The notes under the pieces were generated by a model. The model saw only the letters and a list, made by a program, of their open reading frames with translations, ran no database searches and had not been told where the DNA came from. Below are positions 1-64,000 of a stretch of DNA of 64,000 nucleotides, piece by piece. The first letter of the stretch is position 1, and the number at the start of each line of letters is the position of its first letter. Origin of the DNA: Halopseudomonas sabulinigri (GTDB taxonomy: Bacteria > Pseudomonadota > Gammaproteobacteria > Pseudomonadales > Pseudomonadaceae); contig NZ_LT629763.1 of NCBI RefSeq assembly GCF_900105255.1, positions 3,482,001-3,546,000 on the forward strand, read 5' to 3'. The position numbers and the translations under genes are program-made.

Positions 1-1
1 C

Positions 2-1450
2 CTTACACTGCCGGCGCCTTTGGGCAAGGACGCCGAAACCGCACTGGATACCAGCCTGGCACTGCAACTGGCTGCTGGCGGCACCCAACGGTGGCACGTG
101 ACCGCGGCCAACGGCCTGGACGCGCGCTTGCTGCGGCAAGCCGAGCAATGGTCCGGTGACCTGCGGTTTCGCAGTGGCGAAGCGCTTATGCCCGTGGTGC
201 CAGGCATGCTGGTCACCGCGCAACTGCCGAGTCTGGACTGGGACGCGTGGCAGCAATGGCAGAAAGGTCTGCCAGGCACCGCCGGAGCAGGAAGCGCAGC
301 GCCTTCTGCGCAGCTGCTGCGCCGCGCCGATATTACCGCGGAACACTTCACCGGCTTTGGTCTGGCGCTGAGCGACCTGCAGGCGAGCGTCCAGCGGGAG
401 GGAAAAGGCTGGCGCCTGGACCTGACTCAAGCCGACGTGGCGGGACGTATTGTGCTGCCTGATGATGCAGCCAAACCGATCGACATCGCCTTGCAACGGC
501 TCAGGTTGGCGGCAACCGAACAGCAGGCCGCTGAACTGCTGCCGGCGATGCAGCCCGACGGTGGCGCGCCGGCAACCGACCCGGTAGATCCGTTGCAGAA
601 CGTCAGCCCATCCACCTTGCCGCCGCTAGACGTTACGATCGAGCAGCTGTCATTGGCCAGCGGCCCCTTGGGGGCGGTAGCCTTCACCTTGCGGCCGGAT
701 GCCACGGGTGCGCGCATCCCCTCATTGTCGCTTGATTTACGCGGCCTCAAGGTGGAGGGCAGCATGGATTGGCGGGAAGAACCGGCACACACGGTATTTG
801 AAGGCACTGTGTCGGCCGAGGATATCGGTCAGGTGCTGACGGCCTGGGAGTACGCGCCCACCATCACCAGTGAGAAATTTACCACCGGGGCCCAGTTGAA
901 CTGGCCCGGCTCCCCGGCGATGTTCAGCCTGCGCCGCTCTTCCGGCAGTCTGGAGGTTGCCGCGCGCAACGGCATGCTGCAGAGTGGGGATAACAGTACC
1001 CAGGCGCTGCGTGTGTTCGGTCTGTTGAACTTCAACTCATTGACCCGTCGTCTACGGCTGGACTTCTCCGACCTGTTCAGCAAGGGCACCGCCTACGATA
1101 CGCTGGACGGCGCGCTTTACGTGGATAACGGCGTGCTGCACAGCGAGAAGCCGGTGGTATTGGAAGGTCCCGGCGTGAAGATGCAGTTTGAGGGCAATCT
1201 CGATATGCGCAGCGATACGGTGGATCTTGGGGTGCTGGTTACCCTGCCGGTGACCAACAACCTGCCGTTAGCCGCCCTGATTGCCGGCGCGCCGCAGATC
1301 GGCGGCGTGCTCTTTCTGGCCGACAAGATTCTCGGCGACAAGGTCGCGCGCTTTGCCTCGGTCAAATACAAGGTAAGCGGCGACTGGAAGCAGCCCAACG
1401 TCGAATTTGATCGCGCCTTTGATGACAAGGCCGCGCTTGAGGGTGAATGA
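2..1450 (+). CDS. yhdP: YhdP-family AsmA-like envelope protein, C-terminal part
   Basis: The reading frame is open from the left edge and ends at 1450, so only the last ~483 residues are present. The family (TIGR02099/YhdP, AsmA-like) consists of very large inner-membrane-anchored periplasmic proteins thought to bridge the envelope and help move phospholipid to the outer membrane. The visible part is rich in alternating beta-strand pattern, and the end, with a hydrophobic stretch before a short basic tail, is typical of the family C terminus. It lies directly upstream of the nitrilase-family gene and tldD in the order usual for Pseudomonas, with only 55 bp before the next start. The family call is fairly secure from order and style; the truncation is a window artefact. 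Confidence 0.82.
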   Translation, partial: LTLPAPLGKDAETALDTSLALQLAAGGTQRWHVTAANGLDARLLRQAEQWSGDLRFRSGEALMPVVPGMLVTAQLPSLDWDAWQQWQKGLPGTAGAGSAAPSAQLLRRADITAEHFTGFGLALSDLQASVQREGKGWRLDLTQADVAGRIVLPDDAAKPIDIALQRLRLAATEQQAAELLPAMQPDGGAPATDPVDPLQNVSPSTLPPLDVTIEQLSLASGPLGAVAFTLRPDATGARIPSLSLDLRGLKVEGSMDWREEPAHTVFEGTVSAEDIGQVLTAWEYAPTITSEKFTTGAQLNWPGSPAMFSLRRSSGSLEVAARNGMLQSGDNSTQALRVFGLLNFNSLTRRLRLDFSDLFSKGTAYDTLDGALYVDNGVLHSEKPVVLEGPGVKMQFEGNLDMRSDTVDLGVLVTLPVTNNLPLAALIAGAPQIGGVLFLADKILGDKVARFASVKYKVSGDWKQPNVEFDRAFDDKAALEGE

Positions 1451-1505
1451 GGGCGCAGTGACCGGGTCGCTGCAGAAATGAACCGCTCGCGGAAGGATGG
1501 ATGCT

Positions 1506-2366
1506 ATGTCAGGTGTTGCCGCAATCCAGATGACCAGCCAGCCAGAGGTGCAGGATAACCTGCAACAGGCGGCCCAACTGATCGCCCAGGCGGCAGAGCA
1601 GGGTGCTGAACTGGTGTTGTTGCCTGAGTGTTTTGCTGCCCTGGGTAATCGCTCCTTGGCCGCCATTGCCGCCGCCGAATTTGGCCCTGAGCGCCCCATT
1701 CGCCGCTTTCTCGCCGAGCAGGCCCGCCAGCACGGTATCTGGCTGATCGGTGGTAGCCTGCCGCTGCCGCGTGAGTCCGGCGGCAAACCCATGGCAACCC
1801 AGTTGGTGCTGGATGAGCAGGGGCATGAGGTGGCGCGTTACGACAAGCTGCACCTGTTTGATGTGGATGTCAGCGATAGCCACAGCACGTACCGTGAGTC
1901 GAATGATTACGCCTTTGGCGATCAACTGGTGTGCCTGGACTCACCGGTAGGCAGACTGGGGTTGAGTATTTGTTACGATGTGCGCTTTCCCGAGCTGTAT
2001 CAGGGATTGCGCCTGGCCGGCGCGGAACTGATAGTGGTGCCGGCCGCGTTCACCGCGGTTACCGGCGCTGCGCATTGGCACGTACTGCTGCGTGCCAGAG
2101 CCATTGAAAGCCAATGTTATGTACTGGCAGCCAATCAGACTGGTACCCATGCGGGCGGTCGCCAGACATTCGGGCACAGTTGCCTTGTTGATCCCTGGGG
2201 CGAGCTGATCGCCGAACTGCCCGAGGGGCCGGGTGTTATTAGCGGCGAGCTGGATCGCGATTTTCTGTGCGACGTTCGCCAGCGTATGCCCATTACCGCA
2301 CACCGCCGTTTTGCACCGCCTGCCGCACCGCAGCCGGTCGCCAAGGAGTCGAGTCAGAATGAGTGA
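1506..2366 (+). CDS. Carbon-nitrogen hydrolase (nitrilase superfamily, Nit-like)
   Basis: A 286-residue cytoplasmic amidase of the nitrilase superfamily. The catalytic Glu-Lys-Cys triad is visible as E41 (in LPECFA), K114 (in YDKLHLFDV) and C156 (in [12 protein letters not shown]). The last motif and overall length fit the Nit1/Nit2-like branch, whose characterised members deaminate damaged glutathione or omega-amides; substrate here is inferred only. An ATG at 1497 is possible, but the GGAAGG Shine-Dalgarno sequence at 1491-1496 abuts it and is spaced properly for the ATG at 1506. The stop overlaps the tldD start (ATG at 2359), implying translational coupling in a yhdP-nit-tldD unit. Confidence 0.88.
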
Positions 2367-3801
2367 TCTAATCAGCCAAGCCGAAAGCGCCCTGTTGCGT
2401 CCTGCCGATCTGACGCCGGATGCGGTGGCCAGTGTGCTCGGCACCCTGGTCGCAGCGCCTGGGGTGGACGCGGCTGACCTGTACTTTCAGCATCAGATCA
2501 GCGAGTCATGGGTGCTGGAAGACGGCATCGTCAAGGATGGCAGCTTTCATGTTGATCAGGGCGTTGGCGTACGCGCCTTGTCCGGCGAGAAAACCGGCTT
2601 TGCCTACAGTAACGATATTCGCCTGGCCGCCCTGAGTCAGGCAGCGGGGGCTGCGCGCTCGATTGCCCGCGCCGGTCAGGCCGGCCGTGTGCAGGCGTGG
2701 CAGCGCCCGGCTTGCACACCCTTGTATGTGGCGGACAACCCGCTGGACGTCATGGCGCAGGCCGACAAGGTGTCGTTTCTGCAGCGCATTGATGCTTACA
2801 CCCGCAGCCTGGACCCGCGCATTACCCAGGTCAGCGTGAGCATGAGTGGCGTGCACGATACGGTAATGGTTGCCGCCAGTGATGGCACTTGGGCGGGTGA
2901 TATCCGCCCGCTGGTGCGTCTCAATGTCAGCGTCATCATCGAGCACAATGGCCGCCGCGAGCGCGGCAGTTCCGGTGGCGGCGGGCGCACCGACTATCAG
3001 TATTTCGAGGCGCAAGAGCGCGCGCTGGGTTACGCCCGTGAAGCGGTGCGGCAAGCGACAGTCAATCTGCAGGCGGTAGCGGCGCCGGCCGGCAGCATGC
3101 CGGTGGTCATGGGGCCGGGCTGGTCCGGCGTATTGCTGCATGAGGCGGTCGGTCACGGTCTGGAGGGTGATTTCAACCGCAAGGGCAGCTCGGCCTACAG
3201 CGGCCGGGTCGGCGAGAAGGTGGCCTCCAGCCTCTGTACCATCGTCGACGACGGCACCCTGCCAGGCCGCCGCGGCTCCCTGACGCTGGACGATGAGGGA
3301 TTGCCGACCAACTGCACCACGCTGATCGAGAACGGCATCCTCAAGGGCTACATGCAGGACAAGTTGAATGCGCGGCTGATGGGCGTGGCCGCGACCGGCA
3401 ACGGCCGCCGCGAATCCTACGCGCACCTGCCAATGCCGCGCATGACCAACACCTACATGCTGGCTGGGGAAAGCGACCCGCAGGAGATCATTGCCTCGGT
3501 GAAGAAAGGCATCTACTGCGCCAACCTGGGCGGCGGCCAGGTGGATATCACCAGCGGCAAGTTCGTGTTCTCTACCAGCGAGGCCTACCTGATCGAAGAC
3601 GGCAAGATAACCGCGCCGGTCAAGGGCGCCACGCTGATCGGCAACGGCCCAGAGGTAATGAATCGCGTCTCCATGGTCGGCACCGACCTGCAACTGGATA
3701 CCGGTGTGGGCGTTTGCGGCAAGGATGGTCAGTCGGTACCGGTAGGAGTAGGGCAACCGACTCTGAAGATCGATCAGATTACCGTGGGCGGGACGGGCTG
3801 A
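2359..3801 (+). CDS. tldD: Metalloprotease TldD
   Basis: A 480-residue protein matching full-length TldD, the zinc-protease subunit that works with TldE (PmbA) to degrade unfolded peptides and mature some modified peptides. The metal-binding HExxxH motif is seen as HEAVGH at about residues 261-266. The C-terminal half carries the family pattern of Gly-rich strands ending in a short conserved segment ([13 protein letters not shown]). The start at 2359 overlaps the preceding stop and is in frame with a longer artefactual extension beginning at 2233. The partner gene pmbA, often downstream in pseudomonads, is not next to it here; a repeat region and an opposite-strand gene follow. Confidence 0.95.
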
Positions 3802-3814
3802 CGCCGGCTTCGCA

Positions 3815-3960
3815 GCTGCAAGCTGCAAGCCTTAAGTTGCAAGTTGAACCCGCGCGGTTGTGAATCGCGTGGATTTAACGTGGGGCTACGCATGGCAGCA
3901 AATCGCGACTAGAAACACTTGACGACCCGTCGCCGAAATTACCCCGTTGCTGCTTGCTGC
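3815..3960. repeat. Paired heptad-repeat arrays between tldD and an asparaginase-like gene
   Basis: Positions 3815-3849 read as five consecutive 7-mers: GCTGCAA, GCTGCAA, GCCTTAA, GTTGCAA, GTTGAAC. Positions 3947-3960 hold two units in the opposite orientation (TTGCTGC twice), ending exactly at the stop codon of the minus-strand gene. The two arrays face each other across about 100 bp with no gene. The same heptad family recurs near 28.9, 48.0-48.15 and 63.0 kb. Confidence 0.8.
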
Positions 3961-4443
3961 TTAGCGCTCCTCAAACCGCCCGGCCAGCCGATTCTTGCGT
4001 ACCTGATCGACCGGGAAAATCCGTCCGCTCATGGCGACGTACACCCCGTGCGGCATGCAGTTCAGGGCGCCCACGGCCAGCCCCAGGTTGAACAGCGCGT
4101 CTGAGTCGCGAAAGCGCGCTGGCTGCATGGCGCCGGTCAGCACTATTACCTTGCCGCTGATATCAGCCAAGCCGGCGCCGGTCACTGTCATGGTGTCGGT
4201 GCCGTGGGTGATCAGGATGTGCTCATAGGGGCAGGCGCTTACCTTGTCATGGATCAGCTGGCGGTCGCGATCGTCCAGCTCCAGGCTGTCCTTTCGGGTC
4301 AGGGATTCGATGTTATAGTCGAAGCCGACCCGCGCCTGCTGTAGCAGCTCGCCGGCGATGGGCTCGCCGATCTGGTATTCGCTGAGCGCGTCGAAATAGA
4401 GTTTGTCCAGCGTGCCGCCGGTACTGAATATCTGTACGAACAT
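3961..4443 (-). CDS. Asparaginase N-terminal-domain-only protein
   Basis: A 160-residue protein that reproduces the N-terminal domain of type I/II L-asparaginases. It carries the nucleophile-containing TGGT motif at residues 8-11 (STGGTLDK) and the second conserved motif HGTDTM. Usual asparaginases are about 330 residues with a C-terminal domain that completes the active site between subunits; that domain is absent, and the frame ends cleanly with charged residues rather than at a frameshift. Short homologues of this kind are, to my knowledge, known in Pseudomonas. Whether it is catalytic is unknown. It is divergent from the GIY-YIG gene with only 18 bp between the start codons. Confidence 0.85.
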
Positions 4444-4461
4444 GACCCTTCACTTCCTGAA

Positions 4462-4863
4462 ATGATTGCTATGCCTACCGATACCGCGACCACTGTTGAC
4501 CCTTCTGCGCCGCCGGAGCTGGCAGTGCGTATCTGGTGGGTCTACATGGTGCGCGCGGAGAACGGCCATCTGTATACGGGAATCAGCATAGACCCTGAGC
4601 GCCGCTTCCGGGAACACCTGAGTGGCAAGGGTGCGCGCTTTTTCAATCGCAGCCCGGCCAGCGCGCTGGTCTGGTGGCAGCGCTGCGCAGGGCACGGCGA
4701 TGCCCTGCGCCAGGAGCTGCAGATCAAGGCGCTGGCCAAACGGGCCAAGGAACGACTCATCAGTCAGTTCGATGATCACCAATTTGCCGGCGCGAAGCCC
4801 TGTGCAGCGTCGGGCTCAGCGTCTAAGCTGGGCGCAAACCAACCGGAGACAGAGCATGAGTGA
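4462..4863 (+). CDS. GIY-YIG nuclease-family protein (YhbQ/UPF0213-like)
   Basis: A 133-residue protein whose core begins at about residue 25 with the GIY-YIG signature in degenerate form ([16 protein letters not shown]), followed by the conserved Arg and His (ERRFREH) and a Lys-rich helix ([16 protein letters not shown]). This is the compact single-domain YhbQ/UPF0213 family, related to the UvrC and Slx1 nuclease domain and linked to DNA damage handling. The first ~24 residues are low-complexity, so the true start may lie downstream. Its stop overlaps the next gene's start by 8 bp, so the two are probably co-translated. Confidence 0.88.
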
Positions 4864-5791
4864 TTTGATTCTGCACCACTACCCGCAATCCCCCTTCGCC
4901 GAGAAGGCGCGTTTGATGCTGGGCTTCAAGGGCCTGTCCTGGCATTCGGTGATGATCCCTTCGGTCATGCCCAAGCCGGATTTAACCGCACTGACCGGCG
5001 GTTATCGGCGCACGCCGGTGATGCAGGTCGGAGCCGACATCTATTGCGATACCGCGATGATCGCGCGGCGCCTGGAGCAGGAGAAGGCGACCCCCCAGCT
5101 CTTCCCGGAGGGCCAAGAGGCGGCGGCCATGGGGCTGGCCCAGTTTGCCGACCAGGTGCTGTTCCAGCACGGCGTGGCGATCAACTTTCAGCCAAAGGGG
5201 CTGGCCGAGCGCTTTGCCGGTTTACCCGAGCAGGTGATCAAGGGCTTCATGGCCGATCGTATGGCGCTGTTTGCCAAGGGTTCTGCCAGCCGTCTGGATG
5301 GCGCTGTTGCGCTGTCGCAATGGCCCGCTCTGCTGAGCCGGCTGGAGACGCAACTTCAGCGCGATGGCGATTTTCTGCTGGGTGATTACCCGTGTATCGC
5401 CGACTTTGCCCACTATCACCCGTTGTGGTTTGTGGGCAGCAACGCGGCGGTGGCGAGCGCTCTGGATGGCTACCCGGCGGTACAACGCTGGATGCAACGC
5501 ATGGCAGATATTGGCCATGGTGTAGCCAGTGAACTGTCGGCAGAAGAGGCTATCCGTATTGCCAGCGACGCCGCGCCGACAGCGCTGCCAACTGATGCTA
5601 TTGCCAGCCCCGGCGGCTTTACCAGCGGACAAGCGGTGACAGTCAGCGCGGTGGACTACGGCGCAGATGAGGTGGCGGGGTCGCTGGTGTACGAGGGCGC
5701 CGAGGAAATCATCATTGCCCGTGAAGACGAACGTGCCGGTCTGCTGCACGTGCATTTCCCACGCTACGGTTACCGTCTGGCCGCGGTCTGA
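4856..5791 (+). CDS. Glutathione S-transferase-fold protein with C-terminal extension
   Basis: A 311-residue protein beginning with a thioredoxin-fold GST N-domain (start [18 protein letters not shown], with Ser-Pro at the usual active-site position and a TPVM cis-proline motif). An all-helical C-domain follows to about residue 220, then an extra ~85 residues of beta-like sequence ending in [14 protein letters not shown]. Usual GSTs are 200-230 residues, so the tail is an additional domain of unknown role. The ATG at 4856 overlaps the nuclease stop and fits the GST N-domain; the longer frame upstream is an artefact. A clear terminator follows. Confidence 0.85.
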
Positions 5792-5809
5792 GTATTCATC
5801 GTTGTGTCA

Positions 5810-5845
5810 AAAGGTCGGCAGATTTTCATCCGCCGACCTTTTTTT
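5810..5845 (+). terminator. Rho-independent terminator after the GST gene
   Basis: A 10-bp perfect stem (AAAGGTCGGC pairing with GCCGACCTTT) with a 12-nt loop and a run of T residues, 19 bp after the stop codon. It closes the GIY-YIG/GST unit. Confidence 0.93.
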
Positions 5846-5937
5846 GACTGCAGCACATCGAAGTGTGTGCTGAATCTCGGTACATCTCGGCGCAGCTTGG
5901 TTAGAATCGCCGCCTTGGACTGGAGAGGGAGCGCAAT

Positions 5938-6447
5938 GTGATCAACTGGTTGGGAAGGCATGCCGTATCGGGTTTGCTGTTGTTCTGCCTGGGCGCGAGC
6001 CCGAGTGCGGTGGCTGAGCCTGAACTGAATGCCGAAACCACCTGCGCGGCGCCACTGCGGGCGTTTCAATCGGAAGTGGCGGGCGCGGTGAATCTGCAGC
6101 GCGACATGCCGGCTCTGCATGCGCAAATGCTGCAACTGCTCAAGCGTTGCCAAAAAGTGGTTGAGCAACAGTTGGCGGAGCTGCAGCAGGATTTTGCCGA
6201 GCTGCCGCCGACATCGCAGTGCCAACAGGGACTGGCGGATCTGCAGCCCTTCGTACCCTTGTTCAGCGAGATGCAACAACAGATCGATAGCCAGAAACTG
6301 ACTACCCACAACGAGCGGCGCAGTGCACTGGACCATTTTCAGGCCATTACACCGGGTTTGCTGCGTACGGTGAATGGCGTCTTTCTGCATCGCTACGCGG
6401 TGTGTCTGCCCGAGGCAGAACTGCGTGCGCAAACTGTTACTCCCTAG
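5938..6447 (+). CDS. Secreted protein of unknown function
   Basis: A 169-residue protein starting at a GTG preceded by GAGAGGGAG. An N-terminal signal peptide is evident (hydrophobic GLLLFCLGASPSAVA, likely cleavage after AVA). The mature part is mostly helical, Gln/Leu-rich and contains four Cys residues (TTCAAPL, LKRCQK, SQCQQG, AVCLPE), which could form two disulfides in the periplasm. I do not recognise the family. It stands alone between a terminator and a LysE-type gene on the same strand; a possible -10 TAGAAT lies at 5902-5907. Confidence 0.65.
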   Translation: MINWLGRHAVSGLLLFCLGASPSAVAEPELNAETTCAAPLRAFQSEVAGAVNLQRDMPALHAQMLQLLKRCQKVVEQQLAELQQDFAELPPTSQCQQGLADLQPFVPLFSEMQQQIDSQKLTTHNERRSALDHFQAITPGLLRTVNGVFLHRYAVCLPEAELRAQTVTP

Positions 6448-6510
6448 CTGTACGTTGTGAGGCTGAAGCGGCCTGCCTAAGCTGGGCACCTAGTCATTTA
6501 CGGGTGTCCC

Positions 6511-7113
6511 ATGAACAGCGAACTGTTGCTGGCGCTGGTGCTGTTTTCTACCGTTGCCTCGATCACCCCGGGTCCGAATAACCTGATGCTGCTGACGTCC
6601 GGCGTCAATGTCGGGTTTCAGCGCACCCTGCCGCACCTTGCCGGAGTCTGGATTGGCTTCTTCGTCATGCTACTGGCGGTGGGCGGCGGATTGGGCGAGG
6701 TTTTTCAGCGCTGGCCGTCGCTGTACGTATGGCTCAAGTGGTGCGGAGCGGCCTATCTTCTTTATCTGGCCTGGCGGGTGGCGACAGCTGCGGCGCCAAC
6801 GCCGACAGAGTCCACGCCGGGCGCGCAGCGGGTGCTGGGTTTCTGGGGCGCGGTCGCGTTCCAGTGGATCAACCCCAAGGCCTGGGTGATGGCGGTCAGT
6901 GCCTTCAGTCTCTATTTCGTGCCCGGCAGCGGCCTGCTGACGGTCTTGCTGATTGCGCTGGTGATCGCCCTGGTCAATCTGCCTTGTGTGTCGCTCTGGG
7001 CGCTGTGTGGTGCGCATTTGCGCGGCTTCCTGCAGCGTCCGCGCAATCTGCGTGTATTCAACGGTGGCGTGGCACTGCTGCTGGTGTTGTCACTGGTTCC
7101 GCTCGCGCTCTAG
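6511..7113 (+). CDS. LysE/RhtB-family amino acid exporter
   Basis: A 200-residue, very hydrophobic protein with about six membrane segments. The family signature lies in the first helix (SITPGPNNLMLLTSG), and a second conserved element is FQWINPKAWVMA at about residues 115-126. LysE/RhtB proteins export amino acids or related small metabolites across the inner membrane; the substrate cannot be told from sequence. Its 3' end overlaps the convergent gene at 7090 by 24 bp. Confidence 0.92.
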   Translation: MNSELLLALVLFSTVASITPGPNNLMLLTSGVNVGFQRTLPHLAGVWIGFFVMLLAVGGGLGEVFQRWPSLYVWLKWCGAAYLLYLAWRVATAAAPTPTESTPGAQRVLGFWGAVAFQWINPKAWVMAVSAFSLYFVPGSGLLTVLLIALVIALVNLPCVSLWALCGAHLRGFLQRPRNLRVFNGGVALLLVLSLVPLAL

Positions 7114-7494
7114 CGCGGGCTCGTCTTCCCAACGTCCCTGCTCGTGCAGTATCAGGCTGTCGCCGAGATAGATGTTGAGCAGCCCATCTTCGGTGATCAG
7201 AAAGCTGCGCTCGGGCGCGTCGAAGCGATAGCCCAAAAAGCGGCAAGGCGTTTCGCCATCGGCACAGGTGGTATGCATGCTACGGCCCTGCAGCATCAGC
7301 GGCTCGCCACTGTGGCGCTCACGCCCCTGCAGGGTGTAGTGGGCGCAGCTGACCTCGCCCTCTGTACAGCGTGAGTCCATCTTCAACTGATAGCTGGGAG
7401 TCACCAGCAGCCGCTCGCCGGCAATCAGCTCGCTGCTCAGCAGCAGGCAAAGCAGGCCGAGTGGCTGGCTCAGGCGGTGCGCGCGGAAAGTCAT
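7090..7494 (-). CDS. Secreted protein of unknown function
   Basis: A 134-residue protein. The ATG at 7494 follows an AAGGAG ribosome-binding site, so the 20-residue upstream extension of the frame is ignored. The N terminus (LSQPLGLLCLLLSSELIAGE) looks like a signal peptide cleaved near ELIA-GE. Four Cys residues occur in two close pairs (CTEGEVSC and CADGETPC), suggesting disulfides. I recognise no domain. It lies downstream of the GST gene at 7514-8116 on the same strand and may be cotranscribed. Confidence 0.62.
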   Translation of the reverse strand: MTFRAHRLSQPLGLLCLLLSSELIAGERLLVTPSYQLKMDSRCTEGEVSCAHYTLQGRERHSGEPLMLQGRSMHTTCADGETPCRFLGYRFDAPERSFLITEDGLLNIYLGDSLILHEQGRWEDEPALERERNQ

Positions 7495-7513
7495 GATCGG
7501 CTCCTTGTCGGTG

Positions 7514-8116
7514 TCAGTTGGTCGGCATTGGCTGGTAGCCCCGGGTGGCTTCAATGCGTGCCAGCCAGGCGCGGATAGCGGGATAGTCGCTCAGGTCGAA
7601 TCCGCCTTCAGGGGCGACATGGGTATAGGCATACAGGCTGATGTCAGCCACGCTGAAGCGGTTGTCTACCAGATAGTCGTTATCTTGCAGTTGCTGCTCC
7701 ATCACCCGCAATGCGCGGTGCCCGCCGGGTTGTTTGGCGTGATATTCCGCGCGGCGCTCTTCCGGTAGCCCCAGATAGCGGCCAATGAAGCGGGCCACGG
7801 CGATATACGGCTCGTGGCTGTACTGTTCAAAAAACTGCCACTGCAGCACCTTGGCCAGGCTGAACCTGTCCTGCGGCAAGAGCGCCGAGCCGCTCGCCAG
7901 GTAGTTGAGGATGGCGTTGGATTCGCTCAGCGTGCGGCCGTCATCGAGCTCCAGCAGGGGCACCTTGGCATTGGGGTTGAGGCGTAAAAAGGCTGGCGTG
8001 CGGGTTTCTTCACGCAGGATGTCTACGTGAATCCATTCGTGCTCCAGCTGTAGCAGATCACACAGCAGTTTCAGCTTGTAGCAGTTGCCGGACATCAGGT
8101 CGCCGTAGATTTTCAT
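7514..8116 (-). CDS. Glutathione S-transferase
   Basis: A 200-residue canonical cytosolic GST: N-terminal thioredoxin fold (MKIYGDLMSGNCYKLKLL, with Ser-Gly-Asn-Cys at the active-site turn), the cis-Pro segment AKVPLLEL, the glutathione-contacting SESNAIL motif, then the helical C-domain. Its ATG overlaps the TGA of the RDD gene upstream (ATGA), so translation is probably coupled; the longer frame reaching 8251 lies inside the RDD gene and is ignored. The likely role is glutathione-dependent detoxification. Confidence 0.92.
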   Translation of the reverse strand: MKIYGDLMSGNCYKLKLLCDLLQLEHEWIHVDILREETRTPAFLRLNPNAKVPLLELDDGRTLSESNAILNYLASGSALLPQDRFSLAKVLQWQFFEQYSHEPYIAVARFIGRYLGLPEERRAEYHAKQPGGHRALRVMEQQLQDNDYLVDNRFSVADISLYAYTHVAPEGGFDLSDYPAIRAWLARIEATRGYQPMPTN

Positions 8117-8598
8117 GCCTGGCCCTCCGCGGCGCTGCGCAGCTCGGTGGTCGGCGCCGGGGCCGGATTGCATACCACCAGGGTGCTGGCGAGCTTGTCG
8201 TGCCAGCCCTGCTTGCGCGGGTCGAAGGCGACCCAAAGCAAACCAAGGCACAAGGGTAGGGTGGCGAGAAAATAGCCCAGGTAACGAATGATCAATTGAC
8301 CGGTGCCCGGGGTTTGCAGGCTGCGCGCGTCTACTACTCGGGCGTGCACGGCCATCTTGCCGGGGGTTGCCTGTTTGGCGCGCCAGAACAGGATCACGGC
8401 AATGGCCGGCGCGACCCAGGTCAGCAGCAGGTCGGCGGTGCCATCCAGCGGCGGCGACTGGTAGGGGTCAAAATATTCCCAGCCGTAGAAATACACCAGC
8501 AGTGGCGTGATCAACAGCATCATCCACAGAGTGTCGATCAGGCTGGCGAGGGTGCGCCGCCAGAAGCCGGCGTAGTGCAATTGGGATTGGGTGGACAT
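8113..8598 (-). CDS. RDD-family membrane protein
   Basis: A 161-residue protein with the RDD domain: an N-terminal Arg-Arg (FWRRTLASLIDT) and Asp in the first helix, two hydrophobic hairpins, and the GKMAVHARVVDA element that usually follows the second helix. Three to four membrane segments are predicted. Function of the family is not settled; some members affect transport or ion homeostasis. It is the first gene of a GST-containing unit. Confidence 0.88.
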   Translation of the reverse strand: MSTQSQLHYAGFWRRTLASLIDTLWMMLLITPLLVYFYGWEYFDPYQSPPLDGTADLLLTWVAPAIAVILFWRAKQATPGKMAVHARVVDARSLQTPGTGQLIIRYLGYFLATLPLCLGLLWVAFDPRKQGWHDKLASTLVVCNPAPAPTTELRSAAEGQA

Positions 8599-8688
8599 AC
8601 AAAGGGACTCCTTGCCGCTGGGTCTTGTGACCCAGCATTCTGCGCAGAAATTCCCTACAGCGAATAGCGTCCAGCAGAAATATATCCC

Positions 8689-9432
8689 TCAGGAATGGGA
8701 GCCAGTCAGCAGATTGCGTGTCGAGCGCTGCTCCATCAGGGTAAAGATAAGCTTGCCCGGTATGGCGTTTTTCCAGGTCAGCAGCAAGGCGCCTTTGAGG
8801 GTCAGCGCACGTCTGCCATTGTCGTCGATCTCGGCGTGGCAGTATCCCAGGCGAACCAGTTCATCCGATTCGCGGGCGATGAAGTCCTCGATCGGCTTGA
8901 AACCCTGATCACCCGGGTAGGGGATCGCTTCTGCGCTATTGGGTAACAGCCCGCGCAAGGCCTGCAGGGTATTGAGCAGGACCTTGAGTTCGTTCACCGC
9001 CGGCAGCCGAACCCCGCGCTTGCAGTCCATGCGCGGGTAGCTCGGCAGCACTGGCGCATTGTGTACGTCCAGCAGCGTACCGTCGGCATACAGTTGGGTG
9101 AACTCGGCGTAGGTGACTTTCTTGCTGCCCGTCGCCATGGTGACCAGCATGGCCGCGGCTTGCTCACGCGGGTGCGCGTACAGCGAGAAATAGCTGGTGG
9201 TGTGATCGTTCTGCAACGCAGAGGAACCAAGATGGTCGAAATCCAGTTCGCGCACCTGTTGATCGAGCCGTTTGAAGGTCGGGTCACGGTCAGCCATGAA
9301 GCGCGCGTCGTCTGCCGGACTGAAACGCACGCGCGCCGGGATTTTCTGCGTACGCAGCACCAGCAGTGGGCCGATCAGATTGGCCAGGGCGAGGGGGATA
9401 ACCAGCAGCGTCAGCAGTAGATTCATCCACAT
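8689..9432 (-). CDS. Membrane-anchored protein of unknown function
   Basis: A 247-residue protein with a single hydrophobic N-terminal segment (LLLTLLVIPLALANLIGPLLV) and a soluble remainder, so probably anchored to the inner membrane with the bulk on one side. No catalytic motif is recognisable. The middle contains conserved-looking short segments (HTTSYFSLYAHP, VLPSYPRMDCKRG). It stands alone, divergent from the ABC transporter genes with a 236-bp spacer in which I see no convincing promoter. Confidence 0.6.
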   Translation of the reverse strand: MWMNLLLTLLVIPLALANLIGPLLVLRTQKIPARVRFSPADDARFMADRDPTFKRLDQQVRELDFDHLGSSALQNDHTTSYFSLYAHPREQAAAMLVTMATGSKKVTYAEFTQLYADGTLLDVHNAPVLPSYPRMDCKRGVRLPAVNELKVLLNTLQALRGLLPNSAEAIPYPGDQGFKPIEDFIARESDELVRLGYCHAEIDDNGRRALTLKGALLLTWKNAIPGKLIFTLMEQRSTRNLLTGSHS

Positions 9433-9668
9433 GATCGTGATCCTGTCTTTGTTGTTGTTATTGTGAGGCTCGCGCCGTCTCTCTGGACGGTGTCAACTGA
9501 GGTTTAACGCAGCGGCTGTCGCAGGTCAATGGCTAACTGATGGGCTCTGTATTATCCCTGCGTAGTGCAGGGCTGAATCGACCAGCGGTTCGGCGTATGC
9601 TGTGGCTCAGCTTGATATCGGTGCGCTGCCAGCCCGCCGATACAGCCTCACCGGTAAGCGGGGGATCC

Positions 9669-10622
9669 GTGCAAGACATTATCCAGATCAGCGAGTTGAC
9701 CAAGACCTACGAGTCGGGATTTCAGGCTCTGAAAGGTGTCAGTCTGAGCATTCGACGCGGCGAGATATTTGCCCTGCTGGGGCCTAACGGCGCTGGCAAG
9801 ACCACGCTCATCAGTATCGTCTGCGGCCTGGTTAATGCCAGCGGCGGCAAGGTGCTGGTAGACGGTCACGACAACGTACGCGATTACCGCAAGGCGCGCA
9901 GCCGCATTGGTCTGGTGCCGCAGGAATTGACCAACAACATGTTTGACAGCGTCTGGTCGACACTGAAACTGAGTCGCGGCCTGTTTGGCAAAGCGCGCAA
10001 TGATGTCCTGCTCGAGCAGATACTGCGCGAGCTGTCGCTGTGGGAAAAACGCCACGACCGCATCATGGACCTGTCGGGTGGCATGAAACGACGGGTGCTG
10101 ATCGCCAAAGCGCTGTCGCACGAACCCGATGTGCTGTTTCTCGACGAGCCGACCGCTGGCGTGGACGTGGAACTGCGCCGCGATATGTGGAATATGGTGC
10201 GCCGGCTGCAGCAGCGCGGTGTGACGATCATCCTGACCACGCATTACATCGAAGAGGCCGAAGAAATGGCCGACCGTATCGGGGTGATCAGCCAGGGTGA
10301 GCTGATTCTGATCGAAGACAAGGACAAGCTCATGCAGCAACTGGGTACCAAGCAGCTGAGCATTCAATTGCAGTCACCGCTTTCGCAACTGCCGGAGAAC
10401 CTGCGCAGTGACGCGCTGGAACTGGCGGACGATGGCTATAGCCTGGTCTATACGTTCGATGCCCAATGCGAGCAAACCGGGATTGCCGAACTGCTCAAGC
10501 GCCTGGATCAGGCGGGTATAGAGCTGAAGGACCTGCACTCGAGCCAAAGCTCGCTGGAGGATATCTTCGTCGGGCTGGTACACAAGCGGCGCGATGAACA
10601 GCGCACAGGAGCAGCGCAATGA
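9669..10622 (+). CDS. yadG: ABC transporter ATP-binding protein (YadG-like)
   Basis: A 317-residue ABC ATPase with Walker A GPNGAGKT at residues 38-45, signature LSGGMKRR, Walker [13 protein letters not shown], and the switch His in [12 protein letters not shown]. It closely resembles E. coli YadG in residues around the Q-loop (GLVPQE) and in length. The start is the GTG at 9669, preceded by AGCGGGGGA; the longer frame from 9540 lacks family sequence. It partners the permease that overlaps its stop by 4 bp. The pair probably exports an unknown hydrophobic or envelope molecule. Being just upstream of pel on the same strand, a role in polysaccharide export is possible but unsupported. Confidence 0.92.
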
Positions 10623-11380
10623 ACCTGTACGGTGTCAGAGCCATTTATCAGGCAGAGATGGCGCGTATGCTGCGCACTACCCTGCAAAGTATCGCCTCGC
10701 CGGTCATTTCCACCTCGCTGTATTTCATCGTCTTCGGCGCTGCAATTGGCAGCCGCATGACCGAGGTCGACGGAGTCAGCTATGGCGCTTTCATCATTCC
10801 CGGCCTGATCATGCTGATGCTGCTGAATGAAAGTATCTCCAACGCTTCGTTCGGCATCTACATGCCCAAGTTCACCGGCACCATCTATGAGGTGCTCTCG
10901 GCGCCGGTCTCGCCGTTGGAGATCGTGGTGGGCTACGTGGGCGCGGCCGCGACCAAATCAGTCTTGCTTGGTCTGCTGGTGCTGCTCACCGCGCGGCTGT
11001 TTGTTGACTACCAGATTCAACACCCGGTGTGGATGCTGGGTTTTCTGCTGCTGACCGCGGTAACCTTCAGTCTGTTTGGCTTTGTCATTGGCGTGTGGGC
11101 TGACGGCTTTGAAAAGCTGCAGATCATTCCACTGATGATAGTGACGCCGCTGGCGTTTCTCGGCGGTAGCTTCTACTCCATCAGCATGTTGTCGCCGTTT
11201 TGGCAGACGGTGACGCTGTTCAACCCGGTGGTGTATCTGATCAGTGGATTCCGATGGAGCTTTTATGGCGCGGCAGATGTACACATCAGTGTAAGCCTGG
11301 GCATGACTCTGGTGTTCTTGAGCATCTGCCTGACGTTGGTCTGGTGGATATTCCGTACTGGCTACAAGCTCAAGCCTTGA
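10619..11380 (+). CDS. yadH: ABC-2 type permease (YadH-like)
   Basis: A 253-residue ABC-2 membrane subunit with six hydrophobic segments and the family motif near its last third ([17 protein letters not shown]). Length and order fit E. coli YadH. The start overlaps the ATPase stop (ATGA), so subunits are made together. The closest relatives also include NodJ-type and polysaccharide-export permeases. An inverted repeat at 11425-11462 lies 45 bp after the stop. Confidence 0.92.
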
Positions 11381-11424
11381 TTGGCTCTTCGGTATCCCTG
11401 ATCCCGTCCTCGGCATGACCGTTT

Positions 11425-11462
11425 GAGCCATCAAAATGACCGCAAAGTCGCTTTGATGGCTC
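11425..11462. other. Perfect 11-bp inverted repeat between yadH and pelA
   Basis: GAGCCATCAAA at 11425-11435 pairs perfectly with TTTGATGGCTC at 11452-11462 across 16 nt. There is no T-run after either arm, so it is a poor classical terminator. It lies about 95 bp upstream of the suggested pel promoter and could be an operator, an mRNA hairpin or a weak terminator. Confidence 0.6.
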
Positions 11463-11557
11463 CGTGTCCACGTTTTCTCCCATTCCAGCACTATTGGGTT
11501 GCCTTGTGCCGGCATTTTGGCGAGTATGCGCTCGGCTTTCGCGGGTTGTATGTTTTT

Positions 11558-11587
11558 TTGACTGTGATACTGTTTCGCCATTATTGT
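11558..11587 (+). promoter_or_regulatory. Candidate sigma-70 promoter of the pel operon
   Basis: TTGACT (11558-11563) and TATTGT (11582-11587) with an 18-bp spacer sit in an AT-rich island, giving an mRNA leader of about 80 nt before the pelA start at 11675. I could not find a convincing FleQ box by eye, although pel is FleQ-controlled in P. aeruginosa. The rest of the 294-bp spacer (11381-11674) holds no supported gene. Confidence 0.4.
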
Positions 11588-11674
11588 CGGGTAAAGCCGC
11601 TACGCACGCTTATTGCTGCCAGCAGTGAGGCGAGTTTTGACCTCTATCATGCTGGCGTTGGCCAGGGAGTTTTA

Positions 11675-14458
11675 ATGCGCAGGATGTTTGGCAACAATCG
11701 GGTGTATTACCTTGCACTTGTCCAGATTCTGTTTTTCAGCCTGATCGGTCAGGTGGCGGCCGCGCCTGCCAGCGTGGGGTTCTGGTATGCGCAAAACCCA
11801 CCTACGCCGGAGCTGGCGCAGTATGACTGGGTGGTGCTGGAGCCTGCCAACGCGGCGCAGGCTGATGTCGACTTTCTCCGCGCGCAGGGCAGCCTGCCAT
11901 TTGCTTACCTGTCGGTCGGTGAAATCGATCAGGGTGATGTTGCCGCCAACGCGGTAGACGGCGCAGCGCGCGTCGGTGCGCGTAATCAAGCTTGGCAAAG
12001 CGAATTGACGGACCTGTCCAGTGCTGCCTGGCAAGACTATCTGTTACGCCGCGCAGGTGAGTATCAGGCGGCGGGTTATGCCGGACTGTTCCTCGATACG
12101 CTGGACAGCTTCACGCTGCTCGAGGGTGAGCGTCATACCGAGCAGCAGGCGGCTCTGGTTGCCGTCATCCAACGCATTCACCGCGAGTACCCCGCGCTCA
12201 AACTATTCTTCAATCGTGGCTTTGAAGTGCTGCCGGAGTTGTATGCACTGGCCGATGCAGTCGCTGTAGAGTCCTTTTATGCCGGCTGGGATCAGGCCAG
12301 CAAATCCTATCGCCCGGTGCCGCGGGAAGACCGCCTGTGGCTGGAGCAGCAGGTTACACCGCTGCGCGAGCACAACATCCCCATCGTGGCAATCGAGTAT
12401 GCGGAACCGGCGCAACGTGAAGCCATGCGGCAAATCGCACGCAAGGCCGCGTCTCACGGCTACATTCCCTTTGTCTCCACCCCGGGCCTGGATTCGATCG
12501 GGATTGGTAGTGTCGAGGTACAACCACGGCGCATTGCCCTGGTATATGACCCCCGCGAAGGGGAACTGCCGAATAACCCCGGCCATGTTTATCTGGGCGG
12601 GCTGTTGGAGTACCTCGGCTACCGTGTGGACTATCTGCCGGCAGACGATACCTTGCCGCTCACGCGCTTCGACGAGCTCTACGCCGGTGTAGTGTTCTGG
12701 ATGACCAGCGGCGCTCCGGCAGCGAGTAACCGATTCAGCCGGTTTCTCGCCGCACGCCTTGATGAGGGCGTGCCGCTGGCCTTCTTTGGGGGCCTGCCGA
12801 TAGAGGATCATCTGCTCTCGCGTCTGCAGCTGCGCAATGCCCAGCAGCAGATCGAATCGGTGCAGATCAGCAACTATGACGCGGCGTTCATGGGGTCCTT
12901 TGAGGGCAAGCTCACGGCCAGAACCCGAGGTCTGCAGGCGATCCAGCGTCTGGACGACAACGGCACAGCGCTGCTGACGCTTACCGACAACCTGCAGCGC
13001 CAGCTCACGCCGGCGGCGATCATGCCCTGGGGTGGCTATGCGCTGTCGCCCTACCTGCTGGAAGAGGGCGCCTCGCATCGCCGCTGGATATTGCAGCCGC
13101 TGGCGTTTCTGCAGCGGGCGTTGAGGCTGCCGCCGATGCCGCGGCTGGACGCCACCACAGAAAACGGGCGACGCATCGCGACGGTACATATCGACGGCGA
13201 CGGCTTTGCCTCGCGTGCAGAAATCAGCGGGACGCCGCTGTCGCCCAAGGTCGTGCTGGAAGCCTTTATCCAGCCCAATGACTATTTGACATCCGTCTCC
13301 GTCATTGAAGGCGAGGTGGGCGCCAAAGGTATGTATCCTTGGCTTACCGATACGCTGGAGCCGTTGGCGCGGCGGATTTTCGCTGACCCCAAGGTCGAGC
13401 CCGCTACCCACACCTTCAGTCACCCTTTTTACTGGGAGCCGGAAAAGGCTCAGCGGCGTGAAGGTTTTCAGGCGGATTATGGTCTGAACCTGAAGTTGCC
13501 GAATTATCCAAAAATGGATCTCCGACGGGAGATTCTCGGCTCACGCGATTACATTGAAAGCCGTCTGCTGCCACCGGGCAAGAAAGTGCGGCTGATTTTC
13601 TGGAGCGGTGGCGCGCTGCCGGGAGCCGAAGCCATTGCCATGGCCTACGAGGGCGGTATGGCCAACGTCAACGGGGCGGAGACCTTTTTGACCAAGGCCG
13701 ACCCCTCGCTTACTGGTGTTTATCCGTTGTTGAGACCCACCGCCGGGGGCTTGCAGATTTACGCGCCTATCATCAATGAGAACCTCTACACCAACCTGTG
13801 GAACGGCCCGTTCTACGGCTTCTCCCGGGTCATAGATACCTTTGAATTGACCGATTCGCCGCGCCGGTTGCGGGCGCTGAACCTGTATTACCATTTCTAT
13901 TCCGGCACCAAGCTCGCCTCCATCGGTGCCATGAATGACATCTACCGCTACATGGATCAGCAGCAGCCGTTATCGCTGTGGATGGGTGACTACCTGCGTC
14001 GTGTGCGAGGCCTGTATGAAGGCAGCGCTGCGCGTACGCTGGATGGCCGCTGGCAGCTGCGTGCGCTGCAAGGCATGCGTACCGTGCGTCTGGATCCGGC
14101 GCTGGGCTGGCCAGACCTGCAGCGCTCGCAAGGGGTTGCCGGTGTACGCGACCTGCCACAGGGGCGTTACGTTCACCTGAGCGCTGACAGCGCCGTGCTG
14201 GCAACCCGTGTAAGCCGTGATCCGGCGCCCGCGCTGGAGCAGGCCAATCTGCCGTTGACCGCCTGGCGTTACCAGTCTGACAAGCGCGTGCAGTTCTCCT
14301 TCAGTGGCGAGTTCCCGTTACAGCTTGCTGTTCGTTATGCCGGTCATTGCCAAATCAACTACCAGGGCAAGGAGTTCAAGCCGCAGCGCCGTGGCGAGCT
14401 GCTTGAATTCCGCCTTGCGCAACACGAGGTAAGCGATGCCATCCTCGCCTGCAACTGA
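11675..14458 (+). CDS. pelA: PelA, polysaccharide hydrolase/deacetylase
   Basis: A 927-residue periplasmic protein (P. aeruginosa PelA is 948). It has a signal peptide ending near VAAAPAS. A GH114-like hydrolase domain follows, with catalytic Glu199 in AVAVESFYAGWD, and later a polysaccharide deacetylase domain with HIDGDGF (D507, D509) and the metal ligands H579 and H583 in THTFSHPF. PelA partly deacetylates Pel (partially de-N-acetylated GalNAc/GlcNAc polymer) and can hydrolyse it. The ATG at 11675 is preceded by AGGGAG and gives a proper signal peptide; the frame extends to 11423, but that part does not fit. The end overlaps pelB by 23 bp. Confidence 0.96.
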   Translation: MRRMFGNNRVYYLALVQILFFSLIGQVAAAPASVGFWYAQNPPTPELAQYDWVVLEPANAAQADVDFLRAQGSLPFAYLSVGEIDQGDVAANAVDGAARVGARNQAWQSELTDLSSAAWQDYLLRRAGEYQAAGYAGLFLDTLDSFTLLEGERHTEQQAALVAVIQRIHREYPALKLFFNRGFEVLPELYALADAVAVESFYAGWDQASKSYRPVPREDRLWLEQQVTPLREHNIPIVAIEYAEPAQREAMRQIARKAASHGYIPFVSTPGLDSIGIGSVEVQPRRIALVYDPREGELPNNPGHVYLGGLLEYLGYRVDYLPADDTLPLTRFDELYAGVVFWMTSGAPAASNRFSRFLAARLDEGVPLAFFGGLPIEDHLLSRLQLRNAQQQIESVQISNYDAAFMGSFEGKLTARTRGLQAIQRLDDNGTALLTLTDNLQRQLTPAAIMPWGGYALSPYLLEEGASHRRWILQPLAFLQRALRLPPMPRLDATTENGRRIATVHIDGDGFASRAEISGTPLSPKVVLEAFIQPNDYLTSVSVIEGEVGAKGMYPWLTDTLEPLARRIFADPKVEPATHTFSHPFYWEPEKAQRREGFQADYGLNLKLPNYPKMDLRREILGSRDYIESRLLPPGKKVRLIFWSGGALPGAEAIAMAYEGGMANVNGAETFLTKADPSLTGVYPLLRPTAGGLQIYAPIINENLYTNLWNGPFYGFSRVIDTFELTDSPRRLRALNLYYHFYSGTKLASIGAMNDIYRYMDQQQPLSLWMGDYLRRVRGLYEGSAARTLDGRWQLRALQGMRTVRLDPALGWPDLQRSQGVAGVRDLPQGRYVHLSADSAVLATRVSRDPAPALEQANLPLTAWRYQSDKRVQFSFSGEFPLQLAVRYAGHCQINYQGKEFKPQRRGELLEFRLAQHEVSDAILACN

Positions 14459-17400
14459 GTCCATACCACTACTGCGCCCCTGGGCCTTTGGCCTGAGCTG
14501 CGCGGTGGTCGCCCTGGTTCTGGCGCTGAGCTATCAGCACAAGGACGCCTTCTTGCCGAATGGCAAAAAGCCAGACGCGGTTTCGGTCAGCTATGCGGAG
14601 CTGCTGCTGGCTGCCGACCCGGGCAACGACGAATTACGCGCCCAACTGGTCGAGATGTTGATCAATCTGGGGCGCTTCTACGATGCCCTGACCCATCTCA
14701 AGGCCTGGGAAGGCGGCGACCCGCTGACCAAGCGTTATTACAATTTACTGCTGGACGGCAATGTCGCCATCGTGCGTCAGGACAAGGCTGACATGGCACT
14801 CGCCCGCCAGCAGCTGGAGGCACTGGATTACAGCGCCCTGGGCATCAAGCAGCAGCGCGCGCTGGCCACCCTGGCACTGGAATTGGGTGAGCCGCTGATC
14901 GCTGCGCGGCTGTTTGATAGTCTGGCCCAGCGCCTGCCGGCAGAACGCAAACCCATGCTGATGCGCGCGGCGCGCTGGAGTATGGCCGGCAACGCCCCCG
15001 CCGAGGCGGCGCTGGTTTATCAGAGCCTGGTCAAACAGGTGCAAACGCCGAAGGAAAAGCTGTTCTTTATTCGCAAGGCACACGACGCCTGGTTGGCCGC
15101 TGGTCAGCCAGGGCAAGCCGCCAGCTATACCCTGCAGGCGCTGCGCGAATATCCGGATGTCGAGCCCAGCGACAGTTGGCTGCAACAGGCTGTGGGCTAT
15201 GCCGTTGGCGCGATGCGCTACGACCTGGCCGAGCAATTGGTCGCGTACTGGCTAGCCCGTGAGCCGGATAATCTGGCCGCTCTGCGCGCCGACTTCAATC
15301 TGCAGCTGAGCCGAGGTGATACCGCCGGAGCCTGGGAAAGCGGCCAGACGTTGCTCGCCTACGAACCGGCCACGGGACCCATGCTCAAACAGATGGCGCT
15401 GCTGGCCCAGTGGCACGGCGAGCCGGAGGCGGCGCTGCATTACTGGTCGAGCTACCTAGCACAGGAAGACGATCCGGCGGTGCGTGAGACGGCTTGGCGG
15501 CTCGCGCTGCAGCTGTTCGATTACGATCAGGGTATCGAGTTGCTGGCCGGCACAGCGGCCACCCGCCGGCTCACCGACGAAGAACTGGAACTGTTGATCT
15601 ACGCCCAGGAATCGCGTGGCACGCCTGAGCTAGCCGAACGCTGGTTGCGTGACTACCTGCGCGATGCCGGCCAGCAGCGGCTGGCCTGGGTCAAGCTGCT
15701 GCAGGTTCTGGAACACACCCTGCAGCCACAGGCTGCAGTACAAACCTGGGACAACTTTGCCCGCGGCCACCGGCTTAGCGTAGCCGAGCGGGTCAGTTGG
15801 GCCGAGGTGCTTTGGGATACCTACCAGCCCGAACGCGCCTGGCAGGTACTGGATATCGGCATACCCGATGAGCTCAATCCGGACTATTGGCGGCTGCGTG
15901 CCGCGCTGGCCTGGGAACTGGAGCGCGACGCTGAGCTGGCTTCGATCTATCAGACGATGCAGCAAAAAGGCGTGCAGCTGACCCAGAGCGAAGAAGGGCA
16001 ACTGATCGAGCTGTATCGTCAGAGCGATCCGCAACGGGCGATGGCATTGGCGTATGCCAGTTGGCAGCGCTCGGGTGATGCCCGGCGGCTGATTGACGCG
16101 ATTCAGCTGGCTGAATACCTGCAGGAGTGGGATCAGCTCGCGGCCATGGTCGGCGAAGCCGAGGAGGCCGGCATGGGCGCACAACTGCCGGTCTTGCTGG
16201 CCCGGGGTTTGCTGGCCGAGCGCAGCGGCGAGACTGATAAGGCCGAGCGCATTTATCTGCAGGCGTTGGCAGACAACCCCACAGACCTGGTGCTGCGCGA
16301 GCGGCTGCTGTGGTTGTATGTCGATGGTCGCAACCTGAAACAGCTGCAACGCTTTGTTGCCCCCTGGGAGAGGTCGGCCGCTGGGGTGCCGTCGCTCTGG
16401 CTGGCATTGGGCGCGGCTAACCAGATGCTCGAGCGCAACGAGCGCGCGCTGCGCTGGTATCAGCGTTACACCGTGGCGCGTCCGGATGATCTGCTTGGCC
16501 TGGCGGCGTACGCCGATGCACTGGATGGCGCCGACCGCACCGCCGCAGCCCAGCGCCTGCGAGCCCACGTGATCAAGCATCCGCAGTTTGCCGCCGTGGC
16601 GGCGACGCCGCAGGGCTATCAGACCTGGTTGCGGCTGATGATGTCTGCACGTAGCCACCTGCAGGCAAAAAACCGCGCGCTGGCCTGGCAGGATGGTTCC
16701 GCGTCCATGCTGCAACTCTGGTTTGAGGCGCTGCTTGACCATCTGGATATAACCAACCAGGAAGCGCAGAAAGACGCCTGGCTGGCCTGGGGGCGAGCGC
16801 ATAACCTGCGTATCGACAACTACGATCAGGTCCAGGAAGCGCTGCGTACCTATAACCGCGACACCCTTGGCGACCTGCTGCTGGAGGACCGAATCGATCC
16901 GGCGCAGCGTGTGGAAACCCTGGCTCGTCTGGGCGGCGAGTCGCGTGCTCTGGGCGATGCCTTGTCCGAGCTCGGCGACGAGCAGCCGCTGGCCGTCCGC
17001 CAGCAGCTCTGGCGACAGGCGCTGGAAATGACCGAGCAGCACCCGCAGGGCGTGCAGGTGGGCTGGGCACAGGATGACTTCGGCGGGCTGGAGTTGGAAG
17101 GGCCACGGCTGAGCGCGGCCCGCTACCTGGGCGATAACTGGTACTGGCGGTTGGACGCCCAGCAGGCGCGCTACCACGCCTCGCAGCTGGACACCGGCGC
17201 CATGGGGGCGGAAACCACGGCAGCGCTGCGTGTGGAGCGCAACTTCGCCAACGGTTATCTCGCCCTCACCCTGGACGGCAGCCAACGTCAGGACGACGAC
17301 CGCAACGGCTTCGGGATTGCGCGCCAATGGTTGCTGGGCCGCGATCAGGTGGTGGCCGGACTCGATTGGCAACGGGAAAGCCGCGAGACCGGGCTGATGC

Positions 17401-17987
17401 GCGCTGTCGGTCAGCAGGATGCAGTTTGGCTCAACGTGAGCCAGAGCTTCAGCGCGCGCGACCAGCTTAACTGGGCACTTGAGCACCGCCAGTATGAATC
17501 GCGTTCGGGCCTGAGTATCGGCGCGGGTGAGTTTGCCAGCGTCGAGTTCAGCCAGGTGCAGTTTTTCAGCGGTCCCACCTGGATTCTGCGCAGTGGCCTG
17601 GAAGTGCAGAACAACCGCCTCGACTCGACCAACCTGTCATCGCTGCTGAGCAGTAATGGTGGCGTGGTCAACCAGGGCGACTTGACGACCGAAGAGCTGC
17701 TGCCCGAGCGGGTTGGCCGCTTCTACGTGGGCAGCCAGTTGCGCCGCGGCTTCCCGGGGGCACTAAACCGTACGCGCGGACAGTACACCTGGCTGCTGGA
17801 TACCGCAGCAGGTTGGGACTGGGTGGAGCAGGGCATGACCTATTCGGTTAACGCCGGGGTAGGTATCGAGGTTCTGGGCGATGACGAGCTGTCCTTTACC
17901 ACCGGTTATCAATCGGCGCCGCTGGGTGGCGATGGTGAGTCTGGCGGCAATGTAAATATTTCCTACAGTTCCCGGTTTGGGCGCTGA
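14436..17987 (+). CDS. pelB: PelB, TPR and outer-membrane porin for Pel export
   Basis: A 1183-residue protein (P. aeruginosa 1193). An N-terminal membrane anchor (about residues 12-32) is followed by a long run of tetratricopeptide repeats to about residue 850. A C-terminal region of alternating short beta-strands has the character of an outer-membrane barrel and ends in a typical aromatic/Arg terminus (VNISYSSRFGR). In the Pel system PelB guides deacetylated polymer through its TPRs and out through the barrel, working with PelA and PelC. A long frame antisense to this gene is a composition artefact. Confidence 0.96.
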   Translation: MPSSPATESIPLLRPWAFGLSCAVVALVLALSYQHKDAFLPNGKKPDAVSVSYAELLLAADPGNDELRAQLVEMLINLGRFYDALTHLKAWEGGDPLTKRYYNLLLDGNVAIVRQDKADMALARQQLEALDYSALGIKQQRALATLALELGEPLIAARLFDSLAQRLPAERKPMLMRAARWSMAGNAPAEAALVYQSLVKQVQTPKEKLFFIRKAHDAWLAAGQPGQAASYTLQALREYPDVEPSDSWLQQAVGYAVGAMRYDLAEQLVAYWLAREPDNLAALRADFNLQLSRGDTAGAWESGQTLLAYEPATGPMLKQMALLAQWHGEPEAALHYWSSYLAQEDDPAVRETAWRLALQLFDYDQGIELLAGTAATRRLTDEELELLIYAQESRGTPELAERWLRDYLRDAGQQRLAWVKLLQVLEHTLQPQAAVQTWDNFARGHRLSVAERVSWAEVLWDTYQPERAWQVLDIGIPDELNPDYWRLRAALAWELERDAELASIYQTMQQKGVQLTQSEEGQLIELYRQSDPQRAMALAYASWQRSGDARRLIDAIQLAEYLQEWDQLAAMVGEAEEAGMGAQLPVLLARGLLAERSGETDKAERIYLQALADNPTDLVLRERLLWLYVDGRNLKQLQRFVAPWERSAAGVPSLWLALGAANQMLERNERALRWYQRYTVARPDDLLGLAAYADALDGADRTAAAQRLRAHVIKHPQFAAVAATPQGYQTWLRLMMSARSHLQAKNRALAWQDGSASMLQLWFEALLDHLDITNQEAQKDAWLAWGRAHNLRIDNYDQVQEALRTYNRDTLGDLLLEDRIDPAQRVETLARLGGESRALGDALSELGDEQPLAVRQQLWRQALEMTEQHPQGVQVGWAQDDFGGLELEGPRLSAARYLGDNWYWRLDAQQARYHASQLDTGAMGAETTAALRVERNFANGYLALTLDGSQRQDDDRNGFGIARQWLLGRDQVVAGLDWQRESRETGLMRAVGQQDAVWLNVSQSFSARDQLNWALEHRQYESRSGLSIGAGEFASVEFSQVQFFSGPTWILRSGLEVQNNRLDSTNLSSLLSSNGGVVNQGDLTTEELLPERVGRFYVGSQLRRGFPGALNRTRGQYTWLLDTAAGWDWVEQGMTYSVNAGVGIEVLGDDELSFTTGYQSAPLGGDGESGGNVNISYSSRFGR

Positions 17988-18009
17988 TGACATCATGAGG
18001 AGCAACAAA

Positions 18010-18525
18010 ATGCGTATTTTCCGTTGTGTGACCCTGGCTGCGACGCTCGCATTTGCTGGCTGCAGCACCTTTTCCGGTAATCAGAGCCCGTCATTTCCGG
18101 CCCAGGCCAAGTGGGGCATGCTGCCGGTGGTGAACTACTCGCAGACGCCGCAGGCGGGCGAGCGCACCGAGCAGATTTTGCTCAGTGTGCTGACCGAGCA
18201 GGGCGTTCAGCCGCTGGTATATCCCTATGTGGAGAATCAGGACCTGATTCTGCTGGATGACCGTAAGCGCTATGAAGCAGCGCTGGACTGGGCCAAGGGC
18301 CAGTCACTGGATTATGTGGTGACCGGCAGCATTGAGGAATGGCAGTACAAGAACGGTCTGGACGGTGAGCCGGCGGTGGGGATCAGCCTCAAGGTGCTGA
18401 ATCCGGCTACTGGCCAGGTGCTTTGGAGCAACAGCGGTGCGCGCGCTGGCTGGTCACGTGAAAGCCTGGCCGGCTCGGCACAGAAAGTATTGGCAACCAT
18501 GCTCGACGACCTGCGGATCGAATAA
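18010..18525 (+). CDS. pelC: PelC, outer-membrane lipoprotein
   Basis: A 171-residue lipoprotein (P. aeruginosa 172) with lipobox LAFAGC. PelC forms a dodecameric ring on the periplasmic face of the outer membrane that funnels Pel towards the PelB pore. The ATG at 18010 has GAGGAG upstream and gives a standard lipoprotein signal; the frame extends to 17977 within pelB. Its TAA overlaps the pelD start by one base. Confidence 0.96.
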   Translation: MRIFRCVTLAATLAFAGCSTFSGNQSPSFPAQAKWGMLPVVNYSQTPQAGERTEQILLSVLTEQGVQPLVYPYVENQDLILLDDRKRYEAALDWAKGQSLDYVVTGSIEEWQYKNGLDGEPAVGISLKVLNPATGQVLWSNSGARAGWSRESLAGSAQKVLATMLDDLRIE

Positions 18526-19892
18526 TGTTAAGCCACTCCCCACACAAGGACTACGTGCTGGCGCGACCGGTCAGGAGTTCATTGGCCTGGCTTGAGACGC
18601 CGCTGATCACGGGGTTGTTGCTGGCGCTGTGCTTCTGGGCTGCGCCGGAAGATCCCCTGTTTCTCACTGGCTTCCCCTGGCCGATCCTCGCGCCGCTGCT
18701 GCTGGGTGTGCGCTACGGGTTCTTTCAGGCGCTGATCAGTTCGGCGATCATCATCGGCGCGGTGTTTGTGCTGCGTAGCAGCGGCCTATCGGGTTACGCC
18801 GAGCTGCCAGCGTCGTACATCATCGGCATGCTGGTGAGCAGCATGGTGGTCGGGGAGTTTCGTGATTTGTGGGATCGCCGGCTGCAACGGCTGCAGATGG
18901 CCAACGAATATCGGCAGTACCGGCTGGATGAGTTTACTCGGGCCTATCAGGTGCTGCGTATCTCGCACGACCGCTTGGAGCAACGCGTTGCGGCCAGCGA
19001 ACAGAGCCTGCGCAGCTCGTTGCTGCTGTTGCGCAAGCGAGCGCAGCAGCTGAGTGAAAAAGGCGCGCTGTTGGCGCCCATGGCCGAATCGATTCTGGCA
19101 GTGCTCGCGCAGTACGGCTCCTTCAATGCGGCGGCAATTTACGCCGTCACTGGCGAGGGGCAGCTGCAGGGTAAGCCGCTGGCGGTGATGGGCGAGATGG
19201 GCACACTGGATGGCAATGACCTGCTGGTTCAGCTGTGCCTGGAAAAAGGCGACGTGGTGAGTGTGCGCGAAGCATTGATCGAGAAGGGCAAGGACGCCAG
19301 TCTGTCCAGCTTGCAGGCCTGCGTGCCCTTGATCGACGCCGACGACAACCTGCTCGCCGTGGTGGCAGTCAGAAGCATGCCGTTCTTTGCCTTCAACGAG
19401 CGTACCTTCAGTTTGCTTGCCTTGCTCGGCGGTCACGTGGCGGACCTGTTGCAAAGCGACCAGCAAGCGCTGCAACTCGAGAGCCTGGATGCGCAGCACT
19501 TCTCTCAGCATCTCAAGCGCGCACGCATCGACGCCGCGCAACACGAGCTGCCGGGCAGCCTGATGTTTATCGAGCTGACAGAGTTCAACGAGCCATTGCT
19601 CAAGGCATTGCAGGACAGCCAGCGGGGTCTGGATCTGCAGTTGCAGCTGCACAACAACCGTGGCCATGTCGGCGTCATGGTGCTGTTGCCGTTGACCGAT
19701 GCTCAGGGTGTGCGCGGTTATGAGAAGCGCTTGCAGTATCTGCTGGGCGAGCGTTTTGGTCAGGGCGTCGACTTGCAAAGTCTCAACGCCCGTGTGCATT
19801 ACCACGATCTCGACCCCAAGGGGCAGTCTGCCGGGCTGCGTGACTTCTTGTACATAGAGTGTGGGTTGAATGATCAGCAAATGGCTATTTAG
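18525..19892 (+). CDS. pelD: PelD, c-di-GMP receptor
   Basis: A 455-residue inner-membrane protein, the same length as P. aeruginosa PelD. About four membrane segments lie in residues 25-110, then a coiled coil (about 115-165), a GAF domain and a degenerate GGDEF domain. The I-site motif RGLD falls at R367-D370 and an Arg is at position 402, the same numbers as the c-di-GMP-binding residues reported for P. aeruginosa. The receptor is therefore expected to be functional: c-di-GMP binding activates Pel synthesis by PelF. The C terminus overlaps pelE by 23 bp. Confidence 0.96.
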   Translation: MLSHSPHKDYVLARPVRSSLAWLETPLITGLLLALCFWAAPEDPLFLTGFPWPILAPLLLGVRYGFFQALISSAIIIGAVFVLRSSGLSGYAELPASYIIGMLVSSMVVGEFRDLWDRRLQRLQMANEYRQYRLDEFTRAYQVLRISHDRLEQRVAASEQSLRSSLLLLRKRAQQLSEKGALLAPMAESILAVLAQYGSFNAAAIYAVTGEGQLQGKPLAVMGEMGTLDGNDLLVQLCLEKGDVVSVREALIEKGKDASLSSLQACVPLIDADDNLLAVVAVRSMPFFAFNERTFSLLALLGGHVADLLQSDQQALQLESLDAQHFSQHLKRARIDAAQHELPGSLMFIELTEFNEPLLKALQDSQRGLDLQLQLHNNRGHVGVMVLLPLTDAQGVRGYEKRLQYLLGERFGQGVDLQSLNARVHYHDLDPKGQSAGLRDFLYIECGLNDQQMAI

Positions 19893-20859
19893 TGTCGCGC
19901 TGGCCTTTGAGTTTGGCAGCTGGGCCAGCCTGACCCTCAATCCGACGCCGGCACAGGGGCTGTTGCTCTACGTGTTGCCGCACGCCATTGCCTGTGCCTT
20001 GCTGAGCGCGGCGCTATGGTTGCTGCTGCCAACGCGTTTCAAATTTCCGCTGCCCTGGCCGCCACTGCTGATGTTCAGTATGGCGTTCTTCATTCCCGTG
20101 GTGGGCGCGGTTGGCCTGGTGTGTGGCCTGTTTGCCGGGCTTTACTTGCAGCGCGCTGAAGATGAAGCCGGCTGGCAGGCTACCGGCGTACCTCCGCTGC
20201 CCTACAAGCCGACCGAGCGTGGCCAGTCGCCGCTGTTCCATGACGGCGGGCTGCAGGATGTACTGCAGCTGGCGTCTGACCCTGAGCAGCGGCTTGCCGC
20301 GCTCATGGCGACCCGGCGTATGCCGGTGAACGAGTCTGCCCCCATCCTCAAGGTCGCCCTGCGCGACCCCGAGGATGATGTTCGGCTGCTTGCCTATTCC
20401 ATGCTCGACCAGCAGGAAACCCGCATCAACCAGCGCATCGAGACGCTGCTCGACAGTCTGCGGGATGCCGAGAAGGCCGAGCGCCAACCGCTGCACGCCG
20501 GGCTGGCGCGGTGGTATTGGGAGCTGGCCTATTTGGGCCTGGCTCAGGGCGGTGTGCTTGAGCATGTCCTTGGCCAGGCGGCGCAGCATGTGCAGGCGGC
20601 ACTTGGCCTACAGCCCACCGCCGACCTGGAGCTGCTGGCCGGGCGCATTGATATGGAGCGCAATCAGCTGGATCTGGCTCAACAACACTTCATGCGTGCA
20701 CAAAGTCTGGGGATGGGCAGTGAGAAGCTGGTTCCCTACCTGGCCGAGTTGGCGTTCTTGCGGCGCGACTACGCGGTGGTGGGTCAGCAACTCGAGCGGC
20801 TGCCGCAAAGTATGCGCAAGCGGCCGCCCTTCGCCGAAGCGGCGAGGTACTGGATATGA
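19870..20859 (+). CDS. pelE: PelE, inner-membrane TPR protein
   Basis: A 329-residue protein matching the length of P. aeruginosa PelE. Two or more N-terminal membrane segments (residues about 1-90) are followed by a helical, TPR-like cytoplasmic part. PelE is part of the PelDEFG synthase complex and helps hold the soluble glycosyltransferase PelF to PelD/PelG. The start overlaps pelD and the stop overlaps pelF (ATGA). Confidence 0.94.
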   Translation: MISKWLFSVALAFEFGSWASLTLNPTPAQGLLLYVLPHAIACALLSAALWLLLPTRFKFPLPWPPLLMFSMAFFIPVVGAVGLVCGLFAGLYLQRAEDEAGWQATGVPPLPYKPTERGQSPLFHDGGLQDVLQLASDPEQRLAALMATRRMPVNESAPILKVALRDPEDDVRLLAYSMLDQQETRINQRIETLLDSLRDAEKAERQPLHAGLARWYWELAYLGLAQGGVLEHVLGQAAQHVQAALGLQPTADLELLAGRIDMERNQLDLAQQHFMRAQSLGMGSEKLVPYLAELAFLRRDYAVVGQQLERLPQSMRKRPPFAEAARYWI

Positions 20860-22376
20860 ATAGGCTTAGCACCAAGGATCAGTCCGCCGACGTGTGCCTG
20901 CTGCTGGAGGGAACCTGGCCGTATGTGCGTGGCGGCGTGTCGAGCTGGATTCATCAGATGCTGCTGGGCTTGCCTGAGCTGCGCTTTTCAATCCTGTTTA
21001 TCGGCGGCGAGCGCAGCAACTACGAGCAAATGCATTACCAGATGCCGGACAACGTGGTGCATTACGATGAGGTGTTTATCGCCGAATCCTGGCAGGCGGG
21101 TCCGGTGCAAACGGCCAAGGTGCCGGTGGCAGATGAAGAGCGCATGGCGCAGCTCTATCGCTTTTTTCACCACCCGGAGACTCCGGTCGAGGGCGAGGGG
21201 CCGGCACTGCTGAAAGCCCTGGTTGGCGGTGAGCTGACGGTGGATCAGGTGCTGCGCAGCCGCGCCAGCTGGGATGTACTCAGTGACGGCTACGTGCAGC
21301 ACTGTACCGATCCTTCGTTCATCAACTATTTCTGGACCCTGCGCACCATTCAGCCGCCGGTGATCATGCTTGCCGAGCTGGCGCGCCGCTTGCCCAGAGC
21401 GCGCGCAGTACATGCCATCTCTACTGGTTATGCCGGTCTGTTGGGTGCCATGCTCAAGCAGCATTGGGGGTGCCGTTTCATCCTCAGCGAACACGGTATT
21501 TATACCAAGGAACGCAAGATCGACCTGGCACAGGCGGGGTGGGTCGCAGAGAACCCTGATGACGCACTGAGCGGCAGCCTTGATCCGTCCGCCGGTTATA
21601 TCCGCACCTTGTGGATTCGTTTTTTCGAGCGCATTGGTCAGCTGGTTTATGAGGCGGCCGATCCGGTAGTTTCGCTGTATGACGGCAACCGTCAGCGGCA
21701 GATCAGGGACGGCGCCGCGCCGGAGCGCACGCTGGTGATACCCAATGGTATTGCGCTGCAGCGTTGGGCTGCTGTGCGTCAGCAGCGCCCGGCCGGGATA
21801 GCGCCGGTCGCCGGGTTGATCGGCCGTATTGTGCCAATCAAGGACGTAAAAACTTTTATCCGCAGCATGCGCACGGTGGTCAACGCCATGCCCAATGCCG
21901 AAGGCTGGGTGGTTGGACCCGGCGCCGAGGATCCCGAGTACGCGCGTGAGTGCCAGAGCCTGGTAAGCAGTCTTGGCCTGGCCGACAACGTTCGTTTTCT
22001 CGGTTTTCAGAATATTCAGGAGATCATGCCCCGCCTGGGCGTGCTGGTACTGACCTCGATTAGCGAAGCCCAGCCACTGGTGATTCTCGAGGCCTGGAGC
22101 GCTGGTACACCGGTCGTCAGCAGCGATGTGGGCTCCTGCCGGGAAATGATTGAAGGCGCCAGTGATGAGGATCGTGCGCTTGGCCGCGCCGGTGAAGTGG
22201 TCTCCATCGCCGATCCACAAGCGACTGCCAGCGCAGTGCTGCGCTTGCTCGGGTCGCCGCAACACTGGCAGCAGGCGCAGGCAGTGGGCTTGACCCGGGT
22301 CGAGCGCTATTACAGCGATGAGCTGATGTTTGAGCGTTATCGTCAACTCTATCGCGCAGCACTGGAGGTGTCCTGA
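20856..22376 (+). CDS. pelF: PelF, GT4 glycosyltransferase
   Basis: A 506-residue cytoplasmic glycosyltransferase (P. aeruginosa 507) that polymerises Pel from UDP-sugar. Family GT4 features are visible: the N-terminal GGVSSWIHQ glycine loop, and the C-terminal E-x7-E donor motif (SEAQPLVILEAWS). ATGA overlap with pelE and immediate contact with pelG indicate coupled translation of the synthase subunits. No UDP-GlcNAc epimerase gene (pelX type) is present next to this operon. Confidence 0.96.
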   Translation: MNRLSTKDQSADVCLLLEGTWPYVRGGVSSWIHQMLLGLPELRFSILFIGGERSNYEQMHYQMPDNVVHYDEVFIAESWQAGPVQTAKVPVADEERMAQLYRFFHHPETPVEGEGPALLKALVGGELTVDQVLRSRASWDVLSDGYVQHCTDPSFINYFWTLRTIQPPVIMLAELARRLPRARAVHAISTGYAGLLGAMLKQHWGCRFILSEHGIYTKERKIDLAQAGWVAENPDDALSGSLDPSAGYIRTLWIRFFERIGQLVYEAADPVVSLYDGNRQRQIRDGAAPERTLVIPNGIALQRWAAVRQQRPAGIAPVAGLIGRIVPIKDVKTFIRSMRTVVNAMPNAEGWVVGPGAEDPEYARECQSLVSSLGLADNVRFLGFQNIQEIMPRLGVLVLTSISEAQPLVILEAWSAGTPVVSSDVGSCREMIEGASDEDRALGRAGEVVSIADPQATASAVLRLLGSPQHWQQAQAVGLTRVERYYSDELMFERYRQLYRAALEVS

Positions 22377-23750
22377 ATGGCGGGTATCGGTTTTGAGTTA
22401 CGCAGGATCCTCTCCAAGGATACCTACAGCTCCACCATGCGGGCCTACGTGTATGCCGGGCTGATCAGCTCAGGGCCCTGGGTGCTGTCGATTGTCAGCG
22501 TGATGCTGATTGGTTTGATGAGTATCGGTTATGTAGTGCCGGATGCGCTGGTGCGGCAGTTCCTGGTCACCGTCACCTATCTGATGGCCAGTTCGCTGAT
22601 TTGTACCGGTGGTCTGCAGCTGTTCTTCACCCGGTTCGTGTCTGATCGGTTGTTTGAGCAGCGCCGCGACCTGATCACCCCGAACCTGCTTGGCGTCCTG
22701 CTGCTGGTCACGCTGGGGGCGGGTTTGCTCGGCACGCTGGTCATGCTGTTGCTGTTTCCGGAGCAGTCCTTCCTGTATCGCCTGCTGGTGCTGGCCAACT
22801 TCGTCGCCCTGTGCAATCTCTGGTTGGTGGTTATCTTCCTCTCCGGGATGAAGGCCTATAACCGCATCCTGCTGGTAATGGCTTTGGGTTATGGCTGCAT
22901 GATCCTCAGCGCCTTTTTCATGCGCAATCTGGGCATGGAGGGGCTGTTGTTGGCGCTGCTGATTGGCCACGCGACGCTGTTGTTTGTATTTTTGTTCGAC
23001 ATCGTGCGCGAGTACCACGCCGAGAAACTGGTGGCCTTCGACTTTCTCAACCGCGGTAATGTCTTTCTCAGCCTGTTGGTGACCGGCTTTTGCTACAACC
23101 TGGGCATCTGGATCGACAAGTTCATGTTCTGGTTCAATCCGGGTACCTCGGAACACATCATTGGTCCGCTGCGCGCCTCGATGATCTACGATCTGCCGAT
23201 CTTTCTCGCCTATCTGGCGATCATTCCCGGTATGGCGGTGTTTCTGGTGCGAATCGAGACCGACTTTGCCGAATGGTATGCGCGCCTGTTTGAGGCGGTG
23301 CGCGAGGGTGAAACCCTGCAACATATCCGCCAGTTGAAAAACGAGATGACCCTGTCGATTCGCCAGGGGCTGAAGGAAATCTGCAAAGTGCAGGGGCTCA
23401 CGGTGCTGCTGCTGTTCCTGTTTGCGCCGCACCTGTTCGAACTGATCGGCATGTCGCCTTACTACTTGCCGTTGTTCTACATCGACCTGATCGGGGTGAG
23501 TGTGCAGGTCGTGTTCATGGCGTTGCTCAACGTGTTCTTCTATCTCGACAAGCGGGCAGTGGTGTTGCGGCTGTGCGTGCTGTTTGTGGTGCTCAACGGG
23601 ATATTCACTCTGTTAAGCCTGTACCTGGGCCCCAGCTTCTTCGGCTACGGCTTTACCCTGTCGCTGGTGGTATGCGTGATCTTGGGGTTGCTGCAGCTGT
23701 CGTCGGCGCTTAACAGTCTGGAATACGACACCTTCATGCTGGAGCATTAG
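22377..23750 (+). CDS. pelG: PelG, Pel synthase membrane transporter
   Basis: A 457-residue polytopic membrane protein (P. aeruginosa 456) with about twelve hydrophobic segments, related to the polysaccharide-transporter/MATE fold. It starts with the conserved MAGIGFELRRIL. PelG carries the polymer made by PelF across the inner membrane in the PelDEFG complex. It begins directly at the pelF stop and ends just before a strong terminator, marking the end of the operon. Confidence 0.96.
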   Translation: MAGIGFELRRILSKDTYSSTMRAYVYAGLISSGPWVLSIVSVMLIGLMSIGYVVPDALVRQFLVTVTYLMASSLICTGGLQLFFTRFVSDRLFEQRRDLITPNLLGVLLLVTLGAGLLGTLVMLLLFPEQSFLYRLLVLANFVALCNLWLVVIFLSGMKAYNRILLVMALGYGCMILSAFFMRNLGMEGLLLALLIGHATLLFVFLFDIVREYHAEKLVAFDFLNRGNVFLSLLVTGFCYNLGIWIDKFMFWFNPGTSEHIIGPLRASMIYDLPIFLAYLAIIPGMAVFLVRIETDFAEWYARLFEAVREGETLQHIRQLKNEMTLSIRQGLKEICKVQGLTVLLLFLFAPHLFELIGMSPYYLPLFYIDLIGVSVQVVFMALLNVFFYLDKRAVVLRLCVLFVVLNGIFTLLSLYLGPSFFGYGFTLSLVVCVILGLLQLSSALNSLEYDTFMLEH

Positions 23751-23753
23751 CAA

Positions 23754-23779
23754 AAAGGCCGGGCGTGAGCCCGGCCTTT
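23754..23779. terminator. Bidirectional terminator between pelG and yejK
   Basis: An 11-bp perfect stem (AAAGGCCGGGC with GCCCGGCCTTT) around a GTGA tetraloop. A-rich sequence on the left and T-rich on the right allow it to serve both pelG (+) and the convergent yejK (-), whose stop is at 23793. Confidence 0.93.
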
Positions 23780-23792
23780 CTGGAGTGCTGAC

Positions 23793-24800
23793 TCAGCGCT
23801 TTTTGTTGCGCAGCTGCTGAACCAACCCCTTGGGTGGGTGCTTGATCACCAGTGCATCGTCACCCTCACGGTATTCCACTCGCTCGCCCAGCAGGTGCGA
23901 CTCAAAGCTGATCGATAGTCCGTCGGCCTTGCCGTAAAAACGCATGAAGTTGTTCAGCGTGCGTTTGTCGGCGGGGATCTCCGCGTTCAGACCGTAATCC
24001 TTGTTGCGAATGTAATCGTAGAAAGCCCGTGGTTGCTCTTCATCCATCACCCCCGAGAGCTCCTCAAGCGCTACCTGCTCGCCGGCACGCGCCTGACTGC
24101 TGACGTAGCCGCTCATGGCCTTGGTCTTGTCCTTGACCAGCTCCGGCTCCATTGAGGCCTCACCGACATAATCGCTGAATGCCTGCAGCAAGGTGGTGGT
24201 TTCCTCTTCAGGGTTGGAACCCTCGACACAACCGATGAAGTCGCGGAAGTAGTCGGAGACGCGCTTGCCGCTACGCCCACGGATGAAGGAAATGTAGTTC
24301 TTTGAGCTGCTGTTCTGCTTCCACTCGGTCAGGTTGATGCGCGCTGCCATGTTCAGGCTGGACAGGTCCAGGTGGCGCGCTGCCGCGACGTTGAGGTCAT
24401 CGGTGACGGTAACGCCCTCGGTGTGGTGCAGCAGGGCAATGACCATAAAGGCGGTCATGCCCTGGCGGTAGCGGATAAACAGTACATGGCCGCCCAACGC
24501 CAGGTTGGAGCCTTCCATCAGGGTTTTCAGCTGCTCGCTGGCCTTGCTGGAGAACGCGACAAAATCCAGCTCCTGATCAATCAGCTGTTGCAGCCAGCCG
24601 CTGAACGGATAGGCGCCGCTTTCTTCGTGAAAGTAGCCCCAGGCCTTGTTCGGTTTGCTGTTGTAGGCCTCGATCAGGCCGGCGAGCAGTTGCTCCAGCG
24701 CTTCGGAACTGGCCAGCTCGGCCTCGCGCAGGGTCAGGCTGGCCGGTTGGCCGTCCGGCTTCTTGTGAATCTGGTGAACGATGCTGTTGTCGATCGGCAT
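23793..24800 (-). CDS. yejK: Nucleoid-associated protein YejK/NdpA
   Basis: A 335-residue protein with the full NdpA/YejK family span, starting [13 protein letters not shown] and with the conserved [11 protein letters not shown] and [20 protein letters not shown] segments. The family binds the nucleoid; its exact role is not known. It is convergent with the pel operon and lies 64 bp downstream of valS on the same strand. Confidence 0.94.
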
Positions 24801-24864
24801 GGGTCAGGTATCCGGCGAAAGCGTGCTTGGGGCTGCGCCGGCACAGGGCCAGCGCAGGGCGGCG

Positions 24865-27795
<2,931 letters not shown>

Positions 27796-27927
27796 GGGTG
27801 TGCTGGCTATCCGGTTGGCTATGGGCGATCAGCGCAGTCGCGCGGCTCGATTGGCCGCTGACGAAGTGGGCGCAGAGAAAACGGCCATTATAGCGGCCCG
27901 GAGGGGGTATGGCCCAGCCCGCAGGGC

Positions 27928-28431
27928 TTATTTCAGCTGTTCGCTGACGATCTGTTGCAGTTTGCTCTGCATACGCTTGCGCAGCTCGTCCTCAATGGTC
28001 GGGATCAGATCATCGATCACGCCCTGCAGGATCAGCTGCGCCTCGGCCTGCAGGCGGGCTTCCATGCGTACTTCACGCGCGCCGGCAGTCGGTGACAGGG
28101 TGGCAGAAGGGGTACGTGGCGGTGGCATCTGGCCGGCCAGTAACTGATCGAGCTGCATGCGCTCTTCGGCCAGTTTGGCCAGCGAGGCGTAGGGCAAAAA
28201 AGGGTTGTGCGCCTTGTCGGCGGGGCGGGGTGGCAGGCTGTAGGGCGGTGCCGCCTGACTGCCGGAGGCTGCGGGTGACAGCGGCTCGTGGATAATGTCC
28301 TGCAGCAGCGGGATGTCGAACTGATCATCGGCCGAGGGCTGATGCGGTTCGTTCTGCTCATCCAGCAGGGTGCGAATCGACTCCAGGTCTTCCAGCAGTC
28401 GTGAGGGCTCCGAAGGGTCGCGCTGCGTCAT
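27928..28431 (-). CDS. Conserved protein between holC and valS
   Basis: A 167-residue acidic, Pro-rich protein with no catalytic motif. The first two thirds are low-complexity and probably disordered; the last ~45 residues form an amphipathic helix (LILQGVIDDLIPTIEDELRKR) resembling a dimerisation or docking segment. A protein gene of similar size and position sits between holC and valS in pseudomonads. Start is 3 bp after the holC stop, so it is cotranscribed with the clamp-loader subunit; a link to DNA polymerase III is an inference from position only. Confidence 0.75.
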   Translation of the reverse strand: MTQRDPSEPSRLLEDLESIRTLLDEQNEPHQPSADDQFDIPLLQDIIHEPLSPAASGSQAAPPYSLPPRPADKAHNPFLPYASLAKLAEERMQLDQLLAGQMPPPRTPSATLSPTAGAREVRMEARLQAEAQLILQGVIDDLIPTIEDELRKRMQSKLQQIVSEQLK

Positions 28432-28434
28432 GGG

Positions 28435-28866
28435 TCATCCTGCTGTCCGTATCTGATGAGATTGTAGAGGATAGCCCCGTTCCCGGTAGAAACGGAAGCG
28501 CTCGCGTGCCGGCACGCGGACCGCATCCTGTTCGACGACGATTTCTGCCAGCCGGGCGAAGCGGCTGAAAAACTCGGGTGCGCTGTCACTCAAGTTGATT
28601 AGCAGGTCCTGCGCGGCACCAGGGTCGTTACCGAAGCCGCAGACCACGGGCTCGTCAGTGTGAGCGACCTGCAGCGCATGGGGTACAAAGGCTTCTTCGC
28701 GGAACGACCAGAGCAGCTCGTCGAGCTGCTCCGCTGCGGGTTCATCCGGGCAGTGCAGGTACACATGGTGACCCTTTTGCCAGGCTTTGTGGGCCAGCCG
28801 GCATGCGTACTGCAGGCGGGTAGCCGGCTGGTCGCTATTGAGCAGGTAGAAATCGATACGGGTCAT
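28435..28866 (-). CDS. holC: DNA polymerase III subunit chi
   Basis: A 143-residue protein (P. aeruginosa about 142) beginning TRIDFYLLNSDQ, with the central LAHKAWQKGHHVYLHC and ELLWSFREEAFVPHAL segments typical of HolC. Chi belongs to the clamp loader and bridges it to single-stranded-DNA-binding protein. The ATG at 28866 is chosen because the family starts there; the frame extends five codons further. It sits downstream of pepA, separated by a heptad-repeat hairpin. Confidence 0.93.
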   Translation of the reverse strand: MTRIDFYLLNSDQPATRLQYACRLAHKAWQKGHHVYLHCPDEPAAEQLDELLWSFREEAFVPHALQVAHTDEPVVCGFGNDPGAAQDLLINLSDSAPEFFSRFARLAEIVVEQDAVRVPARERFRFYRERGYPLQSHQIRTAG

Positions 28867-28872
28867 ACAACA

Positions 28873-28958
28873 CAGCCTCAAGCTTTAAGCTGCAAGCCAC
28901 AAGCACCAACCGCTGAAGCAAGGGGTGCTTGCGGCTGGTCGCTTGGGGCTTGAGGCTG
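28873..28958. repeat. Facing heptad-repeat arrays forming a long imperfect hairpin
   Basis: Left array 28875-28909: GCCTCAA, GCTTTAA, GCTGCAA, GCCACAA, GCACCAA. Right array 28929-28956, opposite orientation: TTGCGGC, TGGTCGC, TTGGGGC, TTGAGGC. The arms from 28873-28907 and 28924-28958 pair over about 35 bp with scattered mismatches and a 16-nt loop. It fills the spacer between pepA (stop 28964) and holC (start 28866), where it could act as a transcription attenuator or mRNA stabiliser. Confidence 0.85.
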
Positions 28959-28963
28959 CTGGG

Positions 28964-31697
<2,734 letters not shown>

Positions 31698-31711
<14 letters not shown>

Positions 31712-32759
31712 TCGTCATATCGGCAGCTCGGTGCTGCTGAGCATTCTGGTGGTATTGGCGATTATTGTCGGCCTTGACCTGCTGTTTGCCTATATCAATG
31801 AACTGGATGACCTTGAGGGCGGTTACGGCCCGCTGCAGGCACTGGTGTATGTGTGTCTGACTATTCCGCGTCGCTTGCACGACCTGTTGCCGCTGGCTGC
31901 ATTGGTGGGTTGCCTGGTTGGTTTGGGTACCCTGGCCAGCAACTCGGAGTTGACCATCATGCGCGCGGCGGGCGTCTCCATCGCGCGTATTGTTGGCGCC
32001 GTGATGAAACCGCTGCTGGTGCTCATGGTGGTGGGTGTGCTGATCGGCGAGTACCTGGCGCCCTACACCGAGAATCTGGCGGAAAGCCGCCGGGCGATCG
32101 CTGAGGGCAGCAACGAGGCGGTCAAGTCCAAGGGGTTGTGGCACCGCGAAGGCGATGACTTCATCCACATCAATGCCGTGCAGCCCAATGGTGTGCTGCA
32201 CGGCGTGACGCGCTATCGCTTTGATGGCGAGCGCCACCTGCTGGAAGCCAGTTTTGCTCGGCGCGCGACCGTGCAGGAGAACGACTGGCTGATGGAAGAT
32301 GTACGAACCACCCGTTTTGCTGACGACGGCCAAAGCGAGGTGCTGAGTACCTTCCAGGACCTGTGGGATATCCATCTGTCGCCCGAGCTGCTGCGTGTGG
32401 TCTTGCTGGACCCGGACGTGCTACCGCTCAAGGGTATTTGGCAATATCAGGCCTATTTGTCCGACCAGGGGTTGAACAACAAGCCCTATTGGCTGGCATT
32501 CTGGAAGAAACTGTTCCAGCCTTTGGCGACGGCGGCGCTGGTGTTTGTCGCCATCTCGTTCATCTTCGGCCCGCTGAGATCGGTGACCATGGGGCAGCGC
32601 CTGTTTACCGGTGTGTTGGTCGGGTTCGGTTTTCAGATAGTGCAGGACTTGCTGGGGCCGTCCAGCCTAGTCTTCGGCTTCTCGCCGCTGATTGCGGTGT
32701 TGTTGCCCATCGCCTTGCTGTTTTTGGTTGGGGTCGTGTTATTGCGCCGTGCCGGTTAA
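31698..32759 (+). CDS. lptG: LPS export permease LptG
   Basis: A 353-residue partner of LptF with the same architecture: three N-terminal helices, a periplasmic jellyroll (about residues 130-250) and three C-terminal helices including LFQPLATAALVFVAISF. The ATG at 31698 follows GGAGG and is preferred to an in-frame earlier codon. LptG contacts LPS and LptC. Overlap with lptF ensures matched production. Confidence 0.96.
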
Positions 32760-32842
32760 ACGCTCGGCGGGGTGATTGAGCCGCTCACACGCGGGCGTGC
32801 ACGGACAATAAAAATAGCGGTACTGATAAAAAGAACAGCCCG

Positions 32843-35008
32843 ATGCTTAAGGAAATACCACCGTCACGTGTGCTCTCTGCCGGTCTGGCGATCGCCATGT
32901 TGCTGTTCCTTGCCGCTGTGTACATTGCCTCAAGCCCGATTCGGCTGGGCTTTTCGGTGGCGCAGGGTGAGCAGGGGGTAAGGGTCACGCGGGTCGCGCC
33001 AGACGGCCCAGCCTTCGAGTTGCTGGGCACGGGGGATGAGCTGCTGGCGGTGCGCAGCAGCGCCGGCTCGCTGCAACTGGAGCCCTGGGATGCGGTAGCT
33101 GAGCCGGATGACGCGGCGCTCTTTGTCACTTACAACCGATTCTTTGAACGCCATCGGCAGATCTGGTCGATCCTCGGCGGGGAGCAGTTGGAGCTACAGG
33201 TGCTGAGCGCCAGTGGTGGCTCGGCCACGTGGGTGCGACTGCAACCCCTGGCGCTGCGGGGCATCAACCATCTGCCTTGGTTATTCTGGTACCAGGTTGG
33301 TTGCGGGTTGGCGATTCTGCTGATGGGGGTTGCTGCCTGGGCATTTGTGCAAAGCGAGCGTGGCCCCAGACTGTACGCGTTAGCCGGCTTGGCGATTGCG
33401 ATTGCCATCGTTGCCAGCGCCATCTATACCACCCGCGAACTCAGCTTGCCACCCGCGTGGTTTCTTACCCTGTCTCGCATCAATCAGTTTGGCGCCATGT
33501 TGTTCGCCGGCACGGGGACCGCCTTGTTCTGGTATTACCCCACTCAGCTGGGGCGCTTCCCGCTGGCGCGGGTGATGTTGGTCATTGTCGGTCTGACCCT
33601 TGCCGTCAATTGGTTGCAGCTGATCCCCAGCCTGGATGCGGCGGCACGCTACCCGTTGCTGGCGTGGTTTGCCGTGGACATTGCCTTTGCCATTCAACAG
33701 TGGCGTCGTACGCGGCGAGAACCGGTTGAGCGTGCCCGCCTGAAGTGGCTGATCTTTGCCTGGTTTGCCGGTGCCTTCGGCTATCTGGGGATGGTGGTGA
33801 CGCCGCAGGTGTTGGGGCTGGGGGCAATAGCGCAGCAGAAGTATGCCTGGTGTTTCTTTGTGATCTCCTACCTGGGTATCGCGCTGGGCATCGTACGCTA
33901 CCGCCTGTTCGATCTGGATCGCTGGATTCTGCTGGTGTGGTTCTGGTTTGCCTTCGGCGTGCTCTTCATCGTCATCGACGCGCTGCTGGTGATGACGCTG
34001 CACCTGGAAACCAGCATGGGCTTGTTGGTCTCGCTGGCGGTGGTGGGCTGGGCCTATCTGCCGATCCGGCAGGCGTTTCTCACCTGGCTGATGCCCAAGG
34101 ACGGCCGGGGCGTGCTGCACAAACGCCTGCCGGATATTCTGCAGCAGGCCTTTCTGCATGAGCGCTCGGTTGACGACCAGTGGAGTCGTGCCTTGCAGGC
34201 GGTATTCAATCCATTGACCATTACGCCCCTGCTCGAGCCGGTAGACAAGCCAGTTCCGAGGGAAAACGGCCTGCGCCTCGCTGTACCTGGCATGCATCCG
34301 GGCCAGGGCTTTTTGTTGAGTTATGCCGGCGGCGGCGCGCGGCTGTTTGATCGCCAGGATGCCGACTTCTGTGGGCAGGCGCTGGCATTGTTTCTGTATG
34401 CCCGTGATTACCATCAGTCCTATCAGAGCGGGGTGATCAGCGAGCGCAAGCGGGTTGCCCGTGACTTGCACGATGACGTCGGTGCGCGCTTGCTGTCGGT
34501 GGTCTACCGTGCCCGCACTGACGAAGAGCTGCAGGGCCTGGCGCGAGATTGCTTGCGTGAGCTGCGGGAGGTTATTCAGGGGCTGCAGAAGGATGTGGTG
34601 CTAGTGCGGCAGAGTTTTTCGCGCTGGCAGTCAGAGGCGCGCGAGCGCTGCCGGCTGTTTGGCTTGCAGCTGGATATGCGGCTGGAGGAGGCGCTGGCCG
34701 ACGAACGGTTGAGCCCCCGTCAAGAGCGCAATCTCTCGCGTATCTTGCGCGAGTGTCTGACCAATACCTTCAAGCACGCGCAGGCCGATTTGATTGCCGT
34801 CGAGTTCAAGGTGGAGCACAATCGGCTCGTGCTGCGATATCAAGATAATGGCGCCGGAATGTTGTCGTCGAGTTGTGAGCAAACCGCAGGGCTCGGAGTG
34901 CTGGGCATTCAGGAGCGTTGCCGGGAGCTGGGTGGCGAGGTCTGCTGGTGGACTCCTTTGGATGGCGGCTTGGCGATGCGCTGTGAAATACCGGTAAAGG
35001 CGAGTTGA
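32843..35008 (+). CDS. Membrane sensor histidine kinase (HisKA_3/NarX class)
   Basis: A 721-residue kinase. Residues about 13-30 form a membrane helix, followed by a periplasmic or surface segment resembling a PDZ-type loop (GVRVTRVAPDGPAFELLGTGDEL). Around eight hydrophobic helices fall between about residues 145 and 415. The HisKA_3 phosphoacceptor box has H543 (in VARDLHDDVGARLL), and the HATPase domain shows RECLTNTFKHA (N box) and DNGAGM (G box). It will autophosphorylate and pass phosphate to the response regulator that starts 4 bp after its stop. The stimulus is unknown. Being 83 bp after lptG, it may share or follow that transcript. Confidence 0.9.
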   Translation: MLKEIPPSRVLSAGLAIAMLLFLAAVYIASSPIRLGFSVAQGEQGVRVTRVAPDGPAFELLGTGDELLAVRSSAGSLQLEPWDAVAEPDDAALFVTYNRFFERHRQIWSILGGEQLELQVLSASGGSATWVRLQPLALRGINHLPWLFWYQVGCGLAILLMGVAAWAFVQSERGPRLYALAGLAIAIAIVASAIYTTRELSLPPAWFLTLSRINQFGAMLFAGTGTALFWYYPTQLGRFPLARVMLVIVGLTLAVNWLQLIPSLDAAARYPLLAWFAVDIAFAIQQWRRTRREPVERARLKWLIFAWFAGAFGYLGMVVTPQVLGLGAIAQQKYAWCFFVISYLGIALGIVRYRLFDLDRWILLVWFWFAFGVLFIVIDALLVMTLHLETSMGLLVSLAVVGWAYLPIRQAFLTWLMPKDGRGVLHKRLPDILQQAFLHERSVDDQWSRALQAVFNPLTITPLLEPVDKPVPRENGLRLAVPGMHPGQGFLLSYAGGGARLFDRQDADFCGQALALFLYARDYHQSYQSGVISERKRVARDLHDDVGARLLSVVYRARTDEELQGLARDCLRELREVIQGLQKDVVLVRQSFSRWQSEARERCRLFGLQLDMRLEEALADERLSPRQERNLSRILRECLTNTFKHAQADLIAVEFKVEHNRLVLRYQDNGAGMLSSSCEQTAGLGVLGIQERCRELGGEVCWWTPLDGGLAMRCEIPVKAS

Positions 35009-35012
35009 AGAC

Positions 35013-35678
35013 ATGAATAAAGTCCTGATTCTGGAGGACCTTAAAGACGCGCAGACCTGGTTGTCAGAGGCTGTGCTGATGGCCTGGCCGCAGGCGCGGA
35101 TGACCCTGTACGAGCGTCTGGGGTATGCGATCGCTGCGCTGGATCTCGGGCCGCCGGATTTGTGTCTGGTGGACCTGCAGCTGCCGGACGGCTCGGGAAT
35201 CGACTTTATCCGTGAATGCAGTCAGCGCTACCCCGATACGCTGCTGGTTGTCGCCACCATGTATGACGACGACATGCACTTGTTCCCGGCGTTGCAGGCC
35301 GGTGCCAAGGGCTATTTGCTAAAGGATGACACGCAGACGCAAATAGCGCTGGCGCTGGAAGGAGTGGCTCGCGGGATCCCGCCGTTGTCACCGCAGATCG
35401 CCCAGCGCATGCTCAGCTTCTTTCAGCAGGACGGCGGTGCTGCTAACCGCTGGCGCCCAGAGGCTGGCGGTCTGGACGACAGTGCAGGGCTCAGCGAGCG
35501 TGAGCGGGAGTTTTTGCTGGTCATCGGCAATGGTTATAAAACCGCCGAAGCCGCTGACATGCTGGGCGTGAGTTATCACACCGCAGCCAAACACATCAAG
35601 AATATCTACGCCAAACTGGGTATCAGCAGCCGCGCCCAGGCGGTGCAGGAAGCCATTCGCATGGGGCTGATCAACTAG
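35013..35678 (+). CDS. NarL/FixJ-family response regulator
   Basis: A 221-residue regulator: receiver domain with phospho-acceptor D54 (LCLVDLQLPDGSG) and Lys in GAKGYLLKDD, then a C-terminal LuxR-type helix-turn-helix (LSEREREFLLVIGNGYKTAEAADMLGVS type order, ending YAKLGISSRAQAVQ). It is paired with the kinase at 32843 and faces the lipoprotein gene. NarL-class regulators commonly bind inverted heptamers of the TACYYMT type with a 2-bp gap; two such sites lie in the promoter of the neighbouring lipoprotein gene, making that gene its probable target. Confidence 0.92.
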   Translation: MNKVLILEDLKDAQTWLSEAVLMAWPQARMTLYERLGYAIAALDLGPPDLCLVDLQLPDGSGIDFIRECSQRYPDTLLVVATMYDDDMHLFPALQAGAKGYLLKDDTQTQIALALEGVARGIPPLSPQIAQRMLSFFQQDGGAANRWRPEAGGLDDSAGLSEREREFLLVIGNGYKTAEAADMLGVSYHTAAKHIKNIYAKLGISSRAQAVQEAIRMGLIN

Positions 35679-35680
35679 CA

Positions 35681-35707
35681 TCGACGGCCCGCCAGGCAGG
35701 CCGTCGA
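35681..35707. terminator. Hairpin between response regulator and lipoprotein gene
   Basis: A 9-bp perfect stem (TCGACGGCC with GGCCGTCGA) and 9-nt loop lie 3 bp after the response-regulator stop and 16 bp before the convergent lipoprotein stop. The T-run is poor on both sides, so termination efficiency is uncertain. Confidence 0.65.
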
Positions 35708-35722
35708 GTATTGCGGGTCAGG

Positions 35723-37864
35723 TTACTGGTCGCAGTTGGTACATACCCCGACCATGACGCCCAGCATATCAGCGTCAAAGCCGCCAGATGTCTGCGCGTC
35801 GTAGCCCAGAATGATCAGGCGCTCGCCCTCCTGCACATAACCGTCGCTATTGAATTCCACTGTCTCACTGCCAATCTCTGCGACTGTGGATAGGGTCAGC
35901 GCGCCGGTTTGTGCGTCCACCGTTACGCCGTTGCTGCTGAAAGACAGGTTTAGCTGATCATTCAGTGAAGCCTCGCCAAAGCCGTCTACGCCAATGTTCT
36001 GCCACTGCCAGGCAGCGGACAACGTGGCCTGACCCTGATCGTCGAACTCGAGGTAGCCAGCATTCAGCCGGTGCGGCTCGACGGCGGCACCATCTTCGCT
36101 GAGCAGTGCAACCGAGACCAGGCGGTAGCGATTACCACTCAGGTCTGCGTTGCTCGCCGTTTTCACTGCCATCAGGAACTGGCGGAAACCTTGGTTGGCC
36201 TGTAGCAGGGTTTCTTCTGCGTCCAGCAGGGCGTCAAGGTTGTTAGGCTCCTCCAGGCTGGTGACCAGGGTCAGGCCGTCGGGGGATAGCCAGCCGGTCA
36301 GGTCCAGATCGATGTCCAGCGCACCGTCGCTACCCAGAACGACCGGGTTCTCGCCCGCTTCGCCTACCAGCGGGTTGTCGTCGGCGGCTTCCACGCAGGT
36401 GTCGAAGTGCCGTACCGCGAAGCTGCTGTCCAGATTGCTGAGGTTCACGCCCAGTTCGCGGCGGTGCTTCTCGCAATAGTTCACCTTGGTAGCCTGGTCA
36501 AAGGTCAACTCGGTGGTGTAAACCTCGACGTCCATGTACTGGCTTTCGCCGTTGACCGACATTTCGACTGCACCGTATTGGCCATTGAGGGTAGGTGTAC
36601 TGGAGGACTTCTTGATAAACACGCCGAGATCACCGCCAAACACCTGCAGCAGCTGATTGTTGTCGGCATCGCGCACATCGCGGGTCGAGAAGCCGGTGTC
36701 GATCAGCGTATTGAATGGCGCCGAAGCAGGGCCAGCGGCGGTGGCGCGGGTGCCGGCAGAGTACTCGCGATCGGTACACTCGGCGCTGAGGGTTTCGCAG
36801 GCGGATACGCTTTCGGAGCCTTTCTCATAGGGTTCGAACTCTTCTTCTTCGGCGAAGGTGAAGCCGTTGCTGTCCGCGTTGAAGGTGCCGCTATCGGCTT
36901 CGTCGTCCACCTCCGCGCGGGAACTCACGCCGGCATAAACGCCCAGGCTGTTGATGACTTCGAAGTTAAAGTCGGTGAGTGCCGGCACGCTGTAGTTGGC
37001 CGTGCCGTTGGCGACTTCAATGCTGGCCTCGTTGACGGTCCAGCCGCCCAGCAGCAGTCCCGCGCTGAGATCGGAGAAGCCGCCGATTGACAGCGCGGTA
37101 TTGTAATAACTGCCGGAGGCAGCGCTCGCCTGGCTGCCGGTCAGCTCGGGCGTGGCTTTGTCATCCAGTTGCGCAGTAATGGTAGCGGAGAGCTTGGCAT
37201 CCACTTCGGCCAGCAGCTCTTCGGTGCTGGCGCCGCCGTTGACGGCGGCATCCAGATCGGCTTGCAGTTGCGGATCGTTGGCCAGTTCGATGACCGCTTC
37301 GATAATCTGGTCGACCTCTTCCAGCGTCAGCTCGTCAAACTGACCAACGCGGTTGGCAATCTGCTGGGTGACGAAGGTGGTGAGCGGGTTGGCGACCAGA
37401 TCGGCGCGCGTGGTGGGTACCTGATAGCTCAGTGTGCCACTGACGGGAATCTCGACGTAACTGCTGTAGCGGGTAGCGAACGGTAGCTCCAGCGTGTAGC
37501 CGTCGCCATCGGTCTCGGCGGTAAAATCTTCGCCGTTGACCAGTTCCTCGGTACTGCCGTCGGCATTGATATTGAAGACGCGAAAGGTGGACGGATCAAG
37601 GTCGGAAAAGACCTCGGCCATTGCGGGCGTAATCAGGAAATCGACTACTGCGCTAGCGATACGCGCGGCGGGGCTCTGCGAGAGTGAGGCTACCGGGGCG
37701 GCGGCAGCTGTGCCGACCGTGAGGCTGTAACGGGTTGTAGTGCCGCCGCCTGCTGCGCCCCCGTCATCATCACTACCGCCACCACCGCCGCCACCCAGGC
37801 AGCCGCCCAGCAAAATGGTGGAAGCAACGGCTACTGCGAGAGGCCACTTGGTGAACTGCTGCAT
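35723..37864 (-). CDS. Large acidic outer-membrane lipoprotein of unknown function
   Basis: A 713-residue lipoprotein. The signal ends in lipobox LLGGC with lipidated Cys22; no Asp follows at +2, so outer-membrane sorting is expected. A flexible Gly/Asp linker occupies residues 23-42. The mature part is strongly acidic, beta-rich and has a helical segment at about residues 170-240. Cys pairs (CETLSAEC, VCTNC) suggest disulfides. I recognise no enzymatic domain. SD AAGGGA precedes the ATG. Its promoter carries two NarL-style palindromes, and the convergent neighbour is a NarL-type two-component system, so it is probably the output of that system and may act at the cell surface. Confidence 0.75.
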   Translation of the reverse strand: MQQFTKWPLAVAVASTILLGGCLGGGGGGGSDDDGGAAGGGTTTRYSLTVGTAAAAPVASLSQSPAARIASAVVDFLITPAMAEVFSDLDPSTFRVFNINADGSTEELVNGEDFTAETDGDGYTLELPFATRYSSYVEIPVSGTLSYQVPTTRADLVANPLTTFVTQQIANRVGQFDELTLEEVDQIIEAVIELANDPQLQADLDAAVNGGASTEELLAEVDAKLSATITAQLDDKATPELTGSQASAASGSYYNTALSIGGFSDLSAGLLLGGWTVNEASIEVANGTANYSVPALTDFNFEVINSLGVYAGVSSRAEVDDEADSGTFNADSNGFTFAEEEEFEPYEKGSESVSACETLSAECTDREYSAGTRATAAGPASAPFNTLIDTGFSTRDVRDADNNQLLQVFGGDLGVFIKKSSSTPTLNGQYGAVEMSVNGESQYMDVEVYTTELTFDQATKVNYCEKHRRELGVNLSNLDSSFAVRHFDTCVEAADDNPLVGEAGENPVVLGSDGALDIDLDLTGWLSPDGLTLVTSLEEPNNLDALLDAEETLLQANQGFRQFLMAVKTASNADLSGNRYRLVSVALLSEDGAAVEPHRLNAGYLEFDDQGQATLSAAWQWQNIGVDGFGEASLNDQLNLSFSSNGVTVDAQTGALTLSTVAEIGSETVEFNSDGYVQEGERLIILGYDAQTSGGFDADMLGVMVGVCTNCDQ

Positions 37865-37898
37865 CGGATAATCCCTTTTCTGATTGGAGTCAGCAGGG

Positions 37899-37971
37899 AA
37901 TGTAGTCTGATGGCCCTTTGCAGTCGTACCCAGTTCTGGGTAGCGCCGCGGCGGCTACCCAGAATTGGGTA
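37899..37971 (-). promoter_or_regulatory. Lipoprotein promoter with two NarL-type 7-2-7 palindromes
   Basis: Site 1 is at 37927-37942 (TACCCAG, TT, CTGGGTA), site 2 at 37956-37971 (TACCCAG, AA, TTGGGTA). They also form one large inverted repeat, 37927-37944 with 37954-37971, with one mismatch in 18 bp. A possible -10 (TACATT, minus strand, 37904-37899) has no good -35. If it is used, transcription starts near 37892, placing site 1 at about -42 and site 2 at about -71, the usual positions for a class II activator plus an upstream site. Rest of the 149-bp spacer is featureless. Confidence 0.7.
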
Positions 37972-38013
37972 TGGTTGACGTGCAGGGGAGTTAACGAGGC
38001 GCCGCGGTTTGTC

Positions 38014-38508
38014 TCAATTCTTGAAAGTGCCCTTTGGCAGGACTATCAGTTGCGTGCCCGAGGCGATGTCGTGCCAGCTGCGCGAGTGTTTATCCCACAG
38101 CTGCCAGAAGAACCCCAGTCCGCCACAGAGCCAGGAGGCCTGGCTGACCAGTATCCGGATCAACGCCTGCTTACGGGTGATCGATTGGCCGCTGACTTGC
38201 TGCAGACGGATGCGCCAGGCCTGCATGCCGAGCGTTTGTCCCTTGATGGTCCAGAACGTGAGGTAGAACGCGATGGTGACCAGCAGCACGATCAGGCTGA
38301 GTACATGATCACCGACAAAGCCGCCGGCTTCGGCTTGCTGATGCGCTACGGCTTCGCCGTACAGGCCGATATAAATACTCAGGTAGCCAAAGGTCACGAC
38401 CATCAATACGGCCAGTAACAGCATCAGGTCGTAACCGGCCGCCGCCAGGCGCCGTATCAGGCCGCAGGCCGGGAAGTCTCCGACAGGGTTGAGCAGTTTG
38501 ACTGCCAT
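38014..38508 (-). CDS. RDD-family membrane protein
   Basis: A 164-residue protein with an RDD domain: Arg-Arg at the start of helix one (GLIRRLAAAGYDLMLL), a second hydrophobic pair, and the conserved KGQTLGMQAWRIRLQ element. Three to four membrane segments are expected. Function of the family is uncertain. It is the second RDD protein in the window (other at 8113-8598) but the two are not close in sequence. It lies downstream of the HopJ/DUF1244 pair on the same strand. Confidence 0.88.
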   Translation of the reverse strand: MAVKLLNPVGDFPACGLIRRLAAAGYDLMLLLAVLMVVTFGYLSIYIGLYGEAVAHQQAEAGGFVGDHVLSLIVLLVTIAFYLTFWTIKGQTLGMQAWRIRLQQVSGQSITRKQALIRILVSQASWLCGGLGFFWQLWDKHSRSWHDIASGTQLIVLPKGTFKN

Positions 38509-38535
38509 GGTGTCTCCTGGGTGAGCCTGGCGCGA

Positions 38536-38871
38536 TCAGCGCCGGGTCAGAGGTGTGTTGGCAAAAGAGACGGCACCCAGGCCGCTGTGCATCAGAGCGC
38601 GAATGTTGGCGTGGTCGCTGCCTGCAGGGTCGCTTAGCACTGCCTGATAATGCTCGGCAAAGCAATGCAATGTCTGCTGGTCTGACAGATGCAGATCCTG
38701 CGCCATCGCTAATACCTTGCACGAGCCCTGATTCTGATCGGCGCTGTTGCGTACCGCGCCGTTGTCAAAGGCGCTGGGTTGGTAAAGGTAGTGCTGCTCG
38801 ATAAAGGCCAAGGTGTCGGCAAAGCGGTGTTGCGGGGTGCCCAAACTGGCGGTGAATTGCTCGGCGGTCAT
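38536..38871 (-). CDS. HopJ-family protein
   Basis: A 111-residue protein of the HopJ family, with the typical FADTLAFIEQHYLYQPSAF and NQGSCKVLAMA segments. Despite the name (from plant-pathogen effector surveys), the gene is a chromosomal housekeeping gene in many non-pathogenic gammaproteobacteria and there is no secretion signal or hrp box here. Its ATG overlaps the DUF1244 stop, so the pair is coupled. Function unknown. Confidence 0.9.
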   Translation of the reverse strand: MTAEQFTASLGTPQHRFADTLAFIEQHYLYQPSAFDNGAVRNSADQNQGSCKVLAMAQDLHLSDQQTLHCFAEHYQAVLSDPAGSDHANIRALMHSGLGAVSFANTPLTRR

Positions 38872-39170
38872 GCGTTGTCCTGTTTTTGTGCCTTGTCGAA
38901 GGCGGCTTGCTGGGCCGGGCTGGCCTCTGTTTGATACTTGGCTTTCCAGTCGGCGTAGGGCATGCCGTAAATGGCCTCGCGGGCCTCGTCCATGCTCAGC
39001 TCAATGTCCATATCGTCGGCGGCACTCTTGTACCACTTGGAGAGGCAGTTGCGGCAGAAGCCGGCCAGGGTCATCAGGTCGATATTCTGTACATCCTTGC
39101 GGCTGCGCAGATGGCTGACCAGATTGCGAAAGGCGGCAGCTTCCAGTTCAAGGCGTTCCTGTTTGGTCAT
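38868..39170 (-). CDS. DUF1244-family protein
   Basis: A 100-residue protein with the complete DUF1244 pattern: NLVSHLRSRKDVQNIDLM, then GFCRNCLSKWY with a CxxC that may bind metal, and YGMPYADWKAKYQ. No function is established. The ATG at 39170 begins the conserved domain; the frame continues upstream into intergenic sequence. It is coupled to the HopJ gene. Confidence 0.92.
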   Translation of the reverse strand: MTKQERLELEAAAFRNLVSHLRSRKDVQNIDLMTLAGFCRNCLSKWYKSAADDMDIELSMDEAREAIYGMPYADWKAKYQTEASPAQQAAFDKAQKQDNA

Positions 39171-39274
39171 GGCTAACTCCGGTAGTACAGCGGTTACTGG
39201 TGCGGCCTGAAACGCCGCCTTGGCGCCGCGGCAGGCATGTGCGCCAAGCATAAAACGCCCTCAGACAAAGTCAA

Positions 39275-39658
39275 TCAGCCGCGCTGCGGCTGTTCTGCGC
39301 TGAGCGTGATAGAGACCGATTCGGCAAAGCGCAGGGCGTGCGGTTTGTCTACTTCAACCTCGGCGTAGTGAACCTGCGGGTGCTGCATGACGATGTCGAG
39401 CAGTTCCTGGGTCAGGCGCTCCAGCAGCGCAAAGCGGTTGCCCTCTACGTGTGCAATCAGGGCCTTGGTGATAGTGCGGTAGTTCAGCGCCTTGTCTATC
39501 TCATTGACGGCTACCGCATCGGCGGCAGGATAGAGAATGGTGGCGTTGATCAGAATGTCCTGCTGATTGCGAACTTCGTCATCGTTGATGCCGATGTAGG
39601 TGCGCAGACGCAGATCCTTGATACGGATACGGGCCAGGCCGGGGGAAAGCATGCTCAT
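39275..39658 (-). CDS. folX: Dihydroneopterin triphosphate 2'-epimerase FolX
   Basis: A 127-residue FolB/FolX-fold protein. [18 protein letters not shown] and [24 protein letters not shown] match the FolX branch, which epimerises 7,8-dihydroneopterin triphosphate to the monapterin form. With FolE and FolM it makes tetrahydromonapterin, the cofactor known to serve phenylalanine hydroxylase in pseudomonads. The stop codon of folE precedes it by one base, so the three genes form one unit read from 40939 downward. Confidence 0.93.
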
Positions 39659-39659
39659 G

Positions 39660-40241
39660 TCAGCTCCGGGCGATCAGTTGCAGGAATTCCTGCCGGGTGT
39701 TGAAGGAATCGCGGAAGGCGCCGAGCATCACCGAGCTGTGCATCGACGAGTTCTGCTTTTCCACACCGCGCATCATCATGCACATGTGTTTGGCCTCAAT
39801 TACCACCGCGACGCCAGCGGCGTTGGTGACCTGCTGCAGCGCCTCGGCGATCTGGCGGGTGAGATTTTCCTGGATCTGCAGGCGACGGGCAAACATATCG
39901 ACAATCCGCGCGACCTTGGAAAGGCCAATCACCTTGCCGGTGGGGATGTAGGCCACGTGCGCCTTGCCGATGAACGGCAACATGTGGTGCTCGCACAGGG
40001 AGTACAGCTCGATGTCCTTGACGATCACCATCTCATCGTTGTCGGAGTCGAACAGCGCGCCGTTGACGATCTGCTCCAGTGACTGGTCGTAGCCGCGGCA
40101 GAGAAACTGCATGGCCTTGGCGGCGCGCTCCGGGGTGCCCTTGAGCCCATCCCGCTCGGGCTGCTCGCCCAGGTTGGTCAGGATCTCGAGATAATTCTGT
40201 GACAGTTTTTCCAGGCTCATGGTGTCTTCTCGTCGGCTCAT
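39660..40241 (-). CDS. folE: GTP cyclohydrolase I
   Basis: A 193-residue (186 if the ATG at 40220 is used) GTP cyclohydrolase I, converting GTP to 7,8-dihydroneopterin triphosphate. Zinc ligands are visible in LCEHHMLPF (Cys, His) and in the later [10 protein letters not shown] (Cys), and the [14 protein letters not shown] segment is typical. The ATG at 40241 overlaps the folM stop (ATGA), favouring the longer form. In P. putida a folE gene is light-induced through PplR (LitR) proteins; here a LitR-like regulator is divergent from this unit. Confidence 0.95.
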
Positions 40242-40939
40242 TTGAGGTGCCTGCCACCGTTCAGTGGCAGGCTGCTTCCGGTAATGTAGGGGTTGTCCAG
40301 CAAAAAGCGGATTGACTGGTAGACCACCTCCGGCCCTGGCTCGATACCCAGGGCCGATTTTTCCAGCGCCTTGGTGCGGTAGGCGTCTTCGTCTTCGTCG
40401 TTGAACATGATCAGTGCCGGGTTGAGGCAGTTGACCTTGATGCGCGGTGCGAGTTTGGCGGCAAAGGAGCGCGATAGCCCCTCAAGGCCGGCTTTGCTGG
40501 CGCAGTAGGCTATGTGTTTGGCGCTGCCCTTGCGGGTAACATCGTCGCTCAGGTGAATGATGTCACCGCTGCTGTTGGCGGGGAACAGGTCGGCACACTG
40601 GCTGTTGATCATATAGGGCGCTTGCATGTGCACCATGAACATCTGCTGCAGCGCGTCAGGGCCCTGCTGATCGTCCAGCCACACCGAGGCATTGTGAATG
40701 ATCGCGCGCAGGCTGACGCTGCGCTCGTGCAGTTGGTCGATCAGACCCTGAATGCCGGCCGGGGTAGAAAAGTCGGCGAGCAGCACCTCTGCTCCAGCGG
40801 GAATAGATGCCGCGCGCTCCGCGTCCAGTGCGCGGCAGCTGATGATCACATGATGGCCGTCTTCGATCAGGCGTTGCGCGCAATGCAGGCCTATACGTTG
40901 AGCGCCGCCAGTGACAAGAATGCTTGGTTGGTTACTCAT
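40238..40939 (-). CDS. folM: Dihydromonapterin reductase FolM
   Basis: A 233-residue short-chain dehydrogenase with TGGAQRIG nucleotide-binding loop (residues 10-17), NAS motif (IIHNASVW) and YxxxK catalytic pair in IAYCASKAG. FolM reduces dihydromonapterin (and dihydrofolate weakly) with NADPH. It is first in folM-folE-folX; the leader faces the LitR-like gene across 220 bp that contain a GTAC-repeat site. Confidence 0.93.
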
Positions 40940-41092
40940 GGCTCACTTGAATCGGTAACAGTTTCTTGCCGGCGGTTGATTGAGCGGGCAGCGCAGAAAA
41001 GCAGGCGGAGTCAGTCAAGGCAGGCTTCAGCCAGCAATGGTAACACGCGCAGACCGACCAACGGCCAGCCTCGCTGCCGCAAGGGCGGCCAG

Positions 41093-41126
41093 ATTATGTA
41101 CAATGGTCGTACAACTACCCCGTACC
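41093..41126. promoter_or_regulatory. Divergent promoter region with GTAC direct repeats, candidate LitR operator
   Basis: Three GTAC-centred half-sites lie in tandem: TGTACA (41097-41102), CGTACA (41108-41113) and CGTACC (41121-41126), with start-to-start distances of 11 and 13 bp. They overlap two -10-like hexamers: CATAAT on the minus strand (41098-41093) for folM and TACAAT on the plus strand (41099-41104) for the regulator, both with weak -35 regions. CarH/LitR proteins bind direct repeats of this kind; a TGTACA-type repeat is reported for P. putida PplR1, though with a different spacing. Confidence 0.6.
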
Positions 41127-41159
41127 TGTGGCAACAAGTTGCTTGTCTGTGACCATACC

Positions 41160-42104
41160 ATGATCAATTCTGTCCCCGGCCTCGCATTGGCCAATGAAAC
41201 GCTTTACCCCATACGCGAAGTTTCGCGACTGTCCGGTGTCAATTCGGTGACTTTGCGCGCCTGGGAGCGTCGTTATGGCTTGCTGGTACCGCAGCGGACC
41301 GACAGCGGCCACCGTCTTTATTCAATGCGTGACATCGAGCGGGTCAAAGCCATTGTCAGCTGGATTGCTCGCGGCGTGCCCGTCAGTAAGGTGGCGTCCA
41401 TCATTGACCGCCAGGCGCTGCCGAGCCTGAGCATTGCGCCGGTCGCGCAGACGGACAGCTTGGCCGACGAGCAGTTGCAAGCGGCCCGTGAGCAACTCAT
41501 CGCTGCAGTGGCGCGCGGCGACCTGCTTGGACTGGAGCGGGTCTATGGCCAGCTGTTTGCCCGTTGGCCGCTCACGCAGTTGTGCAACGACATACTGCTG
41601 CCAGTCTGGCGACAGTACCGGGTGCAGGCAAAGCAGGGCGGAGCCAGTGCGTCCTGGGCGCTGCTGGATGGTTTTCTGCGGGGGCGTTTGCTGCAGCGTA
41701 TCGCGTTTTTGCAGCCTGACCGCGCCAGTGTGCTGCTGGTCAGTCTGCAACCGCGGGAAGAGGAAGTTGAGGTGTTGTTGGCGGCACTTTTTCTGGCGGA
41801 TGCCGATATTAATATTGCCTACCTGTCATGCCTGCCCGCACCTGAAGAACTCTTGCTGATGTGCGACGGTGGCGGGCATCAGGCCTTGTTACTATTCAGT
41901 GACAGGGCGCTGGAGGCGGGCGTGCTAACGCGCCAGCTGCCGCGCCTTAATCAGCAGCTTGAGTGTCCGGTAGCGGCACTGGGTGCCTGTTGCGAACTGC
42001 AGGCAGTGGAGCTGCAGCAAGCGAATATCAGTTGCTTGGGCCTGGCGCAGCGCAGCCTGACCGACAGTGTGCAGCAATTGCTCGCTGGGCGCTTTGACGG
42101 CTGA
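41160..42104 (+). CDS. LitR/CarH-type MerR regulator, class II (PplR-like)
   Basis: A 314-residue regulator: MerR helix-turn-helix at residues 15-83 (IREVSRLSGVNSVTLRAWERRY, split here as IREVSRLSGVNSV then TLRAWERRY), then a four-helix segment and a Rossmann-like domain, the order of B12-binding CarH/LitR. However, the Wx9EH site is altered (W166 followed by Arg-Leu at the EH positions) and the B12 axial His motif is replaced by an acidic run (PREEEVEV, residues 198-205). It should not bind cobalamin, as in class II LitR such as P. putida PplR, which instead work with short LOV proteins. Such a LOV gene lies 1.4 kb downstream. ATG 41160 is chosen over the longer frame from 40980. Confidence 0.85.
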   Translation: MINSVPGLALANETLYPIREVSRLSGVNSVTLRAWERRYGLLVPQRTDSGHRLYSMRDIERVKAIVSWIARGVPVSKVASIIDRQALPSLSIAPVAQTDSLADEQLQAAREQLIAAVARGDLLGLERVYGQLFARWPLTQLCNDILLPVWRQYRVQAKQGGASASWALLDGFLRGRLLQRIAFLQPDRASVLLVSLQPREEEVEVLLAALFLADADINIAYLSCLPAPEELLLMCDGGGHQALLLFSDRALEAGVLTRQLPRLNQQLECPVAALGACCELQAVELQQANISCLGLAQRSLTDSVQQLLAGRFDG

Positions 42105-42252
42105 ACCGATTCGCTTACCAGCGGTCGATAATCAGTGTGGGCGGTGTACTGGCTACTTGCCAGCTGCCTTTTTTTTGATCAGTATGAAGACTGCAGCAGA
42201 CCGCTTGGTGCAGGCGAGAATCGCCTGCTGCTGTCATCTGGAAAGAGTGGAC

Positions 42253-43494
42253 ATGCCAAGGCATAAAGAAACCGTCAAATCGCTGCAGGTGATGAAAATC
42301 CAGACTGACCAGGCCAGGCTGGGAATGTACATTTCCGAGCTCGATCTGCCCTGGCTGGAAACGCCCTTTCTGTTTCAGGGCTTCATGCTTGAGGATCCAG
42401 ATGACTTGATGACGCTGCGCGGGCTCTGCCGGTATGTGTTTATCGATGTCATGAAAACCCGCGTACCGGTGACTGAGCTTGAGCAGCTGCCGGTTGCCAG
42501 TAAGCCCATAGCCTACCCTGTCAGTAGCGACGTTCAAGCCGAAATTCATAGCGCCAGCCGCCACTATGGCAAGGCCTTCAGGCACGTGCGTGTGCTGTTG
42601 GAGCGTATACGCACGGGTGAGGAAAACTCGCTCGACGAGGTACCCGAACTGGTCCGAGGCTGCGTTGAATCTATTATTCGCAATCCTTCGGCCCTGCTGT
42701 GGCTGACGCGCATCAAACACCGAGATCAGTACACCGCCGAACACTGCATGAATGTGGGTGTGCTGGCGATGGCGCTTGGCCGTCAGCTGGGCATCGGCCG
42801 TAAACACATCGAGCTGCTCGGGCTTTGCGGCATGTTGCATGATGTGGGCAAGATGCGCTTGGATCAGGACATTCTCAACAAGCCGGGCCGGCTCACCGCG
42901 GAAGAGTTTGATCACGTCAAACTGCACGTGGATTTCGGTCATGAAGAGCTTAGCCAGGACCCCGATCTTCCAGAAGAAGTACTCAAAGTTGTATTGCAGC
43001 ACCATGAGCGGCTGGACGGAAATGGCTATCCCAAGGGGATACCCGCGCAGGGGCTGGATTTTTATACCCGGGCCATCACCATTGTGGATGCCTATGACGC
43101 TATTACCAGTCGTCGTTGCTATAGTTCGGCCCGTTCGTCAGCCGATGCGTTGAAAATACTTTATGAGGGGCGGGGTGCCCAGTTCGACGAAAAACTGGTG
43201 ATCAAGTTTATCGAATGTATTGGCCTGTATCCGCCGGGTGCTTTGGTTGAGTTGAGCTCAGGCGAGGTAGGGGTGGTGCTGGCGGTTGATCCGCAACACC
43301 GTCTGCTGCCCAAGGTGGCCATCGTGCGGGATGCGCAAAAACAGCCGATTCAGCAGCAGATAGTCGATCTGGCAGCTAATCGCAGCGAGGATGGAGCACC
43401 TGATCTACGCGTACGCCAGGTACTGGTGGATGGCAGCCACGGTATCGATCTGGAAGCCTTCACGCAGGCGAATATCAATCTCAGCGGGCGCTGA
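42253..43494 (+). CDS. HD-GYP domain protein, probable c-di-GMP phosphodiesterase
   Basis: A 413-residue protein: an N-terminal DUF3391 domain (ARLGMYISELDLPWLETPF at about 21-39), a linker, and a C-terminal HD-GYP domain with metal-binding HD (H196, D197 in MLHDVGKMR) and the diagnostic HHERLDGNGYPKG near residues 250-262. These proteins hydrolyse c-di-GMP to pGpG or GMP. The ATG at 42253 has GGAAAGAG upstream; earlier in-frame codons lack the domain. It sits between the LitR-like and LOV genes, suggesting a light-linked lowering of c-di-GMP; the window's PelD is a c-di-GMP receptor. Confidence 0.93.
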   Translation: MPRHKETVKSLQVMKIQTDQARLGMYISELDLPWLETPFLFQGFMLEDPDDLMTLRGLCRYVFIDVMKTRVPVTELEQLPVASKPIAYPVSSDVQAEIHSASRHYGKAFRHVRVLLERIRTGEENSLDEVPELVRGCVESIIRNPSALLWLTRIKHRDQYTAEHCMNVGVLAMALGRQLGIGRKHIELLGLCGMLHDVGKMRLDQDILNKPGRLTAEEFDHVKLHVDFGHEELSQDPDLPEEVLKVVLQHHERLDGNGYPKGIPAQGLDFYTRAITIVDAYDAITSRRCYSSARSSADALKILYEGRGAQFDEKLVIKFIECIGLYPPGALVELSSGEVGVVLAVDPQHRLLPKVAIVRDAQKQPIQQQIVDLAANRSEDGAPDLRVRQVLVDGSHGIDLEAFTQANINLSGR

Positions 43495-43500
43495 TCGTTA

Positions 43501-43941
43501 CTACTCTGCGGTGGGCGGCGCTTGCAGTGCGCGCAGCTCTTGCTCCAGCGCCGCCGCTTTCTCTTTCGCCTCAACCTCTGCGCTCACGTCTTTCTGTATA
43601 CCGATGAAGTAGGTCAGCTTGTCCGCCTCGTTGAATACCGGCGTGATCGAAAGTTCGTTCCAGAACAGGCTGCCGTCCTTGCGGTAGTTGCGGATGGTCG
43701 CTCGGCAGGGCCGGCCCTCACGTATGCCGTCGCGGATAATCTGTAAACCCTCCTGGTCGGCATCATCTTTCTGCAGAAAGCGGCAGTCCTGATACAGAAT
43801 CTCGTCCGCGCTGTAGCCGGTGAGCGCCTCGAACGCCGGGTTCACATAGATCAGGATGTTGTCGTCGCCTTCCTGCTCGGCAACCACAATACCGTCGTTG
43901 GAAGCATTGACCACCAGCTGCAGTAATTTGGCATTGATCAT
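43501..43941 (-). CDS. Short LOV blue-light photoreceptor (PpSB-LOV family)
   Basis: A 146-residue single LOV domain with short flanking helices. The photoactive cysteine is C53 in YQDCRFLQ; other flavin-contacting residues fall at N85, N95 and Q116 (FIGIQKD), the same numbers as in P. putida PpSB1-LOV. The start MINAKLLQ matches that family, so the upstream in-frame ATG at 43974 is not used. A C-terminal coiled helix (VEAKEKAAALEQELRAL) likely mediates dimerisation. In P. putida such proteins are required for light induction through PplR regulators. Convergent with the HD-GYP gene, 6 bp apart. Confidence 0.95.
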   Translation of the reverse strand: MINAKLLQLVVNASNDGIVVAEQEGDDNILIYVNPAFEALTGYSADEILYQDCRFLQKDDADQEGLQIIRDGIREGRPCRATIRNYRKDGSLFWNELSITPVFNEADKLTYFIGIQKDVSAEVEAKEKAAALEQELRALQAPPTAE

Positions 43942-43972
43942 GGCGTACGCAGACTCCTCTTTGTTTTTCGGC

Positions 43973-44000
43973 ATTCTATAGCAGTGTATCCGGCTGTCCA
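43973..44000 (-). promoter_or_regulatory. Candidate sigma-70 promoter of the LOV gene
   Basis: On the minus strand TGGACA (44000-43995) and TAGAAT (43978-43973) are separated by 16 bp, each one mismatch from consensus. The expected start point near 43966 leaves about 25 nt before the ATG at 43941, with GAGGAG in between. Confidence 0.55.
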
Positions 44001-44072
44001 GTTACGCCGCGACCAGCGCCGGGCTTTACGGCATAATGGCCGGCCAATCTTGGCGACGAAAAGAGGTGAGTG

Positions 44073-44525
44073 ATGCATCTGGTGATTGTCAGCGGTACGG
44101 TGTTTGGCACCGCGGACCTGGTGGCGGATGAGGCGCAGAGTCTCTGCGAGTCAGCCGGGTTGAGGGTCAGCCGACTCAGAGCGCTCACTCTGGACGCATT
44201 GCTGGCGCTGGAGCCGGAGGCGCTGCTGCTATGTACCTCGACGACGGGTATGGGCGAGCTGCCCGAGCCGTTGGTACCGCTGTTTCATGAGATGCGTGAC
44301 CGCTTCCCGTTATTGACCGCCAGGCCGTTTGGCGTGATTGCGCTGGGTGATGCGGCTTATGGCGACACCTTTTGTCAGGCAGGCGAGGAGTTTCGTGAGT
44401 TGCTGCTGGAATTGCAGGCCCGCGAAGCCATCCCGATGCTTCGTCTGGATGCCAGCGAAACAGTCACGCCGGAAACCGATGCAGAGCCTTGGCTGCAGCA
44501 GTTCGTTGGCGCGCTACAGGCGTGA
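44073..44525 (+). CDS. Flavodoxin-like protein (MioC type)
   Basis: A 150-residue flavodoxin-fold protein. The FMN phosphate-binding loop is SGTVFGTA (residues 7-14) and the isoalloxazine loops are TSTTGMGELP and GDAAYGDTFC. This is the short-chain MioC/flavodoxin group that carries electrons, in E. coli for biotin synthase and others. The double start GTG-ATG (44070/44073) is resolved to ATG, with AGAGGTG upstream. It ends one base before the convergent Crp/Fnr gene. A role for BioB, 18 kb away, would be speculation. Confidence 0.88.
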   Translation: MHLVIVSGTVFGTADLVADEAQSLCESAGLRVSRLRALTLDALLALEPEALLLCTSTTGMGELPEPLVPLFHEMRDRFPLLTARPFGVIALGDAAYGDTFCQAGEEFRELLLELQAREAIPMLRLDASETVTPETDAEPWLQQFVGALQA

Positions 44526-45284
44526 TCAGTTGATGTCGGGCAGCGGGGCGCCACTGGCCAGTTGCGTCAGACGATCCTCGTCGAGGATCAATATCTGGCC
44601 ATACTGGATCTGCAGCCACCCCAGACTTTCCAGGCGCTTGAGCAGTTTGTTGATGCTTTGCCGCGAACTGTTCAGCATCAGACCGAGCGATTCCTGCGAT
44701 AACTGCACACAGGGCCGTCCGCCTTCATCGTCGGTCTGGCCGTAGTTATGGGCGTGCATCAGTAACCGCTTGGCCAGGCGTGAGGAGAGCGGCAGCAAAG
44801 CGCTGTCTTCCAGCATGCCGAAGGAAATGCGAATGCGCCGGCAAAGCAGCTTCATGAACAAGGGATAGAGCTCCGGGCGCCGCTCCAGCATCTGCTGAAA
44901 ACCGACACGCGGAATCATCAATAGCTCGGTACTGCCACTGGCGAGGGTATCGTGCGAGCGCGGCAGGCCATCGAACAGTGATATCTCGCCAAACCAGCTG
45001 CCTGGCGTGAGCACGGCCAGCACCGCTTCCCGGCCATCGGGACCAATGTTACTGATGCGCGCGGCGCCACTGATGACGCCGTACAGGCCGTCGGGCTGAT
45101 CGTCCTTGGCATAGACAAACTCACCGTCATCCAGGGTGCGTACCCGGGCCAGGGCCAACATTTCATCGAGTGCATCCTGTGGCAGCTCGCTGAACCAGCG
45201 GTTTTGCTGTAGCAGCTTGGCCAGGCGTGCAGTGTCCTGCATTGCCGACACTGTAAAGTGTTTGACAGTCCGCTTTGCCGTCAC
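44526..45284 (-). CDS. Crp/Fnr-family transcriptional regulator
   Basis: A 252-residue regulator with an N-terminal cyclic-nucleotide-binding-like beta-roll (about 20-140, including SWFGEISLFDGLPRSHDTLA) and a C-terminal winged helix-turn-helix (LSQESLGLMLNSSRQSINKLLKRLE in part). No Cys cluster for an iron-sulfur centre is present at the N terminus, so it is not an FNR. The phosphate cassette is not exactly that of Crp, so the ligand is unclear. A GTG at 45284 with AGGAGAG upstream is the best start; an ATG at 45242 lacks a ribosome site. It faces the aldolase gene divergently. Confidence 0.85.
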   Translation of the reverse strand: MTAKRTVKHFTVSAMQDTARLAKLLQQNRWFSELPQDALDEMLALARVRTLDDGEFVYAKDDQPDGLYGVISGAARISNIGPDGREAVLAVLTPGSWFGEISLFDGLPRSHDTLASGSTELLMIPRVGFQQMLERRPELYPLFMKLLCRRIRISFGMLEDSALLPLSSRLAKRLLMHAHNYGQTDDEGGRPCVQLSQESLGLMLNSSRQSINKLLKRLESLGWLQIQYGQILILDEDRLTQLASGAPLPDIN

Positions 45285-45405
45285 CGTCTAGACTCTCCTC
45301 ATACCGAACGTCCCACAGTATGCCGCAAGCACTGGGGGATGTCCTGTACCGGCAGCGGCCCAACAGGGTGCCATTAACATTATTCCAACAAAAGAGGATT
45401 GCCCG

Positions 45406-46179
45406 ATGAACGCAGTACATTCGCTGGTAGACAAGAGCGTCAAGGATCAGGTCAGTGCCGAAGAATGGCAGGTCCGGGTCGATCTGGCCGCCTGCTACCG
45501 CATGATTGCAATGTACGGCTGGGATGACCTGGTGTTTACCCACATCTCTGCCAAGATTCCCGGTACTGAACACTTCCTGATCAACCCCTACGGACTGATG
45601 TTTGACGAAGTGACCGCGTCCAATCTGGTCAAGATCGACCTGCAGGGCAACAAGGTCGTGGAGTCGCCCTACAACGTTAATCCGGCTGGTTTTACCATCC
45701 ATAGCGCCATTCACGAGGTGCGCCACGACGCCAACTGCGTACTGCACACCCACACCGCTGCGGGTATCGCCGTGTCAGCCCAGAAAGAGGGCATTCTACC
45801 GATCTCCCAGCAGTCGATCTTTGTACTGAGCAGCCTGGCTTATCACGACTACGAAGGCGTCGCGCTGAACGAGGAAGAGAAGCCGCGTTTGCAGGCCGAT
45901 CTGGGTCATGCGAACAATCTGATTCTGCGCAACCATGGTCTGTTGGTCTGCGGCAAGTCCGTGGCTGAGGCCTTCCTGACCATGTACACCCTGCAACGTT
46001 GCTGCGAAATTCAGGTACGCGCCCAAGCGCAGAACGCGGAGCTGATCCCTATTCCGCAAGCGGTACTCGATGGCGCCAAGGCGAGCATGAAAAAAGCCAC
46101 CAATGGCGCTGGCGCCGGTATTGCCTGGCCGGCTCTGTTACGCAAGGTGCAGCGTGTGAGCCCTGGTTACGATGCGTGA
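45406..46179 (+). CDS. Class II aldolase/adducin-family protein
   Basis: A 257-residue class II aldolase/adducin-domain protein. Metal-binding histidines are visible in VLHTHTAAG (HTH) and in LRNHGLLVCG, and the substrate-phosphate region is GWDDLVFTHISAKIP. Members include L-fuculose-phosphate aldolase and many uncharacterised proteins, so substrate is unknown. The ATG has AGAGGA 8 bp upstream. A hydrolase gene starts 3 bp after its stop, so the pair is an operon. Confidence 0.92.
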   Translation: MNAVHSLVDKSVKDQVSAEEWQVRVDLAACYRMIAMYGWDDLVFTHISAKIPGTEHFLINPYGLMFDEVTASNLVKIDLQGNKVVESPYNVNPAGFTIHSAIHEVRHDANCVLHTHTAAGIAVSAQKEGILPISQQSIFVLSSLAYHDYEGVALNEEEKPRLQADLGHANNLILRNHGLLVCGKSVAEAFLTMYTLQRCCEIQVRAQAQNAELIPIPQAVLDGAKASMKKATNGAGAGIAWPALLRKVQRVSPGYDA

Positions 46180-46182
46180 TCG

Positions 46183-47097
46183 GTGACCAGTCTCACCGGT
46201 ATTGCCCTGGATGATTGGCTCAGCCAGAACCGCAGCCTGATTTACCGGGGCCATAAGGTACGCTACTGGTGCGCCGGAGTGGGGGAGCCGCTGCTGTTGA
46301 TTCACGGCTTCCCCTCCGGCTCCTGGGATTGGCATTACCTGTGGCAGAGCCTGGCTGAGCGCTACCGGGTGATTGCGGTAGATATGCTCGGCTTCGGCTT
46401 TTCTGACAAGCCGCCGCGCTACGCCTACAGTCTGCTGGATCAAGCCGACTTGCTGCAGACCGTGTTGCAACAGTTGGGCGTGGGCGATTACCACGTGCTG
46501 GCGCATGACTATGGCGATAGCGTGGCCCAAGAGTTGCTGGCGCGCGAGCAGAGCACGCCGTATTGCCGGCTGCGATCAGTCTGTTTCCTCAATGGTGGTC
46601 TGTTTCCGGAGACGCACCATCCGGTGCGCATGCAGAAGCTGTTGATGAGCCCATTGGGCTTCTTGCTCGGGCGGCTGTATCGCCGCGAGAATCTTGCCCA
46701 GGCCTTTGGCAAGATCTTTGGCCCCGCGACTAAACCGTCCGAGCAAGAGCTCGACGGGTTCTGGCGCATGCTGGCGTACAACCAAGGGCCCAGGGTCATG
46801 CATCGGTTGATTCACTACATCGCCGAACGCCGCGTTCAGCGCGATCGCTGGCTGGCTGCGATGCAGTGCAATCGGGTGCCGATGCGGGTGATTGATGGCG
46901 CGGTTGATCCGGTGTCGGGTGCGCACATGGTCGCGCGTTACCGGGAGTTGATTGCGGAGCCTGATACGGTGCTGCTTGAGGGCATCGGCCACTATCCGCA
47001 GGTGGAGGCGCCCGAGCAGGTGCTGGCGCACTATCTTGCGTTTCGACAAGCCTGCACGCCGGCTGCAATCGATGAGCCAGTAAAAAAACCGGCCTGA
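46183..47097 (+). CDS. Alpha/beta hydrolase, epoxide hydrolase/MEST-like
   Basis: A 304-residue alpha/beta hydrolase starting at GTG. Oxyanion segment LIHGFPSGSWDW, nucleophile region LAHDYGDSVAQELL with Asp109 rather than Ser at the elbow, acid Asp in DGAVDPVSG and catalytic His in EGIGHYPQVEAP. Asp nucleophiles mark epoxide hydrolases and haloalkane dehalogenases, and the HDYGD-VAQELL block is that of the MEST/PEG1 group. Substrate unknown. It is coupled to the class II aldolase gene, and its stop codon lies inside the terminator hairpin. Confidence 0.88.
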   Translation: MTSLTGIALDDWLSQNRSLIYRGHKVRYWCAGVGEPLLLIHGFPSGSWDWHYLWQSLAERYRVIAVDMLGFGFSDKPPRYAYSLLDQADLLQTVLQQLGVGDYHVLAHDYGDSVAQELLAREQSTPYCRLRSVCFLNGGLFPETHHPVRMQKLLMSPLGFLLGRLYRRENLAQAFGKIFGPATKPSEQELDGFWRMLAYNQGPRVMHRLIHYIAERRVQRDRWLAAMQCNRVPMRVIDGAVDPVSGAHMVARYRELIAEPDTVLLEGIGHYPQVEAPEQVLAHYLAFRQACTPAAIDEPVKKPA

Positions 47098-47109
47098 GCC
47101 GGGTTTTTT
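47083..47109. terminator. Bidirectional terminator overlapping the hydrolase stop
   Basis: AAAAAACCGGC pairs with GCCGGGTTTTTT (one bulged G) around CTGA, and the TGA in the loop is the hydrolase stop. A-run and T-run on the two sides let it also end yaaA, which stops at 47113 on the other strand. Confidence 0.9.
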
Positions 47110-47112
47110 ACT

Positions 47113-47889
47113 TCAGCGCTGTTCGTCGCGCAGAAACACCAACTTGTTTTTGCTGCTGGCGCTGGCGTCAAAGTAGTAGCCGTCAGTGGTGAAGTCTTTC
47201 AATCCTTCCGGGTCTTGCAGGCGCTCTTTGACGACGTAGCGGGCCATCAGGCCGCGTGCTTTCTTGGCGTAAAAACTGATGATCTTGTACTGACCGTTTT
47301 TGCAGTCCTTGAACACGGTATCAATCACGCGCGCCTGGAGAGCCTTGGGCTTGACCGCCCCAAAATACTCCTGCGAGGCGAGGTTGAGCAGCACCTGATC
47401 GCCCTGCGCTGCGAGATCTTCATTCAGCCATTCACTGATGCGCTCGCCCCAGAAGGTATACAGGTCCTTGCCGCGCGGGTTGGCCAGTTTGGTGCCCATC
47501 TCCAGACGATAGGGCTGCATCAGGTCCAGCGGGCGCAGCAAGCCGTACAGTCCGGACAGCATGCGCAGGTGCTGCTGGGCAAAGGCAAAGTCATCACTGC
47601 TGAAGTCCTCGGCATCAAGCCCGGCATAAACATCGCCCTTGAACGCCAGCAGCGCCTGTTTGGCATTACGCGGCGTGCTCTCGCGCTCCCAGCTGCCGTA
47701 GCGCGCGACGTTGAGACTCGCCAGCTTGTCCGACAGCGACATCAGCTCGGCAATATCCTGTGGCGACTTTTCACGCAGCACCTCGATCAGCTCGACGCTG
47801 TGGTCAACAAAACGCGGTTGAGTGCTTTGCTCAATCACCGGCGGGGTGTCGTAATCAAGGGTCTTGGCGGGCGAAATCACCATCAGCAT
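47113..47889 (-). CDS. yaaA: Peroxide-resistance protein YaaA
   Basis: A 258-residue protein of the YaaA/DUF328 family, with the N-terminal [13 protein letters not shown] and the C-terminal [16 protein letters not shown]. In E. coli YaaA is induced by OxyR and lowers free iron during peroxide stress; it can bind DNA. AAGGAG precedes the ATG by 7 bp. Its upstream side (47890-48167) holds heptad repeats and a terminator but no gene. Confidence 0.96.
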
Positions 47890-47984
47890 GGGCGTACTCC
47901 TTTCAGCGTGGAGCGCGCATTATGACGGAAACCGACGGCGGCAGGGGTAATGGGGTGGATAGAAAGGGGCTATTGGGCTTCGCG

Positions 47985-48046
47985 GCCACAAGCCACAAGC
48001 CACAAGCCACAAGCCAAAAGCCAAAAGGCAAAACCCAAAAGCCAAG
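47985..48046. repeat. Tandem heptad array (8 units)
   Basis: Four exact copies of GCCACAA (47985-48012) are followed by GCCAAAA twice, GGCAAAA and CCCAAAA (to 48040) and a partial unit. This is the cleanest array of the heptad family and is near-identical unit to unit at its left end, as expected from recent slippage or expansion. Confidence 0.93.
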
Positions 48047-48086
48047 TCGGCCGAGTTAGCGAGTTCTGGTAAGTTTCTCCGCTTAT

Positions 48087-48121
48087 AAAAAACCCGCGTA
48101 TGTGGCATCACGCGGGTTTTT
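48087..48121 (-). terminator. Terminator downstream of phoH
   Basis: AAAAACCCGCG pairs with CGCGGGTTTTT around an 11-13-nt loop; on the minus strand the hairpin is followed by a run of T, 47 bp after the phoH stop. The hairpin lies between two heptad arrays of opposite orientation. Confidence 0.88.
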
Positions 48122-48122
48122 C

Positions 48123-48150
48123 TTGCAGCTTGAAGCTTGTGGCTTGCAGC
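48123..48150. repeat. Heptad array, opposite orientation (4 units)
   Basis: Four consecutive 7-mers TTGCAGC, TTGAAGC, TTGTGGC, TTGCAGC; their complements (GCTGCAA, GCTTCAA, GCCACAA) are the units seen elsewhere. It faces the array at 47985-48046 across the phoH terminator. Confidence 0.88.
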
Positions 48151-48167
48151 TACCGGCCCCAGGCCGG

Positions 48168-49550
48168 TCAGAGGTGAGTTTCTGCGTATTCAGCCAAGGC
48201 CGAGCGGGGTACGCCCTGCAGGTGGATGTGTACGCCGTGAGGAAAGTCTTTGAAACATTCAGTGAGATAGGTCAGGCCGGAACTGGTGGCGTTCAGGTTA
48301 GGTGTGTCGATTTGCGCCAGGTTGCCGAGACAGACGACCTTGGAGCCGGTGCCGGCGCGCGTAATGATGGTCTTGATCTGGTGCGGTGTCAGGTTTTGGC
48401 TTTCATCGATCAGGATGAAGCTCTGCTGGAAGCTGCGGCCACGAATATAGTTCAGTGATTTGAACTGCAGCGGTACGCGGTCGAGAATGTACTCCACGCT
48501 GCCGTGGGTACTCTCATCATCCATGTGCAGGGCTTCAAGGTTGTCGGTGATCGCGCCGAGCCAGGGCTCCATCTTCTCCTTTTCAGTGCCTGGTAAAAAG
48601 CCGATGTCTTCGTCCAACCCCTGGGTGCTGCGGGTGGCGATGATGCGGCGGTAGGTCTTGGTTACCATGGTCTGCTCGATGGCCGCAGCCAGCGCCAGAA
48701 TGGTTTTACCCGAGCCGGCGGCGCCGGTGAGGTTGACCAGGTGAATATCCGGGTCGAGCAGTGCGAACATCGCCAACGCCTGGAAAATGTCGCGTGGACG
48801 CAGGCCCCAGCACTCCTGATGCAGCAGCGGCTCCTGGTGCAGGTCGCGGATGCTCAGGCGGTCGCCGTCGATGGCTTTGACCCAGCCGATAAATCCCTGT
48901 TCATCAATGATGAAGTCGTTCAGATGCAGCGCCGGCAGATTGTCGGTCAGCTGCACGTGGTGCAGGGTCTGGCCAGTCAGCTGACGGGTTTCTACCTTGT
49001 TCACGCGATCCCAGAAGGAACCGGGCACCTGGTGGTAGCCACGAGCCAGCAGATCGATGTCATCCAGCAACTGGTCGGTGTGATAGTCCTCGGCATCGAT
49101 ACCGCAGCCGCGCGCTTTGAGGCGCATGTTGATGTCTTTGGAAACCAGTACGATGCGGCCGTCGGGATGCAGGTTCTGCAGATGACACAGTTGGTTGATG
49201 ATCTTGTTGTCGTTGAGGTCGTTGGGTAGGCAGTGGGCTGGGATCAGCGTCTTTTCCATGAGGATGGCCAGCGTGCCGTTGGGGCCCAGCTTGCCGCGCT
49301 CGATGGGAACGCCTTCTTCTACCTGGTCCGGTGGTGCAACGCCGAGGGTCTTGTCGATCAGCCGGATAGCCTGGCGGCAATCGGCGGCGATACTGGTCTT
49401 GCCGGATTTGAGTTTGTCGAGTTCCTCCAGAACGGTCATGGGAATGACCACGTGGTGTTCTTCGAAATTGAGCAGGGCGTTGGGGTCGTGAATCAGGACG
49501 TTGGTATCGAGGACGTAGAAGGTGTGTTCGGTAGGTCCGCACGCTTCCAT
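48168..49550 (-). CDS. PIN-PhoH family ATPase/ribonuclease (PhoH2)
   Basis: A 460-residue fusion of an N-terminal PIN ribonuclease domain (FYVLDTNVLIHDPNALL at about 11-27, with acidic residues of the PIN active site such as D15 and E43) and a C-terminal PhoH P-loop ATPase (Walker A GAAGSGKT at about 276-283, and ILIDESQNLTPHQ). PhoH2 proteins characterised in mycobacteria are RNA helicase/RNases. There is no antitoxin-type small gene upstream. The leader may start from the promoter at 49685-49714. Confidence 0.93.
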   Translation of the reverse strand: MEACGPTEHTFYVLDTNVLIHDPNALLNFEEHHVVIPMTVLEELDKLKSGKTSIAADCRQAIRLIDKTLGVAPPDQVEEGVPIERGKLGPNGTLAILMEKTLIPAHCLPNDLNDNKIINQLCHLQNLHPDGRIVLVSKDINMRLKARGCGIDAEDYHTDQLLDDIDLLARGYHQVPGSFWDRVNKVETRQLTGQTLHHVQLTDNLPALHLNDFIIDEQGFIGWVKAIDGDRLSIRDLHQEPLLHQECWGLRPRDIFQALAMFALLDPDIHLVNLTGAAGSGKTILALAAAIEQTMVTKTYRRIIATRSTQGLDEDIGFLPGTEKEKMEPWLGAITDNLEALHMDDESTHGSVEYILDRVPLQFKSLNYIRGRSFQQSFILIDESQNLTPHQIKTIITRAGTGSKVVCLGNLAQIDTPNLNATSSGLTYLTECFKDFPHGVHIHLQGVPRSALAEYAETHL

Positions 49551-49684
49551 ATGCTATTACCTCGCAAGGGCCGGTGACACTTGGTCTGTATCAGGCGCCT
49601 GAGCTGCGCCTGGCAGTCCACAGGGCCAGCTCGCAGGCCATCAGGTATCAAGGGATCACCTGTTGGCGTGGGCCGGTTGAGCGA

Positions 49685-49714
49685 GATATAACGCAAAGAA
49701 GATGACCTTCACAA
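49685..49714 (-). promoter_or_regulatory. Candidate promoter for phoH
   Basis: On the minus strand TTGTGA (49714-49709) and TATATC (49690-49685) are 18 bp apart. The transcript would have a leader of about 130 nt before the ATG at 49550. Confidence 0.35.
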
Positions 49715-49969
49715 GCACGTGAATGGCTTAATTTCAAAAAAGTTCGAAATAGACGAATGGGGCTGGGCAGGGGTAGAAAAAGCGCGTTATAGTCATTGGC
49801 CCGGCGTGCAGAAAGTCGCCGATTTTGTCCGCTCGACAAGCCCCTTCGCCGTTTCTTCCGCTATTTCCCTTGATCCCCATTTCGCTACTTTGCATGCGCG
49901 TTTTTGCGTTGCCCAGCGAACGAGGTGCAGTTGGGGGTTGCGGGTGTGAGAGGGGTGGCAACAAAAGAC

Positions 49970-49995
49970 TCGGGCCGGCAAAGTGCTCGGCCCGA
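49970..49995 (-). terminator. Terminator after rhlB
   Basis: TCGGGCCG (49970-49977) pairs perfectly with CGGCCCGA (49988-49995) around a 10-nt loop; on the minus strand GTCTTTTGTT follows. It lies 18 bp beyond the rhlB stop. Confidence 0.8.
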
Positions 49996-50012
49996 ATAGC
50001 GACGCAAGAGGT

Positions 50013-51578
<1,566 letters not shown>

Positions 51579-51697
51579 AGGCGTCTCTCGGTTATGTGAA
51601 CAAAAAATGATGCGCCAGTGTAAAGCAAGGCCGCGCGTTAGCGAAGCCTTGTGGCGGTTGTTTTTTGATCAGCTGCCGGAGTGCGCCGGCAGTGGCA

Positions 51698-52360
51698 TTA
51701 CAGCTCGAAGCGCGCTGTCAGCCACTGCCGGATGTCGGCGATTTCCTGCGGGCAGACTTCGTGCGCCATGGGGTAGTCGTGCCATTGCGTACTGTGGCCG
51801 GCGGCCTGCAGCAGGTCGTGCGCCTCGCGGCCCATGCTGATTGGCAGTACCTCGTCACCGCGCCCGTGGGCGCAGAACACCGACAGGCTCGATGTTTGCG
51901 GCGTGCTCTGCAGTAGGTTGTCGAGGTCAGGGCCGTAGGTCGACAACGCCATCACGCCGGCCAGCGGCAAGCGGCTGAGCACGGCGGTACTGATCACCAC
52001 TGCGCCGCCCTGGGAGAAGCCCGCCAGAATCACCTGGTCAGGCATGATGCCCTTGGCCTGCTGATCGGCAACCAGCCCCTTGAGCATGGCGACGGCTTCG
52101 TCCATGTGGGCCTGATTGATGGCGCGGGCCGGCGACATGCCGAGGATGTCGTACCAACAGGGCATCGGGAAGCCGCCATTGATGGTGACCGGGCGGGTGG
52201 GCGCCTGCGGGAACACAAAGCGTATGCCATGGTTCGGCGGCAGGCCCAGCGCCTCGACCACAGGGACAAAATCGAAGCAGTCTGCACCCAGGCCGTGCAG
52301 CCAGATCACGCAGCGGGTGGCGGGTACGGCGGGTTCGATGATGTGCGGCTGTTGGGACAT
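51698..52360 (-). CDS. Carboxylesterase/phospholipase of the EstB-like family
   Basis: A 220-residue alpha/beta hydrolase. WLHGLGADCFDF marks the oxyanion region; the catalytic triad is Ser116 (in GFSQGG), Asp169 (in GRGDEVLP) and His200 (in PMAHEVCP). This matches the small carboxylesterase group (Pseudomonas EstB, eukaryotic acyl-protein thioesterases). Cytoplasmic, no signal peptide. The ATG at 52360 is preceded by AAGGAG; the longer frame overlaps the upstream small gene and is ignored. Confidence 0.93.
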   Translation of the reverse strand: MSQQPHIIEPAVPATRCVIWLHGLGADCFDFVPVVEALGLPPNHGIRFVFPQAPTRPVTINGGFPMPCWYDILGMSPARAINQAHMDEAVAMLKGLVADQQAKGIMPDQVILAGFSQGGAVVISTAVLSRLPLAGVMALSTYGPDLDNLLQSTPQTSSLSVFCAHGRGDEVLPISMGREAHDLLQAAGHSTQWHDYPMAHEVCPQEIADIRQWLTARFEL

Positions 52361-52398
52361 GCGTTGCTCCTTGGGGAAACGAAGAAAGTCGCTGCTCT

Positions 52399-52581
52399 TT
52401 ATACGTTTGCTTTCGTCCAATACCAAGCGATAACCGCAGGAATGCAGCCCAGCGCGAGCCAGGACAGCAGGTCGTAAACGCCGTCACCGATCAGCGCGGC
52501 AAGCAGACCGACACTGCTCAGTACTGCCAGCAGCAGGGGTGCTCGGAAAATATGCCAGAGACCTTTTCGCGCTGTGCTCAT
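52399..52581 (-). CDS. Small two-helix membrane protein
   Basis: A 60-residue protein with a basic N terminus and two hydrophobic helices (APLLLAVLSSVGLLAALIG and LLSWLALGCIPAVIAWYW). Its ATG overlaps the stop of the PepSY gene (ATGA), which strongly supports that it is real and coupled. I infer that it is an accessory subunit of the PepSY protein; function unknown. Confidence 0.75.
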   Translation of the reverse strand: MSTARKGLWHIFRAPLLLAVLSSVGLLAALIGDGVYDLLSWLALGCIPAVIAWYWTKANV

Positions 52582-53720
52582 GGGCTGGGCTCCTCACTCA
52601 GGCCGCCGCTCTGCAACTCCGCTATGCGGCGAGCGGTAGTGCTGCGCCGACCCAGCCACAGGTAAAGCCCGGAGCCCAGTACCACGATGGTGGCCAGGTC
52701 GAGCAGGGCCCAGATGATTTTCAGCGGCAGGCCGCCGTAGTCACCAAAATGCAGTGGCTGGGACAGTAACAAGGCCTGGGCGTACCAGGGTAGCGGCTGC
52801 GGTTCCAGCCGCGCGTTGGTCTGCGCATCCACCAGCACCGGCTGCAGCAAACGCGAGGTCAGCGGCTGATCGCCGCGGTAGAAAATGCCGTAGTGATGCT
52901 GGCTGGAGAACTGGCTGCCCGGCCAGGCGATAAAGCTCATGTGCATGTTCTCTACTGCAGCGTCTGCGGTATCCACCGCGCGCTGCAGCGAGCCCAATTG
53001 CTCGGGTATCGGCACCTCTGCGTAGGCAGCAGTCATGCTGGCCAGCTGATCCTGTTGCCACAGCCCAACGACGACAGGACTGAGCGTATTGATGCTGCCG
53101 GTCAGGCCGACCACCAGTGCCCAGACCAGCGTGACCACGCCCAGCAGGTTGTGCAGATCCAGCCATTTCAGCCGGGCGCTGCGCTGGCTACGTACGCTGC
53201 CAAAATCCAGCTTGCGCATAAAGGGCGCGTAAAGCACCACACCCGAGACGATGGCAACCACGAACAGCAGCCCCATAAAACCGAGGAACAGCATGCCGGG
53301 CAAGCCGGCAAACAGGTCGACATGCAGTTTGAACATCACATACATGAAGCCGCGGTCGGGCTCGGGCTCATCGAGAACGGCGGCGGTGCGGGTATCCATA
53401 ATCAGCGAGTGATTTTCATCTGCCGGGGCATCCAGGCTGCCGGCCATTGTGACGAAGGCCTGGTGCGGGTGGTGGTCATCCCAGAACATGAAGCGGATGA
53501 CGTCACCCGGGCGATGCCCGAGAGCAGCGCTGACCAGGGTGTCGAGGCTGGCGTCCGCTGTACCTGCGGGCATTGCCGGGGTCTGGACCTCATCGCCGAA
53601 CAGGTGGTCAATTTCCTCATGAAAAATCAGTGGTAGCCCGGTGAGGCACAGCATCAGCAAAAACAGGGTGCAGATCAGGCTGGTCCACTTGTGAACCAGA
53701 AACCAGGCTTTGACGTTCAT
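52578..53720 (-). CDS. PepSY-associated membrane protein
   Basis: A 380-residue protein with a PepSY_TM layout: a first helix at about 10-30 following VKAWFLVHKWTSL, a periplasmic PepSY-like region, and three further helices (LFLGFMGLLFVVAIVSG; DLHNLLGVVTLVWALVVGL; the C-terminal LWALLDLATIVVLGSGLYLWLG). Relatives reduce ferric siderophore or act near iron uptake systems. The ATG at 53720 begins the homologous part. A Fur-like half site lies about 85 bp upstream. It is the first gene of the pair with the small membrane protein. Confidence 0.87.
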   Translation of the reverse strand: MNVKAWFLVHKWTSLICTLFLLMLCLTGLPLIFHEEIDHLFGDEVQTPAMPAGTADASLDTLVSAALGHRPGDVIRFMFWDDHHPHQAFVTMAGSLDAPADENHSLIMDTRTAAVLDEPEPDRGFMYVMFKLHVDLFAGLPGMLFLGFMGLLFVVAIVSGVVLYAPFMRKLDFGSVRSQRSARLKWLDLHNLLGVVTLVWALVVGLTGSINTLSPVVVGLWQQDQLASMTAAYAEVPIPEQLGSLQRAVDTADAAVENMHMSFIAWPGSQFSSQHHYGIFYRGDQPLTSRLLQPVLVDAQTNARLEPQPLPWYAQALLLSQPLHFGDYGGLPLKIIWALLDLATIVVLGSGLYLWLGRRSTTARRIAELQSGGLSEEPSP

Positions 53721-53804
53721 GGTGGTGGAATCCTGTCCCTGTGTTCCGAGAGGCGTATTGGCTGGCGCGGGAGCAAGCCCAGGCCTTGAGAATGAAGTAC
53801 TAAC

Positions 53805-53821
53805 GATAACGAGTCGTATTC
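53805..53821. promoter_or_regulatory. Possible degenerate Fur box upstream of the PepSY gene
   Basis: GATAACGAGTCGTATTC has a good left half (7 of 8 with GATAATGA) but a weaker right half. Iron control would suit a PepSY protein, but the site is imperfect. Confidence 0.3.
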
Positions 53822-53885
53822 TTGCAATTGTGTGCTGAAAATACAACGCGTGTTACGCGGGCGGTGTGAGGCAGGTGTTGGCAGT

Positions 53886-53911
53886 ACCCGGTTGCGCAAT
53901 AACAACCGGGT
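53886..53911 (-). terminator. Hairpin after efpL
   Basis: A 9-bp perfect stem (ACCCGGTTG with CAACCGGGT) and 8-nt loop, 9 bp beyond the efpL stop. No T-run follows on the minus strand, so it may be a weak terminator. Confidence 0.6.
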
Positions 53912-53919
53912 GGGGGCGC

Positions 53920-54486
53920 TCAGGCGCGGGACATGAACTTGCCGGATTCGGTGTTGATACGCACCACCTCGCCGGTCTCCAGGTACTCGGGGATCTGAAT
54001 TTCCAAACCGGTGGCGAAGCGTGCGGTCTTGGTGCGGGCGCTGGCGGAAGAGCCCTTGATGGCGGGCGGTGTTTCTTCGATCGGCATCTCTACTACGGCG
54101 GGCAGTTCGATACCCACCAGACTGCCTTCCACCAGCAGGCCGTACAGCCCTTCGATGCCGTCGAACAGGTAGTCGAGCTGTTCTTCAAGTTGATCAGCGC
54201 TCAGGGTGAACTGGGCAAAATCCTCGTTATCCATGAAGGTGTAGCCATCGGCGTCCTGATACAGAAACTGCACCTGGCGTTTCTGGAAGTCGATAGGGCT
54301 CAGCATGTCATCGCCGGTCAGGCTCTGGTCCAGCTTCTGCTTGGTCTGCACGTGATTGAAGCGCACCTTGTACAGGGTGGTCCCGCTGCGTGAAGACGGG
54401 CTCTTAACGTCAATCTGGCTAACGATGTAAGGCTGGCTGTTGATCTGGACGATCTGACCTTTTTTCAGTTCGGCGGCTCTGGGCAT
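53920..54486 (-). CDS. efpL: Elongation factor P paralogue EfpL (YeiP)
   Basis: A 188-residue, three-domain EF-P-like protein. The loop tip that in EF-P carries the modified Lys or Arg has Arg33 here (SPSSRSGTTLYKV), matching the EfpL/YeiP group, in which the Arg is not known to need modification. EfpL binds the ribosome and relieves stalling at proline-rich and some other motifs. Length is normal; the start MPRAAELKKGQ is in the family position. Confidence 0.92.
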   Translation of the reverse strand: MPRAAELKKGQIVQINSQPYIVSQIDVKSPSSRSGTTLYKVRFNHVQTKQKLDQSLTGDDMLSPIDFQKRQVQFLYQDADGYTFMDNEDFAQFTLSADQLEEQLDYLFDGIEGLYGLLVEGSLVGIELPAVVEMPIEETPPAIKGSSASARTKTARFATGLEIQIPEYLETGEVVRINTESGKFMSRA

Positions 54487-54576
54487 GGCGGGTGACTCAA
54501 CGAGGTTGAACGAGTCGCGTATTTTGCTCCCGCCCCCGGCCGCTCGGCAATAGCGTGCAGCGGGGGCCGTGCGTGG

Positions 54577-57500
54577 CTAGAGCGGGGGTGAGCCGCTGCC
54601 GGGTTCGTCGTCACTGCGTTCGGCAGGGGTTTCCGGGTCAGGGTCACCGACTTTGACCGGGATGGCGTCTGCCTGTTCGCGGTTTGGCTCATCCACGCGG
54701 TAGCTGTGTACCAGCTTTTCCAGGCCCTTGCTGCTGCGCAGATTGACGTCGAGCTGACGGAAGGCGATCTCGATGCCGTTCTCCTTGAACACCCGATCGA
54801 TCTCGCGATTGATCTCATCTGTGGCCTGGTTACGGTCGGCCAGCTCCTTCACATGCACGCGCAGTTCGTGCTCCAGGGTGCTGTCGCTGAAATTGAGGAA
54901 GAACACCAGCGGCTCGGGGTCTTTCAGTACGCGTGGATTGTTCTGCGCTATTTCTTTCAGTAGTTGGCGCACTTTCGCCACGTCTGACCCATAGGCGACC
55001 CCGACCTTGATGATTACCCGAGTGATGGTGTCTTGCAGCGACCAGTTGATGATCTGCTCGGTGACGAAGTTCTTGTTGGGGACAATGATTTCCTTGTTAT
55101 CGAAATCGGTAATGGTAGTGGCGCGAATACGAATGCGGTTGATGGTCCCGGACAGCGGCCCGATGGTGACCACATCGCCAATACGTACCGGGCGTTCAAA
55201 TAGGATGATCAGGCCGGAAATGAAGTTGGCGAAGATTTCCTGCAGACCAAAACCCAGACCGACACCCAGTGCGGCCACCAGCCATTGCAACTTGTCCCAA
55301 CTCACGCCCAGTGATGACAGTGAGCTGACCAGGCCGAAGCCGACGATCACATAGCTCAGCAGCGTGGTGACGGCATAGCTGGTGCCCTGGCGCAGTTCCA
55401 TGCGCGAGAGCACCAGTATTTCCAGCAGGCCGGGCAGGTTGCGCGCCAGGGTGAAGGTGAGAATCAGGGTAACCAGTGCGCTGAGGATATCGCCGGCGCT
55501 GATCGGTACTGATTCGCCGGTGTTCAGGCCATCGCCTTCGTACTGCCAGAGCGTGACCGACTCAAGGTAGGACGCCGCGCTGATCAGGTCGGCCCAGGTG
55601 AAATACAACGCAATGCTGAAAGCGATCACCAAGGCCAGTTTGGCCAGGCGCAGTGACTGCTGGTTGATCTGCTGGATGTTCATTTCCGGCACTTCGACCG
55701 AGGGCACTTCGCTGTCCTGACCCTCACGTGCTTCGGCCGCCTGTCGTTTGGCCACGGCGCGCTGATAGGCTAGGCGGCGGCCGGCGACGTTCAGGTTGCG
55801 CACCACTGTGCCCTCCAGCAGCATCCAGAGCACGATCAGGTAAAGGCTGTCGATAAAGCGTTCGGCCAGCTTGACCGCGGTGTAGTGATAGCCCCAGGCC
55901 GTCAGTCCGGCCAGTGCCAGCGGCGCCAGAATCAGCACTGTGGTGGCACTGAAATGCAGTATGCGCGAATGATACAGCGGCTCGCTGCGCCACATCATGC
56001 GCCCCAGCAAACCGGCCAGCAGCGCCATGCCCAGCATCATGATGGCGCGTCCCAACGCGTCTCCACCCAGCTGCTGTGGCAGGGCGCCGTGCAGCCCCAG
56101 CACCAGTACCAAGGGCAGCATGATCCAGGCGAGTCGGCGGGCCAGCTTGTGCAGGCGCTGCACCAGGCTGTCATCCCAGTGGAAATGACGTGCCGCAATA
56201 CCGCGCGGGTCAAGCACGCGGTACAGCAGGTGCAGGACAAACCAGGCCAGGCTGAGCTTGAGTAGCGCCAGGCCCAGTGCCGGCATCGCCGGTTCATTGC
56301 CCAGGTGCATTATCAGCCCCAGAAACAGCAGTGCCAGCGGTATCGGGCTGATCAACGCAATGGTCAGGCCCAGCGCCCGTGGGGTGTGCCAGGGGCTGTC
56401 TCGACGAAAGTGGCCGACCTCGTCGTGCAGGGTGTTGAGCTTGTGGCGCATGCTCGGTTGACGCCACAGATACAGGGCGATGAACAGGGCAAAGAAGATG
56501 CCCCAGGGGTAGTGCAGCTTTATGGTATTGACCACGTTGCCGGCCACCTGTTTGAGGTGCAGGCTGTCGACCTGGCGCTTGGCCTGGGCCGGAAAATCCT
56601 TCAGCCAGCCCATGTCCAGCGGTTTGCTGCTGGCGACCCAGAACAGCTGGTCGTCGATGGTGCGCTTGAGGTCATCGCTGAGCTGTTGCAGCTGGCGCTG
56701 GTTGATCTGCAGGCTGATGGCCAGATTGATCAACGTGTTGATGTTGTTGTTCAGCTGCTCGACCAGCGTCACCCGGCTGTTGACCATCTGTTCCAGCCCC
56801 GGGCGCAGGGCATCGCGCTGGCGCACGGGGATCTGTAGCAACAGGTTGTTCAGGTAGGCATCCGGGTTGCTCAGGTCGTTACTCAGCTGGGTGAGTTCAA
56901 ACTGGCGCAGGCGCAGGTCGGCGATCTGATCGGCAATTCGGCTGTCAATGCTGACCTTGGGCAGTGCATTTTTCTGCTGGTGCAGTATGCGCGACAGCAG
57001 CAGGCTGCCTTCCAATACATCGATTTGCTGCTCTAGGGCCTTGTCGACCTGGCTCAAGTGTTCGGTTTGCTGCTTGGTTTCGATGTTGCGGCGGGTCAGG
57101 TCGCCAATCTGGCCAGTTGCCGATAACAGCTCCTCGCTCAGCTCGCGGTTGATGCTGCTCTGGTCCTGCAATACCTGATTCTGCGATTCGTCTTCCGGCA
57201 GCGTGGCGTCGCTGACAGCTTGTTCCGACTGGCTGCGGCGCTTTTCATTGATCACGTCCTGCAGGACCTTGATGTCGTCTTCGATCTGACGGATCTGCAG
57301 GCTCAACAGGTTTTTCTTTTGGGTTGCCAGGTCCTGTAGCACGTTATTGCCCGAGAGCTTCTGACGCAGCAGGTCGTTGGTGATTTGTAGGTAATCACGC
57401 TCGGCCTGCAGCATATCGATGCGCGCGCGGCTTTGCTGGGTTGGCGGCTGGCGCTGCAGCGAGCGCAGCTGTTCCGCCACGGTTTGCGCGCGCTTCTGGT

Positions 57501-57993
57501 TGTCCGACACGCTGGCCTGGGTGCGCTCCGGGCGTGTCTGGGCGGCAATCAGCTCGCCGTTAACGGCGGTCAGCTCGTTCTGCCAGGTGAACATCTGATT
57601 GACTTGTTCGGCCAGCTTGCCTTCCAGCTCGTGCAGCTCGGTTTTCTGCAGGCTGTCCTTACGTGCGTTGCCGGCGTTGTCGCGCTTGGCCAGTTGATTG
57701 TGTTGGGCGCGGATGCTTTGGGTTTCGCGCGGCGCGCTGGCGATCTCTTCCTGCAGCTTGTCCTGATCGTCCTTGGCCTGCACGCTCTGCTTGAGGTAGT
57801 TCAGGGTGCTTTGATACAGCTCGTTCAGCTCGCGCTTGTCCGGTTCGGCCAGGGAGCTGCTGTTGAGGGTCTCGACGCTCGCGTTGGTGGCTTCAATACG
57901 CTGATTCAGCTCTTCGGTCTGCGGCGCTTCCTGGGCCAGCACGCTGGTGCTGATAAACAGGCAGAGAATGAACGATGACAAAAAACGCGACAT
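54577..57993 (-). CDS. mscK: MscK/KefA-type mechanosensitive channel
   Basis: A 1138-residue protein (E. coli MscK 1120). A signal peptide (FILCLFISTSVLAQE) is followed by a long periplasmic coiled-coil region to about residue 480, then about eleven membrane helices. The C-terminal MscS core includes GLGFGLQEIFANFISGL and PVRIGDVVTIG, then a cytoplasmic domain to about residue 1100. It releases solutes on membrane tension; MscK type responds in addition to K+. The last 40 residues are acidic and flexible. It stands alone, between efpL (90 bp downstream) and a terminator. Confidence 0.93.
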   Translation of the reverse strand: MSRFLSSFILCLFISTSVLAQEAPQTEELNQRIEATNASVETLNSSSLAEPDKRELNELYQSTLNYLKQSVQAKDDQDKLQEEIASAPRETQSIRAQHNQLAKRDNAGNARKDSLQKTELHELEGKLAEQVNQMFTWQNELTAVNGELIAAQTRPERTQASVSDNQKRAQTVAEQLRSLQRQPPTQQSRARIDMLQAERDYLQITNDLLRQKLSGNNVLQDLATQKKNLLSLQIRQIEDDIKVLQDVINEKRRSQSEQAVSDATLPEDESQNQVLQDQSSINRELSEELLSATGQIGDLTRRNIETKQQTEHLSQVDKALEQQIDVLEGSLLLSRILHQQKNALPKVSIDSRIADQIADLRLRQFELTQLSNDLSNPDAYLNNLLLQIPVRQRDALRPGLEQMVNSRVTLVEQLNNNINTLINLAISLQINQRQLQQLSDDLKRTIDDQLFWVASSKPLDMGWLKDFPAQAKRQVDSLHLKQVAGNVVNTIKLHYPWGIFFALFIALYLWRQPSMRHKLNTLHDEVGHFRRDSPWHTPRALGLTIALISPIPLALLFLGLIMHLGNEPAMPALGLALLKLSLAWFVLHLLYRVLDPRGIAARHFHWDDSLVQRLHKLARRLAWIMLPLVLVLGLHGALPQQLGGDALGRAIMMLGMALLAGLLGRMMWRSEPLYHSRILHFSATTVLILAPLALAGLTAWGYHYTAVKLAERFIDSLYLIVLWMLLEGTVVRNLNVAGRRLAYQRAVAKRQAAEAREGQDSEVPSVEVPEMNIQQINQQSLRLAKLALVIAFSIALYFTWADLISAASYLESVTLWQYEGDGLNTGESVPISAGDILSALVTLILTFTLARNLPGLLEILVLSRMELRQGTSYAVTTLLSYVIVGFGLVSSLSSLGVSWDKLQWLVAALGVGLGFGLQEIFANFISGLIILFERPVRIGDVVTIGPLSGTINRIRIRATTITDFDNKEIIVPNKNFVTEQIINWSLQDTITRVIIKVGVAYGSDVAKVRQLLKEIAQNNPRVLKDPEPLVFFLNFSDSTLEHELRVHVKELADRNQATDEINREIDRVFKENGIEIAFRQLDVNLRSSKGLEKLVHSYRVDEPNREQADAIPVKVGDPDPETPAERSDDEPGSGSPPL

Positions 57994-58094
57994 GAAAGGT
58001 GATCCTGAAGAGTACTGACCTGAAGGGTAGCTGCACGGCTGGCCGTTGGGAAGCGGACCGGCCAGCTACGACAAAGTTTCCTGGCCCACAAAGA

Positions 58095-58125
58095 CAACAG
58101 GCCACCCTTGTGGGGTGGCCTGTTG
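58095..58125 (-). terminator. Terminator after the acyl-CoA dehydrogenase gene
   Basis: A 13-bp perfect stem (58095-58107 with 58113-58125) around TTGTG, with a T-containing stretch on the minus strand. It is 35 bp beyond the acyl-CoA dehydrogenase stop. Confidence 0.8.
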
Positions 58126-58159
58126 AGATGGCGCTGATCAGTTGCGGGTCACGTAATGA

Positions 58160-59962
58160 TCAGAACCAGGCGTCCTGCATGTCGTAACAGGTGGGGTCAC
58201 GATTTTCCAGTACGTTCAGGTCATGGTGGCAGGATGGCACTTCCCAGTTGAGGAAGTAGCGCGCTGCCTGCAGTTTGCCCTGGTAGAAGTCGCGATCGGC
58301 CGGGTTACCGCTGTTCAAACCGTTCTGTGCGTGCACTGCCTGCTGCAGCCAGCGCCAGCCGATAACCATGTGACCAAAGGCTTTAAGGTAGAGCGCGGAG
58401 TTGGCTAGCGCCTGATTGACCTGGCCTTTGCCCATGTCACCCAGGAGCGCGACCGTAACCTGGCCCAGATGCGCGAGCAGTTTTTCCAGCGGCTCGCGCA
58501 GCCCGTTCAGCTCTGGATGCACGGCAGCCTGCTTGCAGGTGGCCAGAATCAGCTCAGACAGCTGCTTGAGCGCGGAGCCATTGTTCATCACTACCTTGCG
58601 CGCCAGCAGGTCGAGTGACTGGATGCCGTTGGTGCCCTCGTGGATCGGGTTGAGGCGGTTGTCGCGGTAGTACTGTTCTACCGGGTACTCACGGGTATAG
58701 CCGTGGCCACCGAGAATCTGAATGGCCAGCTCGTTGGCCTTGAGGCAGTAGTCTGATGGCCAGGCCTTGACGATGGGCGTCAGCAGGTCCAGCAGCTCCA
58801 GCGCGGTCTTGCGCTCGGCCTCGGTTTCCAGGGTTTCGGTGTCGTCGAACAGGCGGGCGGCATACAGGCCCAAATCGAAGGCGCCTTCAACGTAGGCTTT
58901 CTGTGCCAGCAGCATGCGCTTGACGTCGGTGTGTTCGATGATGGAAACCTGCGGTGCGGTCGGGTCCTTGCCATCGGGCAGACGACCCTGCGGACGCTCT
59001 CGGGCGTAGTTCAGCGAGTACAGGTAGCCGGCGTAGCCGAGCATCACCGCGCCCATGCCGACACCGATACGCGCCTCGTTCATCATCTGGAACATGCACG
59101 CCAGGCCCTGGTGTGGCTTGCCGATCAGGTAGCCGACGCAGTTGTCCTTGTCACCGAAGTTGAGGGCGGTAGAGGTGGTGCCGCGCCAGCCCATCTTGTG
59201 GAACAGGCCGGCCAGGGCAACGTCGTTGCGCTCGCCCAGACTGCCGTCATCATTGACCAGGAACTTGGGCACGATGAACAGCGAGATGCCCTTTACACCG
59301 GGTGGCGCATCGGGCAGCTTGGCCAGCACCATGTGCACGATGTTTTCCGATAGCGGGTGATCGCCGCCGGAAATGAAGATCTTGTTGCCCTTGAGACGGT
59401 AGCTGCCATCGCCAGCCGGTTCTGCCTTGGTGCGGATATCAGACAGCGAGGAACCGGCGTGCGGCTCGGTCAGCGCCATGGTGCCGAAAAAGCGACCTTC
59501 GATCATCGGCTGCAGATAGCGTTCTTTCTGCTCCTCGGTGCCAAAGTTTTCGATCAGGTTGGCTGCGCCCATGGTGAGCATGGCGTAGGACGAGGTAGCC
59601 GCGTTGGCCGACTGAAAGTGCGCGAAGCAGGCCTGGGACAGCAGGTTGGGCATCTGCATGCCGCCCTGCTCGAAGGTGCGGGTGGCGTTCAGAAAGCCGG
59701 CTTCCAGGAAGGCGTCGACCGCCGGTTTGACCTCGGGGATCAGCTCGGCCGCACCGTCCACGTATTTGGGCTCGTTCTCGTCGCTCTTGCGGTTGTGCGG
59801 GGCAAAGAGCTTCTCGGCGATGGTGCGGGCGGTGCCAATGGCCGCGTCGAAGGTTTCCCGGTTGTGGTCGGCAAAGCGCTCACGCCGGGTCAGGCCTTCG
59901 GCATCCAGCACTTCATAGAGTTCGAAGGCCAGGTTACGTTGATCAAGCAGTATCTCGGTCAT
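58160..59962 (-). CDS. Acyl-CoA dehydrogenase (FadE1/FadE2-like)
   Basis: A 600-residue FAD-dependent acyl-CoA dehydrogenase, longer than the ~380-residue short forms and of the type found as fadE1/fadE2-like genes in P. aeruginosa. TEPHAGSSLSDIRT contacts FAD, the catalytic Glu is in NPIHEGTNGIQSLDL, and the C-terminal extension (about 470-600) is the family tail domain. It oxidises acyl-CoA to enoyl-CoA in beta-oxidation. The ATG at 59962 is chosen because GAGGTG is 6 bp upstream; the GTG at 59971 is within that site. Confidence 0.94.
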   Translation of the reverse strand: MTEILLDQRNLAFELYEVLDAEGLTRRERFADHNRETFDAAIGTARTIAEKLFAPHNRKSDENEPKYVDGAAELIPEVKPAVDAFLEAGFLNATRTFEQGGMQMPNLLSQACFAHFQSANAATSSYAMLTMGAANLIENFGTEEQKERYLQPMIEGRFFGTMALTEPHAGSSLSDIRTKAEPAGDGSYRLKGNKIFISGGDHPLSENIVHMVLAKLPDAPPGVKGISLFIVPKFLVNDDGSLGERNDVALAGLFHKMGWRGTTSTALNFGDKDNCVGYLIGKPHQGLACMFQMMNEARIGVGMGAVMLGYAGYLYSLNYARERPQGRLPDGKDPTAPQVSIIEHTDVKRMLLAQKAYVEGAFDLGLYAARLFDDTETLETEAERKTALELLDLLTPIVKAWPSDYCLKANELAIQILGGHGYTREYPVEQYYRDNRLNPIHEGTNGIQSLDLLARKVVMNNGSALKQLSELILATCKQAAVHPELNGLREPLEKLLAHLGQVTVALLGDMGKGQVNQALANSALYLKAFGHMVIGWRWLQQAVHAQNGLNSGNPADRDFYQGKLQAARYFLNWEVPSCHHDLNVLENRDPTCYDMQDAWF

Positions 59963-60049
59963 GGAGGTCACCTCAAATTTTAACGCGAAGCAGTGTATTG
60001 GCTGATTCCCCGGCTGGGAATGGCCATTGATGATCTTTATGCAGCCAGA

Positions 60050-61030
60050 TCAGAACAGGCGTAGCACCGGCTCATCCATCGCCGCGCGCTGTTCTCGCAG
60101 GGTCAGTATTTGCTCGGCCCAATAGCGTTCGCTGGCAAACCAAGGGAAGTGCATCGGGAAGGCCGGGTCGTCCCATCGGCGTGCCAGCCAGGCGCTGTAG
60201 TTGATCAGTCGCAGGCTGCGCAGCGGCTCAATCAGCGCCAATTGGCTGGGATCAAAATCGTAGAATTCGTTGTAGCCATCGGCCAGCTCGGCCAGCTGGG
60301 CCTGACGTTGGTCGCGCTCGCCGGACAACATCATCCACAGGTCCTGAATGGCCGGGCCCTGGCGGCAGTCATCCAGATCGACCATGTACAGGCTTTCATC
60401 GCGCCAGAGCAGATTGCCGACGTGCAGGTCGCCGTGCAGCCGGAGTGTGGTGCACGGGTGTGCGGCGAAGCGCTCGGCGACCACCTTGAGCAGGTCCTCT
60501 GCGACCGAAAAGTAGGCGGCTTGCAGGCCGTCTGGTACCACATTCGTGCTGCGCAAAAAATCCAGGCTGTCGGTGCCGAAGGTTTCTACTGTCAGCTCGG
60601 GCCGGTGATCGAAGGGCCGCATGGCGCCAACCGCGTGTAGCCGGCCGACCAGGCGGCCCAGCATGAGCAGGTGATCCGGGTTTTCGAATTCGGGTGCACG
60701 GCCGCCAAAACGCTTGAACAGGCTGAAGCGGAAGCCGGCGAACTCGAACAGGGTTTCGCCATTGATCTGCATCGGCGGAATGACCGGTATCTCGCGCTCG
60801 ACCAGCTCCAGGGAGAACTGGTGCTCTTCAAGAATGGATTCATCGCTCCAGCGCAGCGGACGGTAGAACTTGGCGATCAGCGGCTGAGCATCTTCGATGC
60901 CAACCTGAAACACCCGGTTTTCATAGCTGTTGAGGGTGAGCGTGCGGGCATCGGAGACAAAGCCCAATGACTCGACAGCGTCGAGTACGGTATCGGGGGT
61001 GAGCAAAGCAAAGGGATGGTGCGCGTCCAT
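60050..61030 (-). CDS. srkA: Stress response kinase A (YihE)
   Basis: A 326-residue eukaryotic-like Ser/Thr kinase fold (aminoglycoside phosphotransferase superfamily). Key elements are NSYENRVFQVG at the nucleotide loop, KFYRP, the catalytic loop LHGDLHVGNLLW (Asp, His, Asn) and the metal-binding MVDLDDCRQGP. In E. coli SrkA limits MazF-mediated killing and is activated in the Cpx response. No toxin or antitoxin gene lies beside it here. Confidence 0.93.
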   Translation of the reverse strand: MDAHHPFALLTPDTVLDAVESLGFVSDARTLTLNSYENRVFQVGIEDAQPLIAKFYRPLRWSDESILEEHQFSLELVEREIPVIPPMQINGETLFEFAGFRFSLFKRFGGRAPEFENPDHLLMLGRLVGRLHAVGAMRPFDHRPELTVETFGTDSLDFLRSTNVVPDGLQAAYFSVAEDLLKVVAERFAAHPCTTLRLHGDLHVGNLLWRDESLYMVDLDDCRQGPAIQDLWMMLSGERDQRQAQLAELADGYNEFYDFDPSQLALIEPLRSLRLINYSAWLARRWDDPAFPMHFPWFASERYWAEQILTLREQRAAMDEPVLRLF

Positions 61031-61101
61031 AACCGGTTCGCCTGCGTCAGAAAAGGGTAGCTATGGTGGCACAACTCAGGGGGCAGGTGGCAACTCTGCG
61101 C

Positions 61102-61821
61102 TCAAGGCGTGCGCGCGGCGCACCAGATCTGCACTGAGTTTGCGCCCGCGCGCAGCAGGGTGCGGGTGGCTTCGGCAGCGCTGGTGCCGGTGGTCATCAC
61201 ATCATCGACCAGGGCGATGTCACGCCCGGTGATCTGCGCCGGTTGGCTGCAACAAAAGGCATCGTGCAGATTTTGCTGGCGCTGGCGGGCGGTCAGGCCC
61301 TGTTGCGGCTGCGTAGCGCGGCTGCGCTGCAGCGCCTTGCGTTCTAAGGGCAGCTGCAGAGCGCTAGCCAGCGGGCGGGCCAGTTCAAAGGCTTGGTTGT
61401 AACCACGCTGTGCTTGCCGTGCCGAATGCATCGGCATGGCCATCAGCAGGTCAGGACGGCGCTCGGGGAATTGCGCCAGATAATGAGTCAGATGCAGCAA
61501 CATCAGCTGAGCGAGCAATCGGCCATAGGCATTCTGCCGGTGGTACTTGAAGGCAGGCACCAGCGAGTCCACGGGAAAGCGGTAAAGCAGCGGTGCGGTA
61601 GCATGCGCGAAGGGTGGCGGGCGCTGCAGACACTGACCACAGAGCGCATCGGCCTGAGGCAAAGGTAGCGCGCATTGGCGGCAATGCGCGTGCAGCCAAG
61701 GCAAGTCGGCGAGGCAGCCGCGGCAGAGGCCTGCCTGCAAATGCGCTACGCGTAGCCCACAAAGCAGACAGTGGCTTAATAGGTTGTTTTTTACCCAGCT
61801 GTAAACTTGTGATTTTAACAA
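61102..61821 (-). CDS. comF: ComF-family phosphoribosyltransferase-like protein
   Basis: A 239-residue protein with N-terminal zinc-binding Cys pairs (CLLCG, CRGC, CRQC, CGQC) and a C-terminal phosphoribosyltransferase domain with the PRPP motif DIALVDDVMTTGTSAAEA. In naturally transformable bacteria ComF is needed for DNA uptake; here it may be involved in competence or another role. Only a TTG start (61821) gives a reasonable N terminus; an in-frame ATG upstream is not available. It is divergent from bioB across 90 bp, as in pseudomonads. Confidence 0.9.
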   Translation of the reverse strand: MLKSQVYSWVKNNLLSHCLLCGLRVAHLQAGLCRGCLADLPWLHAHCRQCALPLPQADALCGQCLQRPPPFAHATAPLLYRFPVDSLVPAFKYHRQNAYGRLLAQLMLLHLTHYLAQFPERRPDLLMAMPMHSARQAQRGYNQAFELARPLASALQLPLERKALQRSRATQPQQGLTARQRQQNLHDAFCCSQPAQITGRDIALVDDVMTTGTSAAEATRTLLRAGANSVQIWCAARTP

Positions 61822-61824
61822 TGG

Positions 61825-61852
61825 TTGACAGCCTCCATGCCGTCGCTATCAT
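61825..61852 (+). promoter_or_regulatory. Sigma-70 promoter of bioB
   Basis: TTGACA (61825-61830, perfect) and TATCAT (61847-61852) with a 16-bp spacer; the expected start is near 61859, 53 nt before the bioB ATG. Confidence 0.75.
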
Positions 61853-61866
61853 GCTTGCCATAGAGT

Positions 61867-61882
61867 GAACCCTCGAGGGTTC
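61867..61882. promoter_or_regulatory. Perfect 16-bp palindrome in the bioB leader
   Basis: GAACCCTCGAGGGTTC is exactly self-complementary and lies just after the expected transcription start. It could be a repressor operator. It does not resemble the BirA site, which has two half-sites separated by a gap. Confidence 0.65.
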
Positions 61883-61911
61883 CCAAAGCAATATTCCAAG
61901 GACATGACTCC

Positions 61912-62961
61912 ATGACAGCTTCCGTGACTCGCCACGACTGGACGCCCGCCGATGTTCTGGCGCTGTTCCGCCTGCCCTTCAATGACCTGTTGTTCCGCGC
62001 CCAGACGGTGCACCGTGAGCACTTTGATCCCAACCGAGTCCAGGTCTCCACGCTGCTGTCGATCAAGACCGGCGCCTGCCCGGAAGACTGCAAGTACTGC
62101 CCGCAGTCGGGCCATTACAATACCGGCCTGGATAAGGAAAAGCTGCTGGAAGTACAGAAAGTGCTGGATGAGGCCGCCGCGGCCAAGAAGATTGGTGCCA
62201 CGCGTTTCTGTATGGGCGCCGCCTGGAAGCACCCCTCCGAGAAAGATATGCCTTATGTGTTGCAGATGGTTCGCGGCGTGCGCGAGCTGGGGTTGGAAAC
62301 CTGCATGACCCTGGGCAAGCTGACCAAAGAGCAGACCGCGGCGTTGGCCGACGCCGGATTGGATTATTACAACCATAACCTGGATACCTCGCCGGAGTTC
62401 TACGGCAACATCATCACCACGCGCACTTACGGCGATCGGCTGGAAACCCTGGCCTACGTGCGTGATGCGGGCATGAAAATCTGCTCCGGCGGCATTCTGG
62501 GTATGGGCGAGTCGGTCGAAGACCGTGCGGGTCTGCTGATTCAGTTGGCCAATTTGCCGGAACACCCTGAGAGCGTACCGATCAACATGCTGGTCAAGGT
62601 CAAGGGCACGCCACTGGAGAACGCCGAAGACGTCGACCCCTTCGACTTTATCCGCACGCTGGCGGTCGCGCGCATCATGATGCCCAAATCCCACGTGCGT
62701 CTGTCCGCCGGCCGTGAACAGATGAATGAGCAAACCCAATCGCTGGCCTTTTTTGCCGGTGCCAATTCGATCTTCTACGGCGAGCGCTTGCTGACCACCG
62801 CCAACCCACAGGCGGAGAAGGACATGCTGTTGTTCGAGCGCCTGGGCATCAAGCCCGAAGAGCGTGAAGAGCACGACGACGAGGTGCATCAGGCCGCGAT
62901 CGAGCAGGCGCTGGTCGAGCAGCGCGACAGCGCGTTGTTCAGCAACGCTGCGGCGGGTTAA
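61912..62961 (+). CDS. bioB: Biotin synthase
   Basis: A 349-residue radical SAM enzyme that inserts sulfur into dethiobiotin. The CxxxCxxC cluster motif is C56, C60, C63 ([12 protein letters not shown]); ligands for the second [2Fe-2S] cluster lie further in ([15 protein letters not shown] and the Arg in VRLSAGRE). Length is usual for gammaproteobacteria. It is followed by bioF after a heptad-repeat hairpin, so the bio genes form one direction of reading. Confidence 0.97.
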
Positions 62962-62966
62962 GCGCA

Positions 62967-63026
62967 GCGACAAGCCGCAAGCTAACCCCAGTAGAGTGTT
63001 TTAACTTGCGGCTTGAAGCTCGCCGC
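62967..63026. repeat. Facing heptad arrays between bioB and bioF
   Basis: Left 62967-62987: GCGACAA, GCCGCAA, GCTAACC. Right 63006-63026, opposite orientation: TTGCGGC, TTGAAGC, TCGCCGC. Core arms 62971-62981 and 63005-63015 pair perfectly (11 bp) around a 23-nt loop. It lies in the bioB-bioF spacer without a T-run and may act as an RNA hairpin within the transcript. Confidence 0.82.
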
Positions 63027-63049
63027 TTCACCCCGAATGAGTGTTCCGC

Positions 63050-64000
63050 GTGCCCTTTGACCTGTCTGCCCGCCTGGCCGAGCGCCGGGCTGCCCATCTC
63101 TATCGCCGCCGACCCCTGCTGGATGCCCCGCAGGGCGTACGCGTGCGAGTGGATGGCGAAGAGCTGCTGGCGTTCTGCAACAATGATTATCTGGGGTTGG
63201 CCAATCATCCCGAGGTGATCGACGCCTTTGTGGCCGGCGCACAGCGTTGGGGCGTGGGCGGCGGCGCTTCACACCTGGTGGTCGGGCACAGCGCGCCACA
63301 CCACGAACTGGAAGAGGCGCTGGCAGTGTTTACCCGCCGCCCACGTGCTTTGCTGATGTCCAGCGGTTACATGGCCAATCTGGGCACGGTGACGGCATTG
63401 GTAGGGCAGGGCGATACCGTGCTGGAGGACCGTCTCAATCACGCCTCGCTGCTCGATGCGGGCCTGTTGAGTGGCGCGCGTTTCTCACGTTATCTGCACA
63501 ACGACCCTGCGAGCCTTGCCTCACGTCTGGACAAGGCAACCGGTAACACCCTGGTCGTGACCGATGGTGTGTTCAGTATGGATGGTGATCTCGCCAACCT
63601 GCCGGCGCTCTGCGCTCAGACTCGCCAGCGCGGCGGCTGGATGATGGTGGATGATGCGCACGGCTTCGGCTGTCTGGGTGCAGAGGGCGGCGGCATCGTC
63701 GAGCACTATGGGCTGGGGCTGGATGATGTGCCGGTGCTGGTCGGTACCCTGGGCAAGGCTTTTGGCACCGCTGGCGCCTTTGTTGCCGGCAGCGAGGAGC
63801 TGATTGAAAGTCTGATTCAGTTTGCCCGCCCCTATATTTACACCACCAGTCAGCCTCCGGCAGTCGCCTGTGCCACGCTCAAAAGCCTGCAGCTGCTGCG
63901 GGAAGAGCAATGGCGGCGTAGCCACTTGCAGCAGTTGATCAAGCGTTTCCGCACTGGTGCTGCCGGTCTGGGCCTGCAACTGATGGATAGTCCGACCCCG
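63050..64000 (+). CDS. bioF: 8-amino-7-oxononanoate synthase, partial
   Basis: The frame runs off the right edge after 317 residues. It is a PLP enzyme of the alpha-oxoamine synthase family that joins pimeloyl-ACP/CoA and alanine. [28 protein letters not shown] and the PLP lysine K236 (GTLGKAFGT) are conserved. No ATG is in frame; GTG at 63050 matches the start of Pseudomonas BioF, with GTG at 63041 an alternative. About 75 residues are missing at the C terminus. Confidence 0.95.

Follow-up and report, generated by a model that had tools for sequence, protein, structure and literature searches.

A probable blue-light derepression switch in Halopseudomonas sabulinigri: a known LOV-LitR module in a local variant

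The closest described system is the PmlR2/PmSB-LOV/folMEX locus of P. mendocina. According to the available sections of its description, the lit short LOV protein binds the class II LitR regulator, lifting repression, and PmlR2 binds the folM promoter region; light induction is weak for folM (2.4-2.5-fold) and folE (1.6-3.3-fold) and merely 1.4-1.5-fold for pmlR2 (PMC9758184). P. putida (PplR1-3 with PpSB1-LOV and PpSB2-LOV) likewise has class II LitR regulators, and its short LOV proteins are of the type discussed here, with identical photocycle residues. In the BluR/BluF system of E. coli the receptor is of the BLUF type in place of LOV. There, a MerR-family regulator is under the control of a separate blue-light receptor, as described in the available sections of PMC9758184. 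The class I CarH/LitR proteins of Thermus and Bacillus resemble the regulator discussed here, LitR2, in their MerR HTH and overall layout. Their operators consist of 11-bp direct repeats of TnnACA, in the part of the source that was available (PMC9304148).

The window, a stretch of 64,000 nucleotides of the Halopseudomonas sabulinigri genome, carries folX, folE, folM, LitR and LOV genes, as established from open reading frames and Pfam matches (FolB, GTP_cyclohydroI, adh_short, MerR_1 and PAS_9). On the minus strand lie a folX-like gene of the dihydroneopterin epimerase/aldolase family (39275..39658; FolB, 4.2e-25), folE encoding GTP cyclohydrolase I (39660..40241; 5.9e-75) and a folM-like short-chain dehydrogenase gene (40238..40939; adh_short) overlapping folE by 4 bp. 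FolX and FolM are known for the tetrahydromonapterin branch; the use of the pterin product as a photolyase cofactor, suggested in the initial annotation, is hypothetical. The plus strand carries litR2 (41160..42104), encoding a class II LitR of 314 aa with a MerR HTH and a degenerate CarH-like C-terminus, and a gene for a DUF3391-HD-GYP protein (42253..43494; Pfam), a predicted c-di-GMP phosphodiesterase. The short LOV gene (43501..43941; PAS_9) lies on the minus strand, the opposite strand being interrupted by stops at this position. All genes listed in the initial annotation are present, with the LOV strand now corrected to minus and the previously missed HD-GYP gene added. Its description of sensor, regulator and target as adjacent holds for folM-folE-folX beside litR2, but regulator and sensor are separated by the HD-GYP gene. 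A mioC-like flavodoxin gene (44070..44525, plus strand; Pfam) adjoins the LOV gene here and in many relatives, and is regarded as a conserved neighbour without being claimed as a member of the switch. Core genes, divergent layout, a class II LitR near a short LOV, and C53 are shared with the P. mendocina locus (PMC9758184, available sections); the orthologues of P. mendocina FFL34 are 45% (LitR2) and 71% (LOV) identical to those of the window.

Sensor and regulator genes are closely associated among relatives. Within Halopseudomonas, 30 of 37 genomes carry both LOV and class II LitR and the other 7 carry neither, and the gene order fol-litR2-LOV-flavodoxin was found in 21 of the 27 congeneric loci read. 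This conserved order and co-occurrence show that the arrangement is more than chance. In a family-wide sample LOV was matched in 227 genomes, of which only 3 had no LitR match, two of these having weak LOV matches and one being an 85%-complete genome. LitR homologues also exist without LOV, as 48 of 272 LitR-bearing genomes had no LOV match; these mostly have single, weaker LitR matches, those of G194, G250 and G264 being strong. Co-occurrence and synteny are consistent with LitR2 as the predicted LOV partner, and the proposed sensor-regulator pairing also agrees with the biochemistry of the P. mendocina orthologues as given in the available sections (PMC9758184).

The short LOV protein (146 aa, no effector domain) has the photoactive C53 and the FMN-contact residues Q116, N85, N95 and R54, all of which are kept in 99 of 99 LOVs aligned; the numbering of C53 and Q116 proposed earlier was confirmed in this alignment. 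The closest solved structure by sequence is 7r5n, a 'Sensory box protein' (3.5e-68). R61 and R66 of PpSB1-LOV are replaced by A and L, so that the protein departs from the slow-recovering PpSB1 type. According to the available parts of the sources these arginines lie at the FMN phosphate and have a role in slow recovery (PMC5314338, PMC6047819). A promoter-like site, TGGACA-16-TAGAAT (43973..44000, minus strand), precedes the LOV gene. The pattern was found once against 1.3 expected in shuffles, so this site is supported by the similar sequence that relatives carry ahead of LOV, compared by eye. It overlaps the start codon of a longer ORF and fits the LOV start at 43941 given earlier.

A tandem LitR/CarH-type site, TGTACA-N5-CGTACA (41097..41113, plus strand), is located 47-63 bp upstream of litR2, in the 220-bp region shared with folM. 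With its 11-bp period it resembles the class I operators, but there are only two repeats and one has C for T. The N5 tandem pattern was found in 17 of 88 litR upstream regions, against 0.005 expected in mononucleotide shuffles, and 71 lacked this form (only LitR matches above 90 bits were counted). In the 4.03-Mb genome the related pattern TGTACANNNNNBRTAYAA has a single exact match, which is this site. Because the genome's lone exact tandem site sits before litR2, autoregulation through it is likely. From its position and conservation we infer that LitR2 would bind this N5 site, although the published consensus has an N12 spacing. The N12 consensus was rejected as a site in the window: T[GA]TACA-N12-[TG][GA]TA[CT]A has zero matches on either strand of the whole 64 kb. 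Its two exact matches in the genome are located before a cluster containing a second LitR gene (LitR1, G000:3451744) and photolyase, and between ORFs named by eye as MetX-like and glutamine-synthetase-like.

Taken together, the locus can with good confidence be read as a blue-light derepression switch, a known module in a local variant. In the dark, LitR2 would occupy TGTACA-type boxes and repress. Under blue light a C53-FMN adduct would form in the short LOV protein, which would then bind the HTH half of LitR2 and remove it from DNA. The nearest box being that at 41097-41113, the most direct local effect would be on litR2 itself. The photolyase cluster with LitR1, whose upstream promoter retains an N12 box (TATACA-N12-TGTATAAT), is probably the main light-induced output. 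The folM-folE-folX genes may respond via the same tandem site or may have become constitutive, and the HD-GYP protein would be a lineage-specific accessory lowering c-di-GMP. LOV-LitR binding and anti-repression are taken from P. mendocina, while gene content, co-occurrence and the positions of the boxes come from the present analysis; from these we infer the behaviour in this organism.

LitR2 might instead be its own B12 photoreceptor of the class I CarH type, with LOV acting on something else. It is alignable with most of CarH (phmmer 1.6e-19, residues 11-262) and has a MerR_1 match (6.6e-16). PF02607 (B12-binding_2) gave no Pfam match in LitR2 at E <= 0.001, unlike in PmlR2, while phmmer aligns the same stretch with CarH. 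The CarH alignment, read by eye at what we take to be the positions of Wx9EH and the axial His, agrees with the earlier description of a CarH/LitR layout without the axial His and EH, and the W is replaced too. With the B12 ligands apparently lost, light would be sensed by a partner protein, and LitR2 was rejected as a B12 sensor. Class II orthologues show light induction without a B12 requirement in the available sections of PMC9758184, and this reading is highly improbable. It is possible, if rather doubtful, that the locus is a compact sensor-regulator-target module in which LitR2 makes folM-folE-folX light-inducible through the shared intergenic region. The divergent layout, the LitR-type site in that region, and the P. 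mendocina data on folM/folE induction and PmlR2 binding (PMC9758184, available sections) favour it. However, the one site that is left lies closer to litR2 than to folM, roughly 50 bp ahead of the likely folM -10, a probable extended -10 element TGTTACCAT (41036..41048, minus strand; like-placed TGTTAACAT/TGCTACCAT in relatives, by eye), and no LitR box stands at the usual place ahead of this element. A LitR operator-promoter precedes folM in 38 of 62 loci and also in P. mendocina FFL34 (TTGTACA-N12-TGGTATAAC). The 62 regions have FolM at least 50% identical with the match beginning before residue 15, and exclude L080, L081, L086 and L097. In contrast, the operator-promoter TGTACA-N12-GGTATA is missing within 260 nt upstream of folM in the window and in 11 congeners. 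The fol genes as a light target hold for P. mendocina (PMC9758184, available sections), but the matching operator TTGTACA-N12-(T)GGTATAA is absent before folM here. Since this operator-promoter is missing and the lone tandem site lies before litR2, the fol genes are a weaker candidate target of LitR2 than had been assumed, and only a possible one. The genome carries a second, uninterrupted folM-like/folE pair (folE 83% identical, at G000:3312111), so GTP cyclohydrolase does not depend on this operon alone.

The HD-GYP protein could also have a function in the derepression switch, either as its output or as a partner, with blue light altering c-di-GMP through it; this we consider unlikely. Its HDVGK and HHERLDGNGYP motifs are intact (HD and HHExxDGxGYP), which predicts phosphodiesterase activity, and GGAAAGAG precedes its ATG at 42253. 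Of 13 congeners carrying the gene, 9 have it between litR2 and LOV. In the fetched loci it always shares the strand of litR2 (7 of 7) and always meets LOV tail to tail (8 of 8), and in other genera a YcgR/PilZ-fold protein occupies the same slot or follows LOV. However, of the 30 congeners with LOV, 21 have no HD-GYP gene at that locus (9 have it in the slot), and 4 of the 13 copies are elsewhere, two of these neighbourhoods, when read, consisting of unrelated genes. HD-GYP may or may not be an ancestral member of the locus: in a tree with several weak forks (two paralogue rows being partial), locus and non-locus copies are intermixed. In the window there is no TGTACA between litR2 and the HD-GYP gene; instead a terminator-like hairpin with T tract (42149..42163, plus strand; sequence pattern) follows litR2, one of 7 such sites in 40900-44120 against 3.2 expected from shuffles.

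A YcgR/PilZ-like gene is located behind LOV in 32 of 98 loci, and the slot gene of P. mendocina FFL34 (L247) is PilZ-like where that of the Halopseudomonas window is HD-GYP. The PilZ assignment of this family is suggested by fold comparison, which found PilZ proteins; its profile gave just two unrelated matches against PDB sequences (E 0.77 and 0.95). These associations hint at a c-di-GMP link. A broader proposal, speculative and improbable as it stands, is that the spot between litR2 and LOV is a c-di-GMP docking slot, taking a YcgR/PilZ-fold gene behind and co-directional with LOV or an HD-GYP gene behind litR2, so that the short LOV module would link blue light with c-di-GMP in addition to transcription. 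With HD-GYP present and the fol operator lost, rewiring would here have moved the switch away from pterin synthesis, in favour of c-di-GMP and self-control. Literature titles and abstract openings contained no description of a comparable setting in which LOV is combined with PilZ or with HD-GYP. The LOV1 protein of P. cichorii is a LOV-histidine kinase, and the available part of its description makes no mention of c-di-GMP.

The core switch is already published in P. mendocina (PMC9758184, available sections) and the locus is thus no new system. New are the loss of the folM operator-promoter in the window and 11 congeners, the A61/L66 LOV and the HD-GYP slot. The locus offers a natural case of a light repressor that has apparently retained the site at its own gene and lost the one before the target known from published work. 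In its LOV protein, other residues stand in place of both arginines that the literature links to slow recovery. Short LOV genes are, moreover, repeatedly associated with c-di-GMP-type proteins, which belong to two kinds unrelated to each other.

In relatives, though not in this genome, an RNA element was observed behind LitR-type boxes; this element might represent a small RNA under the control of light. Scanning seven sources against Rfam yielded no match, no small RNA in the LitR regulon appeared in literature titles, and the terms 'small RNA', 'sRNA' and 'acyl-CoA' are absent from the available sections of PMC9758184. L151, at the same place as L292, was left out of one per-locus analysis. 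The RNA model was built from matches in some of the loci later searched, and a whole-genome scan added genomes outside its training.

A locus orthologous to that of the window has been described in P. mendocina NBRC 14162. In that account the class II LitR protein PmlR2 is a repressor, the lit short LOV protein PmSB-LOV binds the N-terminal domain of PmlR2 so that repression is lifted, and C53 is required; FolM, FolE and FolX are listed in the same region (PMC9758184). Light induction was 2.4-2.5-fold for folM, 1.6-3.3-fold for folE and 1.4-1.5-fold for pmlR2, with LOV constant, and the folM box was reported as TGTACA-N12-GGTATA (PMC9758184). The initial annotation had proposed a blue-light module of LOV, LitR and folM-folE-folX with reference to P. 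putida. Since the P. mendocina locus has been published, this mechanism was already known beyond the cited P. putida work. The switch in the window is of a known kind and the observation is real, while the local variant is new; how this switch would behave is suggested by its orthologues and by box positions.

The source genome is a single contig of 4.03 Mb, of which the window covers positions 3482001-3546000. The gene order in the window is folX (39275-39658, minus), folE (39660-40241, minus), folM (40238-40939, minus), the class II LitR gene litR2 (41160-42104, plus), an HD-GYP gene (42253-43494, plus), LOV (43501-43941, minus), a flavodoxin gene (plus) and a CRP/FNR-type regulator gene (minus). 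The gene calls of the initial annotation hold, but the HD-GYP gene was missed and the strand of LOV was not stated; these two genes stand tail to tail with 6 bases between their ends. In total 98 loci were read, 27 congeneric and 71 from outside the genus (11 plus 60). The fol-litR2-LOV-flavodoxin order is kept in 21 of the 27 congeneric loci; one ends at a contig end, and in five LOV adjoins another LitR gene and a photolyase gene is also found nearby in that stretch. The best FolM match was only 33-36% identical in loci L080, L081, L086 and L097. The source genome also harbours a second, uninterrupted folM-like/folE pair (L193:3381-4112 and 4124-4684, both plus; genome positions 3311380-3312683), the one stop noted there lying before the start codon; the second FolE is 83% identical to FolE of the window.

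Orthologues of the HD-GYP gene occur in 13 of 37 congeners (E <= 1e-130), nine adjoining LOV and four elsewhere, and all 13 sequences keep the HDVGK and HHE...GYP motifs. A terminator-like hairpin lies 3' of litR2 in the window and TGTACA was not found between litR2 and the HD-GYP gene. On these grounds the HD-GYP gene is accessory, and light control of it is only a possibility.

A PilZ-like gene was found downstream of LOV in 32 of the 98 loci, always on the same strand, at a distance of 22-71 nt in 28 loci and 159-467 nt in four. P. mendocina FFL34 carries it as well (L247:6514-7122, plus), so that PME15565 of the published locus (PMC9758184) is probably the same gene. Pfam PilZ matched 3 of 10 family members at E <= 0.1 (best 2.3e-7). 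An AlphaFold2 model of the family (24 sequences, mean pLDDT 81.2) gave MotI/DgrA, MrkH, YcgR and VCA0042 as top matches in fold comparison (E 2.3e-5 to 8.8e-4). Over whole chains the rmsd was large (12-17 A) and the TM-scores, normalised by query, were modest (0.34-0.41), but several single PilZ domains compared with the model at 3.3-4.6 A. The model thus points to a YcgR/PilZ fold. The usual c-di-GMP motifs look altered in this family (RPWR; ExSxxG), so c-di-GMP binding is not implied.

C53 and Q116, which had been noticed in the LOV protein of the window, are conserved together with R54, N85 and N95 in all 99 LOV proteins (98 loci and window). At position 61, 88 of these proteins have R, six H, two A (window and L071), two C and one F; at position 66, 90 have L, eight I and one V. 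In PpSB1-LOV the FMN phosphate is reported to be held by R61 and R66, and recovery to be ~280-fold faster with both mutated and ~100-fold faster with R66I alone (PMC5314338, PMC6047819). L66 is the rule among the 99 proteins, therefore only A61 is unusual in the window. The LOV protein of the window is predicted to recover faster than PpSB1-LOV.

The published folM site appears in relatives as TTGTACA-N12-TGGTATAA, a box across the -35 followed by an extended -10. Among 62 regions upstream of folM (window and 61 loci), 38 contain TRTACR-N12-RRTATA, and a near-identical pattern was found in 37 of 61 against 0.00 expected from mononucleotide shuffles; P. mendocina FFL34, outside the 62, also carries the N12 site. 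The site is absent from the folM upstream regions of the window and of congeners L071-L078, L083, L084 and L093. Its exact form is also absent from 12 non-congeneric regions, some of which keep a variant by eye (an N13 form in L168, L172 and L173, while L135, L149 and L153 have a damaged box). The -10 of folM in the window is probably TGTTACCAT (41036-41048, minus). The sole LitR-type site in the folM-litR2 region of the window is a candidate tandem site, TGTACAATGGTCGTACA (41097-41113), 47-63 bp before litR2. Of 88 litR upstream regions, 17 contain this N5 tandem form against 0.005 expected (mononucleotide shuffles), and offset 11 dominates the spacing of half-site pairs (22 pairs; next highest 5). 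TGTACANNNNNBRTAYAA has one exact match in the whole source genome, the 41097-41113 site, and 11 with one mismatch; the reversed-pattern control, up to one mismatch, gave 4 and 1. CarH operators are described as 11-bp direct repeats nnnnTnnACAn (PMC9304148); the first unit of the tandem site fits, whereas the second has C in place of T.

LitR1, the second LitR gene of the source genome (position 3451744), is clustered with genes for photolyase, a short-chain dehydrogenase, an amine-oxidase-type flavoprotein and a CFA-type synthase, which we infer to form one operon. TATACA-N12-TGTATAAT sits 41 bases before the upstream-most gene of this cluster. Elsewhere in the genome a perfect palindrome, TATACA-N12-TGTATA (L028:8824-8847), lies between MetX-like and glutamine-synthetase-like ORFs, named by eye.

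TGTACA was found <=260 nt downstream of litR2 in 40 of 157 regions against 6.5 expected, a count that includes duplicates of some places under different ids as well as some matches within genes, the window being one such case. Many of these boxes precede a ~50-nt element consisting of CTGCGCA, an 11-bp stem, often a C-rich loop, and a T tract. Examples, all outside the window, are L090:8224-8273, L085:7840-7889, L105:7186-7238 and L136:5097-5150 (minus) and L188:4400-4450 (plus). Five of the 11 stem pairs show changes on both sides (15 rows, MAFFT), and seven sources scanned against Rfam gave no match to the element at gathering scores. With an RNA model the element was detected in 57 of the 298 family genomes at E <= 0.01, and in 53 of the 298 at E <= 2e-4; it is single-copy in 53 of the 57 and was not found in the source genome under strict filters. 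The element follows an acyl-CoA dehydrogenase gene in 19 of 45 examined cases, all 19 with boxes in the 160 nt upstream of that gene; 23 have boxes <=140 nt away and no such gene, and three have neither. Two or more boxes occur at 23 of the 26 elements without the gene, against 0.24 expected (mononucleotide shuffles). The element is either a candidate small RNA under light control or just a conserved terminator. In the first case, a light-induced gene may have lost its coding part and left its 3' end as a small RNA gene. The acyl-CoA dehydrogenase gene probably also belongs to the light regulon. It lies directly behind litR2 in some genomes, and several TRTACA/TGTAYA boxes precede it at L275:3096-4874 (minus), L289, L141, L142 and L161.

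In counts from related, hence not independent, genomes, LOV (E <= 1e-30) and LitR (E <= 1e-20) are each present in 30 of 37 genus genomes and both are missing from the same seven (G003, G004, G007, G015, G021, G025 and G028). In the family sample (n=298) LOV was found in 227 and LitR in 272 genomes; of the 26 without LitR, six of which were identified by elimination, 23 also lack a LOV match. The three with LOV only are G124, an 85% complete genome, G162 (LOV E = 6e-32) and G285 (2.6e-31). The reverse pairing fails, as 48 family genomes carry LitR but show no match to LOV. Short LOV proteins 69-71% identical were also seen in two records that bear the names Thioalkalivibrio denitrificans and Paenalcaligenes hominis (L249, L273), the latter locus also with LitR and photolyase matches; horizontal transfer or a mislabelled contig is possible.
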